This document shows, piece by piece, positions 1 to 64,000 of a DNA stretch of 64,000 nucleotides (position 1 is the first letter of the stretch; the number at the start of each line of letters is the position of its first letter). The DNA lies in contig CALDYU010000013.1 in assembly GCA_937944485.1 (NCBI GenBank), positions 1 to 64,000 of the forward strand, in the 5' to 3' direction. The notes under the pieces were generated by a model. The model did not search any database, was not told where the DNA came from, and worked only from the letters and a program-made list of their open reading frames with translations. The DNA is from an uncultured Flavobacteriaceae bacterium (GTDB lineage: Bacteria > Bacteroidota > Bacteroidia > Flavobacteriales > Flavobacteriaceae). Position numbers and translations under genes: made by a program.

Positions 1-434
1 ACCCAGAATTAGCTGGTGGTGCTTCAAATGGTTCAAGCAATGAACTTGCTGAAATTAGAGAAACTGAGGCTTCTTTATCTGCTAAGTTAGATAACTTACT
101 ACAAGAAGCTGGCATAGATGCGCAACTTATGGAAAGCCTTGGTTCTAGTATCAAAAACTTTGAAGGTGCTGCCAAAGGTATTGCTCCGACAGTTGATGCA
201 ATGGAATCTACACGTAAGTATTCTGATGAAATGGTACAAGCTGCCGCTCAGATGGAATCATTGAACAGTTTATATAAAGTTCAGTTAGAAAGTGCTAGCA
301 AACAGGCTACTGCTAACGAAGAGCAATTACAAAATGCTGCTGCGTTGAAAGAGCAAATGGAGTCTTTAGCTACTAATTTATCTTCATTGAACGGAGTATA
401 TGGTGGTATGTTAACTGCAATGAGTAAAAACTAA
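1..434 (+). CDS. gldL: Gliding motility / T9SS protein GldL, C-terminal part (5' truncated by window edge)
   Basis: Reading frame 3 is open from the window start (PELAGGASNGSSNELAEIRETEASLSAKLDNLLQEAGIDAQLMESLGSS...), followed directly by gldM and gldN. Confidence 0.88.
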   Translation, partial: PELAGGASNGSSNELAEIRETEASLSAKLDNLLQEAGIDAQLMESLGSSIKNFEGAAKGIAPTVDAMESTRKYSDEMVQAAAQMESLNSLYKVQLESASKQATANEEQLQNAAALKEQMESLATNLSSLNGVYGGMLTAMSKN

Positions 435-489
435 TTTAGTTTTAGTTAAATAACCCAAATCAAATAATAATTAAAACGAATTAGAAAAC

Positions 490-2049
490 ATGGCAGGAGG
501 AAAACAGTCACCACGTCAGAAAATGGTAAACCTAATGTATTTGGTTTTCATTTGTATGCTGGCGTTAAATATGAGTAAAGAAGTACTCGCAGCATTCGGT
601 CTTATGAACGAAAAAATGGAGACTTCGAACGTAAAAACTACAGAGAGCAATAACCAGTTCTTAGCGAGTTTAGAAACAAAAGCTTCTGAAGATAAAGTGA
701 AGTATGGTAAGGTTTATGAAAAAGCCAACCAAATAAAGCAATTATCTCAATCATATTTTGATTACCTAGAAGGTCTTAAGAAAGAAATGATGGAAGGTGT
801 TGAAGACCCTAAAGATTATCAAGTAATGGACAAAGCTGATTTCTTAGACACCAAATTTTTCCAAGGAGAGAAATTGGCAGAAGGTGGTCAAGAATTTATG
901 AAGCGTATTAATGATTATCGTTCTCAAGTATCAGGTCTTGTTCCAGCTGGAATGAAAACAACTGTTGAATCTAGATTCGAAGTTGGTGATGCTAATGGTA
1001 AAGTTGAAAAGCGTGATGGTACTAAGCAAGATTGGATTAAGTATCATTATGAAGGTTTCCCTTTAATTGCTTCTTTGACGAAGTTAACCGCGTTACAGTC
1101 TGATATTAAAGCAACTGAAGAAGATGCATTAAAATCAATGTTGGCAGGTAATTTGAGTGAGCAAGTATCTTTGAAAAATTTTGCTACTTCATTGCAAGCT
1201 GCTAAAACGGCTTTCTATACTGGTGAAAAGTACGATGGTAAGATCATTATTAGTAAAACTGATAATTCATCTACACCTGTAAGAGCTGAATTAACTCTTG
1301 ACGGAAGAAAGTTGGCAGAAGGTAGAGACTATAAATTAGAAGCTGGTGGCGTTAAAATGCTAATAGGTTCTGGTGCTGCCGGTGATCATACTATTAAAGG
1401 TAAAATGTTCTTTAAGCAAGATGGCGATGAAATTGAAGTTGATGTAGAAAATACATTCGCAACAATTTCTAAACCTAATGCGGCATTAATCGCTGCAGAT
1501 AAGATGAATGTGGTATATCGTGGTGTAGCGAATCCAATGTCGATTTCTATCCCTGGTATTCCTAATAATAAGGTAAGTGCTTCTGCACCAGGTCTTAAAA
1601 AGATCAATGGTAGTAGTTATGTCATGAACCCAAGAAAAGGAAGAACTGTTAAAATAATGGCTTCTGGTACTTTACCTGATGGTCAACGTATTAGCACACC
1701 TGCAACCTTTAGAATTAAAGATATTCCAAGACCTTCTGGTTCTTTAGCGAAGCAAATAGGTTCTGTAAAGTTGCCACGTAAAAATGTTGAGATTTCTACA
1801 GTTGGTGCGATATTAGAAGACTTTGATTTTGATTTGAATCTAAAAGTAAGTGGATTTAAATTTAAAGTGCCAGGTCAACCTACTGTAAATGTTAAAGGTA
1901 ACCGTTTGAATTCACAGGCTAAATCAGCATTAAAGAGAGCTAAGAGAGGTTCTGCTGTACAGTTCTTTGATATCAATGCGTACATTACCAATAACAAAAC
2001 GTACAAATTAAAGAAAGTATCTCCGGTATATGTGGAGATTACGAACTAA
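490..2049 (+). CDS. gldM: Gliding motility / T9SS protein GldM
   Basis: N-terminus MAGGKQSPRQKMVNLMYLVFICMLALNMSKEVLAAFGLMNEKM is typical of GldM; gldL-gldM-gldN order. Confidence 0.97.
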   Translation: MAGGKQSPRQKMVNLMYLVFICMLALNMSKEVLAAFGLMNEKMETSNVKTTESNNQFLASLETKASEDKVKYGKVYEKANQIKQLSQSYFDYLEGLKKEMMEGVEDPKDYQVMDKADFLDTKFFQGEKLAEGGQEFMKRINDYRSQVSGLVPAGMKTTVESRFEVGDANGKVEKRDGTKQDWIKYHYEGFPLIASLTKLTALQSDIKATEEDALKSMLAGNLSEQVSLKNFATSLQAAKTAFYTGEKYDGKIIISKTDNSSTPVRAELTLDGRKLAEGRDYKLEAGGVKMLIGSGAAGDHTIKGKMFFKQDGDEIEVDVENTFATISKPNAALIAADKMNVVYRGVANPMSISIPGIPNNKVSASAPGLKKINGSSYVMNPRKGRTVKIMASGTLPDGQRISTPATFRIKDIPRPSGSLAKQIGSVKLPRKNVEISTVGAILEDFDFDLNLKVSGFKFKVPGQPTVNVKGNRLNSQAKSALKRAKRGSAVQFFDINAYITNNKTYKLKKVSPVYVEITN

Positions 2050-2062
2050 ATATTAATAAAAG

Positions 2063-2085
2063 CCGAGCGACTTTTGGTCGCTCGG
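2063..2085 (+). other. Intercistronic hairpin between gldM and gldN
   Basis: Perfect 9-bp inverted repeat CCGAGCGAC-ttttg-GTCGCTCGG without a following long T-run. Confidence 0.7.
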
Positions 2086-2106
2086 TAATTTTAAATTGAT
2101 TCAAAC

Positions 2107-3006
2107 ATGAATTGGAAAAATGTTTTACTAATCGGAGCAGTAGCTATGTTACCTGCATCGATCATGGCCCAAGCGAACATTTTGAACGCCAAAAAGCCAG
2201 AAGAAATTGGAGTGAAAACAGAAGCTCAAAAAGCCCTTGATAATGATACTCCTTTGGCTTATGGTTATGTAGATGATAGAGATATTCTTTGGTCTAAAAC
2301 CGTATGGGAAACTATCGATTTAGATGAACGTGTTAATTTCCCTTTATACTATCCTACAGATACTATTGATATAGGATCTGACCGTAGATCATTATTTCAT
2401 GTACTTATGAAAAATGTGAGAAACGGTAAGTTAGAGGCTTATGCTGATTCATATTTTACTGAGAAGCGAAAGTTTGAAGATTTAGCCGCAACCTTAAAAA
2501 AAGTAGATACTTTAGAATATGGTTACGATGAAATCAATGCCGGTGAGGCGCTTTCTGCTGAAAATGTAGTAGAACGTGAATTAGGTGCTGCTGATATTGA
2601 GGAATATCGTATTAAAGGAATGTGGTATTTTGATAAGCGTCAAGGTGAATTAAAATATCGATTATTAGGTATTGCTCCTAGAGCTCCTGATGTGAATTTT
2701 ATTGATGATGAATCTATGGATCTTGCCGATAGTAAGGTCGATTTGTTTTGGATTTGGTATCCAGATGCTCGACAAATACTTCATGAGGCAAAGGTATTTA
2801 ACCAACGTAATTCTGCGCAACCGATATCTTTTGATATGCTATTAAATGCAAGAAGGTTCAACGGAGTTATTTATAGAGAAGATAATGTTCATGGTGATCG
2901 TAAAGTTAATGACTATGTAGCTGATAACGCATTGTTTCAATTGTTAGAAGCAAAACGTATTAAAGAAGTTATTCGCGATAGAGAACAAGATATGTGGAGT
3001 TATTAA
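2107..3006 (+). CDS. gldN: Gliding motility / T9SS protein GldN
   Basis: 299 aa with signal peptide; position after gldM; GldN-like sequence (DDRDILWSKTVWETIDLDERVNFPLYYP). Confidence 0.95.
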   Translation: MNWKNVLLIGAVAMLPASIMAQANILNAKKPEEIGVKTEAQKALDNDTPLAYGYVDDRDILWSKTVWETIDLDERVNFPLYYPTDTIDIGSDRRSLFHVLMKNVRNGKLEAYADSYFTEKRKFEDLAATLKKVDTLEYGYDEINAGEALSAENVVERELGAADIEEYRIKGMWYFDKRQGELKYRLLGIAPRAPDVNFIDDESMDLADSKVDLFWIWYPDARQILHEAKVFNQRNSAQPISFDMLLNARRFNGVIYREDNVHGDRKVNDYVADNALFQLLEAKRIKEVIRDREQDMWSY

Positions 3007-3108
3007 TGAGAATCCAAATGTATATTTGGTAATTCGAATTACTCCGATGCATATTAGAATTTGCTCAAACATTCAATAAAACAATTGAATTCCAATTCAA
3101 ACATATAA

Positions 3109-3141
3109 AAATCCCCAACAGTTACGTTGGGGATTTTTTTT
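3109..3141 (+). terminator. Rho-independent terminator of the gld operon
   Basis: AATCCCCAAC-agtta-cGTTGGGGATT followed by T-run. Confidence 0.88.
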
Positions 3142-3177
3142 GTCCCAAAGTTTCAATACCCGTTGTATCTTAGCTTT

Positions 3178-4242
3178 ATGTTAGATTATCTGGTAGTCGG
3201 TTTGGGTATCGCTGGGGTATCCATTTGTGAAGAATTAGAGAAAAAGAAAAAGTCTTACAGGGTAATTAACGACGTCTCTCAGGTCGCAACATTGGTTGCA
3301 GGGGGTTTGTATAATCCAGTAATTTTAAAGCGATTTACACTAGCTTGGAAAGCAGAAGAGCAACTGAAAATTGCCATTCCGTTTTACAAATCGTTGGAAC
3401 AAAAACTAAACGTACAGTTAGATTATAAACTTCCAATATTCCGCAGATTTGCTTCAATAGAAGAGCAAAATTTATGGTTTGAAGCCTCTGATAAAGCGGG
3501 CTTAAGTGCCTTTTTATCTCCTAAACTTCTTAAAAATCATAATCCTTATATAAATGCGCCATACGGATATGGCCAGGTGCTACATACAGGTAGAATAGAC
3601 ACGGCATTGCTGTTAAAGTCGTATGAGTCACGATTAGTTTCTGAAAATAAGCTGCTATCAGAAACTTTTGATTATAATTTGCTGAATATCCATAGAGAAT
3701 ATATTACGTATCAAGGATTAACAGTTAAAAAAATCATTTTTTCAGAGGGTTTTAGCATGAAAAAGAACCCATTCTTCAAGTATTTGCCATTAACAAGCAC
3801 TAAAGGGGAATATCTGACAGTTAAAGCACCAGAATTACGTGAATCGAATGCCATTAAATCGTCTATTTTTTTAATTCCATGGGAAAAAGATGTATATCGC
3901 GTAGGCGCTACCTATAAATGGAAAGATATTTCTAACCAGCCAACGGAAGCATCAAAAACAGAACTCCTTCAAAAATTAGATTCCATCTTAAAATGCGACT
4001 ATGAAGTCATAGATCAAGTTGCCGGTATTCGACCAACAGTGGTAGATAGACGACCTTTGGTCGGCGAACATCCTGTTTACAAAAATGTATTTGCACTAAA
4101 CGGATTGGGATCAAGAGGCGTATTAATTGCTCCATTTGCATCAATACAGTTAATTAATTACATAGAGCAGAATGGCGATATTGACGTTGAAATGAACATA
4201 CATCGTTTTACTGAGAAATATTTTAAGGGTTTGCACCCTTGA
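3178..4242 (+). CDS. FAD-dependent oxidoreductase (DAO family)
   Basis: MLDYLVVGLGIAGVSICEELE Rossmann motif; the ORF-track start at 3127 overlaps the terminator, so ATG at 3178 is preferred. Confidence 0.85.
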   Translation: MLDYLVVGLGIAGVSICEELEKKKKSYRVINDVSQVATLVAGGLYNPVILKRFTLAWKAEEQLKIAIPFYKSLEQKLNVQLDYKLPIFRRFASIEEQNLWFEASDKAGLSAFLSPKLLKNHNPYINAPYGYGQVLHTGRIDTALLLKSYESRLVSENKLLSETFDYNLLNIHREYITYQGLTVKKIIFSEGFSMKKNPFFKYLPLTSTKGEYLTVKAPELRESNAIKSSIFLIPWEKDVYRVGATYKWKDISNQPTEASKTELLQKLDSILKCDYEVIDQVAGIRPTVVDRRPLVGEHPVYKNVFALNGLGSRGVLIAPFASIQLINYIEQNGDIDVEMNIHRFTEKYFKGLHP

Positions 4243-4612
4243 TATCTGGGTCGTAGGTAAAAAAGAAATTAATCCAAATATTTCGTGACAATCGAATTAT
4301 TATTGGCATAAAAATGACCATGGTAATTACTATAGCGATAAACGCATTAATAAGGCTAGTACCTAGCCATAACCTGGAAATGACGAAGGCGGCCAATGCG
4401 AAAGCAATTCCTACGCCATAACTGACATACATGGCGCCATAAAAAAATGATGGTTCAATTTTATATTTAGTACTACAATTTGAGCAGCGTGCATGCATTT
4501 TTAATAAATGGCCTAGTTTAAAAGGGTTCTTGTCTTTATACATACTTTGGGCATGGCATTTAGGGCAACTTCCTGTTAAAATGCTGTATAATTTATTTCC
4601 TTTTTTTAACAT
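4223..4612 (-). CDS. DUF983 family protein
   Basis: CPKCHAQSMYKDKNPFKLGHLLKMHARCSNCSTKYKIEPSFFYGAMYVSYG, zinc-ribbon-like Cys pairs plus TM segments. Confidence 0.85.
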   Translation of the reverse strand: MLKKGNKLYSILTGSCPKCHAQSMYKDKNPFKLGHLLKMHARCSNCSTKYKIEPSFFYGAMYVSYGVGIAFALAAFVISRLWLGTSLINAFIAIVITMVIFMPIIIRLSRNIWINFFFTYDPDIKGANP

Positions 4613-4781
4613 TTGCAGAATCTTTTCTCAAAGGTATTTATTCACTGCTGATGTGAAGTAATTTTCCATCAAAATAATTGATATTTACATTGTGAAAAGG
4701 AATTAGTCGCTTTAAGGGGACTATTCCAAATATTTGATCCAAATAGAAGCACCAAAATAATTACCAACTAAAAAAAAGTAA

Positions 4782-6692
4782 ATGCTAAACATACATAATT
4801 TATCAGTTTCATTTGGGGGAGAATATCTTTTCGAAGAAATTTCTTTCCGATTAAACGGAGGTGATCGTGTGGGTTTAATTGGCAAAAACGGAGCAGGAAA
4901 ATCTACTTTATTGAAGTTGCTAACGAAAGACATGCCGTATGATTCTGGAACAATAGCAACAGAGAAAGATGTTAAAATAGGTTTTTTGCGGCAAGATATT
5001 GATTTCGAACAAGGAAGAACAGTTCTTGAAGAAGCCTATCAAGCTTTTGTTGAAATCAAAGAATTAGAATTAAAGTTAGAAACTATAAATACCCAACTAG
5101 CAGAACGCACAGATTATGAAAGTGATAGTTACAATCAGCTCATCGTTGATTTAAGTGATATCACACAACATTATGAGATTTTAGGAGGGTACAATTACGA
5201 AGGTGAAACAGAGAAGATATTGCAAGGCCTTGGTTTCAAACGTACAGATTTTAATAAAAAAACCGATACTTTTTCAGGAGGATGGCGCATGCGTATCGAA
5301 TTAGCGAAGTTATTACTTCAAAGTAACGACGTACTTTTACTAGATGAGCCTACGAATCATTTAGATATAGAATCTATTATTTGGCTTGAAAATTTTCTTA
5401 CCAATTATTCTGGTGCTGTTGTCATTGTGTCGCATGACAAAATGTTTTTAGATAATGTGACCAACAGAACTATTGAGATTTCATTAGGCAGAATATATGA
5501 TTATAACAAACCGTATTCGAAGTATTTAGTGTTGCGTAGTGAGATGAAGCAGCAGCAACTGAATGCTCAAAAAAATCAAGATAAAGAAATTCAGCAGGCA
5601 GAACGGTTGATCGAAAAATTTCGAGCTAAATCAACCAAAGCATCTATGGCACAATCGCTCATAAAGAAATTAGATAAAATGGAGCGAATTGAAGTAGATC
5701 AAGATGATAATAGTGTCATGAGTCTTCGATTTCCTATATCAATTACCCCCGGTAAAGTGGTGACTGAAATAGAAGGTTTATCTAAAAGTTATGGTGAAAA
5801 CCATGTGCTAGATAATCTTAATTTACTTATTGAACGCAATAGCAAAACAGCTTTTGTAGGGCAGAATGGTCAAGGAAAATCAACTTTGGCTAAAATAATG
5901 GTAGGGGAAATAGAGTATGAAGGAACATTGAAGTTGGGGCATAATGTAGAAATCGGCTATTTTGCTCAAAATCAAGCAGAATATCTTGATGGAAATAAAA
6001 CTGTTCTTGATACGATGATCGATGCCGCCAATGAAAAAAATAGAAGTAAAGTCCGAGATATTTTAGGTTCTTTTCTATTCAGAGGCGATGAAGTGGAAAA
6101 ATTTGTTAAAGTACTTTCTGGGGGAGAACGAAATAGACTAGCATTAGCTAAGATGCTACTGCAGCCTTTTAATGTATTGGTTATGGATGAGCCAACGAAC
6201 CATCTAGATATAAAGTCTAAAAATGTTTTAAAACAAGCCTTAAATAGTTTTGAAGGCACTTTGATACTAGTGTCACACGATCGCGATTTTTTACAAGGCT
6301 TAACAAATAAAGTATACGAATTTAAAGATCGAAAGATTAAAGAATATTTAGGTGATATTGAATATTATCTAGAACAACGCAAAGCACAAGATTTTAGGGC
6401 TATTGAAAAAAAGAATGAAATTAAAATAACTAAAGAAAAGCCCAATAAAGCAAAAAATAGCTTTCAAGACCAAAAGAAACTAAAGTCTCTTAAAAATAAA
6501 CTAAGCACTATTGAAAGTAAAATAGCAACACAAGAGAAAGAAATTGCGGAAATAGATCATCAATTACTGATGAATTATGACAAAACTATCGCGGAAGATA
6601 ATTTTTTCGAGAACTATAAAAATAAGAAGGCAAGGTTAGAAAAACTAATGAAAAATTGGGAGCAACTTAGTCTTAAACTTGATGAATCTTAA
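4782..6692 (+). CDS. ABC-F family ATP-binding protein (two ABC domains)
   Basis: Two Walker A motifs (GKNGAGKSTLL, GQNGQGKSTLA), two signature motifs (FSGGWRMRIELAKLL, LSGGERNRLALAKMLL), C-terminal coiled coil. Confidence 0.96.
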   Translation: MLNIHNLSVSFGGEYLFEEISFRLNGGDRVGLIGKNGAGKSTLLKLLTKDMPYDSGTIATEKDVKIGFLRQDIDFEQGRTVLEEAYQAFVEIKELELKLETINTQLAERTDYESDSYNQLIVDLSDITQHYEILGGYNYEGETEKILQGLGFKRTDFNKKTDTFSGGWRMRIELAKLLLQSNDVLLLDEPTNHLDIESIIWLENFLTNYSGAVVIVSHDKMFLDNVTNRTIEISLGRIYDYNKPYSKYLVLRSEMKQQQLNAQKNQDKEIQQAERLIEKFRAKSTKASMAQSLIKKLDKMERIEVDQDDNSVMSLRFPISITPGKVVTEIEGLSKSYGENHVLDNLNLLIERNSKTAFVGQNGQGKSTLAKIMVGEIEYEGTLKLGHNVEIGYFAQNQAEYLDGNKTVLDTMIDAANEKNRSKVRDILGSFLFRGDEVEKFVKVLSGGERNRLALAKMLLQPFNVLVMDEPTNHLDIKSKNVLKQALNSFEGTLILVSHDRDFLQGLTNKVYEFKDRKIKEYLGDIEYYLEQRKAQDFRAIEKKNEIKITKEKPNKAKNSFQDQKKLKSLKNKLSTIESKIATQEKEIAEIDHQLLMNYDKTIAEDNFFENYKNKKARLEKLMKNWEQLSLKLDES

Positions 6693-6851
6693 CAATGTGA
6701 AGATATGTTGTTACAACACTTTTTAGGCTTTTCACAACAAAATAGATCATCTACTAGGCAGTTTATCGATAATTTTTGCAATATAGCAGCAAATTCATAG
6801 TTATTTGTAAGATAATTCTTATGTAAATATTATTTACGATCATTCAAACAT

Positions 6852-7742
6852 ATGTCTAGAATAGTCTTAATGTTCTTTTTGTTTTTAACCTGTACTGTAC
6901 TTTCGGCAAAAATACCTGATGCTGAAAGACAAGTCCTTTTAGATCTTTATGAAAGTACCGATGGTCATAGGTGGTTTAAAACATGGAATAAATCGAAACC
7001 AGTATCAACATGGTTTGGTATTACCGTAAAACGCAACAGAGTAGTTGCTATCAATTTAATGAATAACAACTTGCAAGGTACTATACCTGAATCAATAGGT
7101 GATTTAAGTCAGTTGAAATTTCTTAATCTTGCTTTTAACCACCTTCATGGTCAATTGCCTGAAAGCATTGCGGAGTTAAAAGAACTAGAAGTCTTACGTT
7201 TAGGAAAAAATAGACTTTCGGGTAGTATTCCGGCGGTTTTCGGTAGTTTAAACAAGTTATCAGTTTTAGATCTTTTTTCGAACGAAATTTCGGGTATGAT
7301 ACCTAAAAATATTGGTATGGCTCAAAAATTAAAGGTGATCTCTATTTCAAACAATCATATTAGTGGTCGTATACCTCAAGAAATAAGTACACTAAAGCAA
7401 TTAGAAAGGCTAGAATTGGCAGATAATAATGTGTTTGGAGACGTACCTAAAGAATTGGGTCAGCTTTCCAATTTAAAGATGTTGGTTATTTCAGAAAATA
7501 GACTTTCAGGTGAATTTCCGGCTACAGTATTTTCATTACCTAATTTAGAAGTACTGCAGTTGCAGAAAAACGCTTTTGATAAAGAGCATTTGAAAAATAA
7601 CTTTCCAACACAAACAGATTTGGCCATATTTGATTTTGATGATCCAGAAGAGGCTGCTTTCAAAAGAAATTTTGAAGATATATATAAAACTGGTGACACT
7701 AGAATGGCTGATACGAAGTTTGAAGATGATGGCGATAATTAG
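6852..7742 (+). CDS. Secreted leucine-rich repeat protein 1 (plant-type LxGxIP repeats)
   Basis: Signal peptide, LRR-NT-like DLYESTDGHRWFKTWNKSKPVSTWFGI, about 8 LRRs, C-terminus TRMADTKFEDDGDN. Confidence 0.9.
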   Translation: MSRIVLMFFLFLTCTVLSAKIPDAERQVLLDLYESTDGHRWFKTWNKSKPVSTWFGITVKRNRVVAINLMNNNLQGTIPESIGDLSQLKFLNLAFNHLHGQLPESIAELKELEVLRLGKNRLSGSIPAVFGSLNKLSVLDLFSNEISGMIPKNIGMAQKLKVISISNNHISGRIPQEISTLKQLERLELADNNVFGDVPKELGQLSNLKMLVISENRLSGEFPATVFSLPNLEVLQLQKNAFDKEHLKNNFPTQTDLAIFDFDDPEEAAFKRNFEDIYKTGDTRMADTKFEDDGDN

Positions 7743-7750
7743 GTGGCTTT

Positions 7751-8659
7751 ATGAATTTAGAAAATCCAAATAAACGAATACAACTTTTGCTTCTTAGCAT
7801 CTTGCTTACGATGGCATTCATACATTTAGTAAGTGCTCAGATACCATCAGAAGAAAAAGAAGCCCTCATTAGTTTCTACGAGAAGATGGGTGGTGAGCGA
7901 TGGGAGAATTCATGGAATTTAGAAGAAAGTGAGCATACTTGGTTTGGCGTGAAAATAGTTGATAACCATGTTGTGGAAATTAATCTTTTTAGAAACAATG
8001 TTCAGGGTGTATTGCCCGAAAGTATTTCAGAATTAAAGTATTTGACGCATTTAAATTTAGCTTTCAATGGTGTGACAGGAGTTTTGCCTAGTAGTTTAAC
8101 ACAACTATCATTTTTAAAAGTTTTAAAACTTGAAATGAATAGGCTAAAGGGAGAGCTGCCAGAAGATATTGGCAATCTTCGAAATTTAGAAGAACTAATA
8201 CTATTTAATAATTTTATTACAGGAGGTATTCCAGAAAGTATGGGCACCTTGAAAAAACTTCGAATTTTAAATTTGTCAAGTAATAACTTGAGCGGCCCTA
8301 TTCCTAGCTCTATAGGCAAACTAGATAAATTAGAAAATCTAGGTTTATTTGAAAATGATTTAGGAGGCAATATACCTGTTGAATTGGGGAAGCTTTCGAG
8401 CCTACAAGAACTTGTGTTAGCAAATAATCAATTAGGTGGTGATATACCTATAGAGTTTGGCCAATTAACTAGTCTTAGAGTTTTGCAAATTCAAAATAAT
8501 AATTTTAAATCTTTAGAAAATCTAAATCGTCTCAACACAAAAGAGCTTCTGGCTTTTGATCACGATAAAGAAGGTTATAATCTTGATCTTGGTAACCTCA
8601 AAAAGGATAAGTCTAGAATGGCGGATACTAAATTTGAAGATGATGATGACAATAAGTAA
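7751..8659 (+). CDS. Secreted leucine-rich repeat protein 2
   Basis: Same architecture as 6852..7742; C-terminus SRMADTKFEDDDDNK. Confidence 0.9.
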   Translation: MNLENPNKRIQLLLLSILLTMAFIHLVSAQIPSEEKEALISFYEKMGGERWENSWNLEESEHTWFGVKIVDNHVVEINLFRNNVQGVLPESISELKYLTHLNLAFNGVTGVLPSSLTQLSFLKVLKLEMNRLKGELPEDIGNLRNLEELILFNNFITGGIPESMGTLKKLRILNLSSNNLSGPIPSSIGKLDKLENLGLFENDLGGNIPVELGKLSSLQELVLANNQLGGDIPIEFGQLTSLRVLQIQNNNFKSLENLNRLNTKELLAFDHDKEGYNLDLGNLKKDKSRMADTKFEDDDDNK

Positions 8660-8877
8660 GAGATTTAAAATAAAAGGATGTTTTTTGTCTCAATCGTCTG
8701 GTTTTTAAAGAGCGTTTTCATCTTCTGATTAGATATTAGCATCTTTTTTAGATCTGATATATCATAAAATCTATATTTTAACGTTAGTGCAATACTATGT
8801 ATATGATGTTTCCCCCATTATATGATGAAGCATGAAATACGTACAATAATTATGACAAGAAAAAAAATAACAATTGT

Positions 8878-9768
8878 ATGAGACGTATATTACTAGTATG
8901 TAATCTTTTAATAGGTGTTTTCTTTGTGACTGCCGCGACTGCACAAATTAGTAAAGCAGAGAAAAAAGCATTGGTTGATTTGTATAGTTCGACCTCTGGA
9001 GATTCGTGGAAGCATTCTTGGGATTTGCAATCATCGCCAAACAGTTGGTATGGTGTTACGATTAAAGAAGACCAAGTGGTCTCATTAAATTTGCACCATA
9101 ATAACTTAGAAGGAACCATCCCTGAAAGTATTAAAAACTTAAAACACTTAAAGAAGCTAAATCTTGCATTTAATAAAATTACTGGTGAAATACCTTATCA
9201 ATTGGTTGAGCTAACTAAATTGAGGGTTTTAAATCTTGAAATGAATCGTCTTAAAGGTATAATTCCAATTAATATAGGGCAACTTATAGAATTGAAAGAA
9301 TTGACTTTGTTCAACAATATGTTAGAGGGTAACATTCCTGAAAGCCTTGGTAATGCTCGAAAAATCAAAACTTTAAATTTATCTAGTAATTTTTTAAGTG
9401 GAGACTTGCCTAAATCATTAGAAAATTTAGTTAACCTTGAGAGTTTAGAACTTTTCGGAAATAAGTTCTCAGGTGAAATAGAGGTAGACTTAGGTAAATT
9501 AAAAAAACTAACACAGTTGGTGCTTGCCTATAATGAGTTTAAAGGGGCTGTGCCAATTAACCTTCAAAATTTAAGATCATTAGAATTTTTGCAATTGCAA
9601 GGAAATCAGTTTGACTCATTTGTAGGTCTTCAAAATATCAAAAGCCTTGGTTTAGCAACATTTGATAGTGATAATACGGTATTAAATAAAAAATATAATA
9701 CACCTAACTGGAAAGTTGATGATTCTCGAATGGCAGACACCAAATTTGAAGATGATAATGACAATTAG
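8878..9768 (+). CDS. Secreted leucine-rich repeat protein 3
   Basis: Same architecture; C-terminus SRMADTKFEDDNDN. Confidence 0.9.
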   Translation: MRRILLVCNLLIGVFFVTAATAQISKAEKKALVDLYSSTSGDSWKHSWDLQSSPNSWYGVTIKEDQVVSLNLHHNNLEGTIPESIKNLKHLKKLNLAFNKITGEIPYQLVELTKLRVLNLEMNRLKGIIPINIGQLIELKELTLFNNMLEGNIPESLGNARKIKTLNLSSNFLSGDLPKSLENLVNLESLELFGNKFSGEIEVDLGKLKKLTQLVLAYNEFKGAVPINLQNLRSLEFLQLQGNQFDSFVGLQNIKSLGLATFDSDNTVLNKKYNTPNWKVDDSRMADTKFEDDNDN

Positions 9769-9791
9769 CAACTAATTATTAAAACATTGAT

Positions 9792-9825
9792 AAAAGGGAA
9801 ACAATAGAATTGTTTCCCTTTTTTG
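9792..9825 (+). terminator. Rho-independent terminator after LRR gene 3
   Basis: 13-bp stem AAAAGGGAAACAA-tagaa-TTGTTTCCCTTTT plus T-run. Confidence 0.85.
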
Positions 9826-9855
9826 TTCTTGAATCTTTTTGGCTATATTGATGAG

Positions 9856-10038
9856 GTGTATGAGCATTTATTTCAATGTCCTTATTGTTGGGAAACCATT
9901 TCTATGTTACTTGATACTTCTATAGCAAATCAAAGTTATGTTGAAGATTGCGAAGTGTGTTGCAATCCTATTGAAATTAATAGTCAATTTTTAGAAGGTC
10001 ATTTGATTAAATTTGAGGGCAATAGTTTAGAACAATAA
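9856..10038 (+). CDS. CPXCG-motif small cysteine-rich protein
   Basis: QCPYCWETISMLLDTS...YVEDCEVCCNPIEI; GTG start at 9856 (MYEHLFQCPYCW) preferred because the tracked start at 9823 lies in the terminator. Confidence 0.8.
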   Translation: MYEHLFQCPYCWETISMLLDTSIANQSYVEDCEVCCNPIEINSQFLEGHLIKFEGNSLEQ

Positions 10039-10088
10039 GTGTTTTGTCATACAATTTAATAATGCCAATGCTACTTTAAACACTATCA

Positions 10089-11117
10089 ATGAGTACGTTT
10101 TTTAATAATTTAATAATATCAAGTATTACACTGTTGGCAATAACGGGTAGAGCTAGTCAAGAACAGCAGCTTGATTTTACTAACAAAAAGGACAATGCTA
10201 TTGATTCGATCACTAATAAAACAAAGTCCTATATAGAAAATATTCAGGCCACCAAAGTTAGTTTTGAAATGTTGCTTATTCCTAAAGGAACTTTTACAAT
10301 GGGAAGTCCCGAATCTGAATTAGATCGTAACCATGACGAAGGTGAACAAAGAGAAGTTTCAGTAGGCAGCTTTTTTATGGGTAAGTTCGAGGTTACTTGG
10401 GATGTTTTTGAGCTTTTTTTCAAACAAAACGAAGAATTATTTGTAAAATTAGATAATGACAAAACCATAAAAATAAGTGCAATTACAAGGCCGAGTCCCC
10501 CCTATGAAGACCCGTCTTATGGGATGGGTAAAGAGGGCTATCCAGCAGTAAGTATGTCAGCATATTCTGCATTAGTTTTTTGTAAATGGTTGAGTACAGT
10601 TACTGGTAGGTTTTATCGCCTACCTACAGAGGCAGAATGGGAATATGCTGCCCGTGCAGGAAGCAATACTAGCTATAGTTTTGGTGATACTGATAAGAAT
10701 ATAGATACTCACGCTGTGTATTATAAGAACGCGAATGGTTCTTATGCTAAGGTCGGTAGTAAAGAACCTAACGATTGGGGTTTATATGACATGCATGGTA
10801 ATGTCGCCGAGTGGACCTTAGACGAATATAAACCAGATGCCTATAGCATTCTTGAAAGTAATGACCCTTGGATGATCCCTAGCGTAATTCATCCACGAGT
10901 ATATCGTGGTGGTTCTTGGGATGACGACCCTAAAGCTTTGCGTTCGGCTGCTAGAAGTGCTTCAAGTACCAAATTACAGAAAAGAGACCCTCAAATACCA
11001 AAAAGTTTTTGGTGGTTTACAGATTCAAATTTTGTTGGTTTTCGTTTAGTGAGTCCAGTACAACAACCTACTCCCGAAGAAGAAAAGAAGTTTTGGCAAT
11101 TAGTATTAGATGAGTAA
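10089..11117 (+). CDS. SUMF1/formylglycine-generating-enzyme-like protein
   Basis: FTMGSPESELDRNHDEGEQREVSVGSFFMGKFEVTWDVF...RLPTEAEWEYAARAGSNTSYSFGD...GLYDMHGNVAEWTLDEY...RVYRGGSWDD. Confidence 0.9.
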   Translation: MSTFFNNLIISSITLLAITGRASQEQQLDFTNKKDNAIDSITNKTKSYIENIQATKVSFEMLLIPKGTFTMGSPESELDRNHDEGEQREVSVGSFFMGKFEVTWDVFELFFKQNEELFVKLDNDKTIKISAITRPSPPYEDPSYGMGKEGYPAVSMSAYSALVFCKWLSTVTGRFYRLPTEAEWEYAARAGSNTSYSFGDTDKNIDTHAVYYKNANGSYAKVGSKEPNDWGLYDMHGNVAEWTLDEYKPDAYSILESNDPWMIPSVIHPRVYRGGSWDDDPKALRSAARSASSTKLQKRDPQIPKSFWWFTDSNFVGFRLVSPVQQPTPEEEKKFWQLVLDE

Positions 11118-11126
11118 CTAAATCGC

Positions 11127-11657
11127 ATGAAAAAATTAGTAATATGGATTTGTTTTGGGATGTCTCTAATGAGCTTTAACCAAACGGAGTTTATACTGTC
11201 AAAAGAAAGTCTATTAACGATTTCGGGTACTTCATCAGCGCATGATTGGGAAGTAGTTGTATCGCAGTTTACTGGTGGTTTGAAAATCAAAGAAAATATA
11301 GTTCAATATCTTCGGTTAGAAGTGCCTGTTGCCAATATTAAGAGTGAAAGAGGCCCAGCGATGGACAACAAAATGTACAAAGCTTTAAAAAAGGAGCAAC
11401 ACCCTGAAATATCTTTTGCCTTAAGAGCGATAAATGAGGAGTCGCATTTATCAGGTGTATTAACAATAGCAGGCGTATCTCAAAACATAAGTATTAAAGG
11501 TAAAGTTATACAAGAAGCAAATCGGGTTCAACTAAAAGGAAATCATAAGCTTGTTCTTCAAGATTACAATATTGAACCGCCCACTGCTATGTTTGGCCAG
11601 ATTGTAGTTGGTAATGAAATAACAATAGTTTTTAATTTAGTCTTCGAAAAAAAATAA
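11127..11657 (+). CDS. YceI-like family protein
   Basis: STLTISGTSSAHDWEV-type N-terminus, HPEISFALRAI, VAGVSQNISIKGKV-like core. Confidence 0.82.
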   Translation: MKKLVIWICFGMSLMSFNQTEFILSKESLLTISGTSSAHDWEVVVSQFTGGLKIKENIVQYLRLEVPVANIKSERGPAMDNKMYKALKKEQHPEISFALRAINEESHLSGVLTIAGVSQNISIKGKVIQEANRVQLKGNHKLVLQDYNIEPPTAMFGQIVVGNEITIVFNLVFEKK

Positions 11658-11712
11658 GTATTCAAGCTCAATTTTAGACCAGTTTTAGAGGTATAGAAAC
11701 TATAATTTTTAG

Positions 11713-11720
11713 TAGATTTG
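11713..11720 (+). promoter_or_regulatory. Bacteroidota -7 element (TAnnTTTG) upstream of tRNA-Arg
   Basis: TAGATTTG 20 bp upstream of the mature tRNA 5' end. Confidence 0.55.
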
Positions 11721-11739
11721 CACCCACATTTGAAAAAAT

Positions 11740-11813
<74 letters not shown>

Positions 11814-11821
11814 CTACACTC

Positions 11822-11860
11822 AAGAAACCACGCCCAATTTGGCGTGGTTCTTTCTTTCTT
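11822..11860 (+). terminator. Terminator downstream of tRNA-Arg
   Basis: AAGAAACCACGCC-caattt-GGCGTGGTTCTTT then T/C-rich run. Confidence 0.85.
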
Positions 11861-11901
11861 CGAAAGATTGAACTCGTTCAAAATAATGTCAAAAAAAGAA
11901 C

Positions 11902-11972
11902 AATGGCGATAGCCCGTGGTTTCTTATTTGCAAACGAAAGGGCTGTTAGGATATGCAATCCTAGTGCCATTA
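11902..11972 (+). pseudogene. Decayed tRNA-Arg copy (full-length fossil)
   Basis: AATGGCG...TGCCATT can form a 7-bp acceptor; 3' CAATCCTAGTGCCATTAC matches tRNA-Arg GAATCCTAGTGCCATCAC; interior degenerate; 71 nt. Confidence 0.65.
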
Positions 11973-11982
11973 CTTAAGTCAG

Positions 11983-12014
11983 AAAATCCAATTCCAAAAG
12001 GAATGGATTTTTTG
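11983..12014 (+). terminator. Terminator-like hairpin behind the tRNA fossil
   Basis: AAAATCCAATTCC-aaaa-GGAATGGATTTTTT. Confidence 0.7.
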
Positions 12015-12322
12015 TTTCATGGGTTTTTGTTTCAGAAAGGAATGTTGTTAAGATATATCGTCTAAGTGCATCACTTTACTCAATGAATCGCGCTTATTTT
12101 TTATTGACACTTTTTTTTTAGAAAAGACAAGATTTGTTTGACATCTTAAATGTATCGAAGCATTTAGGTAGGAATTCTTTTATTTCTTACTTAATTTAAT
12201 CGAGTATTCTTACATTTAAATTATGTTCAGATAATATTACGCTGTTAATTCTCGTTATTGATTCTTTAACACTATTCACGTAAAAACCAAAATCCTAGTT
12301 TACCCGCTATTAAAACTAACCA

Positions 12323-15300
12323 ATGAAAAACCAACTACTTTTTGTTTTACTGCTTATTCATGCTGTTATTTTTTCTCAAGATAAATTACCATTTATTGAT
12401 ATTGATCAAACAGTTATTGAAGTTGCAGAGGCCTCTGATGAAAAAAATTATGAAAAGGCAATAGAACTTCTTGATAAAATCAATAAGAATGATTCTACTT
12501 ACGCTTCAGTATTAGTTTCAAAATCATACTATCAAATGATCTTAAAACAATATGATAGCATGTTGGCTACAATTGATGAAGGTTTGAAACTTGATTGCGG
12601 AGATGTGAAAGCGTCATTTTATCAAAACAAAGGAGCTTCGTTATTAAATCAAGAAAAATATGAGGAAGCTATTGCGGCATTAGATGAAGGTTTGACAATC
12701 TTCCCTAAAAATTATATGCTTACATATAACAAAGGTCTTTCACTAGAAAAGTTGGGTCGTATAGAAGATGCAATCGAAGAATATAAGAATACAATTATTC
12801 TAAATCCTTTTTATAAAAAACCATATTTACAACTAGGAAATATATGCTACAGGCAAGAAAGAATAAGTCAAGCACTTATGTGTTATAACATGTATTTGTT
12901 ATTGGAGCCAGATGCTGCGAACTCATTTAATATTATTAACTCAGTAAATAATATTGTAAGCTCTAAAAATGAAAATAAACGAAATAATGATATTCAAATT
13001 TCAGAAGATGATGAAGCTTTTGAAGAGATTGATTTAATTATAACAAATCGAATAGCATTAAATAAGAAGTACAAAATTGACAATGAGATTAACGTTGCTT
13101 TAGTCAAGCAAAATCATATCATGTTAGAGCAATTAAAGGATTTTAATGGTAAAGGAGGTTTTTGGGATATAAAATTTGTGCCTTTTTTTAAGTGGATTCA
13201 AAGAGAAGGGTATTTCAATGATTTTACCTATACAACAATGTATTCCATAGAAAATAAAAGTTATAAAAAGATAGTTGAAAAAAACATCAAAAAAATTAAA
13301 GCTTTTATCAATATATATAAACCCAAATGGGTAGAATTAGTTGCGAAGAATAGAATTAATTGGGACGGCAAAGAAGAGGAAATAACTTTTTATTTTGATA
13401 ACTATGTTCAGGGTGTTGGTAAATTTGAAAATAATAAAACAATAGGATTCTGGCAATTTTATAATGAAAATGGAAGACTTACGGGTCAGGGTAATTTTAA
13501 TTCTAACGGAGAGCGTGACGGTGCCTGGAAATGGTTTCATGATAATGGTGTAGTAAAGGAAACAGCTAATTATAAAGCAGGGAAGCTTGAAGGAGAAAAC
13601 GCAACTTACTATTCAAATAGTAGAATCAATAACCTTAGTGTTTTTAAAAATGACCTCTTAGAAGGAGAATATAAGAAGTACAATGAAAATGGAGCACTAT
13701 TAGAAAAAAAGTACTTCAAAAATGGCAAACTTAATGGGTTATATGAGTCATATTTTAAAGTGGGTAAAGCCCTGTTAGAATACAGCATTCCCTATACTAA
13801 TGATTTAATTAATGATAAGGCATTTGAATATCATGATAATGGTGAAATTTTCAATGAGATGAATTTTGAGAATGGTAAAAGAAATGGCCTAGAGAAGAAA
13901 TTTCATGCAAACGGTAAGAAGTATACAGAAATAAATTATGTTGACGGAGAATATAATGGGGATTATAAAACCTATTATGGTAATGGCAATCCAAATGAAA
14001 TAGGACAAGCTGTTGAAGGGTATTATGACGGCCCTTGGAAAACCTTTTATAAAAATGGCGCTATTCAGAGTGACTTTTCGTATGCCAAAGGAAAGCTTGA
14101 TGGTAAATATGTTTATTATGATAAGGATAAAAAACCTCATTATGAATACATTTATCGTAAAGGAGAAATAATTGCCTACAAATTTTATGATAAAAAGGGG
14201 GCTGTTTTAAAAGAGGCAAAGAAAAAAGGAGGTGAATTTATGTATGTTGGCTATGCCCCAAATGGAAATAAAACGGCTGAAGGCTTATATGATATTTCAG
14301 GAGGCAAAAAAGGGGCATGGAAATTTTTCACTTCTAATGGAATACTAAGAGATGAAGGAACATATGTTGATAATAATGCGCAAGGGGCCTATAAAGTATA
14401 TTACAATAACGGTAAAAAGAAATCAGTTACTAACTATAAGAACGACTCCATAATTGGCTATTATGTAGATTACCATAAAAATGGGCAAATTAACTCACAA
14501 GGATGGTACAAAGAAAATGAATCACACGGCGAATGGCGTCAATATAGTATCGATGGTACAGTTAACATTGTAAATTTCTATCATAAAGGACGGCTTCATG
14601 GAGTTCAAAAATACTATAGCGGTTCTGGTCAATTATATAGAGCAGCGAAATATAAATTCGGTGATTTAATAAGTGATACCTACTACAATGTAGATAATAC
14701 TATTTTCGAAAAGATCGTATATAACAAAGATACAGGAGCTTATACCATCAAGACGCATCATAAAAATAATGAGGTAGAAACGAGTGTTGACTATCTTAAT
14801 GGAGTGAAGCATGGCAATTATACCTATTATGACTTCTATGGTAACAAAAGAACGACAGCCACTTATGTTAATGGTAAACTTCAGGGTAAATTGACGTGGT
14901 ACTATAAAAACGGATCTGTTGAGAGCGTGATAGATTACATTTCTGGAGACAGACATGGTGATTATATAAAGTATCATGAAAATGGCCAGATAGAAGTTAA
15001 GTCTACGTACGATTTCGGGTCAATAGAAGGAACATGGACCACCTATTACTCTGATGGTACTTTAGATTCGGTGTCAGAATACGAGAATAACGAGTATCAT
15101 GGTCGAAGAGAATTTTACAGTCCCTCAGGAAAGTTACAATTGGTTCGATTTTATGAATATGGCAGATTAGTAGGATATAGTTATTTAGATAAAGAATCAA
15201 AAGAATTGCCAATAATACCATTGCAAAATGAGACAGGTAAGATTATAGCATATTATGATAATGGGAATGTTTCACGTGAGTTAGAATTTAAGAATGGTGA

Positions 15301-15613
15301 TGTTATCAATACGTATAATACGTTTTATTACAACGGTCAGCTCGAAAATAAAATGACCTATGACCAAGATGAATTAAATGGTGCTGACATAGAATATTAT
15401 CCTGACGGAAAAGTTAAAAAGCACGAAGAATACCTTTTGGGTTACAGGCACGGCGTAGCTAAAGAATATTTTGCAAATGGCAATTTAAAAAAGGAAACGA
15501 ATTATTTAAATGGCACTAAAGAAGGTGTTGCTAAAACCCATAATGAAGAAGGAGAATTAGTGCGAACTGAAACGTATTTTAATAATGACATAATTGCTGC
15601 TGAAACCCATTAA
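12323..15613 (+). CDS. Large secreted TPR + YwqK/MORN-like repeat protein
   Basis: Signal peptide; N-terminal TPRs (YEEAIAALDEGLTIFPKNYMLTYNKGLSLEKLGRIEDAIEEYKNTIILNPFYKKPYLQLG); many repeats of the type YYxNGxxxxxxxYxxGxxxGxxxxY. Confidence 0.85.
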   Translation: MKNQLLFVLLLIHAVIFSQDKLPFIDIDQTVIEVAEASDEKNYEKAIELLDKINKNDSTYASVLVSKSYYQMILKQYDSMLATIDEGLKLDCGDVKASFYQNKGASLLNQEKYEEAIAALDEGLTIFPKNYMLTYNKGLSLEKLGRIEDAIEEYKNTIILNPFYKKPYLQLGNICYRQERISQALMCYNMYLLLEPDAANSFNIINSVNNIVSSKNENKRNNDIQISEDDEAFEEIDLIITNRIALNKKYKIDNEINVALVKQNHIMLEQLKDFNGKGGFWDIKFVPFFKWIQREGYFNDFTYTTMYSIENKSYKKIVEKNIKKIKAFINIYKPKWVELVAKNRINWDGKEEEITFYFDNYVQGVGKFENNKTIGFWQFYNENGRLTGQGNFNSNGERDGAWKWFHDNGVVKETANYKAGKLEGENATYYSNSRINNLSVFKNDLLEGEYKKYNENGALLEKKYFKNGKLNGLYESYFKVGKALLEYSIPYTNDLINDKAFEYHDNGEIFNEMNFENGKRNGLEKKFHANGKKYTEINYVDGEYNGDYKTYYGNGNPNEIGQAVEGYYDGPWKTFYKNGAIQSDFSYAKGKLDGKYVYYDKDKKPHYEYIYRKGEIIAYKFYDKKGAVLKEAKKKGGEFMYVGYAPNGNKTAEGLYDISGGKKGAWKFFTSNGILRDEGTYVDNNAQGAYKVYYNNGKKKSVTNYKNDSIIGYYVDYHKNGQINSQGWYKENESHGEWRQYSIDGTVNIVNFYHKGRLHGVQKYYSGSGQLYRAAKYKFGDLISDTYYNVDNTIFEKIVYNKDTGAYTIKTHHKNNEVETSVDYLNGVKHGNYTYYDFYGNKRTTATYVNGKLQGKLTWYYKNGSVESVIDYISGDRHGDYIKYHENGQIEVKSTYDFGSIEGTWTTYYSDGTLDSVSEYENNEYHGRREFYSPSGKLQLVRFYEYGRLVGYSYLDKESKELPIIPLQNETGKIIAYYDNGNVSRELEFKNGDVINTYNTFYYNGQLENKMTYDQDELNGADIEYYPDGKVKKHEEYLLGYRHGVAKEYFANGNLKKETNYLNGTKEGVAKTHNEEGELVRTETYFNNDIIAAETH

Positions 15614-15614
15614 T

Positions 15615-17534
15615 ATGAAATTATGTTACCTAAGTTTTTTTTTGTTTGCCGTAGGAATGCATGGACAATATGCTCCTGAATATAGTGTATATAAGAATAA
15701 ATACCCTAATGCTCGTTCTATTCGTTTGAATCAAGAGACAAAGATTCATATTGCCTTGAATAAGGGTGAATTAAGTGTCATTCAAGAAGACATTGAAGAA
15801 GATTTGTATTTAGATGAAAATGCAAAATTTGGATCTAAAAGAGCATTGAATTTTTCTTCTTTTTTTGAGTTAGAAGATATAGAAGCTTCTTCATTTACAT
15901 ATGAAAATGATAAGTACAAAGAAATCAAAGTTGAAACTTTCAAAGAAAAAGATGAGTTAGATCAATCATTTTATGATGATACGAAATCATTAAATTTTAT
16001 TTATCCTAATTTAAGAGAAGGCTCAAAATCGAGATTGAAGTACTCGCAAAAAATTAAAAATCCACGATTTTTAAGTCCGTTTTATTTTGGTGATTTTCAA
16101 CCTGTAAGAAATAACAAGATCACCATTATTGCTGACAAAGACATAGTATTTAAGTTTCAAGAATTTAATACTGAAAATCTTAATATCACTTTTAAAGTAG
16201 AAGAGAAAAGAGGTAATAAAATTTATAGTTGGCAATTAGGAGAAATTGATGAATACGAATACGAGCCCAATGCACCTACATTCAAAAAAATCATTCCACA
16301 TATCATTCCAATCATAAAATCGTATAAAATAGACGGCAAGACTATTAACTTGTTGAATGATACCGCTGATTTGTATAAGTGGTATTACTCTTTGGTGAAA
16401 GACGTAAATAAAGAAGAAAGTGATGAGCAATTGGTAGCCGTAGTTAACGATTTGATTGCAGATAAAGATAATGATGTCGAAAAAGTAAGAGCGATTTACT
16501 ATTGGACTCAAAAAAACATTAAGTATATAGCTTTTGAATATGCCTTAGGGGGTTTTATACCAAGAGAAGCGAATAGTGTATTCAAGAAAAAATATGGCGA
16601 TTGTAAGGATAATTCAAGTATTTTATATAAAATGCTTGAAATCGCAGGCTTAAAAGGTAGTCTAACTTGGATTGGAACAAGAAGTATTCCCTATAGCTAT
16701 AATGAAGTGCCAACACCCATTGTTGACAATCATATGATATTATCCTATCAAAATGGTAATGACACCTACTTTTTAGACGCTACTGGTAGATTTACACCCC
16801 TCGAAGTAGCTCCTTCATTTATACAAGGTAAAGAAGCCTTAATTGCTGTAAATGAGAATGAATATATTCTCAAAACAGTTCCCGTAGTACCCGCAAAAAA
16901 AAATGCATTGGTTGAGGTTAGTACAATTATGGCAGAAGGCACAAAATTGGTAGGTACTTCTAAGGCCGAAATCTCGGGATATCAAAAAAACGACTATCTC
17001 TATGCTTTAGAAGATGCGCTTACAGAAGAAAAAATCAAAGAACTATATAATAATTCATTGCGAAAAGGGAATAATAAATTTTTAATTGACAATTTAAAAG
17101 AGCATAACAAATATGCTTATGACAAAAATCTAATAGTTGACTATTCTTTTTCTATTGATAATATTACTAAAGTATTAGGTGATGAGATGTATATCAATTT
17201 GAATCTGAATAGAAAACTCTCCAGATTTAAAACAAAAGAAGACAGAAAATACGAGATAGAGTATGATTATAAGAAATACTATAATTACACTACGAATTTC
17301 ACAGTGCCAGACGGTTTTAAAGTTGATTATATTCCCGATAACTTATCAATTTCTAATGATTATGTGTCTTGTGAGATCAGCTATGAACCCAATGGTAATC
17401 AAATTAAATATAATCATAGTATTGAGCTTAACTTTTTAAGTCTCAACACAGAACAACAAAAAGAGGTGAATACCTTGATTAAAAAGGCCGAAAAAAGCTA
17501 TAAAGAAATCATAGTCCTCAAAAAACAACAGTAA
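15615..17534 (+). CDS. DUF3857 / transglutaminase-like domain protein with apparent Cys-His-Asp triad
   Basis: KKKYGDCKDNSSILYKMLEIAG...VDNHMILSYQ...YFLDATG; ATG at 15615 (MKLCYLSFFLF signal peptide) preferred over 15594. Confidence 0.85.
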   Translation: MKLCYLSFFLFAVGMHGQYAPEYSVYKNKYPNARSIRLNQETKIHIALNKGELSVIQEDIEEDLYLDENAKFGSKRALNFSSFFELEDIEASSFTYENDKYKEIKVETFKEKDELDQSFYDDTKSLNFIYPNLREGSKSRLKYSQKIKNPRFLSPFYFGDFQPVRNNKITIIADKDIVFKFQEFNTENLNITFKVEEKRGNKIYSWQLGEIDEYEYEPNAPTFKKIIPHIIPIIKSYKIDGKTINLLNDTADLYKWYYSLVKDVNKEESDEQLVAVVNDLIADKDNDVEKVRAIYYWTQKNIKYIAFEYALGGFIPREANSVFKKKYGDCKDNSSILYKMLEIAGLKGSLTWIGTRSIPYSYNEVPTPIVDNHMILSYQNGNDTYFLDATGRFTPLEVAPSFIQGKEALIAVNENEYILKTVPVVPAKKNALVEVSTIMAEGTKLVGTSKAEISGYQKNDYLYALEDALTEEKIKELYNNSLRKGNNKFLIDNLKEHNKYAYDKNLIVDYSFSIDNITKVLGDEMYINLNLNRKLSRFKTKEDRKYEIEYDYKKYYNYTTNFTVPDGFKVDYIPDNLSISNDYVSCEISYEPNGNQIKYNHSIELNFLSLNTEQQKEVNTLIKKAEKSYKEIIVLKKQQ

Positions 17535-17543
17535 TACTCAATT

Positions 17544-19517
17544 ATGAAAAAAATAGTTTTAATCAGTTTTATAGTTCTCATAGTTCAAGGTATTTGGGCG
17601 CAAAAAGAACCCTTTTTTGAAAACTATTCTTGGAGCGATAACCCAACGTATAAAATTGATAGTAGCAAAAACCAAGAAAGTATGATAGCCCTAAAAGATA
17701 AAAGGGTTACCGAATTTTATTTTACAAAAGATAATAGGTTAATCGAGTACTTTCTTGAGCATAAAGTATACTGGTTGAATTCTGATGATAAAATTGAAGC
17801 ATACAATAAAATATATTTGCCTTATTCAGCAGCTTCAGAACTGCTTATTAACAGAGGCAGAGTGATAAATAAAGATGGTTCAATTATAGAACTTGATGCT
17901 TCTAAAATTTTAACCGCGGAAGATGAAGAAACCAAAAGAAAGTACAAATTTTTTGCGTTTGAAGGAATTGAAAAGGGAAGCTTTATAGAATACTATTACG
18001 TTGTGCAAAGGTATCCTGATTATAGTGGAAGAAGAATAATATTACAAGATGATTATTTAAAAGAAAATGTTGATTTTGATTTGTTTGCCCCTAAGAACTT
18101 GGTCTTTGAATTTAAAAGTTATAACGAATTACCCCAAGTCGAAAGAGATACTGTTATAGAAGATAAATTACATTGGCAACTTCATGCTGATGTTTTAGAA
18201 AGTCTAGAAAAAGAGGATATGTCTGCCTATAATGCATATCGCAAACAATTGGTTTATAAGCTAGATAGAAATCTTGCAAATAATTCTAAGGATATTTCTT
18301 CCTATGGTAAGGTTGCACAAAATTTATATGCTTTTTATTATCCTGAATATGCAAAAAAAACACAAAAAAGTTTAAATAAATTACTTGTTGAGAGCGGTGC
18401 TGCAGCTAAAAATGATGAAGCTTCAAAAGTAAGAAAGTTAGAGTACTTTATTAAAAACAACATCTTCTTGTCTAAAGGAAGAAGCGATGAATTAAAAAAT
18501 TTAGACAAGGTGCTTTCAGAACGTATTGCGAATGAAACAGGCCTAATTAAACTATACATCGCGCTATTGAGAACCATGAAAATTAAACACGAAATGGTTT
18601 TTACAACTGATCGCCGCGAAGTAAAGTTTGATAAAGATTTTGAGGCGAATAATTTTTTAAACGACTTTCTAATATTCTTCCCAGAAAGCAAGGCTTACTT
18701 ATCGCCCGGCGAAGCTGTTTCTCGATTTGGGTTTCCACCAGCACAACTGACAGATAATTATGGTTTGTTCATAAAAGAGGTTTCTGTAGGAGGGTTTACT
18801 TCGGGGCTCGGAAAAATAAAATACATTGATCCTGTAGGTGTTGATCAAACCTATGATATTATGGTAATTGATGTTGCATTTGATGTTGATGATATAACGA
18901 AGACGAAAATAAAATACGATAGATCTTTCAACGGGTATTATGCCATGTATATGCAACCATTTTTGAACCTTATTAATGGGGATGATAGAGATGATTTGAT
19001 TGAAGGTTTTGTAAAGGGAATAGACAAAGATGCAGACATAATAAGTAAAAAAATCGTTGATGACAATCCAGAGTTATTTGGAGTCGAACCAATGCAGGTA
19101 GTTGTAGATTTTAATTCAGAAGTTTTTGTTGAAAAGGCAGGCCGCAAATATTTATTTAAAGTCGGAGAATTAATAGGGCAGCAGGTGCAAATGTATCAAG
19201 AAAAAAAGCGGATATTGCCCTTAGAAAGTGACTTTAATCGAAGTTATTTTCGAACGATAAATATTCAAATTCCTGAAGGATTTAAAATTGCGAATCTCGA
19301 CGATTTGAAAATAAACAATGTGTATAGTAAAGATGGTAAAGAATTGTTGTCATTCAATTCATTTTACGAACAGGAAGAAAATATAATTAAAATTACGGCA
19401 GACGAACATTATAGAGTAAATCTTATTGCTACAGACGTTTATGAATCGTATAGAACGGTGATTAATAGCGCAGCAGATTTTAATAAAATCACTTTGATAC
19501 TTGAGCCGATAAACTAA
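17544..19517 (+). CDS. DUF3857-type paralogue, transglutaminase-like region lacking the nucleophilic Cys
   Basis: Signal peptide; same layout; SERIANETGLIKLYIALLRTMKIKHEMVFTTDRR replaces the GDCKD active-site region. Confidence 0.75.
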   Translation: MKKIVLISFIVLIVQGIWAQKEPFFENYSWSDNPTYKIDSSKNQESMIALKDKRVTEFYFTKDNRLIEYFLEHKVYWLNSDDKIEAYNKIYLPYSAASELLINRGRVINKDGSIIELDASKILTAEDEETKRKYKFFAFEGIEKGSFIEYYYVVQRYPDYSGRRIILQDDYLKENVDFDLFAPKNLVFEFKSYNELPQVERDTVIEDKLHWQLHADVLESLEKEDMSAYNAYRKQLVYKLDRNLANNSKDISSYGKVAQNLYAFYYPEYAKKTQKSLNKLLVESGAAAKNDEASKVRKLEYFIKNNIFLSKGRSDELKNLDKVLSERIANETGLIKLYIALLRTMKIKHEMVFTTDRREVKFDKDFEANNFLNDFLIFFPESKAYLSPGEAVSRFGFPPAQLTDNYGLFIKEVSVGGFTSGLGKIKYIDPVGVDQTYDIMVIDVAFDVDDITKTKIKYDRSFNGYYAMYMQPFLNLINGDDRDDLIEGFVKGIDKDADIISKKIVDDNPELFGVEPMQVVVDFNSEVFVEKAGRKYLFKVGELIGQQVQMYQEKKRILPLESDFNRSYFRTINIQIPEGFKIANLDDLKINNVYSKDGKELLSFNSFYEQEENIIKITADEHYRVNLIATDVYESYRTVINSAADFNKITLILEPIN

Positions 19518-19533
19518 ATTCTTATTATTTGAC

Positions 19534-20190
19534 TTAAATATCCATTTCTGGTATTTCACCATTGATGATAAGATTGCCTTCGGTTGCAGCCTCTATTTCC
19601 TCAGTACTAACACCTGGCGCACGTTCTAGAAGCATAAATCCATCAGGGATAACCTCAAGTACAGCTAAGTTTGTGACAATCTTTTTAACGCACCCCACTC
19701 CTGTTAAGGGTAGAGAACATCGTTTTAGTAATTTAGAAGCGCCAGCACGATTGGTATGCATCATAGCAACAATAATATTTTCTGCGCTAGCTACAAGATC
19801 CATAGCCCCACCCATACCTTTGACCATTTTACCAGGTATTTTCCAATTGGCAATATCTCCGTTTTCAGCAACTTCCATAGCGCCTAAAATAGTAAGCTGC
19901 ACATGTTTACCGCGTATCATAGCAAAACTAGTAGCAGAGTCGAAAAAAGAAGCTCCGGGTAGTGTCGTAATAGTCTGCTTACCGGCATTAATGATATCAG
20001 CATCTTCTTCACCCTCGAAAGGAAAAGGTCCCATGCCAAGAACACCATTCTCACTTTGAAATTCTACATCAATATCTTCTCGCACATAATTAGCTACCAA
20101 AGTGGGTATACCAATACCAAGATTTACGTAATAACCATCTTTTACCTCTTTAGCAATACGTTTTGCAATTCCTGTTTTATCTAGTGCCAT
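19534..20190 (-). CDS. scoB: 3-oxoacid CoA-transferase subunit B
   Basis: DGYYVNLGIGIPTLVANY...SENGVLGMGPFP...GGAMDLVASAENIIVAMMHTN. Confidence 0.95.
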   Translation of the reverse strand: MALDKTGIAKRIAKEVKDGYYVNLGIGIPTLVANYVREDIDVEFQSENGVLGMGPFPFEGEEDADIINAGKQTITTLPGASFFDSATSFAMIRGKHVQLTILGAMEVAENGDIANWKIPGKMVKGMGGAMDLVASAENIIVAMMHTNRAGASKLLKRCSLPLTGVGCVKKIVTNLAVLEVIPDGFMLLERAPGVSTEEIEAATEGNLIINGEIPEMDI

Positions 20191-20191
20191 G

Positions 20192-20893
20192 TTATTGTTT
20201 TTGTCTTACGGTACGTTGCTCGATTCTCTTTTCATAGTTTACTCCCTGAAAAATGCGTTGTACAAATATTCCTGGAATATGTATTTGATTCGGATCTAAA
20301 GTACCAGCAGGTACTAATTCTTCTACTTCAGCAATTGTTATTTCTGCAGCACCGCACATATTCGGATTAAAATTACGAGCAGTACCCTTAAAAACTAGGT
20401 TGCCCGCTGCATCTCCCTTCCAAGCTTTAATAAAAGCAAAATCAGCCTTAAAAGCATGCTCTAACACATACATTTTACCGTTGAATTCTCGTGTTTCTTT
20501 GCCTTCAGCGACTTCAGTACCGTAGCCGGCAGGAGTATAAAAAGCAGGAAAACCAGCCTTTGCCGCGCGACATCGCTCGGCAAGTGTACCTTGCGGAATG
20601 AGCTCTACATCTAATTCGCCACTGAGCATTTGTCGTTCAAATTCATCATTCTCACCTACGTAAGAAGAGATCATCTTTTTAATTTGCTTTTTTTGTAATA
20701 ACAACCCTAATCCAAAGTCATCAACGCCTGCATTGTTTGAGATACAGGTGAGTCCTGATACTCCCAATTGTACTAATTCGGCGATGGCGTTTTCCGGAAT
20801 TCCTGATAGTCCGAAACCTCCTAACATGAGCGTCTGACCGTTTGTAACACCTTGTAGTGCCTTTTGAACATTAGCTACTTCTTTACGTATCAT
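20192..20893 (-). CDS. scoA: 3-oxoacid CoA-transferase subunit A
   Basis: [22 protein letters not shown]...[22 protein letters not shown]. Confidence 0.95.
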
Positions 20894-20902
20894 ATAGTTT
20901 TA

Positions 20903-21796
20903 TTAGCTCAAGCAAAAAAGAATGCTCAAAGCGTTTTCTAAATCGTTATTTTCAATATAAGTAAGCGCATGAGCATGCAATTGATTTCGCTGCTCTTGCG
21001 CGTTTTTGATATGTAGAATATCAATTATTTCTTTCGAACTAAGGTGTTTTGTAATTGATTCATGATTTGGAACAGCCTCCATATTTCCTAGTCTCCCTAA
21101 ATGATTTCCTGTTAATATACTACTTTTTAAAACGTGTTTTGGTAGTGCATCAACACCAATACCTTTGTTAAAAATAGGCTTCGGGATTTCAAATAGCGCG
21201 GCACCACTTGCTCGACAGTACCAGCTTTCGCCCATACGAGCAACTAAATCTAATTTTTGAGTATCTAAATTGCCTTGATCATTTAAATACCTCTGCTGAA
21301 TGTGAATACGTTGTATTCTCGAGATTACTAAATTACCTGCTCCTCCCTCATTACCTAGTTCAATAACTTTATCTACAGTGCACTCAAAAGATACCGGAGC
21401 TTCACCTACTCGTGGTGGTTGAATAGTATCAGAAGGTATTTCTGTAAAACCTGCTTTGGTAAATTCATTGATGCTACGATCATATTCGGTGCTCGATAAT
21501 GACATTTGTTCAACAACAGGGTAATTTACAATATTCACTACCACCTCTTTAACTTCTTTCACATTTTCGAATGTATGTTTGGTAGTATTGTCTCGACCGC
21601 GACGTGCTGGCGAGAAGATAAGTATGGGCGGGTTCGCACTAAAGACGTTAAAAAAACTGAACGGACTCAAATTGACACGACCTTCACTATCAATTGTACT
21701 AGCTAAGGCAATAGGTCTTGGTGCTACCGCCGCTAATAAAATTTGATGTAATTCGGAGGTTTTTATTGTCTTTGGATCTATGCTTTTAATAGCCAT
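20903..21796 (-). CDS. Flavin reductase family protein (FMN-binding split barrel)
   Basis: LAAVAPRPIALASTIDSEGRVNLSPFSFFNVFSANPPILIFSP. Confidence 0.88.
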   Translation of the reverse strand: MAIKSIDPKTIKTSELHQILLAAVAPRPIALASTIDSEGRVNLSPFSFFNVFSANPPILIFSPARRGRDNTTKHTFENVKEVKEVVVNIVNYPVVEQMSLSSTEYDRSINEFTKAGFTEIPSDTIQPPRVGEAPVSFECTVDKVIELGNEGGAGNLVISRIQRIHIQQRYLNDQGNLDTQKLDLVARMGESWYCRASGAALFEIPKPIFNKGIGVDALPKHVLKSSILTGNHLGRLGNMEAVPNHESITKHLSSKEIIDILHIKNAQEQRNQLHAHALTYIENNDLENALSILFCLS

Positions 21797-21798
21797 TA

Positions 21799-23040
21799 TT
21801 ATTGTTTTGCTGGTAAAATTTTAGCACGTACTTCTCCGAACCCAATGCGAATATCATCTTTTTCGGAATAGCCTCTTATGATTACGGTATCATTATCATT
21901 GATAAAAGTTCGTTCTGAGCCATCGTTCATTTTTAAGGGTTTTGAACCCGCCCATGCCAATTCTAACATAGAACCATAAGAATCTTCAGATTTTCCACTG
22001 ATGGTGCCTGAGGCCATCATATCGCCCACATTGATATTACAGCCATTCATGGTATGATGTGTGAGCTGTTGCGCCATGTTCCAATACATATACTTGAAAT
22101 TAGAATTACAGACCACAGTTTCTTTTGAATTTTCGGGTTGAATAGCCACCTGTAAGTGAATATCATAATTTTTGGCACCAGCATATTTTAAATAGGGGAG
22201 CACCTCAGGTTCTTGTTTAGGCCCTTGAACATTAAATGGAGTTAAGGCTTCCATAGTAACAACCCACGGAGAAATATGAGAAGCAAAACTTTTGGCTAAA
22301 AAGGGACCTAAAGGCACGTATTCCCATTTTTGTACATCGCGTGCTGACCAGTCATTTAATAAGACTTTACCGAAAATATAATCTTCAGCTATAGCTGTTG
22401 TTAGCGTCTCTCCTAAACCTGTGTTTTTCCCGATAATAAAACCCATTTCCAATTCAAAATCAACCCGTTTTGAGGGGCCGTATACTGGTTTTTCTGCATT
22501 CGGAGGCATTGTTTGCCCCATAGGGCGATGAACATCATGACCACTCACTGTTATTGAAGATGCTCTACCATGGTAACCAACCGGAAGATGTTTCCAGTTT
22601 GGCATTAAGGCTTTCTCCGGATCTCTAAACATCGTACCTACGTTAGTGGCATGTTCAATACTTGAATAAAAATCAGTATAATCTCGTATAAATACGGGCA
22701 GATGCATAGTAGCATCTTTTTGGGCTACAACGCCGTTCCCTTTTAAAACCGATGATTCGTTTAAGAGCTCCTGTTGAACTATTTCACGAACGGCCGTAGT
22801 TTTTTGTTTCCCTAAAGCAATAAATGCATTTAAAAACTCTGCAGTAAAAACAGTTTTGTCAATAGCGAGATGATCAAATAAACCCAATTGGGCTGCAGTT
22901 GCGAGATCAACAAGATGATCACCTATAGCAACACCTACACGTTTGGTGTCTGAGGCATCTGAAAAAATTCCGAAAGGAATATTGTGAATTGAAAAATCTG
23001 AATTTTCTGGTATGTTTACCCAGCAATCGTTATTTGTCAT
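21799..23040 (-). CDS. fahA: Fumarylacetoacetase
   Basis: IRDYTDFYSSIEHATNVGTMFR...LPVGYHGRASSITVSG...FELEMGFIIG...LLNDWSARDVQKWEYVPLGPFLAKSF. Confidence 0.96.
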   Translation of the reverse strand: MTNNDCWVNIPENSDFSIHNIPFGIFSDASDTKRVGVAIGDHLVDLATAAQLGLFDHLAIDKTVFTAEFLNAFIALGKQKTTAVREIVQQELLNESSVLKGNGVVAQKDATMHLPVFIRDYTDFYSSIEHATNVGTMFRDPEKALMPNWKHLPVGYHGRASSITVSGHDVHRPMGQTMPPNAEKPVYGPSKRVDFELEMGFIIGKNTGLGETLTTAIAEDYIFGKVLLNDWSARDVQKWEYVPLGPFLAKSFASHISPWVVTMEALTPFNVQGPKQEPEVLPYLKYAGAKNYDIHLQVAIQPENSKETVVCNSNFKYMYWNMAQQLTHHTMNGCNINVGDMMASGTISGKSEDSYGSMLELAWAGSKPLKMNDGSERTFINDNDTVIIRGYSEKDDIRIGFGEVRAKILPAKQ

Positions 23041-23046
23041 TGTATA

Positions 23047-24216
23047 TTACTTATGGTTTTCGTCTAACCAAGATTGATAATAAGTTTCGTCGGCTATCTT
23101 TAGTGCTTCTTCTGTCAGTTTTAGCGGTTTGAATGTATCTACCATAACTGCTAACTCTTCAGTTTTAACCTTGCCAATACTGCGCTCTGCTGCCCCAGGG
23201 TGTGGTCCGTGTGGAATTCCCGCTGGGTGCAAAGAAATATGACCAGCCTCAACATCATTGCGGCTCATAAAATCACCATCTACATAATACAAAACTTCAT
23301 CGCTGTCAATATTGCTGTGGTTATACGGTGCGGGAATACTATCAGGATGATAATCGTACAAGCGAGGTACAAAACTGCAAATAACAAAGGCACTGGTTTC
23401 AAAGGTTTGATGTACTGGCGGTGGCTGATGAATACGACCTGTAATAGGTTCGAAATCGTGAATAGAAAAGGCGTAGGGGTAGTTAAAACCATCATAGCCA
23501 ACTACATCAAACGGATGTGTGGCATACACCATGTCAAAAATGTCATTTTGTTTTTTGATTTTGATCAGAAATTCTCCCTTTTCATCATGCGTTTCTAATT
23601 CCTCTGGGCGCCGAATATCCCGCTCACAATAAGGCGAATGCTCTAATAATTGCCCGAACCAATTTCTATATCTTTTGGGCGTATACACAGGGTGGTGCGA
23701 CTCTACAATAAATAGACGGTTATCTTCAGTATCAAATTGCATTTGGTATATCATTCCTCTCGGAATCACTAGGTAATCACCATAAGCAAAAGAAAGATTG
23801 CCCATATGGGTACGTAACTTACCAGAACCTTTATGAATAAAAATAACTTCGTCCGCGTCCGTGTTTTTATAGAAATACTCAGTTTGTGATGTTTTAGGAG
23901 CCGCTAGTATGATATTACAATCACTATTGGTTAAAACAATTTTTCTGCTTTCCAAGTAATCAGTTTCCGCTGGTACTTGAAAGCCCTGTAATTTATACGA
24001 TTGTATACTATTGTGTTTTGCAATCTTAGGTGCAATACTGTATTGATTTTTAATTTCTTTTACCTGCGTAGGGCGGTATACATGGTACGAATTTGAAGAC
24101 ATACCATCAAAGCCTATGGTGCCGAAGAGCTGTTCTGAATAAAGTTCCCCATTGGGTTTTCTATATTGTGTGTGCCGTTTTGGTGGAATTTTTCCGAGTT
24201 TATGATAGAAAGGCAT
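23047..24216 (-). CDS. hmgA: Homogentisate 1,2-dioxygenase
   Basis: YHKLGKIPPKRHTQYRKPNGELYSEQLFGTIGFDGMSSNSYH...SLHPAGIPHGPHPGAAE. Confidence 0.95.
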   Translation of the reverse strand: MPFYHKLGKIPPKRHTQYRKPNGELYSEQLFGTIGFDGMSSNSYHVYRPTQVKEIKNQYSIAPKIAKHNSIQSYKLQGFQVPAETDYLESRKIVLTNSDCNIILAAPKTSQTEYFYKNTDADEVIFIHKGSGKLRTHMGNLSFAYGDYLVIPRGMIYQMQFDTEDNRLFIVESHHPVYTPKRYRNWFGQLLEHSPYCERDIRRPEELETHDEKGEFLIKIKKQNDIFDMVYATHPFDVVGYDGFNYPYAFSIHDFEPITGRIHQPPPVHQTFETSAFVICSFVPRLYDYHPDSIPAPYNHSNIDSDEVLYYVDGDFMSRNDVEAGHISLHPAGIPHGPHPGAAERSIGKVKTEELAVMVDTFKPLKLTEEALKIADETYYQSWLDENHK

Positions 24217-24236
24217 GGATACAGATGTTTAGAGTT

Positions 24237-24244
24237 CAAATATA
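24237..24244 (-). promoter_or_regulatory. Bacteroidota -7 element upstream of hmgA operon
   Basis: TATATTTG on the minus strand, 20-30 bp upstream of the hmgA ATG. Confidence 0.5.
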
Positions 24245-24249
24245 AACAA

Positions 24250-24270
24250 TTGTTGACTTAAAATCAACAA
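24250..24270. promoter_or_regulatory. Candidate TetR-family operator
   Basis: Perfect 7-bp inverted repeat TTGTTGA-cttaaaa-TCAACAA in the divergent hmgA/tetR intergenic region, next to the hmgA -7 element. Confidence 0.5.
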
Positions 24271-24332
24271 ATATTCATTTTATCCTTTTTTTGTAGTATT
24301 TTGCAGTTTCGTAGTTGACCATATAGTTAAAA

Positions 24333-24908
24333 ATGAAAGTAAGCACAAGACGCGAAGATTTTTTGCAAACCTCTTTAGAATTAATACATGAGAAGGGGTT
24401 TAAGGCAACGACCATGCGCGATATTGCTGAACGTATGGGTTTTGATGTGTCTAATAGTTACAACTACATTAAATCAAAACAAGACATTTTAGAGCTTTTT
24501 CTTTTTAGAACTTCAGCCGAATTTCATAACACAATGGATAATATTTTAGCCTGCAGCTATACAGCAGACGAAAAATTAAAACAAGTAATTTCGGCGCATA
24601 TTCAGGTTGCCGCTAAAAAACCGTTTGAAGTTGCACTAATGGTTAATGAATGGCGAAATTTGTCAGAACCAAAATACAACGAGTACGTGGCCTTGCGCAA
24701 TTTGTACGAAAAGAAAATGGCGAAACTACTACGTGAAGGTGTGCAACAGGGTGTATTTAAAGAAATGGATGTTAAAATTGCCACTGCACTTATCTTGTCT
24801 TCCATTCGTTGGTTGTACGACGCATACGCCAACACCAAAAAAGCGATGAACCCTATTGAATTAGAGCGGCAAATTGTAGGTTTGGTATTAGAGGGTGTGT
24901 TGAAGTAA
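24333..24908 (+). CDS. TetR/AcrR family transcriptional regulator
   Basis: LELIHEKGFKATTMRDIAERMGFDVSNSYNYIKSKQDILELF HTH. Confidence 0.93.
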   Translation: MKVSTRREDFLQTSLELIHEKGFKATTMRDIAERMGFDVSNSYNYIKSKQDILELFLFRTSAEFHNTMDNILACSYTADEKLKQVISAHIQVAAKKPFEVALMVNEWRNLSEPKYNEYVALRNLYEKKMAKLLREGVQQGVFKEMDVKIATALILSSIRWLYDAYANTKKAMNPIELERQIVGLVLEGVLK

Positions 24909-25005
24909 ATAATTAATCTTACAGAAACTCAAGTCGAAGAAGGCGCACGATTTGAAACTAAAATAGAGAATTGGAATAATCTTCAAAAAATAAAAAAAAG
25001 AAAAG

Positions 25006-25599
25006 TTGAAAATCTTATTCGATATTTTTCTAGAAACGAAAAAAATTATTGGTATCCTCTTTACTTTGTTCTTTGTTATAGGGTGTAAAGATCAGAAGTT
25101 AACACCTCAAAATATTGTTAATCAGTATTATAGCGCTAGAAATATTGGTAATTATAAATTGTTAAAAAACACAATTGCTGACAGTATTACTGTCACTGCA
25201 GGCGACTTTGTAATGCCGTACAATAGAACTTCTTTTTACGAGCAATTTAAGTGGGATTCTATATTCAAGCCTTCTTATGACATTATTGAATTGAAGGAAC
25301 AAAACAATCAAATTATTGCTGTTGTATCTATAAATTCAATGAAGCATGAATTTTTAAAAAACAGTTTCATGACATGTGAGTATAAAATCTCATTTACTAA
25401 TGATAAAATCTCAAAAATTGAGGAGCTAGCGTGTCCAGAAGCTGATTGGAAAATTTGGGAAACTAATGTAAGTATTTTAGTTAATTGGATTCATGAAAAT
25501 CATCCAGAACTAGATGGATTTATTCAAGATTTGACCATGCAGGGAGCCAAAGATTATATGAAGGCCATTGAGTTATATCGGCATCATGTTATGAAATAA
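25006..25599 (+). CDS. Putative lipoprotein, SnoaL/NTF2-like
   Basis: IGILFTLFFVIGC lipobox; PQNIVNQYYSARNIGNYKLLKNTIADSITVT; TTG start. Confidence 0.6.
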   Translation: MKILFDIFLETKKIIGILFTLFFVIGCKDQKLTPQNIVNQYYSARNIGNYKLLKNTIADSITVTAGDFVMPYNRTSFYEQFKWDSIFKPSYDIIELKEQNNQIIAVVSINSMKHEFLKNSFMTCEYKISFTNDKISKIEELACPEADWKIWETNVSILVNWIHENHPELDGFIQDLTMQGAKDYMKAIELYRHHVMK

Positions 25600-25630
25600 A
25601 AAACATACATCTACTATGATGAAGATTTTC

Positions 25631-25678
25631 TAGTAGTGGGAACTGAATTCATTGCTTCATTGCATTACGCAATGGGCC
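25631..25678 (-). repeat. tRNA-fMet 3'-end fossil repeat, copy A
   Basis: TAGTAGtGGGAACTGaATTC + ATTGCTTCATTGCATTACGCAATGGGCC; 46/48 identical to copy B. Confidence 0.8.
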
Positions 25679-25776
25679 TTTGGGGTGGCTTTACTAATAA
25701 AACCACCAGCCACTTCGTGTCTACTTTGTTTTTCATTTACTTCAAGGCACAAACAAGTTTGACTTTTACACAAATA

Positions 25777-25803
25777 AAAAACCAGCTAAGATTAGCTGGT
25801 TTT
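25777..25803 (-). terminator. Terminator-like hairpin behind fossil copy B (minus-strand reading)
   Basis: AAACCAGCTA-agat-TAGCTGGTTT with flanking A/T runs. Confidence 0.65.
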
Positions 25804-25805
25804 CT

Positions 25806-25853
25806 TAGTAGCGGGAACTGGATTCATTGCTTCATTGCATTACGCAATGGGCC
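25806..25853 (-). repeat. tRNA-fMet 3'-end fossil repeat, copy B
   Basis: TAGTAGCGGGAACTGGATTC matches the intact tRNA 3' end TAGTAGCGGGAACTGGACTC; then the same 28 nt as copy A. Confidence 0.8.
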
Positions 25854-25951
25854 AAATAGGGGAGCTTGACCAAACAAGCGTCCATTGCTTCGTAATAAAA
25901 CTTTTATTTCCTCATGCACAATGAAGTAAACTTCATGTGCCTTCAAAATAA

Positions 25952-25977
25952 AAGCTCCTTGATTTCTCAAGGAGCTT
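25952..25977 (-). terminator. Terminator of tRNA-fMet
   Basis: AAGCTCCTTGA-tttc-TCAAGGAGCTT immediately 3' of the tRNA on the minus strand. Confidence 0.8.
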
Positions 25978-25982
25978 CATAG

Positions 25983-26055
<73 letters not shown>

Positions 26056-26141
26056 ATGTATGTTCAAATGCTACTGATGAGCATTATTTTTTATTCTTAA
26101 ATTCTCAGTTGAGTAGGTACCCTATCCTGAGATTTTCCGAA

Positions 26142-26164
26142 GGATACTGCGCTATCCCGCGATG
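26142..26164 (-). pseudogene. tRNA-fMet 5'-end fossil
   Basis: Minus strand CGCGGGATAGCGCAGTA matches intact CGCGGGATAGAGCAGTA, including the acat immediately upstream. Confidence 0.7.
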
Positions 26165-26276
26165 TGGACGACAAAGATACAAACGATTCCGTATCATATC
26201 CAAACTAATAGATATTTATTTCTATTTCAGCACCGCAAAAAGGCTAAATTCCATACCTTCGAATTTTAGCGTTTCT

Positions 26277-27641
26277 ATGGAACTAATTAATGATTTTCTG
26301 GTTTGGGCGAATAATTTTGCCAATTGGCCCATGTTTATACTACTTATAGGAGGCGGCTTATTTTTAGTGTTTTATTCTCGTTTTTTGCCTTATCGTTTTT
26401 TTGGACATGCCATTGCTATAACGGCCGGCAAGTATGATGATAAGAATGCCAAAGGTGATGTAAGTTCATTTCAAGCCTTATCGGCGGCAGTAGCGGCAAC
26501 AGTTGGTTTAGGGAATATTTCGGGGGTTGCCATTGCGATTCATGATGGCGGACCTGGGGTAGTTTTTTGGATTTGGGTTACCGCTTTAATAGGCATGTGT
26601 ATCAAGTTTTATTCTTGCAGTCTTTCTATTATGTTTCGTAGCACAGATTCGGCTGGGAATCTGCAGGGTGGTCCAATGTATTATATAACTAAAGGTTTGG
26701 GTGAAAAAGCAAGGCCATTAGCCATATTTTTTGCTGTTTGCGGTTTGTTTGGCTTTTTAGGCGTTTTTACGGCCAATCAGTTCACAGAAACTTTTATGAG
26801 TGTGGTTGAACCGTCGAAAACCTTATACGCAATGAGTGATCAAAGCTGGAAGTTGACTGTAGGTATTGTACTCGCAATACTTACCTCATTCGTCATATTT
26901 GGGGGTTTGAAAAATATTGCGAAAGTAGCATCAGCGATCGTTCCCTTTATGGTCGGGGTGTACTTAATTGCCGTTATTGTAGTCATGGTTTTAAATGCCA
27001 CCGCGATTTTACCAGCTTTGAAAATGATAATAGTAGAAGCCTGGAATTTTGATACAATTGTTACAGGCGGATTTTGGGGATTAGTAATAATTGGTGTCAA
27101 ACGTGCCATGTTTTCGAATGAAGCTGGTTTGGGGAGTGCGCCCATGTATCACGGGCAATCAAAAACCGACAACCCCATTAAAGAAGGACTCGTAGCTAGT
27201 TTGGGACCCTTTATTGATACGATTTTGGTCTGCACCTTTACCGCAGTAGTTATTATTTTGAGTGGTGCCTATTTAGAAGATTCTAGTGGTATTGTCATGA
27301 CTTTATCAGCGTTTGAATCCACACTTTTTGGCTTCGGTGATGATTTATTGATGATTATCGTAAGTGCATTTGCCTTGTCCACCTTATTTACCTACTCGTA
27401 CTACGGCGTTAAAAGTTTGTCTTTTTTAACGAATGCCAAAATTGGTAATTATTACAATTGGTACTTTGTAATTATGATTGTTTTTGCAGCGGTCGCTTCT
27501 TTGGAACTGGTGAAAAATCTGATTGATTTATCATACGCTTTGATGGTGATTCCTAATATGATTGCTGTACTTTTGCTGGCTCCGAAAGTAAATGCTAAGG
27601 CTAAGGAGTACTTTAAGAAATTAAGACATGACAACCCATAA
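26277..27641 (+). CDS. Alanine/glycine:cation symporter (AGCS family)
   Basis: LSAAVAATVGLGNISGVAIAIHDGGPGVVFWIWV, MFSNEAGLGSAPMYHG; ATG at 26277 preferred because the tracked start at 26109 runs through the tRNA fossil. Confidence 0.94.
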   Translation: MELINDFLVWANNFANWPMFILLIGGGLFLVFYSRFLPYRFFGHAIAITAGKYDDKNAKGDVSSFQALSAAVAATVGLGNISGVAIAIHDGGPGVVFWIWVTALIGMCIKFYSCSLSIMFRSTDSAGNLQGGPMYYITKGLGEKARPLAIFFAVCGLFGFLGVFTANQFTETFMSVVEPSKTLYAMSDQSWKLTVGIVLAILTSFVIFGGLKNIAKVASAIVPFMVGVYLIAVIVVMVLNATAILPALKMIIVEAWNFDTIVTGGFWGLVIIGVKRAMFSNEAGLGSAPMYHGQSKTDNPIKEGLVASLGPFIDTILVCTFTAVVIILSGAYLEDSSGIVMTLSAFESTLFGFGDDLLMIIVSAFALSTLFTYSYYGVKSLSFLTNAKIGNYYNWYFVIMIVFAAVASLELVKNLIDLSYALMVIPNMIAVLLLAPKVNAKAKEYFKKLRHDNP

Positions 27642-28512
27642 ATCAGGATTCGTAAACATTATAGGCAACCCCAATGTGGGCAAGTCTACACTGATGAATG
27701 CCTTTGTTGGGGAAAAGTTATCTATCATTACTTCTAAAGCTCAAACTACAAGGCATCGCATTCTAGGTATTGTTAATGGCGATGATTTTCAAGTAATCTT
27801 ATCAGATACACCAGGTATTATAAAACCGGCCTATGAATTACAAAGTTCTATGATGAATTTTGTTAAATCTGCCTTCGAAGATGCTGATGTATTGTTGTAT
27901 ATGGTTGAAATAGGAGAGAAAGCGTTAAAAGATGAAGCTTTTTTTGAAAAGATTAAGAATAGTAAAATTCCTGTTTTGTTACTGTTAAATAAAGTAGATA
28001 CGGCTACGCAAGAATTATTAGAAGAACAGGCGCAGTATTGGCAGCAAATGCTTCCTACGGTAGAATTGCACCCTATTTCTGCCTTGTCAAATTTCAATGT
28101 TAAAGGGGTTTTTCAACGTATTATAGAATTACTTCCTGGGGCTCCAGCATATTATCCAAAAGACCAGTTAACAGATAAGCCTGAGCGTTTTTTTGTAAAT
28201 GAAACCATTCGAGAGAAAATCCTAATCCATTATAAAAAAGAGATTCCGTATTCCGTAGAAATAGATACCGAAGAGTTTTTTGAAGACGAGGCCATCATAC
28301 GTATGAGGTCGGTAATCATGGTAGAGCGTGACTCTCAAAAGGGCATTATTATAGGTCACAAAGGAAGCGCCTTAAAGCGAGTAGGTGTAGAAGCCCGTAA
28401 AGACCTTGAAAAGTTCTTCGGAAAACAAGTGCATTTAGAATTATACGTCAAAGTGAATAAAAACTGGCGTAGCGACGAACGTCAATTGAGGCGATTTGGG
28501 TATAATAATTAA
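27628..28512 (+). CDS. era: GTPase Era
   Basis: GNPNVGKSTLMNAFVG, DTPGI, NKVD, KH-type C-terminus (KGIIIGHKGSALKRVGVEARKDLE). Confidence 0.96.
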   Translation: MTTHKSGFVNIIGNPNVGKSTLMNAFVGEKLSIITSKAQTTRHRILGIVNGDDFQVILSDTPGIIKPAYELQSSMMNFVKSAFEDADVLLYMVEIGEKALKDEAFFEKIKNSKIPVLLLLNKVDTATQELLEEQAQYWQQMLPTVELHPISALSNFNVKGVFQRIIELLPGAPAYYPKDQLTDKPERFFVNETIREKILIHYKKEIPYSVEIDTEEFFEDEAIIRMRSVIMVERDSQKGIIIGHKGSALKRVGVEARKDLEKFFGKQVHLELYVKVNKNWRSDERQLRRFGYNN

Positions 28513-28576
28513 ATCTACCCGTACATTACTTCTTTAAGACACTTTCGTAAAAGCAAAGACTTCAATAATTTAGCAG

Positions 28577-28584
28577 TACTTTTG
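28577..28584 (+). promoter_or_regulatory. Bacteroidota -7 element upstream of der
   Basis: TACTTTTG (TAnnTTTG) 20 bp before der ATG. Confidence 0.5.
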
Positions 28585-28604
28585 CACCTCCAAAAACAGA
28601 ACGT

Positions 28605-29909
28605 ATGAGTGCTATTGTAGCTATTGTCGGAAGGCCAAATGTTGGAAAATCTACCTTTTTTAATAGACTTATTCAACGTCGTGAAGCAATTGTCGATGCG
28701 GTGAGTGGTGTTACGCGTGACCGCCATTATGGAAAAAGTGATTGGAATGGGAAGGAATTTTCTTTAATAGATACTGGCGGATATGTTTTGGGCAGCGATG
28801 ATATCTTCGAACAAGAAATCGATAAGCAAGTTGAACTAGCAATAGAAGAAGCCGATGCTATTATTTTTATGGTCGATGTAGAAGATGGCGTTACGGGCAT
28901 GGATGAAGATGTTGCCAAACTATTACGAAAAGTAGACAAACCTTCTTTTTTGGCAGTGAATAAGGTAGATAACGCTAAAAGAGCTGAAGATGCGGTTGAA
29001 TTTTACGCCTTAGGATTAGGAGATTACTTTACTTTATCGAGTATCAATGGAAGCGGAACGGGTGAATTGCTAGATGCTTTGGTTGCTGTTCTACCCGATG
29101 TAGAAACTGAAGAGACAAATCTGCCGAGGTTTGCGGTAGTAGGAAGACCAAATGCAGGAAAATCATCCTTTATTAATGCGTTAATCGGAGAAGATAGGTA
29201 TATCGTAACTGATATTGCAGGCACCACAAGAGATAGTATTGATACTAAATACAATCGCTTTGGTTTTGAGTTTAATTTAGTAGATACAGCGGGTATACGT
29301 CGTAAAGCGAAAGTAAAAGAAGATTTAGAATTTTATTCAGTCATGCGTTCGGTGCGCGCGATAGAACATAGTGATGTCTGTTTGCTTTTGGTAGACGCAA
29401 CAAGAGGTTTTGATGGTCAAGTAGCTAATATTTTTTGGTTGGCACATCGCAACAACAAGGGCATCGTAATTTTGGTCAATAAGTGGGATTTGGTAGAAGA
29501 TAAAGAGACCAATACCATGAAACAGTATACAGAAAAAATTAAAAAAGTCATTGAACCTTTTATCGATGTGCCTATTCTGTTTATTTCGGTATTAACCAAG
29601 CAACGTATTTTTAAAGCTATAGAAACAGCGGTACAGGTATATGAAAACAGAAGTCGAAAAATACCAACTAGTAAATTCAACGATACGATGTTGCCTATTA
29701 TTGAAAATTACCCGCCGCCTGCTTATAAGGGTAAGTTTGTGAAAATTAAGTTTTGCATGCAAATACCCACACACTATCCGCAGTTTGCTTTCTATTGTAA
29801 TTTGCCGCAATACGTTCGTGAACCTTATAAGCGTTATTTAGAGAATAAACTGCGCGAGGCCTATGACTTTTCAGGAGTACCCATGTCTATATTTATGCGC
29901 AAGAAATAG
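28605..29909 (+). CDS. der: Ribosome biogenesis GTPase Der
   Basis: Two G domains ([28 protein letters not shown]) and KH-like C-terminus. Confidence 0.97.
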
Positions 29910-29935
29910 GTTTGTTACGAGTTAAATTTTACTTT

Positions 29936-30033
29936 CCATCAACCATCAACCATCAACCATCAACCATCAACCATCAACCATCAACCATCAACCATCAACC
30001 ATCAACCATCAACCATCAACCATTAACCATCAA
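29936..30033. repeat. Heptanucleotide tandem repeat (CCATCAA)14
   Basis: 98 bp = 14 x 7 counted directly; the 13th unit is CCATTAA. Confidence 0.97.
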
Positions 30034-30035
30034 CC

Positions 30036-30365
30036 TTATAACTGGTCTTTAATCTTAGTCAGTTCAATCTTAATGCGCTCAAGCTTTGCAATAATTTCAA
30101 AATTGGCTAAGGTCTTTTTTTTGTTTTCTCTTAGGTGTGTTTTAGCGCCTTCCAGTGTAAATCCACGTTCCTTGACCAAGTGGTAAATGAATTGCAAGTT
30201 CTTAATATCTTCAGGGGTGAATTTTCGATTGCCTTTCGCATTTTTTTTAGGCTTAAGAGCATCAAATTCTTTTTCCCAAAAGCGAATCAAAGAGGTATTT
30301 ACACCAAAGGCTTTGGCAACTTCTCCAATGCCATAATATCTTTTTTCTGGAAGGTCTACGATCAT
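30036..30365 (-). CDS. MerR family transcriptional regulator
   Basis: KRYYGIGEVAKAFGVNTSLIRFWEKEFDALKPKKNAKGNRKFTPEDI. Confidence 0.93.
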   Translation of the reverse strand: MIVDLPEKRYYGIGEVAKAFGVNTSLIRFWEKEFDALKPKKNAKGNRKFTPEDIKNLQFIYHLVKERGFTLEGAKTHLRENKKKTLANFEIIAKLERIKIELTKIKDQL

Positions 30366-31342
30366 TAATCTAACGATTGATTTTCTTGCGACGCAATTTT
30401 TAGCATATCTTCAAATTCTTTGAGCGTTAAGCTTCCATAATAGAAATTGATAGGGTTAATTCGCTCTTTGCCTTTCCAGACTTCGTAATGAAGATGCGGA
30501 GCTTCAGAACGCCCTGTATTACCTACAAACCCAATGAGGTCACCACGTTTTACTTTCTGGCCTTTCTTAACATTGTACTTACTCAAATGGGCATAAATGC
30601 TTTTGTAGTCGTAGCCATGGTCAATGCGAATATGTTTTCCGAAGCCAGGAGAATTATTATCTGCTCTAATTATTTTTCCATCTCCCGAGGCATAAATAGG
30701 AGTGCCGCGCGGAGCGGTAAAATCCATACCACGATGCATTTTACGAGCCTTTGTAAATGGGTCAGATCGCCAACCGTAACCTGAGGCCATTCTAGTTAAA
30801 TCTTCGTTATTAATTGGTTGAATAGCTGGTATAGCATGTAAAAATTTTTCTTTTTCTTTGGCTAAAAGGGCGATTTCATCTAATGATTTCGATTGAATAG
30901 CCATTTGTTTTTTAATTATTTCTAAACGTTTAACAGCTGCGATAATCATTTCTGAATTCTTATAACCCTCTAAGGGCTTGTAGCGATTGACTCCTCCAAA
31001 TCCCGCTTTTCGTTGTTCTTCGGGTATAGGGTTAGCTTCAAAATATAAGCGATAAATATTATTGTCACGGTCCTCAATATTATTTAATACCTCTCCCATC
31101 TGCTTCATGTCTTTATTTATCAATTCTAATTGAAGCTCTAGATTACTAAGTTCTCGTTGTAAGGATAGCTCTTTAGGGGTATTGACAAGATTAGTATTGA
31201 GTAATAAAATAAGACAAAAAAGGCCAAATAAAGCAGCACCCAAAATGAACAAACCTATATTGCGATAGCGTTTTGACTTTTTAGGTTCAATCTTGCGATA
31301 CGATAGGGTATCAGGATCGTAATAGTATTTAACTTTAGACAT
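30365..31342 (-). CDS. M23 family metallopeptidase
   Basis: MASGYGWRSDPFTKARKMHRGMDFTAPRGTPIYASGDGKI...HLHYEVW. Confidence 0.95.
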   Translation of the reverse strand: MSKVKYYYDPDTLSYRKIEPKKSKRYRNIGLFILGAALFGLFCLILLLNTNLVNTPKELSLQRELSNLELQLELINKDMKQMGEVLNNIEDRDNNIYRLYFEANPIPEEQRKAGFGGVNRYKPLEGYKNSEMIIAAVKRLEIIKKQMAIQSKSLDEIALLAKEKEKFLHAIPAIQPINNEDLTRMASGYGWRSDPFTKARKMHRGMDFTAPRGTPIYASGDGKIIRADNNSPGFGKHIRIDHGYDYKSIYAHLSKYNVKKGQKVKRGDLIGFVGNTGRSEAPHLHYEVWKGKERINPINFYYGSLTLKEFEDMLKIASQENQSLD

Positions 31343-31443
31343 GAATGTATTTTATCCTATTTTTGTTTCGTTTTTACACCACTAACAAAGATAAAAATAG
31401 TTTTGTAGAAACGGTTAAAAATCGTAAAACTTACCCTAATTAT

Positions 31444-34083
31444 ATGACTTCCAACGAAATAAGGAATCAATTTTTAAATTTTTTCAAAACAAAAAGCCAT
31501 AAAATAGTGCCTTCTGCGCCTATGGTTTTGAAAGATGATCCTACGTTGATGTTCACCAATGCAGGCATGGTGCCTTTTAAAGAATTTTTTTTAGGTAACA
31601 GTCCAATAAAACATGCCCGCGTAGCTAATTCGCAAAAGTGTTTGCGGGTTAGTGGCAAACATAATGATTTGGAGGAAGTAGGTAAAGACACCTATCACCA
31701 CACCATGTTTGAAATGTTAGGCAATTGGAGTTTTGGTGACCCTTCTGGCACTGATACGGAAGGGTATTTTAAGAAAGAAGCAATTGCCTGGGGCTGGGAG
31801 TTTTTAACCGATGTGTTGAAAATTGATAAGAACAGCCTATATGTTTCGGTTTTCGAAGGAAGTAAAGATGCTGATAATCTAGAAATGGATTCAGAAGCCT
31901 ATGATCTTTGGAAAGGCATTGTACCTGAAAGCCATATCATTATGGGTAATAAAAAGGATAACTTTTGGGAAATGGGTGAACAAGGGCCGTGTGGTCCCTG
32001 CTCTGAAATTCATGTAGATCTGCGATCAGATGCTGAAAAAGCAAAAGTACCTGGGGCATCATTGGTCAATCAAGACGATCCATTAGTGGTTGAAATATGG
32101 AATCTCGTTTTCATGCAATTTAATCGAAAAGCAGATGGTACCTTAGAATTATTGCCAGCAAAACATGTAGATACTGGAATGGGTTTTGAGCGTTTATGCA
32201 TGGCTTTACAAGGGGTAAAATCGAATTATGACACTGATGTTTTTACGCCTATTATTAGAGAAATAGAAACCATTACGAATTCTAAATATGGTACGAACGA
32301 AGAAATCGATATTGCTATTCGGGTAATTGCCGATCATATTCGCGCCGTTTCTTTTTCAATTGCTGATGGGCAATTGCCTAGTAACACTGGAGCTGGCTAT
32401 GTAATACGTCGTATTCTTAGAAGAGCGATTCGCTATGGCTTTACTTTTCTGAATACGAAACAACCCTTTATGTATCGTTTGGTACAAGTATTAGCCGAAT
32501 CGATGGGTAAAGCTTTTTCAGAGCTGAAAGAGCAACAACAACTGATAGAAAATGTTATTAAGGAGGAAGAGCATTCCTTTTTGAAAACATTAGAACACGG
32601 TTTGGTGCTATTAGATAGCATAATTGCCAATACAAAAGAAGCCAAAATTGATGGTAGAAAGGCTTTCGAATTGTATGATACCTATGGGTTTCCAATAGAT
32701 TTAACCGCTTTGATTTTAAGAGAAAAGGGGTATAATTTAGATGAGACGGGCTTTGACTTAGCGATGCAAGAACAAAAGAATCGTTCAAAATCAGCTTCAG
32801 CGACCTCAAAAGAAGATTGGACAATAGTAACGGATGAAGCATCTCAAGAATTTGTAGGCTATGACCTTTTAGAAGCCAATGTAACTTTGGTAAAATATAG
32901 AAAAGTCTCTTCAAAGAAAGAGGGTGACCAGTATCAATTGGTATTTAATTTAACTCCCTTTTATGCTGAGGGCGGAGGTCAAGTGGGTGATAAAGGGTAT
33001 TTAGAAGCTGCTAATGGTGATGTAGTTTATATTGTAGATACCAAAAAAGAGAATAACGAGATTGTTCATTTTTCGAAGAATTTACCAAAAAAAATAGCAG
33101 GTACTTTTAAGGCAGTAGTTGATAAAAAACAACGGCATCGCACAGAAGCAAACCATACGGCCACTCATTTACTTCATCAAGCGCTTAGAGAAGTACTAGG
33201 AACCCATGTGACGCAAAAAGGTTCGGCCGTACATTCTAAATATTTGCGTTTTGATTTTTCACATTTTTCAAAACTAACGGTACAAGAATTACGCGATGTT
33301 GAAAATTTTGTCAATGCCCGTATAGAAGGGCAATTGCCTTTTGAAGAAAATAGAAGCGTACCTATGGAAAAAGCGGTTCAAGAAGGCGCTATGGCTCTGT
33401 TTGGTGAAAAGTATGGCGATACGGTAAGAACCGTTCGTTTTGGGCAGTCCATTGAGCTTTGCGGTGGTACGCACGTGAAAAATACAGGTGAAATATGGCA
33501 TTTTAAAATTAAATCGGAAAGTGCCGTCGCTGCGGGAATTCGTAGAATTGAAGCAATCACTAGTGATGCTGTTAAAGATTTCTATTTCGAGAATAATCGA
33601 ACCTTATATGAAATAAAAGACTTGCTGAACAATGCTCAAAATCCTGTGAAAGCAGTTACTGCATTGCAAGATGAAAATACAAAACTCAAAAAAGAAGTCG
33701 AACAACTATTAAAAGATAAAGCAAAAAACATCAAGGGTCAATTACTTCAAGAACTTGAAGAGGTAAATGGCGTACATTTTTTAGCTAAAAAACTAGATTT
33801 AGATGCTGCAGGGATTAAAGATCTTTCTTTTGAAATGGGGCAAAATAGAGAAAATCTCTTCTTACTTTTTGCCGCTGATCAGAATGGTAAAGCTTTGTTA
33901 TCCTGTTATATTTCTAAAGAATTGGTAGCTGAGCGCAATTTAAACGCAGGTACGATTGTTCGAGAGTTAGGGAAATTCATTCAAGGTGGTGGTGGCGGAC
34001 AAGCTTTCTTTGCGACTGCTGGAGGGAAAAATACCGCAGGCATTCAAGAGGCACTTCAACAAGTAAAAACCTACATCGAATAG
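31444..34083 (+). CDS. alaS: Alanine--tRNA ligase
   Basis: [51 protein letters not shown]; start moved from 31345 to 31444 to match the canonical N-terminus. Confidence 0.97.
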
Positions 34084-34147
34084 GTATATAGAATACAATA
34101 TATTTAGGTTAAATGGGTTAATTGTAAACCAACAAAAACATTTAACC

Positions 34148-35194
34148 ATGAAAAACTACTGTATTGCCCTATTATTACTACTTAGCTTTGCTGCCCATTC
34201 TCAAATTTCTTTTGGTGCCAGGCATGTAGGTAAACCTGTAAAATTAAAAAAAGAAGATATTGCCAAATTTAAGGCTACTACCACCATTTTCGTCCTATCT
34301 GATATTATCGATAGAGTGGAGTACGAGAAGATTTTAAAAGAAACTTGGACCGTTACACCTTATAAGATTATTTCAAAAGATGAGTATAATCTTTTTGATA
34401 TGTACCGCGAAAACTATTCATTTGGTGAGCTAATGGGGTATAAAACCATGAAGCAGATGAAATCAGGAGCCGTGGTTACAAGGCTTCACACCTATTTTAA
34501 TGTGGGAGTTTATGATGCTGAAGAAATTGATAAAAAATTAAAGAAAGTTAAAGGTAAAAACCCTGAAAAAAAGAAAAAGAAGATCAACAGCATTTTTATG
34601 GGAAATAAAAAGGCAATCGCTAAATTTTATTTATTTCCTACGGATGAGTTTGTTGCGGAAGCATTGACTGAAGAAAGAGAAATTATTGCTGAAAGCATGT
34701 ACACCAAAGATGTTTTCTTTAATTATACGACAGGCATGTTAAAAAACTATTTTCAAAAAACGAATGATTTAATTGCTGCTGAAGAGACCTATTGGATGTA
34801 TGAAAAGGATAGCAATAAAGAAGAACTCGCGAGTTTAACATCAAATACCCTATATATTCCTGACTATATTACCAAAAAAACAGACGCCTGGAGCGGGGGA
34901 ATTTTCAATAGAGATAACGATGAAATTAAAAAGTTGTTCAAAGACTACGAACACAATTACGAGTTTATTACTAGAGAAGATTTAGATACCGCAATAGCAA
35001 ATAACAAGGCATTTTATTATTTGAGATACATTCGAGTTAACGCCGAAAGATTTGCTCAAGTAGTGAACGCCAAAACAGGCGAAGTTATTTACCGAGACTA
35101 TTTTCCTGGGTTATTTAGTTATAATTTAAAGGCTAAAAATTTAGGAGCATTAAGTAAGAGTATAACTCGATCAAAAAAGAAATTAGCAAAATAA
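34148..35194 (+). CDS. Secreted hypothetical protein, paralogue 1
   Basis: Signal peptide; TTIFVLSDIIDRVEYEKILKETWTVTPYKII shared with the next gene. Confidence 0.85.
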   Translation: MKNYCIALLLLLSFAAHSQISFGARHVGKPVKLKKEDIAKFKATTTIFVLSDIIDRVEYEKILKETWTVTPYKIISKDEYNLFDMYRENYSFGELMGYKTMKQMKSGAVVTRLHTYFNVGVYDAEEIDKKLKKVKGKNPEKKKKKINSIFMGNKKAIAKFYLFPTDEFVAEALTEEREIIAESMYTKDVFFNYTTGMLKNYFQKTNDLIAAEETYWMYEKDSNKEELASLTSNTLYIPDYITKKTDAWSGGIFNRDNDEIKKLFKDYEHNYEFITREDLDTAIANNKAFYYLRYIRVNAERFAQVVNAKTGEVIYRDYFPGLFSYNLKAKNLGALSKSITRSKKKLAK

Positions 35195-35215
35195 AGTACT
35201 TTAACACTTAAGACT

Positions 35216-35252
35216 AAAGCCCCAAAAGTATATTCTTCTTTGGGGCTTTTTC
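35216..35252 (+). terminator. Rho-independent terminator
   Basis: AAAGCCCCAAA...TTTGGGGCTTTTTC. Confidence 0.85.
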
Positions 35253-35418
35253 TTTAAATGCAATGCTGATTATCTTGAAAAACTGAGATATAACTTGTTT
35301 TCGATGTTTTACTTCTTCTATCTGTGAATTACCACTTCTAGTTTAAAAAAGGAATGGGTTTTGCAATAAAACATAGCGAAATCATGTTTTATAATAACCA
35401 ATTTCAACTCGTATAGTC

Positions 35419-36453
35419 ATGAAAAAATACATTCTTTTGATATGCACCCTTGTTAGCTGTATGGCTTTTTCTCAGATAGAAGTAGGAGCTAAGCGTTATG
35501 GGCGATCGTCTCCTATTAATCCAGAAGTACTTCAAAAGTTTAAAAATTCAACGACCCTTTTTGTATTGCCAGACTGGATTGATGAAGCGTCTTATGAGGC
35601 GATTTTAAAAGAAGTATGGACGGTTACTCCGTATAAATTAATGGCATTTGAAGATTATGAAATTCTAGATTTGTATGAAGAAAACTACTCGTTTGTAACA
35701 TTCGATTTTCATAAGAAAAAAAGAAAAAATTCAACAGGTAATAGTGTTACTGCTTTTTACGCTTATATTGATCTTAGCTTGTATAATGCGGCTGGGATTA
35801 ATACCCGTAAAAATAAATTTGATAAAAGAGTAATTGACCAGAAAATGCCGCATATTCTGAAGGCAAACAGAACCTCATTAGCAAAATGTTATTTGTACCC
35901 TAATGAGGAGTTTATCAAAGTAGCTGTAAAGGGTAAGCGATTGGGCGTTTTAGAGAGTATGTATGCCCAGAATGTCTATTATAATTATTCGGAAGGCTTA
36001 TTAAAGAATTATTTACAAAAAGTACATAGTCTTATTCTTAAGGGGAATACCTATTCGCTTGAAAAGAAAGATCATCACGCTACAAAACTTTCCAAATTAA
36101 TTACAGGTACACTCTATCTTCCAGCATATACAACATTAAAAACCAATATTCTCAAAGCTCAAGTAAATCCCAGAAATGAAAAGGAAATTAAAAATCTATT
36201 ACAGCCATATAAATATGCGTACACAACGATTTCTGACCAAGCTTTGAGCACCGCCATTTTGAATAAAGAAGATATCAACTATTTGCGTTATGTGCGTATC
36301 GATGACGAAAGCTACGTTCAAGTGGTTAATGCATTGACGGGAGATGTAATTTATAGAGATTACTATACAGGCGTAAGCTATAATTTAAAACCAAAAAATT
36401 TCGAGTACCTTAGTGAGGTAATTGCGCAAACCCATAACCGGAGAGCCAAATAG
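35419..36453 (+). CDS. Secreted hypothetical protein, paralogue 2
   Basis: Signal peptide; TTLFVLPDWIDEASYEAILKEVWTVTPYKLM; C-terminal YLRYVRIDDESYVQVVNALTGDVIYRDYYTG matches paralogue 1. Confidence 0.85.
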   Translation: MKKYILLICTLVSCMAFSQIEVGAKRYGRSSPINPEVLQKFKNSTTLFVLPDWIDEASYEAILKEVWTVTPYKLMAFEDYEILDLYEENYSFVTFDFHKKKRKNSTGNSVTAFYAYIDLSLYNAAGINTRKNKFDKRVIDQKMPHILKANRTSLAKCYLYPNEEFIKVAVKGKRLGVLESMYAQNVYYNYSEGLLKNYLQKVHSLILKGNTYSLEKKDHHATKLSKLITGTLYLPAYTTLKTNILKAQVNPRNEKEIKNLLQPYKYAYTTISDQALSTAILNKEDINYLRYVRIDDESYVQVVNALTGDVIYRDYYTGVSYNLKPKNFEYLSEVIAQTHNRRAK

Positions 36454-36465
36454 CCTTACGAATCA

Positions 36466-37422
36466 ATGAAATTTCGTACTGAAATTGCTTTAGCGAAAGC
36501 CCTAAATCAAATTGACTTTAAAAGCCATATTTTGATTTTGGGCTCTTGTTTTGCACAACATATAGGGCAGAAATTTGAGTATTACAAGTTTCAATCGGTG
36601 CAAAACCCTTTAGGTATTGTTTTTCACCCTATTGCCGTTGAACAACTAATCACAAGGGCGATTGAAAATAAGCGATATACCCAAGAGGACTTGTTTCTAC
36701 AGAACGAACGTTGGCATTGTTTTGATGCGCATTCGGTATGCAGTGATACTTCCCCAGAAAAACTGCTTGAAAAACTTAATTGGGGTATAGAACATACTCT
36801 TTTGCAAGCCCAAAGAGCATCTCATATTATAATTACCCTAGGTACCGCATGGGTATATCGCCATATTGAAAAAGATCATATCGTTGCTAATTGTCATAAA
36901 GTACCTCAGGCGGCTTTTAAAAAGGAATTGTTGCCTATACCTACTATTGAAAAAGGTTTACAAAAGAGCATCGATACTATTAGGTCTATTAACAAAAATG
37001 TTCATTTTATTTTTACGGTTTCGCCCATTCGTCATTTAAAAGACGGTTTTGTAGAAAATCAACAAAGTAAGGCGCATTTAATTACGGCAATTCATAATGT
37101 GATTCGTGATGCTAATGCTTCCATAAATTACTTTCCCAGTTATGAGATTATGCTCGATGAGCTAAGAGATTATCGTTTTTATAAAGCCGATATGTTACAT
37201 CCGAATGAGGTGGCCATATCTTATATCTGGAAAAGGTTTGAAGAAGTTTGGATTACACCACCAGCACTTCCGATTATGGAAAAAATTAAGGCGATACAGC
37301 AAGGACTACAGCACCGCCCTTTTAATCCGAAGTCAAAAGAATATCAGTCTTTTATCAATTCCTTAGAAGGTAAAATACAGCAGCTAAAAAAGGAATATCC
37401 ATTTATGACATTCGATCTATGA
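36466..37422 (+). CDS. GSCFA domain protein
   Basis: ILILGSCFAQHIGQKFEYYKFQSVQNPLGIVFHP. Confidence 0.93.
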   Translation: MKFRTEIALAKALNQIDFKSHILILGSCFAQHIGQKFEYYKFQSVQNPLGIVFHPIAVEQLITRAIENKRYTQEDLFLQNERWHCFDAHSVCSDTSPEKLLEKLNWGIEHTLLQAQRASHIIITLGTAWVYRHIEKDHIVANCHKVPQAAFKKELLPIPTIEKGLQKSIDTIRSINKNVHFIFTVSPIRHLKDGFVENQQSKAHLITAIHNVIRDANASINYFPSYEIMLDELRDYRFYKADMLHPNEVAISYIWKRFEEVWITPPALPIMEKIKAIQQGLQHRPFNPKSKEYQSFINSLEGKIQQLKKEYPFMTFDL

Positions 37423-38045
37423 AAAAAATAGGCATTGGTTTCGGTATCGCAATAGTGATGGTATTGCTATTTCGTTCTTGTTTTAGTACTTCTAGTGAAG
37501 AAGCGATTTTAAAGGAAAATTCAATGTTAATTCAAGAGCAAATTGCTAATGTGTCGAAATTAGTAGTTAGTGAAGGACATTTTGCTGAGGTATATAATTA
37601 TAAAGATTCTCAAAAGCTATTCGGAGATTTAATATCGGCTGATAAGAAAGCTTTGGTGGTTGTAAATGCCGAAGTTACTGTGCAATATGACTTGCGTAAA
37701 ATGAAGGTTGAAATTGATGCATCTGAAAAAACGGTTTATATACGAAGTATTCCAGAGCCAGAAATAAAAATTAATCCTGATTTTGAATATTATGATGTTT
37801 CCGCTGATTTTTTAAATCCTTTTGTAGCAGACGATTATAATCGGATAAAAAATAACGTCAAGAACTCCCTAATGCGCAAAATAGAGGCATCTTCATTAAA
37901 GACTAATGCCAGCAATCGATTGATGAGTGAATTATCAAGGTTTTATGTTTTAACGAATGCCTTGGAATGGAAACTTGTATATGAGGGTCAGAAAATAAAG
38001 GAGTTAGATGATTTTAAACTAACTAACGAGACTTTCATCTACTAA
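37419..38045 (+). CDS. DUF4230 family protein
   Basis: N-terminal TM; KLVVSEGHFAEVYNYKDSQ...KALVVVNAEVTVQYDLRKMKVEID. Confidence 0.8.
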   Translation: MKKIGIGFGIAIVMVLLFRSCFSTSSEEAILKENSMLIQEQIANVSKLVVSEGHFAEVYNYKDSQKLFGDLISADKKALVVVNAEVTVQYDLRKMKVEIDASEKTVYIRSIPEPEIKINPDFEYYDVSADFLNPFVADDYNRIKNNVKNSLMRKIEASSLKTNASNRLMSELSRFYVLTNALEWKLVYEGQKIKELDDFKLTNETFIY

Positions 38046-39770
38046 TTTTAATCCATCGTCGATTAGTTGACCTACTTGCGGATTGTTCCGTTTCACATTT
38101 TGTAAATGTGCAGCAATGGCATCGGCAAAATCATAATCTCCATTTGTTTTAGCCAATTCATAGAGCTCTACAGACAATAGCCAATCTTCTGGAAATTCTT
38201 CACAAATCTGTTGAAAAACTTTATGACGAGAAATGGTAGTATTAGCTCCTTCTCGATAATCTCTGATTTGACGATAGTACTGCTCATGCCGCTTTTCTTG
38301 CTCAGAAGCGTTTGATGCTTGAGTAGTACTTGTTATTTCATGGTTGACCAAATCAAAACTCTGTAAATCTGCAGGGCCGTTGAAAGCAGCAACAATATCT
38401 TGACCAATGGCCATATTGTATAATCGGTTGCCTGATTCGAAAAGGATATCGTTATTATGCGTTACTACGCAATCTTTGAAAGTAACTAATATGATTTCTC
38501 CCTTTAAATTACGGGTTCCAGTTATAATTTCTCCTTTGATGATGACACCACCTTCAAATTCAAGGGTAATTGTTTGGCCTTCAAAGATGTTATACGCCTT
38601 TAAGTCTCGCGGACTCATGTCTTCAATGGCTAAATTGATACCTTTTAATTTTCCTATAGGAGAGCCAAAACCATCATAATGGTTTTTTGTTCCATGACCT
38701 ACGAGCTCTTTTTCTCTAAAAGAGAGAGCCGTGGGACCAATAGTTTGAAAAAATACTGGTTTGTTTTCATGAGAGATAACCGCTTCAAAATTACCAGAAA
38801 CTTGCAGACCTGTACTTAATTCAATCGTACCTAATTCTTTTGAATTAATTAGTTTTTGAATACCAGTAAGTCCACCAGTACGCAATGCCATAGTATTCGC
38901 AAATTCTTCTAAAACCTGGCTCAAATAAGCAAAATCAGGAGTCACAAAAAGTTGAGGTTGTGGTTTGGTAATATCAAAAGAAGTGTGAGCCGCTTCTATA
39001 CTGTAAGGCACTTTAACCACCTCGTCAGTCATGCACCAGGCACTTTCACCAATAGATGAGAGCAACCCCGCGCCATAAATTTTTGGCTGCTCAATGGTGC
39101 CGATTAATCCGTATTCCACCGTCCACCAATGCAAATTTCGAATTAATGCCATTTCACTGGGTTCACCCATATTATTTTGCAAATCTTCAATGAGCTTTTC
39201 AGCTTTTATAATCTCTGAATCAAGGGTTCCTGAAGCTTCTTTTATAATGGATAAGTGACGTACAGCTTCATACAACTCATAGTCTTTCGCACTAGAAATG
39301 GCTTTACAACCAATTTCGCCAAAACGTCTCAAATATTCTGCGTATTCAGGATTCGCAATTATCGGAGCATGACCAGCACCTTCATGAATAATATCTGGAG
39401 CAGGGGTATATTCAATATGATCTAATTGGCGAATATCGGAAGCGATCACCAGAACATTATACGCCTGAAACTCCATAAAAGCAGAGGGAGGAATAAATCC
39501 ATCTACCGCTACCGCAGCCCAGCCAATTTCCTCAAGAATGCGGTTCATGCCATACATATTGGGAATATGATCAATTGAAATTCCAGTTTTTTGAAGTCCG
39601 TCGAGGTACGATTTATGAGCAACCTTACTGAGGTAATCTACATTTTTACGCATCACATAGCGCCATACGGCTTGATCTACTGCTGAATAGTCCTCGTAAT
39701 TTTGAGGTTTAATAAATTGCTTCAGATGTTCAGGAAGCTTATCTAAAATAGGGTTGCTTTCGTAAGACAC
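38019..39770 (-). CDS. Phenylalanine 4-monooxygenase (AAAH family) with long C-terminal extension
   Basis: AAAH iron motif DIIHEGAGHAPIIANPEYAEYLRRFGEIG; 583 aa. Confidence 0.92.
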   Translation of the reverse strand: MSYESNPILDKLPEHLKQFIKPQNYEDYSAVDQAVWRYVMRKNVDYLSKVAHKSYLDGLQKTGISIDHIPNMYGMNRILEEIGWAAVAVDGFIPPSAFMEFQAYNVLVIASDIRQLDHIEYTPAPDIIHEGAGHAPIIANPEYAEYLRRFGEIGCKAISSAKDYELYEAVRHLSIIKEASGTLDSEIIKAEKLIEDLQNNMGEPSEMALIRNLHWWTVEYGLIGTIEQPKIYGAGLLSSIGESAWCMTDEVVKVPYSIEAAHTSFDITKPQPQLFVTPDFAYLSQVLEEFANTMALRTGGLTGIQKLINSKELGTIELSTGLQVSGNFEAVISHENKPVFFQTIGPTALSFREKELVGHGTKNHYDGFGSPIGKLKGINLAIEDMSPRDLKAYNIFEGQTITLEFEGGVIIKGEIITGTRNLKGEIILVTFKDCVVTHNNDILFESGNRLYNMAIGQDIVAAFNGPADLQSFDLVNHEITSTTQASNASEQEKRHEQYYRQIRDYREGANTTISRHKVFQQICEEFPEDWLLSVELYELAKTNGDYDFADAIAAHLQNVKRNNPQVGQLIDDGLKLVDESLVS

Positions 39771-39858
39771 TTGCTTTGATTTTTAGTAGAATACAACTTG
39801 ATTACAAAGGTACAAAATCGCTAACGAAAAAATATTGAAAATGATGCCCTGAACCCAT

Positions 39859-39886
39859 AAAAAAACCGCCCCTAAAGGCGGTATTT
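39859..39886 (-). terminator. Rho-independent terminator
   Basis: ACCGCCcctaaaGGCGGT with T-run on the minus strand. Confidence 0.75.
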
Positions 39887-39887
39887 C

Positions 39888-40466
39888 TTATTTAGATGCC
39901 ACTGCATCTGGGGGGTATTGCGTTAATATCTCTGAGACAAATTCTTGAATACGCATTTCTTTCTTTTCGATATTGCGACTGTTGTTTAATGTGCCAACTC
40001 CTTTTCCTTGCCAAACCAATTCTTTGTTTTTAGCATCAATAAGATCAATGTATAGCGATCCTTGTGTTCTAGTACTAACATTAGTACCGCCACCCCAGCC
40101 CCAACCAGGACCAAAACCGCCACCCCAGTAAAATGGACTCCAACCCCATCCGAAGCCACCGCCCCAGTAGTTGTTGTACACATCAACTTGCTCGCGTTCT
40201 TTTGTAAAAATACTAACCAGTAAATCGGGCTGTTGTGATTTCACAAAGCCTCTTGAGCTCATTTCCGTTTCAATGGCTCTTAAGATTCTTTTCTTATCTA
40301 AATCAGAAATTTGCGCTTTGTCAATACCTGTTTTGTAAAATGCATAGGATTTATAAGCGTTGAAATCTGCTTTCTTATCATAATCTGATAGCACGCGAAC
40401 CGAAGTGCACGAACTCATAAAAAGCAATATTAAGGCAGGTAATGCGAGATATTTAATTTTTTTCAT
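39888..40466 (-). CDS. DUF4136 lipoprotein
   Basis: LLFMSSCTSVRVLSDYDKKADFNAYKSYAFYKTG, Gly/Trp-rich centre. Confidence 0.88.
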   Translation of the reverse strand: MKKIKYLALPALILLFMSSCTSVRVLSDYDKKADFNAYKSYAFYKTGIDKAQISDLDKKRILRAIETEMSSRGFVKSQQPDLLVSIFTKEREQVDVYNNYWGGGFGWGWSPFYWGGGFGPGWGWGGGTNVSTRTQGSLYIDLIDAKNKELVWQGKGVGTLNNSRNIEKKEMRIQEFVSEILTQYPPDAVASK

Positions 40467-40546
40467 AACGAATTATTTTTTTGAAGTTAATCAGTACTTT
40501 AGTCACCGTAAAAAATATCAAAAACCATGCCGAACACTTATATTTA

Positions 40547-40708
<162 letters not shown>

Positions 40709-40911
40709 TCAATTTACTTTTCTATCGACGATCATTGCTTGTAAAATTAGTTGATTTTGTTGATAACACGACGCTAAACCTTTTCAAATAGGCATTTCAT
40801 GGGGCTTTATTGGTAATTTAACGGTCAAACACAATTGTTGGCAATATATTTGAGTTAAAAGCTATTGTTCTTGATTAATACTTAACTTTAAGAGTAGGTT
40901 ATTACCAATAT

Positions 40912-41235
40912 ATGATCGTAGTAATTAAACATTTATTTCGAAGAAATTACGTTGGCTTATCGCTTTGGCCTTTCATTATTTTAAAGAATAATGATTTAAA
41001 GAGTGATATTGTATTAATCAATCATGAAAAAATACATTTAAGACAGCAATTAGAATTACTGATTCTTCCTTTTTATGTGCTTTACATTGCAGAATGGTTA
41101 TTTAGAAGTTTCTTTTATTTAAGTTTTTATCGGGGATATCAAAATATAAGTTTTGAACGAGAAGCTTATGCGAATGAACACAATCTTAATTACACCAATG
41201 AACGTGGCGTATTTGATTTTATAAAATACCTATAG
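40912..41235 (+). CDS. Hypothetical membrane protein with HEKIHLRQQ motif
   Basis: VLINHEKIHLRQQLELLILPFYVLYIAEWLFR; start codon upstream context plausible. Confidence 0.7.
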   Translation: MIVVIKHLFRRNYVGLSLWPFIILKNNDLKSDIVLINHEKIHLRQQLELLILPFYVLYIAEWLFRSFFYLSFYRGYQNISFEREAYANEHNLNYTNERGVFDFIKYL

Positions 41236-41253
41236 GCGGGAAATTACAAGCAA

Positions 41254-42159
41254 GTGTATATCGAAAATCAACCCGTAGATCTACCAATTTTAAGAGAAAA
41301 GAAAATTTCCCTTCATGTCAAGCGAGAAGATCTCATTCATCCACTTATTTCTGGTAATAAATTCAGAAAACTCAAATATAACCTTGAGGAAGCCCAAAAA
41401 AAAGGATGTCAAACTTTGATTACATTCGGTGGTGCTTTTTCTAATCATATTGCCGCCACCGCTTATGCGTGTAATCAAGTCGGAATGGCAGCGATAGGCA
41501 TAATAAGAGGGGAAGAACTTGCTTTGCAGTGGCAACAAAACCCAACCTTGCTTCTCGCTCATCAACATGGTATGCGATTTAAGTTTGTTTCTCGAGCCAT
41601 GTATAGAGAAAAGAAGTCTACTGAATTTGAACTGCAATTACGTAATGAATTTGGTGATTTTTACGCCTTGCCAGAAGGTGGTACTAATGTTTTGGCGATC
41701 AAAGGTTGCGAAGAAATGATCACCCAAAAAGATTTGACATATGATATCGTATGCACCGCGGTAGGAACAGGAGGAACGCTCGTAGGCATCAGTAATGCCA
41801 TAAGCCATTCTCAATCCGTTTTGGGATTCGCAGCGCTTAAAGGTGATTTTTTGAAAGAAGATATTCGTAATTTTGCACCAAAGGGGAAATGGGAATTGCA
41901 AACGGACTACCATTTTGGAGGATATGCCAAGGTTTCAGAAACCTTAGTGACCTTTATTAATGATTTTAAAGAGCAAACTAAAATACCTTTAGACCCTATT
42001 TATACAGGTAAATTGGTATTCGGAATTTTAGATTTAATTCAAAAAGATTACTTTAAACCGAACACCAAAATATTGGCAATTCATACGGGTGGATTGCAAG
42101 GCATTACAGGAATGAATACAAGATTGAAAAAAAAGAATTTACCGCTAATCAGACAATGA
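41254..42159 (+). CDS. 1-aminocyclopropane-1-carboxylate deaminase / D-cysteine desulfhydrase family (PLP)
   Basis: LHVKREDLIHPLISGNKFRKLKYNLEEAQ, GGAFSNHIAATA, GTGGTLVGI. Confidence 0.92.
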   Translation: MYIENQPVDLPILREKKISLHVKREDLIHPLISGNKFRKLKYNLEEAQKKGCQTLITFGGAFSNHIAATAYACNQVGMAAIGIIRGEELALQWQQNPTLLLAHQHGMRFKFVSRAMYREKKSTEFELQLRNEFGDFYALPEGGTNVLAIKGCEEMITQKDLTYDIVCTAVGTGGTLVGISNAISHSQSVLGFAALKGDFLKEDIRNFAPKGKWELQTDYHFGGYAKVSETLVTFINDFKEQTKIPLDPIYTGKLVFGILDLIQKDYFKPNTKILAIHTGGLQGITGMNTRLKKKNLPLIRQ

Positions 42160-43016
42160 TCAAAAACTTTTTATTTATAGCACTTTTAGGTGTATTTGTA
42201 ATAGGTTGTAAAACTAAGCAACGAGGTATTTATGGTAAAAAAGGGGCAGATACCATTCCTCAAACTTCTAAAAAAAAGACTCCTAAAAAAGTATATCGAA
42301 ACGATACGGGTCTATACCCAATGCCTAAAGACACTGGTAAGTTTGTGCGTTTTGAAGTAAACTCGGTTAAAGAATATATAGCCACTTTTTCAGAAGTTGC
42401 ACAATTTGAAATGAAAGCTTACGGCATTCCTGCGAGCATTACCTTGGCTCAGGGCTTGCTCGAAAGTGGTTTCGGTAAAGGTAAGTTGGCGCGAAAAACG
42501 AACAATCATTTCGGAATCAAATGCCATAAAGGTTGGGAGGGGGATTATGACTTTCATGATGACGATGAAAAAGGGGAGTGCTTTCGAAAGTATAACCACC
42601 CTATGTATTCGTACCGAGATCATAGTTTGTTCTTAAAAAATCGTTCGCGATATGCTTTTTTATTTGATTATAGCAACGACGATTATAAAAAGTGGGCAAA
42701 AGGCTTGAAAAAAGCAGGTTATGCTACTGATAAACGCTATCCGCAAAAATTGATAAGTCTTATAGAACAACACGAGCTTTACAAATTTGATATTCATAAG
42801 AAACGGCGTTCTGCAACTAAAGCAAGGCATGCGGAAGATAAAGTGGTTGCGCAACATAAAGTAGAAACGCACACGGTGGCTGCTGGCGATACCCTGTATT
42901 CGATTTCTAAGAAATATAAAGTTTCTATCGATGATTTAAAACGATGGAATTACATGTATAGTGATACAATAGCAGTAGGTCAAAAATTGACCGTAAAGTC
43001 CCAAAAATTCAATTAA
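42156..43016 (+). CDS. Glucosaminidase + LysM domain lipoprotein
   Basis: YGIPASITLAQGLLESGFGKGKLARKTNNHFGIKCHKGWEG; LysM HTVAAGDTLYSISKKYKVSIDDLKRWN. Confidence 0.94.
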   Translation: MIKNFLFIALLGVFVIGCKTKQRGIYGKKGADTIPQTSKKKTPKKVYRNDTGLYPMPKDTGKFVRFEVNSVKEYIATFSEVAQFEMKAYGIPASITLAQGLLESGFGKGKLARKTNNHFGIKCHKGWEGDYDFHDDDEKGECFRKYNHPMYSYRDHSLFLKNRSRYAFLFDYSNDDYKKWAKGLKKAGYATDKRYPQKLISLIEQHELYKFDIHKKRRSATKARHAEDKVVAQHKVETHTVAAGDTLYSISKKYKVSIDDLKRWNYMYSDTIAVGQKLTVKSQKFN

Positions 43017-43019
43017 AAG

Positions 43020-44297
43020 ATGAGGTATCAACGGAGCAGTGCTCTTTTTCAAGAGGCTAAAAAATATATTCCAGGAGGTGTAAACTCACCTGTTCGCGCT
43101 TTTAAAGCAGTCGGTGGAGATCCAATTTTTGTAAAGGAAGCCAAAGGAGCGTATTTGTATGATGAGGATGGCAATCGTTTCATTGATTATATCGCATCAT
43201 GGGGTCCTTTAATTTTAGGGCATGCCTACGAACCCGTAATTAATGCAGTCATAGAAAAAGCCAAGAAAGGAACTTCTTTTGGAATGCCTACTGAAATTGA
43301 GACGGAATTAGCCAAGTTAGCCGTTTCAATGGTGCCCAATATTGACCAAATTCGGTTTGTAAATAGTGGTACTGAAGCTTGTATGAGTGCTGTGCGTTTG
43401 GCAAGAGGTTATACTGGTAGAGATAAAATTATCAAGTTTGCGGGATGCTATCATGGTCATTCTGATTCTTTTTTGATACAAGCGGGTAGCGGTGCGGTGA
43501 CCTTCGGAAGTCCAAATAGTCCTGGCGTAACGCAAGGTACAGCAAAAGACACCTTGCTTGCTGATTACAATGATTTAGAAGGGGTAATCAACTTAGTAAA
43601 GGCGAATAAAGGTGAAATTGCTGCGATCATTTTAGAGCCTGTCGCGGGCAATATGGGATGTATTATTCCAACGGATGAATTCATAAACGGATTACGTTCG
43701 ATTTGTACGCAAGAAGATATTTTATTGCTTTTTGATGAGGTTATGACGGGCTTTCGATTGGCAAGAGGTGGCGCACAAGAAGCATTGGGTGTAGCTGCAG
43801 ATATTGTTATGTTTGGGAAAGTCATTGGCGGCGGATTGCCCGTGGGTGCTTTTGCGGCAAGAGAAGAGATAATGAATCACTTAGCACCAAACGGACCTGT
43901 ATATCAAGCGGGTACCTTAAGTGGAAACCCCTTGGCTATGAGTGCTGGTTTGGCCATGCTTAAACAGCTCAATAACCAACCAGAAATTTTTGAAAGTCTG
44001 GCTAATAAAACAGAATACCTTCACAAAGGCCTAGCTGAGGTACTAACATCGAAAAATATTCCCCATCAAATTAATCGTTACGGGAGTATGATTTCTGTGC
44101 ATTTTACAGAAGAACCCGTAATTGATTTCTCTTCTTCGGCAAAAGGGAATAATGAAATTTTTAAAAGTTATTTTCACGGCATGCTCGATAACGGTATTTA
44201 CTTACCACCGAGCGCATTTGAAAGCTATTTTTTAAATGATGCTATTCAATACGAAGACCTTGATGCGACTATCGCTGCAGTGAAAACTATATTTTAA
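43020..44297 (+). CDS. hemL: Glutamate-1-semialdehyde 2,1-aminomutase
   Basis: [53 protein letters not shown]. Confidence 0.97.
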
Positions 44298-44424
44298 GTC
44301 ATGCTTTTTTGATTTGTTAAAAAGTGTAGTTAATCAGATAAATAGGTATTTCATCTAATCATCGCATAAATATCACCATAGGTCGAGTTAGTGTAATATA
44401 GTCCCAAACTATAATTTTTAACCT

Positions 44425-44826
44425 ATGAAACTCAATGTAATTGTTATTGACGATTCTTCAGTACAGCTGGTTTTAGCTTCAAAATTGATTCAACAAAATG
44501 AACATTTAAATTTAGTAGGTGCGTATGCTGATCCGTTGTTAGCCTTAAATGCTGTAAATACAGAGAAGGTTGACGTGATTTTGCTCGATGTCGAAATGCC
44601 CAAAATAGATGGCTTCTCACTTTTAAAGCTATTTCAAAAAAAGATTGATGTCATTGTAAACTCAACACGAGCTTCATTCGAAATGGAAGCTTATAATAAT
44701 GGAGCCGTTGATTTTATCCCTAAACCTTTATCAGCTCCGCGCCTTGATCTAGCGGTGACAAGAGTATTAGCAATTAAGCACTTGTTAGCTTTTCAAAAGC
44801 CTATACTCAATACTTTTGCGAGTTAG
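44425..44826 (+). CDS. Stand-alone response-regulator receiver domain
   Basis: VIVIDDSSVQLVLASKLIQ...VDVILLDVEMPKIDGFSLLKLF...GAVDFIPKPLS; no output domain. Confidence 0.9.
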   Translation: MKLNVIVIDDSSVQLVLASKLIQQNEHLNLVGAYADPLLALNAVNTEKVDVILLDVEMPKIDGFSLLKLFQKKIDVIVNSTRASFEMEAYNNGAVDFIPKPLSAPRLDLAVTRVLAIKHLLAFQKPILNTFAS

Positions 44827-45104
44827 TAGTACTAGTCGTGGGTAATTCTATCGTGATGTTTCTTGAATGACGATTGCCGTTTGCGATTCTTGTTAAGAAC
44901 AGAATCGATCCTTCCGTTATAAATTCAACTACTTTTTAGAAGTGGAATCACGATTGACAAAGGTATAATTATAGAAATAGGTCAGAAAATCAAGCATTTA
45001 TCGTAATGCTTTTGATCACATGATGAGCAAGGTATTTTTAGGGAGTTACAGTGATTCGTATAACCTGTCGTTACGGGTTTAGTGTTGTTTGGTTAAGCAC
45101 TGCA

Positions 45105-45201
45105 TTTAGCAATTCTGAGTCCACTTTAATCTACCTTAAGCGTAGTGGACAGGTAGTTGAATCCGTAGTAATTGTGGCTAGCATTGTGTTGTGTACGGTT
45201 A
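45105..45201. repeat. Structured inverted-repeat element next to the 45202..45558 gene
   Basis: Interleaved inverted repeats GTCCACT (45119-45125)/AGTGGAC (45144-45150) and CTACCT (45131-45136)/AGGTAG (45151-45156), bracketed by TAGCAATT/AATTgtgGCTA. Confidence 0.65.
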
Positions 45202-45558
45202 CTAGTTTTTCAATTTGAATTGATTCATTCCGATTTCAAACACCAGTTCATTATTCCATTTAATTTGTTTTCCTTTTTTATCGTAAAATTCTACAAACAC
45301 CTTATCCTTGTCAATTATTTCTAAAACAGCTCCTTTCAGTCCAGATTTTAATTGTTCATTCAGATTGTCAGTCAGCTCAATTTTTTTATGAAGATATTTT
45401 TTCTCCAAAACTTTAATTGGGTCAATTGGTTTATCTGTACTAAAAAGCAATTCTCCCACCTTCTTAAAACCTTTTCCAATTAATTTGAAAAACCCAATTA
45501 TAATTCCTTGAAATAAAATTTCAATAAATATTTTTCCAAGGATTTCGAATATTATCAT
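45202..45558 (-). CDS. Hypothetical protein
   Basis: MIIFEILGKIFIEILFQGIIIGFFKLIGKGFKKVGELLFSTDKPID...; intact 118-aa ORF. Confidence 0.7.
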   Translation of the reverse strand: MIIFEILGKIFIEILFQGIIIGFFKLIGKGFKKVGELLFSTDKPIDPIKVLEKKYLHKKIELTDNLNEQLKSGLKGAVLEIIDKDKVFVEFYDKKGKQIKWNNELVFEIGMNQFKLKN

Positions 45559-45664
45559 TCTTTAAATATGGTTTAACAGTTCATCGAAGTACATTTCTTT
45601 TTGCTTACCAGTAGCCAGGTCTGCTCACGAAGCCCATATTTTTTATAGGTTGTGCTGTACACAG

Positions 45665-46777
45665 TTATTTTTTTCGTGTTCGATAATATATATTCCAAGA
45701 GCCAGAGTTTGATTCAATAATCTCAGGAAATCCGTCATTATTTAAATCGCCAACCTCTATATTATAAGTGTCGTCTTTTAAGTCTTCTCTTAAGCCGATT
45801 GCTCTAAATTCTCCATGCTCACTTCCTAAATACACATAATTTCTATCTTCAAAATTTCCTTCCACTATGTCCAAAAATCCATCTTTATTTAAGTCTGATA
45901 CTTTAATAGATGAAGTTGTTCGATTCAAGTCAAAGAAATAAATTTTCTTAAAACTTAATTTTTTATCTCCGAAATATATTTTGTTTTCAGAACTTAAGTT
46001 TCCCGTTATGATGTCTAAAAATCCATCATTATTAATATCTCCGATGTCAATTGAACGGGTTTGATCTTGAGCTTTTCCGAACTCAATAATTTTTGGAAAG
46101 TTTAATTTTCCATCATTTAGATATATTTTATTAGTGGTATTTCTTTCGGCAGTTATGATATCTAGAAATCCGTCTCCATTAATATCTATGATTTTGGTTT
46201 GAATTGTTTGGTCAGTTTTATTACCAAAATCAATTACTGTATCAAAATTTCCTTTTCCATCATTCAAACAAATTTCATTTTTAGCTTTACGATTAGATAA
46301 GATCAAATCAATATCACCATCGTTATCTAAATCTGCAATTTCCAAATTCCGGGAGGGTGACTTTGAGCCAAATGGAACTCCGTTCGTGAAGCTATTTTCA
46401 GACGAACCCAAGAATAGTTTGTTATCTACATTATCATTGGCTACTGCAATGTCCATATAGCCATCATTATTAAAATCAGCACTTTTTATAGCATATGAGC
46501 CATCAAGAAATCTTCCAATTGGTTGAGCTAACTTAAAACCGCCATGACCTCCATTATAATATATATAGTTTTGTTGCGCCCAATGACGTCCATTAGCAAC
46601 AAGCGCATCTAGGTCTCCATCTTTATCAATGTCAAATAGCGTTATTGATGCGGTTCTGTTTGATTGTGTGCCTATAGAAAACCTTCCATCTGCATTAATA
46701 AAAGTAACGTCTTGCGAAAAACTACTTAAAGAGGTTGATAAAACTGCGAATAAAAGCAGAAAATTTATTTGTTTCAT
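45665..46777 (-). CDS. FG-GAP/VCBS repeat secreted protein
   Basis: Signal peptide; repeated DINxDGFLDI / DLDNDGDIDLILSN motifs. Confidence 0.92.
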   Translation of the reverse strand: MKQINFLLLFAVLSTSLSSFSQDVTFINADGRFSIGTQSNRTASITLFDIDKDGDLDALVANGRHWAQQNYIYYNGGHGGFKLAQPIGRFLDGSYAIKSADFNNDGYMDIAVANDNVDNKLFLGSSENSFTNGVPFGSKSPSRNLEIADLDNDGDIDLILSNRKAKNEICLNDGKGNFDTVIDFGNKTDQTIQTKIIDINGDGFLDIITAERNTTNKIYLNDGKLNFPKIIEFGKAQDQTRSIDIGDINNDGFLDIITGNLSSENKIYFGDKKLSFKKIYFFDLNRTTSSIKVSDLNKDGFLDIVEGNFEDRNYVYLGSEHGEFRAIGLREDLKDDTYNIEVGDLNNDGFPEIIESNSGSWNIYYRTRKK

Positions 46778-47006
46778 TTAGATTATTTGATGATTATTTT
46801 TATCAGACGTTAGTTCAAGAATTTTGTTACGGATTTTATTCTAATTGTTGGCAACAATTGACTTTGGTTATTAGCCATAAATCGGCAGTTTCTCAAAAAT
46901 CGCTTAAATTGAATAGAAATGCAATATAGTGTCTAATTAAGGTGATGTAAATACGTATAAGCGTTTATGAATGCCTTGTTCAAAATAAAAAACCGCAACT
47001 AAAAAA

Positions 47007-47032
47007 GCCACGCTTTATAACGTGGCTTTCAA
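47007..47032 (-). terminator. Rho-independent terminator
   Basis: AAAGCCACG...CGTGGCTTT. Confidence 0.75.
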
Positions 47033-47051
47033 TAATACGAACCAAAAAATA

Positions 47052-47501
47052 TTAGCCTTGGCTTCTTTTTTTAGGGCGTTCTTGTTTTTTACCTTTCTTG
47101 GCTTTACCACGTTTTCCCTTGCGTTTTTTCATTTGCTCCCACTTGGCATATTGCTCTTCCGATAAAATTTGTTTGAGTTTGGCCTTTTGCGCTATTTGAT
47201 GGTCAAGGCGCTCATTGGCTCTCGCATAATGTTCTTCGGGGCTAGGTTTTTTTCTTTCGGCACCTTCTTCTTTCGCCGCCATTTTTGCTTTTCGCATTTT
47301 AGCATTTTCGATAAACAAACTTTTAAGCTGCTTTTGTTGCGCTTGCGTAAGGTCTAAAGCAAGCGTTGCTTTTTTAGTTTGCAAGGTTGCTATTTGCTCA
47401 GGAGTCATATCTTTCATTTGTGCACGGCCTCCTCTTTCACCTTTTTGTGCCATTACACCGCTTACTGCAAATAGCAGTATTACAATCATTACTTTTTTCA
47501 T
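47052..47501 (-). CDS. Spy/LTXXQ-like secreted protein with very basic C-terminus
   Basis: Signal peptide; MTPEQIATLQTKKATLALDLTQAQQKQL, LSEEQYAKWEQMKKRKGKRGKAKKGKKQERPKKRSQG. Confidence 0.75.
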   Translation of the reverse strand: MKKVMIVILLFAVSGVMAQKGERGGRAQMKDMTPEQIATLQTKKATLALDLTQAQQKQLKSLFIENAKMRKAKMAAKEEGAERKKPSPEEHYARANERLDHQIAQKAKLKQILSEEQYAKWEQMKKRKGKRGKAKKGKKQERPKKRSQG

Positions 47502-47640
47502 AATCTGATGTTTAATTATATTCCTACTTGTGCAGAAATCTGATGCTATTTTATTGTTTTATATCCTTAAGACATATATAAAACAAATTGGTTTAGTTGC
47601 TGGTTTTGAATTAGGAATACTTTAACGATTGTTAGCATAT

Positions 47641-47670
47641 AAAAAGGGCGCTTAATGCAGCGCCCTCTTT
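47641..47670. terminator. Terminator hairpin
   Basis: AAAGGGCGCttaatgcaGCGCCCTcTTT. Confidence 0.75.
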
Positions 47671-47761
47671 ACTAGGTAGGTTTTTGATTATTGGGGTTTA
47701 AGTAGGTGTATTCGTGGAGAAGGTTTTTGGTTTTGGGAAACCAAAGCGCCTTCTAAAAATT

Positions 47762-47902
47762 TTATTCGCTGATTACTTGTTCAATACTTGAATCAGCAAT
47801 TTCATTTTGAATATGTTGTTGTTTCGTATCGCTTATATAATACGTTGCGATTGCGATTATTAATGTTGTGAAATACAGGTAACTTTTTATTTTATAATTC
47901 AT
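47762..47902 (-). CDS. Small single-TM peptide (46 aa, not in the ORF track)
   Basis: MNYKIKSYLYFTTLIIAIATYYISDTKQQHIQNEIADSSIEQVISE*; flanked by terminator hairpins. Confidence 0.5.
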   Translation of the reverse strand: MNYKIKSYLYFTTLIIAIATYYISDTKQQHIQNEIADSSIEQVISE

Positions 47903-47952
47903 GATCTAGGGGTTTTTAATTCTGAAGCTAAGCTACTACAGATGAAGACGCA

Positions 47953-47983
47953 AAAAAGCCCATTGTTGTGAAATGGGCTTTTT
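47953..47983. terminator. Terminator hairpin
   Basis: AAAAAAGCCCATTgttgtgAAATGGGCTTTTTT. Confidence 0.8.
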
Positions 47984-48127
47984 TCGATGTCAAATATGAC
48001 GATACTGTTGAATAGCGAATATGCTTATCGGATTTTCTATTCAGTTCATCGAGAGGCCTCTAAAATTAACTTTTATCGAGTGCGCTCTTTGTAATGAAAA
48101 AGAACAGTAATTCTTCATGACTTACTG

Positions 48128-50617
48128 CTATTTGGGGTCTAATATCATATCAATCCGCTCAGCGGCATCTTGTAAATGATATTTGCTCATGCGATCAGCC
48201 GTTCTTGCAGCAGCACTTCGTATTTCTCTCTTTAATAGCGCAAGCTCTGCGCGTGCTACCGAACGAATGTCTGATTGACTCGTATGAACTACTGTTGATT
48301 TTTGATAACCACCAAAATCAGGTTGTTTTCTTTGGTTACCAGCAGTCATTAAATATGCAAGGCGATCGATATGTGCTTTTTGTAAGTTTCTACGATAGGT
48401 ATCAATAGTTTTCCCTGAACGCAATTCTGACCAGATGCCACGACGCAAATCACGCATCATTTCTAAAAGACCGTAGGCTTTACTACCATTCATAGTTTCA
48501 TTTTCAATAAGCCGCGCCATTTTTCCTAAACGTAACATATTATTTAAAGTACGTTCTTGCATACGACGTATACGCTCAACGGAGCCTGAATATTCAATTT
48601 TTGCAAATAAGTCATTGTCGAGCATCCAAGAGGGAGTTGCGAACAGTTCATTTTGAATAAAGTTCATGCAGTTTTTTTGATGTTCTTTTGATACATGTGT
48701 ATAAACAGCGCCTTCTTGGTCATAGGTTTTGTGATGTTCATAAACCCCTCCTATATTATTGGAAACATGCCCCATATACCTATTGTATTGCGAGAGTACC
48801 TGACCATATAAGGTGCTGAGGTCGTCATAGTTTTTTCCATCTTCTGCTGTCCATTCTACCAATTTGGGTACAATACGTTTTAAATTGGCAATACCATAGG
48901 TGCTCGCTTTTATAGCATCATCACCCAAATCTTCGGTTTGCGAACTAGGGTCAACGACATCACCAACTTGTTGATGGCCAAAACGGTACATAGGGTCACC
49001 AGCATGCTCTAAAATCCATTGGTCTAAGGTCGCTTTCTCTTCCTTCGCAGTTTTATCTAAAATAGGCTTATATCCCCAGCGAATCGCATGTTTATCGTAA
49101 ATACCAATATCAGGCATTAAGGCAACGCCTTTGTCCTCTGGTTGCGCTACGTAGTTGAAGCGGGCGTAATCCATAATAGAAGGTGCAGTACCATATTTCT
49201 TTGTAAAAGTAGCAGAACGCAAGGAATCTACAGGGTAAGCGACACTACTTCCCATATTATGTGGCAATCCTAAGGTGTGCCCCACTTCATGCGCAGAAAC
49301 AAAGCGAATCAAACGCCCCATCACTTCATCTTTAAAGGCTACGCCTTGTGCTTCTGGATTAATAGCCGCTGTTTGCACAAAAAACCAATTGCGTAATAAG
49401 GTCATGACATTATGATACCAATTAATATCAGACTCTAAAATCTCACCACTTCTGGGATCACTAACATGTGGCCCGTTTGCATTGGGAATAGGAGATGCTA
49501 GATAGCGAACTACAGAATAACGAACATCTTCTGGAGACCATTCGGGGTCTTCTTCAATACTTGGCGGGTCTTTAGCAATAATTGCATTTTTGAAACCTGC
49601 GGCTTCAAAAGCAACCTGCCAGTCTTCAATACCTTGTTTTATGAAAGGAACCCATTGTTTTGGTGTTGCTCGATCAACATAATAGACAATCTGTTTCTTT
49701 GGTTCTACAAGTTCACCTGCTTTATATTTCGCTATGTCCTCTTCTTTCACTTCTAAGCGCCAACGATCTAAATAGCGCACCGTTTTACTTTCTTGTGCAT
49801 CAAGTCCGTAATCAACCTGTCCTCTAGCAAACCAACCTACCCGACGATCAAAATAGCGCCTCTTCATTGGTACTTCTGGTAATAAGATCATTGAATTATT
49901 GATCTCAATAGAAATTGAACCTACTGAACCGTTTGATGGAGCTTCTTTGGCAAAGTAGGTTTTCACATGTCTGGCTTCAATGTTTTTAGGATACGAACGT
50001 AAAGAATCAATATAACTACGGCTTTCGTCTAAGCGACTTACTTTATATCTTTTGCGATAGAAATCGGGCATGCCAATGGCGCTTACATCTTTGGTGAAGA
50101 AATTATTAACCTCAATGATCGTCGCTGGGTGTACCGAGTCTTTTTTGAAGGCTTTTATATCAAAGGCTTGTAATACTGGTTCAAAATTAGAATTGACCAC
50201 CGCTTCGTGCACGGGCAAAGAATCTGCCGCTACAACACCATGTGATACCACACGTAATAGTACTTTTTTACCTTTTTTCTGCCAACGCAGTACTTGAGTG
50301 TTAATTTTACCTCCTCCAAAACCTATACCTGACGCGGTTTTAGCAATCCGGCTTACCATAAGCATTTCTTTATTAAACAATGAATCTGGTATTTCATAAA
50401 AGTGCTTGTCATCGACCATATGCACATCAAACAAACCTTGATCTGTTTTGGCATCTTTGGTAATTACCTTATCGTATGGCTGAATGGCTCCTTTTTTAGG
50501 CTTCTCAGGTGCTTTTTGAGCTTTCTTATTTTTTTTCTTAAAAATTTGTGCCTCTGTAGTGGTAGCACTCAGTAGTACAAGTGCGAGTAGTAATTTCGCA
50601 AAAATTGATGTTTTCAT
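48128..50617 (-). CDS. Zinc-dependent metalloprotease (DUF5117/DUF5118 type)
   Basis: Metzincin motif HEVGHTLGLPHN; secreted; 829 aa. Confidence 0.93.
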   Translation of the reverse strand: MKTSIFAKLLLALVLLSATTTEAQIFKKKNKKAQKAPEKPKKGAIQPYDKVITKDAKTDQGLFDVHMVDDKHFYEIPDSLFNKEMLMVSRIAKTASGIGFGGGKINTQVLRWQKKGKKVLLRVVSHGVVAADSLPVHEAVVNSNFEPVLQAFDIKAFKKDSVHPATIIEVNNFFTKDVSAIGMPDFYRKRYKVSRLDESRSYIDSLRSYPKNIEARHVKTYFAKEAPSNGSVGSISIEINNSMILLPEVPMKRRYFDRRVGWFARGQVDYGLDAQESKTVRYLDRWRLEVKEEDIAKYKAGELVEPKKQIVYYVDRATPKQWVPFIKQGIEDWQVAFEAAGFKNAIIAKDPPSIEEDPEWSPEDVRYSVVRYLASPIPNANGPHVSDPRSGEILESDINWYHNVMTLLRNWFFVQTAAINPEAQGVAFKDEVMGRLIRFVSAHEVGHTLGLPHNMGSSVAYPVDSLRSATFTKKYGTAPSIMDYARFNYVAQPEDKGVALMPDIGIYDKHAIRWGYKPILDKTAKEEKATLDQWILEHAGDPMYRFGHQQVGDVVDPSSQTEDLGDDAIKASTYGIANLKRIVPKLVEWTAEDGKNYDDLSTLYGQVLSQYNRYMGHVSNNIGGVYEHHKTYDQEGAVYTHVSKEHQKNCMNFIQNELFATPSWMLDNDLFAKIEYSGSVERIRRMQERTLNNMLRLGKMARLIENETMNGSKAYGLLEMMRDLRRGIWSELRSGKTIDTYRRNLQKAHIDRLAYLMTAGNQRKQPDFGGYQKSTVVHTSQSDIRSVARAELALLKREIRSAAARTADRMSKYHLQDAAERIDMILDPK

Positions 50618-51088
50618 ATAATTGGTTTTATATAGTGTATATACTAGCTCAAAGAACCGAAAAATTAACCTTAGCTTTTGTTAACAAAATCATAAGCTAA
50701 GGGTAAGATAAAAATAAAATACACTTTTGGTGTAACATTTTCATTCTTAAGAAGTCTTTATATTAGAGATTTCATTTTTCAATTAGCGAATTAGTCACGA
50801 ATAAAGCTATTTACCTTGGTAAGTAGCTTTATTTTATTTGTATCGATAAACGGTTGAAATGCAATAATATACTCTTAGTAATCTTCTTTTTTTTCTGGTA
50901 AAAATTCGCAACAAGTATCGCTTTAACCGCAATTATTTTTCCTCAGTATTGTCAATTTTGCACCTAATTAATGTGATTATTGCGGAATTAATAGTTATGG
51001 CATACACCACCATATCGATGAACTGCAAGCCTAACAATAATCTCGTTCTAAGACGTTATACTTTCTCATAAATTAACTGATACATATT

Positions 51089-51487
51089 ATGAAAAAAATA
51101 AATCTTATTTCAACTTTGGTAGTGGCTTTACTTTTATCAAATGTGATGTCCGCTATGAATCCTACCAAAGAAATTGAACCTTTCGATATTAATTCTATCG
51201 AATATATTGAAGATGAAATCAGTTTCGATTTAGGTTTTGATACAGCTGATTATTTGCCTGAAGGATTTAATCCGTATACGGTATATGTGAATTTAGAAAC
51301 AATAATCTTTATTGAAGAGGAAGTTGTCCTTGAAGATTTGTCAGCTTTTTTGCCTGATAATTTTGATGCTTATGCCTACGCTACTTCTGTTGCGGGAATG
51401 CATTATATTGATGAAAATGATACGATAATCATCGATTTTGATACCAAAAAACATCTACCAGAGGGTTTTAATCCGTATATAAAATAA
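51089..51487 (+). CDS. Small acidic secreted repeat protein (LPEGFNPY repeats)
   Basis: Signal peptide; repeated units ending LPEGFNPY / LPDNFDAY / LPEGFNPY. Confidence 0.8.
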   Translation: MKKINLISTLVVALLLSNVMSAMNPTKEIEPFDINSIEYIEDEISFDLGFDTADYLPEGFNPYTVYVNLETIIFIEEEVVLEDLSAFLPDNFDAYAYATSVAGMHYIDENDTIIIDFDTKKHLPEGFNPYIK

Positions 51488-51518
51488 AGAATCCTCCACG
51501 TTTGAGTTAGCACCTATA

Positions 51519-51548
51519 AAAAAACCTTCGCCTAGCGAGGGTTTTTTG
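51519..51548 (+). terminator. Rho-independent terminator
   Basis: AACCTTCGC-cta-GCGAGGGTT plus T-run. Confidence 0.85.
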
Positions 51549-51641
51549 TTTTGGTGAATGTATGGGCTTGCCTTTTGATACGAGCAAACTACGGTACTTT
51601 TATTTATATGTTGTATTTTTTCACAAACTAATATCAATCGT

Positions 51642-52142
51642 ATGAAGTATTCTATGCTAGCACTTAGTTTGCTACTATTCGTATCCTGCAAAGAAGAAAA
51701 TCCTAAGTCCCCTGAAGTAATAGAAGCAACACTTCAGGCATTTGTAGAAGGAGAGACTTTGGCTTACATGGCAAAAGATTATGAAAAATGGGCGTCTTAC
51801 TGGGATCATAGTACTGATGTTTTAAGACTTGATGTTACCAATTCAGGTTTTTCACAAACCCGCGGTTGGGATAAAAGCGGAGGAAACTTAGAACAGTTTT
51901 TTAAAGAAAATCCTGATCCGATCACGGCTACTTTCGAAAACTCGAACTACCTTATTTTTTATGATACGAAGTTAGCATGGCTTGCTTTTGATCAAACTTG
52001 GACCACAACAGAAGGAGAGAAGTCCGTGGCCAAGGCTACCATTACTTTGGTGCGAAAAGAAAACTCTTGGAAAATTATATCATATACCGCTATTCAATAC
52101 GAGGCAGAAAATGAAGCAGTAGATACCTTGAGTAGAACTTAA
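51642..52142 (+). CDS. SnoaL/NTF2-like lipoprotein
   Basis: ALSLLLFVSCKEE lipobox; TLQAFVEGETLAYMAKDYEKWASYWDHS. Confidence 0.8.
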   Translation: MKYSMLALSLLLFVSCKEENPKSPEVIEATLQAFVEGETLAYMAKDYEKWASYWDHSTDVLRLDVTNSGFSQTRGWDKSGGNLEQFFKENPDPITATFENSNYLIFYDTKLAWLAFDQTWTTTEGEKSVAKATITLVRKENSWKIISYTAIQYEAENEAVDTLSRT

Positions 52143-52172
52143 ATTACGAATGCTACGAAGCTGCTCTTTATT

Positions 52173-53603
52173 TTAAAAGAGTAAGGGAATTACAAATTGG
52201 AATAACAGTACTAAAAGACCAACAGCAATTAGGTTTAGTATAACCCCTACACGTGCCATTTCATGTACTTTAATATAGCCACTGGCAAAAACAATAGCAT
52301 TCGGTGGTGTCGCCATCGGAAGCATAAAGGCACAACTACTCGCCATAGTAACGGGTATCAGTAAATACAATATGGGGATGTCTAAACCTATGGCAATACC
52401 TGCAACTACAGGTGCTAATACGGCTACCAAAGCCACATTACTCATGAGTTCGGTCATGAACAACATTAAAAAGATGAGTAATACGGCAGTGAACAAAATG
52501 CTTATATCACTTTCGGCAATAGCCCCTGAAACCATATCTACAATACCACTAACCGCCATTCCTTTGGCCAAGGCTAAGCCCCCTCCGAAGAGTATCAAAA
52601 TACCCCATGCGAGTTTTGAAGTGTCTTTCCATTGGATAATAAAATCTCCTTTTTTAAGATTATAAGGTACGGCAAACATAGCAATGGCTCCCAACATGCT
52701 AATAATGGTATCGTTTAACTTCAAATCTGGCAATAATTCATTGATTACAGTTCTGAAAATCCAGAGAAAAACAGTAACTCCGAAAATGGCGAGCACCATT
52801 TTTTCTTTACCACTCACTGCCCCTAACTTTTGAAGTTCTGTTTGTATAAGCTCTTTGGATGCAGTAAATTTTAAGTGCTTGTTCGGAAACATTACTTTAA
52901 CCATGACCAAATAAATGATGGTTATCATAATGATGGAAAATGGTAAGCCAATAACCATCCATTTTAAAAAGGAAATCTCAATATTATATTCGTTTTCGAG
53001 CAGGCCTATCATAACAGAATTGGGTGGTGTGCCTATAACAGTAGCAATGCCACCGGCATTTGCAGAAAATGCAATACCCAGCATTACAGAGAGTGCAAAA
53101 TTGCGATCACTTTTAGTAAATCCGTCTTCATCATTAACGAGCAGATTAATCACCGACATTGCAATCGGAAGCATCACAACCGTAGTCGCCGTATTACTGA
53201 TCCACATACTTAGAGCAGCGGTGGCAATCATAAAACCCAAAACTACTTTGTTGGGCGTGGTACCTGTTATCCGTATAATACTTAGGGCAATGCGCTTATG
53301 TAAATTCACTTTTTCTAGTGCTAGCGCAAGCACAAATCCCCCGAAGAATAGAAATATTATCGGACTGCCATAATTGGCACCTACATCACCAACGGACATG
53401 ATTTTTAATAAAGGAAAAAGTAGAAGTGGTAATAGTGCGGTAACTGATATTGATGTAGCTTCGGTAATCCACCAAACAACCATCCAAACAGCTACAGCAA
53501 TAACTTTATCTCCCTGTGCTGACACGAGTTCAAAGGGCAGATTAAGAATGATAAAGAATAGAATTGGTCCTAAAAAAAGCCCCAGCTTACTACTAATGTT
53601 CAT
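52173..53603 (-). CDS. SLC13/DASS family anion:sodium symporter
   Basis: VAVWMVVWWITEATSISVTALLPLLLFPLL, SNTATTVVMLPIAMSV, multiple TMs. Confidence 0.93.
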   Translation of the reverse strand: MNISSKLGLFLGPILFFIILNLPFELVSAQGDKVIAVAVWMVVWWITEATSISVTALLPLLLFPLLKIMSVGDVGANYGSPIIFLFFGGFVLALALEKVNLHKRIALSIIRITGTTPNKVVLGFMIATAALSMWISNTATTVVMLPIAMSVINLLVNDEDGFTKSDRNFALSVMLGIAFSANAGGIATVIGTPPNSVMIGLLENEYNIEISFLKWMVIGLPFSIIMITIIYLVMVKVMFPNKHLKFTASKELIQTELQKLGAVSGKEKMVLAIFGVTVFLWIFRTVINELLPDLKLNDTIISMLGAIAMFAVPYNLKKGDFIIQWKDTSKLAWGILILFGGGLALAKGMAVSGIVDMVSGAIAESDISILFTAVLLIFLMLFMTELMSNVALVAVLAPVVAGIAIGLDIPILYLLIPVTMASSCAFMLPMATPPNAIVFASGYIKVHEMARVGVILNLIAVGLLVLLFQFVIPLLF

Positions 53604-53685
53604 ATACTCAAATTGGTTGCCCTAAGCTATGTTTTTTCTTTGGGTTTTGAAAGCCTAATATTTGGCATTTCTGAATTAAAAGCAC

Positions 53686-55383
53686 TTAAGCTATTTCAAC
53701 AAAAAGCCCATCATCAGTTTTCGAGACTTGCGCAACATTGTTTTTTGTTAATTCTTTTATGGCTTTATCCCATTTCTTATTTGATAGCGCGGACTGAGTT
53801 TTTAAGTCAGCCAATGGAATTTTTTCTGCCTTTTTTAAAATTTCAAAAACCATTTTTCCATCATCAGATAAATTAACTGCCTGCCCGGCTCGGGCCTCGG
53901 GGCGCATTTGAGGGAAGAACAACACCTCTTGAATCGAAGAATTATTGGTCAATAACATGACCAATCGGTCAATGCCGATACCAATGCCTGAGGTTGGGGG
54001 CATGCCGTATTCAAGGGCGCGAATAAAATCCTGATCGATGAACATCGCTTCATCATCACCCTTTTCAGAAAGGCGTAATTGCTCTTCAAAACGCTCACGT
54101 TGGTCAATAGGGTCATTAAGCTCTGAATAGCAATTTGCCAATTCTTTACCGTTGACCATTAATTCAAAACGTTCTGTCAATGCGGGGTTGTCTCGATGTT
54201 CTTTCGTTAACGGACTCATCTCTTTCGGGTAATCAGTAATGAAAGTAGGTTGTATGTAAAAGTGCTCACATGTTGAACCAAAAATCTCATCGATCAGCTT
54301 GCCGACACCCATCGTTTCATCAACTTCAAGACCTAACTTTTTCGCCGTTTCGCGAAGCTCAATTTCTCCCATACCTGCAACATCGACACCCGTATGAATT
54401 TTTATGGCTTCTAATATCGGCACTCTGGCGTAAGGCGCTTTGAATTCGATTTCATTTTCGCCAACAGTAACTTTTGAAGTTCCATTAGCATCGATGGCTA
54501 CTTTTTCTAGAAGTTGCTCTGTGGTGTCCATCATCCAATTATAATCTTTGTAAGCCACATACAATTCCATTACCGTGAACTCGGGGTTGTGGGTACGATC
54601 CATTCCTTCATTCCTGAAATCCTTAGAAAATTCATAAACGCCATCGAAACCACCTACAATCAAACGTTTCAAGTATAGTTCATTGGCAATTCGCAAGTAC
54701 AACGGAATATTCAATGCATTGTGATGCGTTAAAAAGGGGCGCGCCGCTGCACCACCTGGAATAGGCTGTAAAATTGGAGTTTCTACTTCTAAATACCCGC
54801 GGTCATTATAAAATTGGCGAATGCTATTCGTAATTTTCGTACGCTTTACAAAAGTTTCTTTCACATGCGGATTCACCACCAAGTCAACATAGCGCTGACG
54901 GTAGCGTAATTCTGGGTCATTGAATTCATCATACACCTTGCCGTCGGCATCTTGTTTGGGCAGCGGAAGTGGTCTAAGCGTTTTGCAAAGAAGGGTAAAA
55001 TTCTTGACCATTATTGTTTTTTCACCCACCTTAGTCGTAAAAAGCTCACCTTCGATACCGATGATATCTCCGATATCTAATAACTTCTTGTACACATCAT
55101 TGTACAGGGTTTTGTCTTCACCAAGGCAAATTTCATCTCGGTTAAAATAGACCTGCACGCGGCCAGCACTATCTTGTAATTCGGCAAAAGAAGCTTTTCC
55201 TTGAATTCGTCGTGACATTAATCTGCCGGAAACCACCACTTTTTTGCCCTCCTCATAATTTTGTTTGACACTTTCAGAAGTAGCATCTACAGGGTACAAA
55301 GCGGCAGGATAGGGGTCTATGCCCATCTCGCGTAACTTTGCTAATTTCTCTCTTCTTACTATTTCTTGTTCCGACAATTGCAT
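53686..55383 (-). CDS. lysS: Lysine--tRNA ligase
   Basis: Class II motifs; FSKDFRNEGMDRTHNPEFTVMELYVAY; GIGIGIDRLVMLLT. Confidence 0.97.
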   Translation of the reverse strand: MQLSEQEIVRREKLAKLREMGIDPYPAALYPVDATSESVKQNYEEGKKVVVSGRLMSRRIQGKASFAELQDSAGRVQVYFNRDEICLGEDKTLYNDVYKKLLDIGDIIGIEGELFTTKVGEKTIMVKNFTLLCKTLRPLPLPKQDADGKVYDEFNDPELRYRQRYVDLVVNPHVKETFVKRTKITNSIRQFYNDRGYLEVETPILQPIPGGAAARPFLTHHNALNIPLYLRIANELYLKRLIVGGFDGVYEFSKDFRNEGMDRTHNPEFTVMELYVAYKDYNWMMDTTEQLLEKVAIDANGTSKVTVGENEIEFKAPYARVPILEAIKIHTGVDVAGMGEIELRETAKKLGLEVDETMGVGKLIDEIFGSTCEHFYIQPTFITDYPKEMSPLTKEHRDNPALTERFELMVNGKELANCYSELNDPIDQRERFEEQLRLSEKGDDEAMFIDQDFIRALEYGMPPTSGIGIGIDRLVMLLTNNSSIQEVLFFPQMRPEARAGQAVNLSDDGKMVFEILKKAEKIPLADLKTQSALSNKKWDKAIKELTKNNVAQVSKTDDGLFVEIA

Positions 55384-55465
55384 ATGAAAAATTTAAAGAG
55401 CAAAATTACCCTTTGCTATTAACATATACAAGGTATGCAATGAATGGAAGAATTAGGACGTATGC

Positions 55466-56026
55466 TTAATCAAAATGCAATGATTTTGGGTAATTAGGTG
55501 TGTATGCCGTATTGGTAACAATGGCTTTTATATCTGCTTCTAAAGATGCAATAGGGCTTTCAATAATGCGATTCGAGTCTTTACCATTTTTATAGAAAAT
55601 AAAGGTAGGCACGCGTTTAATTCGCAAACCCCATTCTTCACCATTCGGACTCGTTTTGTACATTCCCTTACGCTTGTCAAGAGCGATTATTTTTAAATTT
55701 TCCATAGGAAAATCAGCGGCCTCAAGTATTTTAATGAACCTTGGCACTTCTCTTTTACTATCGCCGCACCAAGTGCCCATGAAGAGTAAGATTTTATGTG
55801 TAGCTAGTTCGTTTTTGATTGATGTGATGATTTTTGAATCGACTTCATAGGCATTATAATTCTTATAATACCAATTTTTATAGGAATTAGAAGTGAGTCC
55901 GTTTATGTCAATTTGACCCACCATAAAAGACGGATTGCCTTCAATTTTTATTTCTTGATTGATTTGCTGCCCTGATAAGCTTGTGCAGAAGGTAGCCAGT
56001 ATTAACATAAAAATAAATGGATTCAT
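55466..56026 (-). CDS. Thioredoxin-family secreted protein
   Basis: LLFMGTWCGDSKREVPRFIKIL (CGDS in place of CxxC), RVPTFIFYKNGKD. Confidence 0.85.
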   Translation of the reverse strand: MNPFIFMLILATFCTSLSGQQINQEIKIEGNPSFMVGQIDINGLTSNSYKNWYYKNYNAYEVDSKIITSIKNELATHKILLFMGTWCGDSKREVPRFIKILEAADFPMENLKIIALDKRKGMYKTSPNGEEWGLRIKRVPTFIFYKNGKDSNRIIESPIASLEADIKAIVTNTAYTPNYPKSLHFD

Positions 56027-56308
56027 AAATTTCAGTTTTTAAATTAAAACCGAAAGTTCTTTAAAATATGAGCTTAAAAAGGAAGTGCTGGGATGGATTT
56101 AAGGACTAGACCCTAGGTGGATTTTTTAAGTTCAAGCGAAAGAGTCCAGTTTGAATACAAATACAAACTCAAAAATCGAATACAAGCGCAAAGTAAACTT
56201 AAGCTTAAAATGTATAGCGCAATTTAAAGGAAAAGGATCAAAATTGCGAGTCATAGATTGTTAGTGAAAATTAGTGCAATTCGTGTTTAATTCCCACTTT
56301 AACGAGCA

Positions 56309-57361
56309 TTATCCAAAGAGCTCTTTGATTTCTTCGCGAGAAGAAACATGAAGTTTCTTGTACAAATTATTGATATGAGTTTTCACAGTGCTTAAGCTGA
56401 TAAACAAATCGGAAGCTATTTCTTTATTGGTCTTGTCTTTCAAAATTTCATTGACGATATTCTGCTCTTGAACGGTTAATTTCGCCAAGGAATTGCTTTT
56501 TTTTGTCCTGTTTTGTTTTCTCTGTTTTAATAAGAAATAGACATTGAGTAACATTGATAATCCGATTACTAAACTTGAAATCCATTTCCAATTTAAATCT
56601 GAAGAACTGTCCTTAGAAATTAACTGTTGGTCAATGGCGATCTCGGTTTGAAATAATTCCGTAAAAACCGTATTGGGGTAGTTGTCTTCTAAACGTTGAC
56701 CAAGATCTTCGTAATAATCGTTTTTAGAAATGTCATTGAGATAGTACGCATAGGTTTCATTTCGCTTGTCTGACAGAAAATCATATATATAGAGTTCTAC
56801 CAGAGGTTCATCGACCTTTAAGCCAAATTCTTGTAAAGTCTTAAACCATTTTTTAGTGTTGAGTTTGCGACTAGCTTCACTCGGAATATCATAAAAATCA
56901 AAGGCCATTTCTTCTTTAAAAGCATCAATTTGTAGCATGGCATCAGATAACGGATTTGTTGAGGCGATTTTACAAAGGGCTTCATCAGCAAAGGATGTAG
57001 GAAAGCTAATAAAATCACTATTATTAGCTATGAAAAGAATACTGCTGCTGTTTTCGCACCTGCCTAAAAAATGATTTGAATTTAAAGTTTCTACCGAGCA
57101 TTCATCAACATGAATGCGATATATGCGATTGTCTGAGGGTAAATTATTTCCTTTAAAACTAAAATACCCTAAAGAATCGCTATCTGTTTTTTTAATTACG
57201 TGGTCGAGATACGGGCGAGAAAGTTTACGATAATCTTCTATTAAAGATAAGTACACCGTCTTTTTAGAGGCATTATTAGCAATTTGACCTTCAAATTGAT
57301 ATTGCGAATACCCAGTAATTCCAATTAGGAGAAAAACGAAAGAAATTGCTTTTTGAATCAT
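56309..57361 (-). CDS. Membrane-anchored LuxR-type transcriptional regulator
   Basis: N-terminal signal, TM WISSLVIGLSMLLNVYFLL, C-terminal LuxR HTH (LTVQEQNIVNEILKDKTNKEIASDLFISLSTVKTHINNLYKKLHVSSREEI). Confidence 0.9.
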   Translation of the reverse strand: MIQKAISFVFLLIGITGYSQYQFEGQIANNASKKTVYLSLIEDYRKLSRPYLDHVIKKTDSDSLGYFSFKGNNLPSDNRIYRIHVDECSVETLNSNHFLGRCENSSSILFIANNSDFISFPTSFADEALCKIASTNPLSDAMLQIDAFKEEMAFDFYDIPSEASRKLNTKKWFKTLQEFGLKVDEPLVELYIYDFLSDKRNETYAYYLNDISKNDYYEDLGQRLEDNYPNTVFTELFQTEIAIDQQLISKDSSSDLNWKWISSLVIGLSMLLNVYFLLKQRKQNRTKKSNSLAKLTVQEQNIVNEILKDKTNKEIASDLFISLSTVKTHINNLYKKLHVSSREEIKELFG

Positions 57362-57455
57362 ACGGTAACGCTTAACATGGTCTAAAATAGTAGTTTTGTA
57401 ACAATGTTAGTGCATTTGCGACTAATTAGTTGCATCAATCAAAAATCCAAATCAA

Positions 57456-57611
57456 ATGAGTTTTTTAAGAGTATTACTGGCCATATTATTTCCACCCCTA
57501 TCTGTAATCGGGAAAGGTTGTGGTTCTTTTCTAATCGTTTTATTACTGACATTTTGCGGTTGGGTACCTGGGGTAATTGCAGCCCTAGTTATTTTGAACA
57601 ATCCAAACTAA
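57456..57611 (+). CDS. YqaE/Pmp3 family membrane protein (51 aa, missed by the ORF track)
   Basis: MSFLRVLLAILFPPLSVIGKGCGSFLIVLLLTFCGWVPGVIAALVILNNPN*. Confidence 0.9.
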   Translation: MSFLRVLLAILFPPLSVIGKGCGSFLIVLLLTFCGWVPGVIAALVILNNPN

Positions 57612-57661
57612 AGTAGTAGTTTAAGATTTATATCTGTTTCTTTGTATTCAAATTTGAAATT

Positions 57662-58420
57662 ATGAGAAACTTTTATCGTGTATTTTTATCGTTTGTTCTA
57701 GTTGCAATTTTATCAAGCTCCTGTAATTTTACCGAAACAATGACCCTTGAGCCCGACGGTTCGGGTAAAATTTCAGTTGATTTTGACGGGTCATCATTTA
57801 TGGAAATGATGGGGGATGAAATGCGAAAAGATGGAGAAGAGCAAAAAATGGACTCTATTATTGATTTTGCATATTTATTGGAAGAACGAAAAGATAGTAT
57901 TGCCAATTTACCTCAAGAAGAGCAAGACAAGTTAAAAAGGCTTGAAAATTTCAAAATGAGAATATTGATGGATACGGAAAGCAAAGACATGAAATTTTCT
58001 ATGTTCACTGACTTTGTCAATGTCAATGAACTTTCAGATATGATGTCTACTTTTCAAGAGGCCAGTTCAACACAAAATTTAGGCGGGAAAGCGATGAAGG
58101 GTGAAGACGCGCCAATGGGTAAAACGAGTCAAGGTACGGACGTCTCCTATAAATATAAAGACAATCGCTTTTCGAGAACAACAATAGTAGTTGATCAAGA
58201 ACTCTTTCAAAAAAGTATTGATAGTTTAGATCAGATGAAAATGTTTATGGGAGAATCAACCTATACCTTAAATTATAATTTTCCTAAAAAAATAAAAAGC
58301 ATTTCAGCTGAAAAAGCCCTGTTTAGTCAAGACGGTAAAAGCTTCACTTTAGAAGTTAGTTTTTTAGAGATGATGAAAAATCCTGAAATTCTTAATATTG
58401 ACGTAGTGTTAGAAGAATAA
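57662..58420 (+). CDS. Hypothetical lipoprotein
   Basis: LSSSCNFTETMTLEPDGSGKISVDFDGSSFMEMM. Confidence 0.8.
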   Translation: MRNFYRVFLSFVLVAILSSSCNFTETMTLEPDGSGKISVDFDGSSFMEMMGDEMRKDGEEQKMDSIIDFAYLLEERKDSIANLPQEEQDKLKRLENFKMRILMDTESKDMKFSMFTDFVNVNELSDMMSTFQEASSTQNLGGKAMKGEDAPMGKTSQGTDVSYKYKDNRFSRTTIVVDQELFQKSIDSLDQMKMFMGESTYTLNYNFPKKIKSISAEKALFSQDGKSFTLEVSFLEMMKNPEILNIDVVLEE

Positions 58421-58439
58421 TTTTCTAAGCTACGCTTAC

Positions 58440-58447
58440 TATCTTTG
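58440..58447 (+). promoter_or_regulatory. Bacteroidota -7 element upstream of lipB
   Basis: TATCTTTG 5 bp before the lipB ATG; would imply a nearly leaderless transcript. Confidence 0.35.
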
Positions 58448-58452
58448 TAGCA

Positions 58453-59163
58453 ATGAATAAGAAGGTGCTTTTACAAGATTTAGGCCTAAAAGATTACAAA
58501 GAAGTTTGGGACTACCAAGAAGAACTTTTTCAAAAAACTTTAGATCTTAAAATAAGAAATCGGAGGGAAGCAACTCATATAGAAACCCCTAATCATTTTC
58601 TATTTGTAGAACACCCCCATGTATATACCTTGGGAAAAAGTGGTGATTTAGCAAATCTGCTGATTAATGAAAAGCAATTAGAAGAAAAAGGCGCAAAATT
58701 CTATAAGATTAATCGGGGAGGAGATATCACCTATCATGGTCCTGGGCAAATTGTGGGCTATCCGATCTTAGATTTAGATAACTTCTTTACGGATATACAT
58801 AAATACCTCAGGCTTTTAGAGGAAATGGTCATTCTGACCTTAGCCGAATACGGCCTAAAAGCAGAACGATCAGAAGGTGAAACAGGCGTTTGGTTGGATG
58901 TTGGAACGCCCTTCGCTCGTAAGATTTGCGCGATGGGTGTTCGTGCTTCACGATGGGTGACCATGCATGGTTTTGCCCTTAATGTAAATTCAGATTTAGG
59001 GTATTTCGATTTAATGATTCCCTGTGGGATAAAAGATAAGGCAGTTACTTCTTTAAATGTTGAATTAGGTAAAAAGGAAGTCGATGTGGAAGAAGTCAAA
59101 CAAAAACTCCTCAGACATTTTGAAATGCTTTTTGAGGCTGTGATTGTAAAAACATCCACCTAG
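58453..59163 (+). CDS. lipB: Lipoyl(octanoyl) transferase LipB
   Basis: FVEHPHVYTLGKSGD, NRGGDITYHGPGQIVGYPILDL, KICAMGVRASRWVTMHGFALNVN. Confidence 0.97.
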   Translation: MNKKVLLQDLGLKDYKEVWDYQEELFQKTLDLKIRNRREATHIETPNHFLFVEHPHVYTLGKSGDLANLLINEKQLEEKGAKFYKINRGGDITYHGPGQIVGYPILDLDNFFTDIHKYLRLLEEMVILTLAEYGLKAERSEGETGVWLDVGTPFARKICAMGVRASRWVTMHGFALNVNSDLGYFDLMIPCGIKDKAVTSLNVELGKKEVDVEEVKQKLLRHFEMLFEAVIVKTST

Positions 59164-59293
59164 AAAATTGATTTCCTCAGTATTCACGGATACTAAAGAA
59201 TAATATACTTTAAGGAGAAATAGGCTTTAGTCGTTTAGAAAAAGAGATATTTCTGCACTCACTCAGGAGTGGTCACCTTAAAAAATGAGATTT

Positions 59294-59989
59294 TTACTTC
59301 GAAACCTTGGTTAGTTCAAACCTGCCACTAAGGGCTCCTTTCTTATTGTAAGTCTCTTGTTTTACCAAACCAACCCCTTCTGCAACCCACGCTTTAGAAG
59401 TCGAGGTGTTTTTACTGCCCATAACTTTAGAAGATACGGTTTCAGTCATAATCATACAGTTAAAAGTGCCAGCAGGCGTGGTAATAGTTTCTTCACTGAT
59501 CACTTTACGATTGGTCGTATTAACGGTTATTTTCATCTTGATGCCCATTTTCATTTCAATAATCACATTAGCATCAGGGAGCTCTTGGCCAACGGTCAGC
59601 AAATTCGGAATAATAATATCACTACCCGTAATATCCATTTCGACATTCATATCCTTATACTGCTTCATCATTTGTGCCGGAAATAATGATTTGTAATCGA
59701 TCTGTACTTTATCACCTGAACAACTGATTTTATAGTCGTTATTGTATACAGATTTTCCCTTCCCGTCGGTAAAAGTAAGATTCATAGCTGCAATCGTAGT
59801 GTCACCTTCTCGCGATACTTTTTCTACTTTATAAGTGGTAGTTCCGTCAGCCTTATCTTTTTTGTTATAGACTGTATATTCAAGAGAGGTGCCTTCTTCA
59901 AAAGGGTAATATTTGCTACAAGTATCTTGCGCAAATACATTTGAAATATAACATAGAATTGTCACTAAACTTAGCAGCGTTTTTTTCAT
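59294..59989 (-). CDS. Secreted hypothetical protein (DUF3108-like)
   Basis: Signal peptide; CSKYYPFEEGTSLEYTVYNKKDKADGTTTYKVEKVS; TPAGTFNCMIMTETVSSK. Confidence 0.75.
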   Translation of the reverse strand: MKKTLLSLVTILCYISNVFAQDTCSKYYPFEEGTSLEYTVYNKKDKADGTTTYKVEKVSREGDTTIAAMNLTFTDGKGKSVYNNDYKISCSGDKVQIDYKSLFPAQMMKQYKDMNVEMDITGSDIIIPNLLTVGQELPDANVIIEMKMGIKMKITVNTTNRKVISEETITTPAGTFNCMIMTETVSSKVMGSKNTSTSKAWVAEGVGLVKQETYNKKGALSGRFELTKVSK

Positions 59990-60029
59990 TTTAATAGTTT
60001 TATTGATTCTGAATAGCTTTCGTTGGCAT

Positions 60030-61358
60030 CTATTCTTTTATAAATTCTACCCTTCTATTTTTAGCTTTGCCATCGGTAGTTTTATTATCCCCAACTGGTT
60101 GAGTTTCTCCCATTCCTGCTGCCGATAGTCGCTCTGGCGAAACATTATAAACTGAAATCAATGCATTCATTACCGATTCAGCTCTTTTTTTAGAAAGTGA
60201 CATATTCACGTCATCAGGCCCATCAGTATCAGTATGGCCAACAACTTTCAAGTTAATAGTTGCATCTTGTTGAAGTACCTGTGAGATTTGACGAATGATG
60301 CCCATAGATTGTGGTTGAATATTTGCCGAACCTGAGTCAAAAAGAATACCATTGGTTGACACTTTGCCTTCAGAAAGTAATTTTCTGCGTAAATCAAGAC
60401 CCCCTTCGGCAACTTTAATGTTTGAAATAAAGACGCTTTCCTTGCCGTCTTTAATACCGTTCGTTTTAAATTTCAAAGCCTTTAACTGTTGGTTTGGTGC
60501 GACAGCTCTCGGCACATCCAAGTATTTTTTTTCATTAACCCAAAGGCGATAACGTAATTTATTCACCGCTATTGAAATATGAGGTTTATTTACGACGACG
60601 GCTCTGATATCGGCTTTTACCGTATTATTAATTTTTGCATTATCACCAGCTCCTTTTATTTTGCTATTAATTCGAACACCAACTGCCGTATATTGGCATA
60701 AAGGGAGATTTACCTGTACATAACTTTCTCCACCCTTAAAAGTATTTTGGTCACTTAAAGTAACTTCCAAAGTGGCAGTTGATGAGGTTTTATTATCAAT
60801 ACCGTCAACAAGAATATCAAATTCAATGGTATACTCCTCTGGTAATTCAGATAGGTCGGGTATATAATAGGTGCCATATCCAGCAATCATTTGCAACCAT
60901 CGTTGCGGTAGATTATCAACGGTAATTACTTCCCCACTTCCATTAGTATTCCATTTCGCCGGAAAATCTCCAATAAAGTCATTCGAAAAATCATCAAAAA
61001 ACAACAATTTATCCCCAGGTACAAAATCAAATTTACTGTAGATTTTTATGCCTTTAGAAGCACCATTAGGATTTTCGTTTTCGGCAGTTGGATTTTTTTT
61101 GCTGTCTTGATTTGGGTTTTTTTCATTCGGAATTGATGGTTTTTGCTTTCCTTTTTTGCCGGGTTCAAAAATACTATCTAAGACTTCGTCCGTTTTTTTC
61201 TCACTTTCTTTTTCAACGCGACGCTCAAGGGTTCGTTCGGCAGCTTTTTCAGCTTTTTTACCTAGTTTTTTTAAAATTTGGCCGTTGGCACTTAGGGCGA
61301 AAAAAAATAGAAATACAAAGGACAATGAGAACTTGAAGAAAGAAGGCGTTTTTCTCAT
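60030..61358 (-). CDS. OmpA family protein
   Basis: C-terminal OmpA domain ILFDSGSANIQPQS...LKVVGHTDTDGPDDVNMSLSKKRAESVMNAL...GMGETQPVGDNKTTDGKAKNRRVEF. Confidence 0.93.
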   Translation of the reverse strand: MRKTPSFFKFSLSFVFLFFFALSANGQILKKLGKKAEKAAERTLERRVEKESEKKTDEVLDSIFEPGKKGKQKPSIPNEKNPNQDSKKNPTAENENPNGASKGIKIYSKFDFVPGDKLLFFDDFSNDFIGDFPAKWNTNGSGEVITVDNLPQRWLQMIAGYGTYYIPDLSELPEEYTIEFDILVDGIDNKTSSTATLEVTLSDQNTFKGGESYVQVNLPLCQYTAVGVRINSKIKGAGDNAKINNTVKADIRAVVVNKPHISIAVNKLRYRLWVNEKKYLDVPRAVAPNQQLKALKFKTNGIKDGKESVFISNIKVAEGGLDLRRKLLSEGKVSTNGILFDSGSANIQPQSMGIIRQISQVLQQDATINLKVVGHTDTDGPDDVNMSLSKKRAESVMNALISVYNVSPERLSAAGMGETQPVGDNKTTDGKAKNRRVEFIKE

Positions 61359-61541
61359 GATTATTTTATTTGTAAAGATGTTATCTTGAATAACAAACTG
61401 TTTAATGGCTGTAAAATACGAAAGTATAAGACTTGAAAATCAATAATGCTACGGCTGACCTATTTATATGTATTTATAGTCTAATATCATGTATATCTGG
61501 TAAATAGGCTTGTAGACTAGCTTGTTAATGCTAATTATTTA

Positions 61542-62138
61542 TTATAAATCTAATGCGTATTGTTCGGGTAGTTGCTTAAAACTTCTTCTATGATACTTGG
61601 TTAAACCATAAGTTCGAATAGCTTCGCGATGTTCTTTGGTAGGGTAACCCTTATTCTTTTTCCAGTTATACATCGGGTATTCTTCGTGCAATCGCTCCAT
61701 ATAACTATCTCTGTAGGTTTTAGCTAGAATTGAGGCCGCAGCAATAGCCATAAATTTAGAATCGCCTTTCACTATACATTCTGAAGCAATATTGCGATAG
61801 GGTTTAAATCGATTTCCATCAACAATGATCGAAGACGGTACTTTTTTTAATTCATCTAATGCCCTATGCATAGCCAAAATGGATGCGTTCAGAATATTGA
61901 TAGTATCTATCTCTTTAGGTTGAATATGGGCAACCCCAAAACTAACAGCTTCTTTTTCGAGCAAGGGCTTGAGAAGAAGGCGTTTTTTTTCAGACAAAAG
62001 CTTTGAATCATTTAAAATTTCATTTTTAAAATTGGCAGGCAAAATGATGGCCGCGGCAGTCACTGGTCCAGCTAAGCAGCCGCGCCCTGCTTCATCAGTT
62101 CCGGCTTCATTTTGACCGTATAAAAAAAGTTTAAGCAT
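61542..62138 (-). CDS. rnhB: Ribonuclease HII
   Basis: [37 protein letters not shown]. Confidence 0.97.
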
Positions 62139-62290
62139 TTTTGGTTCAATAAGTAACTTGGCCTAGGGTATAAGGAAGGTGAAATTACAATTATTTAATG
62201 TTTCGCACTATTTGGTTGCTTAAAACAGAAGGCTTTACCTTTAAGAAGTTATTGTAAAAACTTTCACATTTCATTACGAACAAAAAAAAT

Positions 62291-62298
62291 TAACTTTG
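62291..62298 (+). promoter_or_regulatory. Bacteroidota -7 element upstream of the porin gene
   Basis: TAACTTTG (TAnnTTTG) 18 bp before ATG. Confidence 0.5.
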
Positions 62299-62315
62299 CG
62301 GAGTAACGATTTACA

Positions 62316-64000
62316 ATGAAATACCTTCTTTTGTTTTTTTTAGCGGCGATCAGCAATAGCCTATGGGCACAAGATGTACCGCCTAGGGCTTTAAAACAAA
62401 AAGACTCCCTTAAAAAAAAACGTTTAACTAATCTTAAAAATAAGATCGCTGCTAATGCAATAAGTATCAAAGACTATAAGATCATTTCCTTTGAGAGAGA
62501 TACGACCTATTTAGATACCACACTTACCATAAATAAAGAATTCAAATACAACATTCTTCGAAGAGATGATTTTGAGTTAATGCCTTTTTCGAATATTGGT
62601 CAGCCTTATAATACTTTAGGTGTTTCATTTGATAGAAAAAATATGTACCCGAAATTAGGGGCCAAAGCCAAACATTTCAATTATACTGAAATGGAAGAAG
62701 TAGCTTATTATAATGTTGCAACACCCCTTACAGATATTTTATTTAAAACCACATTCGAGCAGGGGCAGCTTTTAGATGCGCTTTTGACTTTTAATACCTC
62801 AAAGAGAATGAATTTTTCTGTTGCCTATACAGGTATGCGTTCTTTAGGAAAATATCAGTTTAATCAAAGTGAGTTGCGCAATTTTAAAACAACCGCTAAT
62901 TACGAGACTAAAGATGGTCGTTATAGTATGAGAGCTCATATAGCAGCTCAAGATATTGAGAGTGAAGAAAACGGTGGCTTGCTTGATAAAGAAACACAAT
63001 TTGAATCAAAAGATCCAGATTTTAGAGATCGGGTCAAGGCTGATGTACGATTTAGTACGGCTTTAGCAAATAATCAAGTTTTAGGGAAACGATATTTTAT
63101 TGACCACAAGTACAAACTCATTAAAAAACAACAAGATTCAAGTAGCATGGAGAAGACATCTCTAGCAATTGCTCATCGCTTCAATTATGAAACGAAGTTT
63201 AATCAATTTTCGCAGTCGCAACAAAATGATTTTTTCGGCGGAAGTTTTTTACCAGAAATTAATGATAGAGCACGTTTGAAAACAATGCTCAATCAAGTAA
63301 GCGCAGATTTTTACAATGCCACCCTAGGTAATTTACAAGCCCATATAAGTTTGTATAATTATAATTATTTTTTTAATAGTGTTCTGGTAACCGAAAATCA
63401 AAGAATTGTGAATCAACTTAAAGGCGAAGAGGTTGCACTAGGCGCGAACTATCAAAAACAAATAAAAGAATTTTTTATAAAGGCATCGGCGCAGTACAAG
63501 CTAACAGGTGATCTTACAGGTAATATTTTTAATGCTTCAGCGAGTTACCAATTTAATGAAAATAATAAAATTCGCTTTGGTATTCATTCATCAGCAAGAA
63601 TGCCAGATTTTAATTTCTTGTTATATCAAAGTGATTATGTCAACTATAACTGGCAAAATACAAGCAGTTTCAAAAATGAAAGAGTGAATAGCATATATGG
63701 CTTTTTAGATTCAAAAACCTGGGGTATGCTCTCAGCGAAGGTAACAAATGTAGATAATTACGCATATTTCGCCGCTGACCCTAATGAAATAGCTATTGAA
63801 AACCAAGAGAATGCATTTATTAGACCCTTTCAAGAAACAAGTAGTTTACAACACATAAAGGTAAAATATAGCAAAGAGATAAAGGTGGGTGCCTTTGCTT
63901 TAAATAATACGGTGATGTACCAAAATGTGAATCAATCCAACCAAGTATTGAATGTGCCACAGCTAGTTACAAGAAACACCTTATACTTTTCGTCAGATGT
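62316..64000 (+). CDS. Putative porin (3' truncated by window edge; absent from the ORF track)
   Basis: MKYLLLFFLAAISNSLWAQDVPPRALKQKDSLKKKRL...; open frame to the window end with beta-rich outer-membrane character. Confidence 0.85.
   Translation, partial: MKYLLLFFLAAISNSLWAQDVPPRALKQKDSLKKKRLTNLKNKIAANAISIKDYKIISFERDTTYLDTTLTINKEFKYNILRRDDFELMPFSNIGQPYNTLGVSFDRKNMYPKLGAKAKHFNYTEMEEVAYYNVATPLTDILFKTTFEQGQLLDALLTFNTSKRMNFSVAYTGMRSLGKYQFNQSELRNFKTTANYETKDGRYSMRAHIAAQDIESEENGGLLDKETQFESKDPDFRDRVKADVRFSTALANNQVLGKRYFIDHKYKLIKKQQDSSSMEKTSLAIAHRFNYETKFNQFSQSQQNDFFGGSFLPEINDRARLKTMLNQVSADFYNATLGNLQAHISLYNYNYFFNSVLVTENQRIVNQLKGEEVALGANYQKQIKEFFIKASAQYKLTGDLTGNIFNASASYQFNENNKIRFGIHSSARMPDFNFLLYQSDYVNYNWQNTSSFKNERVNSIYGFLDSKTWGMLSAKVTNVDNYAYFAADPNEIAIENQENAFIRPFQETSSLQHIKVKYSKEIKVGAFALNNTVMYQNVNQSNQVLNVPQLVTRNTLYFSSD

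Follow-up and report, generated by a model that had tools for sequence, protein, structure and literature searches.

A near-constant C-terminal tail shared by plant-type leucine-rich repeat proteins of marine Flavobacteriaceae: a candidate docking motif

Three adjacent genes of an uncultured Flavobacteriaceae bacterium encode leucine-rich repeat (LRR) proteins that are only 42–49% identical to one another, and yet all three end in RMADTKFED followed by a variable acidic end. What keeps so short a tail on such divergent proteins? The window (the whole 64,000-nucleotide stretch analyzed, from contig CALDYU010000013.1) carries the three open reading frames and their tails exactly where a first-pass annotation had put them, with 8 bp between the genes for proteins 1 and 2 and 218 bp between those for proteins 2 and 3 (Table 1).

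Table 1. Coordinates of the LRR block and its surroundings in the window.
Feature	Position	Strand	Remarks
ABC-F ATPase gene	4782..6692	+	Upstream neighbor of the LRR gene, conserved across the family; locus marker, outside the proposed mechanism
LRR protein 1	6852..7742	+	296 aa; lineage P1, with L096, L048 and L131
Tail of protein 1	7701..7739	+	RMADTKFEDDGDN
LRR protein 2	7751..8659	+	302 aa; member of the main syntenic lineage
Tail of protein 2	8615..8656	+	RMADTKFEDDDDNK
LRR protein 3	8878..9768	+	296 aa; third paralogue lineage
Tail of protein 3	9727..9765	+	RMADTKFEDDNDN; predicted structure without confidence
Terminator-like site (intrinsic)	9792..9822	+	14-bp stem; closes the LRR block
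FGE-sulfatase-domain protein	10089..11117		Relatives near the LRR locus elsewhere; cluster of 8 loci (window included)
Exported-looking protein	12323..15613		1096 aa; TPR-like start, then many MORN-like repeats (by eye)
Tail as peptide			RMADTKFEDDVDDE
Sister-lineage tail as peptide			NATATMDIEKE

The three proteins are built alike. At the N-terminus of each is a hydrophobic signal peptide that has an A-type site at its end, and a lipobox with a +1 Cys is absent from the N-termini, which therefore do not read as those of lipoproteins (N-termini judged by eye); in protein 1 the Sec signal peptide is followed by a W-rich N-cap, eight 24-residue plant-type repeats, a linker and the tail. The repeats conform to the plant-specific (PS) type, LxxLxLxxNxLxGxIPxxLG (in A1, an invariant N recurs every 24 residues from N75 to N243, including N147, and the cap contains W44, W48 and W57), and the closest solved folds are the ectodomains of plant peptide receptors such as MIK2, PSKR1 and FLS2. 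These ectodomains, with that of GSO1, share both the 24-residue repeats and the W-rich N-cap and are the best match by sequence and fold, but the window proteins have neither a transmembrane segment nor a kinase, contain about eight repeats, are bacterial and exported, and possess a tail of their own. NCBIfam LRR models for XopAE, XopAC, XopL and the internalins show generic LRR similarity only, with scores far under the curated cut-offs (at best 99 bits where 600 are needed), and the tail lies outside every Pfam or NCBIfam model that matches these proteins. AlphaFold2 (AF2) models of proteins 3 and 2, built from alignments of 61 and 82 sequences, give pLDDT values of about 93–99 for the repeats and about 50–65 for the last 20 residues of both. 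The source genome also encodes large LRR proteins (G000:C12 and G000:C30; L040 and L037) in reading frames of 832 and 2278 aa, and the end of the 832 aa frame, ITPNGDGKND, looks by eye like a type B C-terminus of the T9SS.

The tail is not a chance match. In the 3.4 Mb source genome the exact sequence MADTKFED occurs in the three window tails only, with one further site, on a different contig, at up to two mismatches. Of 301 Flavobacteriaceae genomes, 40 contain the tail pattern with at most one mismatch, and none contains the reversed control pattern. At all 29 loci read from this family scan the tail is C-terminal in an LRR open reading frame; a relaxed search of 15 genomes gave the same result at 14 of 14 loci read. 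A public scan with one genome per species, which gives a minimum for the number of genomes that carry the tail, yielded at least 118 stretches holding at least 121 MADTKFED places. Among the matches listed, all 121 places lie in LRR proteins, 10–18 codons ahead of the stop; these proteins are usually about 300 aa long (some reading frames are cut by the end of the stretch), and 110 of the 118 stretches are labeled Flavobacteriaceae, seven have no family and one has a Cytophaga name. These listed matches bear 17 genus names, foremost Maribacter, Flagellimonas, Allomuricauda and Arenibacter, and the carriers among them are almost all marine Flavobacteriaceae (Maribacter, Flagellimonas/Muricauda, Arenibacter, Zobellia and relatives). 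Copies mostly number one to three per genome, and one scan of viral contigs found no viral carrier.

Every tail inspected thus sits at the C-terminus of an LRR protein: with patterns of up to two mismatches, no other protein type was demonstrated to bear the tail among the inspected matches. The relaxed search of the source genome gave four non-LRR matches, L257 and three that were inspected: an internal site, a 37-codon frame, and an ADTYFEDV C-terminus on a 377 aa open reading frame (G000:C14:87985-88004). The product of this last frame looks like a cytoplasmic enzyme of sugar biosynthesis, and the match is regarded as coincidence. Two matches outside the family are likewise taken as chance: one is a 47-codon frame, the other a GH3-like enzyme whose sequence ends in LPADTKFEDLKP. 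MADTKFED was not found in the text of 5.4 million papers, and no relevant literature on such LRR proteins came to light.

Sequences found through their tails are conserved there by construction, and the search was therefore repeated with the LRR body alone (225 residues, without linker and tail), which matched 140 of 301 genomes at E ≤1e-40; tails were then read from the best body matches and 40 fetched regions. In the tail clade, 41 body-selected sequences give counts per position of R37 M33 A37 D31 T39 K33 F39 E36 D34. The tail, which the first-pass annotation had called fixed, is thus strictly so only for tail-chosen sequences, and in this body-selected set its nine positions are 76–95% conserved. 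In a subset of 35 sequences mean identity is 0.88 over ten tail positions, 0.71 over the body and 0.48 over the linker. Variants include RMAETIFEDD, RMVETEYDKTG, RLADTKYED and VANTKFEEE, and a few members have a lost or decayed tail (none in L198; the second copy in L195). The linker is indeed poorly conserved, as the annotation had noted, but it is not random, since it opens with a conserved strand, FLVFDxD, right after the last repeat. The acidic end is rich in D, E and N in nearly all members and is nevertheless the variable part of the tail. We also compared conservation of the protein ends with that in neighboring families; this comparison is given no weight because the control was mixed (GldN, too, is conserved as far as its C-terminus) and the LRR sequences used there were tail-selected.

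This conservation is imposed at the level of the protein. The synonymous differences cited for the three window tails are correct and prove to be general: over 124 tail copies all four codons are used for Ala (37/47/13/27) and for Thr (43/37/11/33), third positions thus drift freely, and selection acts on the protein, which rules out a constraint on DNA or RNA. It is also old. In a tree of the LRR bodies built without linker and tail (a quick tree, with moderate branch support inside the MADTKFED side) there are two sides. On one of them several lineages carry MADTKFED or a variant of it, and each of the three window proteins belongs to a different one of these lineages. The tail is therefore older than these duplications, and together with its spread over many genera this rules out the case, raised in advance as fatal to the idea, of a tail confined to recent duplicates in one strain. 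On the other side of the tree the tails are again repeated by sub-clade, as ATMDIEKE (12 of 201 genomes by pattern), ATLDTED, ATDYFDD and YVVERD. Flavobacteriaceae outside the tail clade (L199-L244) have sister LRR proteins at the ABC-F locus with their own sub-clade tails.

The tree lineages also differ in where their proteins vary. With concave-face positions assigned from the repeat register (N every 24 residues), the main and P1 lineages of the body-selected set are 33% identical over the concave face, 45% over the body, 21% over the linker and 71% over the tail, and within the main lineage the concave face is 79% identical against 65% for the body. The concave face has thus diverged more than the body between lineages and the tail much less, which argues against docking of the tail into the concave face of its own protein and for a common external partner.

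The gene order gldM-gldN-DAO-DUF983-ABC-F-LRR-RND efflux is kept widely in the tail clade. A single ABC-F cluster is common to 96 of 113 loci bearing a member of the LRR cluster (window included), and the RND adaptor cluster occurs at 83 of the 113, the window not among them. In many genomes members of both sides of the tree lie directly downstream of the same ABC-F gene, which is mostly 66–83% identical to the window copy. The proximity to gldLMN pointed out in the first-pass annotation therefore holds as synteny conserved for the main copy. Elsewhere, tail-bearing copies (L047, L141 and L152) adjoin other, unrelated genes, so that linkage to T9SS genes is not necessary. Nor did the neighborhood of the LRR locus identify a partner gene: the ABC-F and RND efflux genes look like unrelated units, the latter set apart from the LRR gene in L049 by a terminator-like sequence (by eye), and we read the whole gene order as conserved synteny. 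The off-locus copies constitute a further tail-bearing LRR lineage, whose LRR gene lies next to a small outer-membrane-barrel-like gene of the other strand; L047 and L141 also have an exonuclease III-like gene beside it.

The main rival to an external docking partner is a targeting or processing signal, by which a dedicated periplasmic or outer-membrane machine exports, anchors or trims the LRR proteins much as occurs with T9SS C-terminal domains (CTDs). Its C-terminal position, the export signal and the lack of any other anchor or CTD favor such a role, as does the fact that other LRR proteins of the source genome are large and multidomain, one with its own apparent T9SS end. T9SS cargo likewise has a C-terminal element on exported Bacteroidota proteins, but a CTD is a beta-sandwich of 70–100 residues and the tail is nine residues without a confident predicted fold. 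Only about 50 residues separate the last repeat from the stop and no CTD profile in Pfam or NCBIfam matches, which excludes the proteins from CTD-bearing cargo and agrees with the lack of resemblance reported earlier. PEP-CTERM, LPXTG and GlyGly-CTERM are also short conserved motifs near the C-termini of exported proteins, and such tags occur on many protein types; the tail has neither a transmembrane or hydrophobic helix nor a basic end, and among the inspected matches is limited to the one LRR family. Since every inspected tail is on that family, mostly at one to three copies per genome, a general sorting signal is disfavored. A dedicated signal is a possible reading that we consider unlikely, weakened further by the lack of a hydrophobic or beta-sandwich element and by the unrelated-looking tails that sister lineages have at the same place, which would be odd for a conserved sorting machine.

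A structural role, in which the tail covers or fastens the last repeat or packs back against the LRR, would suit its position close behind the cap strand FLVFDxD and a conservation equal to that of the LRR core, but it appears improbable given the low AF2 confidence in both models, although a shallow alignment or a weak structural role would also agree with that low confidence. Docking into the concave face of the same protein is unlikely because that face differs so much more between the main and P1 lineages than the tail does. The D/E/N-rich end of nearly all members might instead suggest a metal-binding or solubility-enhancing acidic tail. Here the earlier proposal of metal binding fits poorly, because the acidic end varies and the most constant residues (R, A, T and F, with T and F the most constant of the core) are not acidic, and we hold this reading to be very improbable. 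Slightly less credence still is due to a short peptide freed by proteolysis to act as a signal: a constant end behind a variable linker on an exported protein is what such a peptide would look like, but the linker contains no fixed cleavage site, the last residues vary, and a dedicated protease gene was not found beside the LRR gene. The least probable reading, and a very remote one, is an O-glycosylation site kept for its sugar. The Bacteroidota motif is D-(S/T)-(hydrophobic or small), with D nearly always required (PMC12871550); the core does contain D-T on an exported protein, with T in 39 of 41 sequences, but 10 of the 41 have E, N or K in place of the D and the next residue is K, outside the preferred set, so that the rules of the motif are not followed and glycosylation is disfavored.

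We therefore propose, at about even odds of being right, that RMADTKFED is a C-terminal docking motif by which different LRR recognition modules attach to a single shared partner in the envelope. This reading explains the conservation pattern better than do those offered in the first-pass annotation. The low AF2 confidence of the tail and the conservation of its nine positions would fit a short linear docking motif, which binds a partner domain but has no structure by itself. The LRR proteins, plant-type and non-lipidated, would be exported by Sec; the concave face would be the variable part, recognizing a ligand that differs with each paralogue lineage, and the tail on its flexible linker would be the constant part, through which all paralogues attach to the same periplasmic or outer-membrane partner. 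We infer partner binding by the tail, a single common partner and ligand binding by the concave face. More tentatively, and with distinctly less confidence than the docking motif itself, the tail may be the tag of an undescribed envelope system of marine Flavobacteriaceae, in which one partner collects plant-receptor-like LRRs of diverse ligands and each sister lineage has its own matching tag and partner.

LRR folds are familiar, but a short, near-constant C-terminal tail on exported bacterial LRR proteins, kept across many genera and several old paralogues, is absent from the Pfam and NCBIfam models matched. With it a protein family of marine bacteria can be defined at a conserved locus, and it is a ready bait for a partner search. 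If docking is its role, these proteins would represent a modular layout for recognition in the flavobacterial envelope, with a variable recognition domain and a constant handle.
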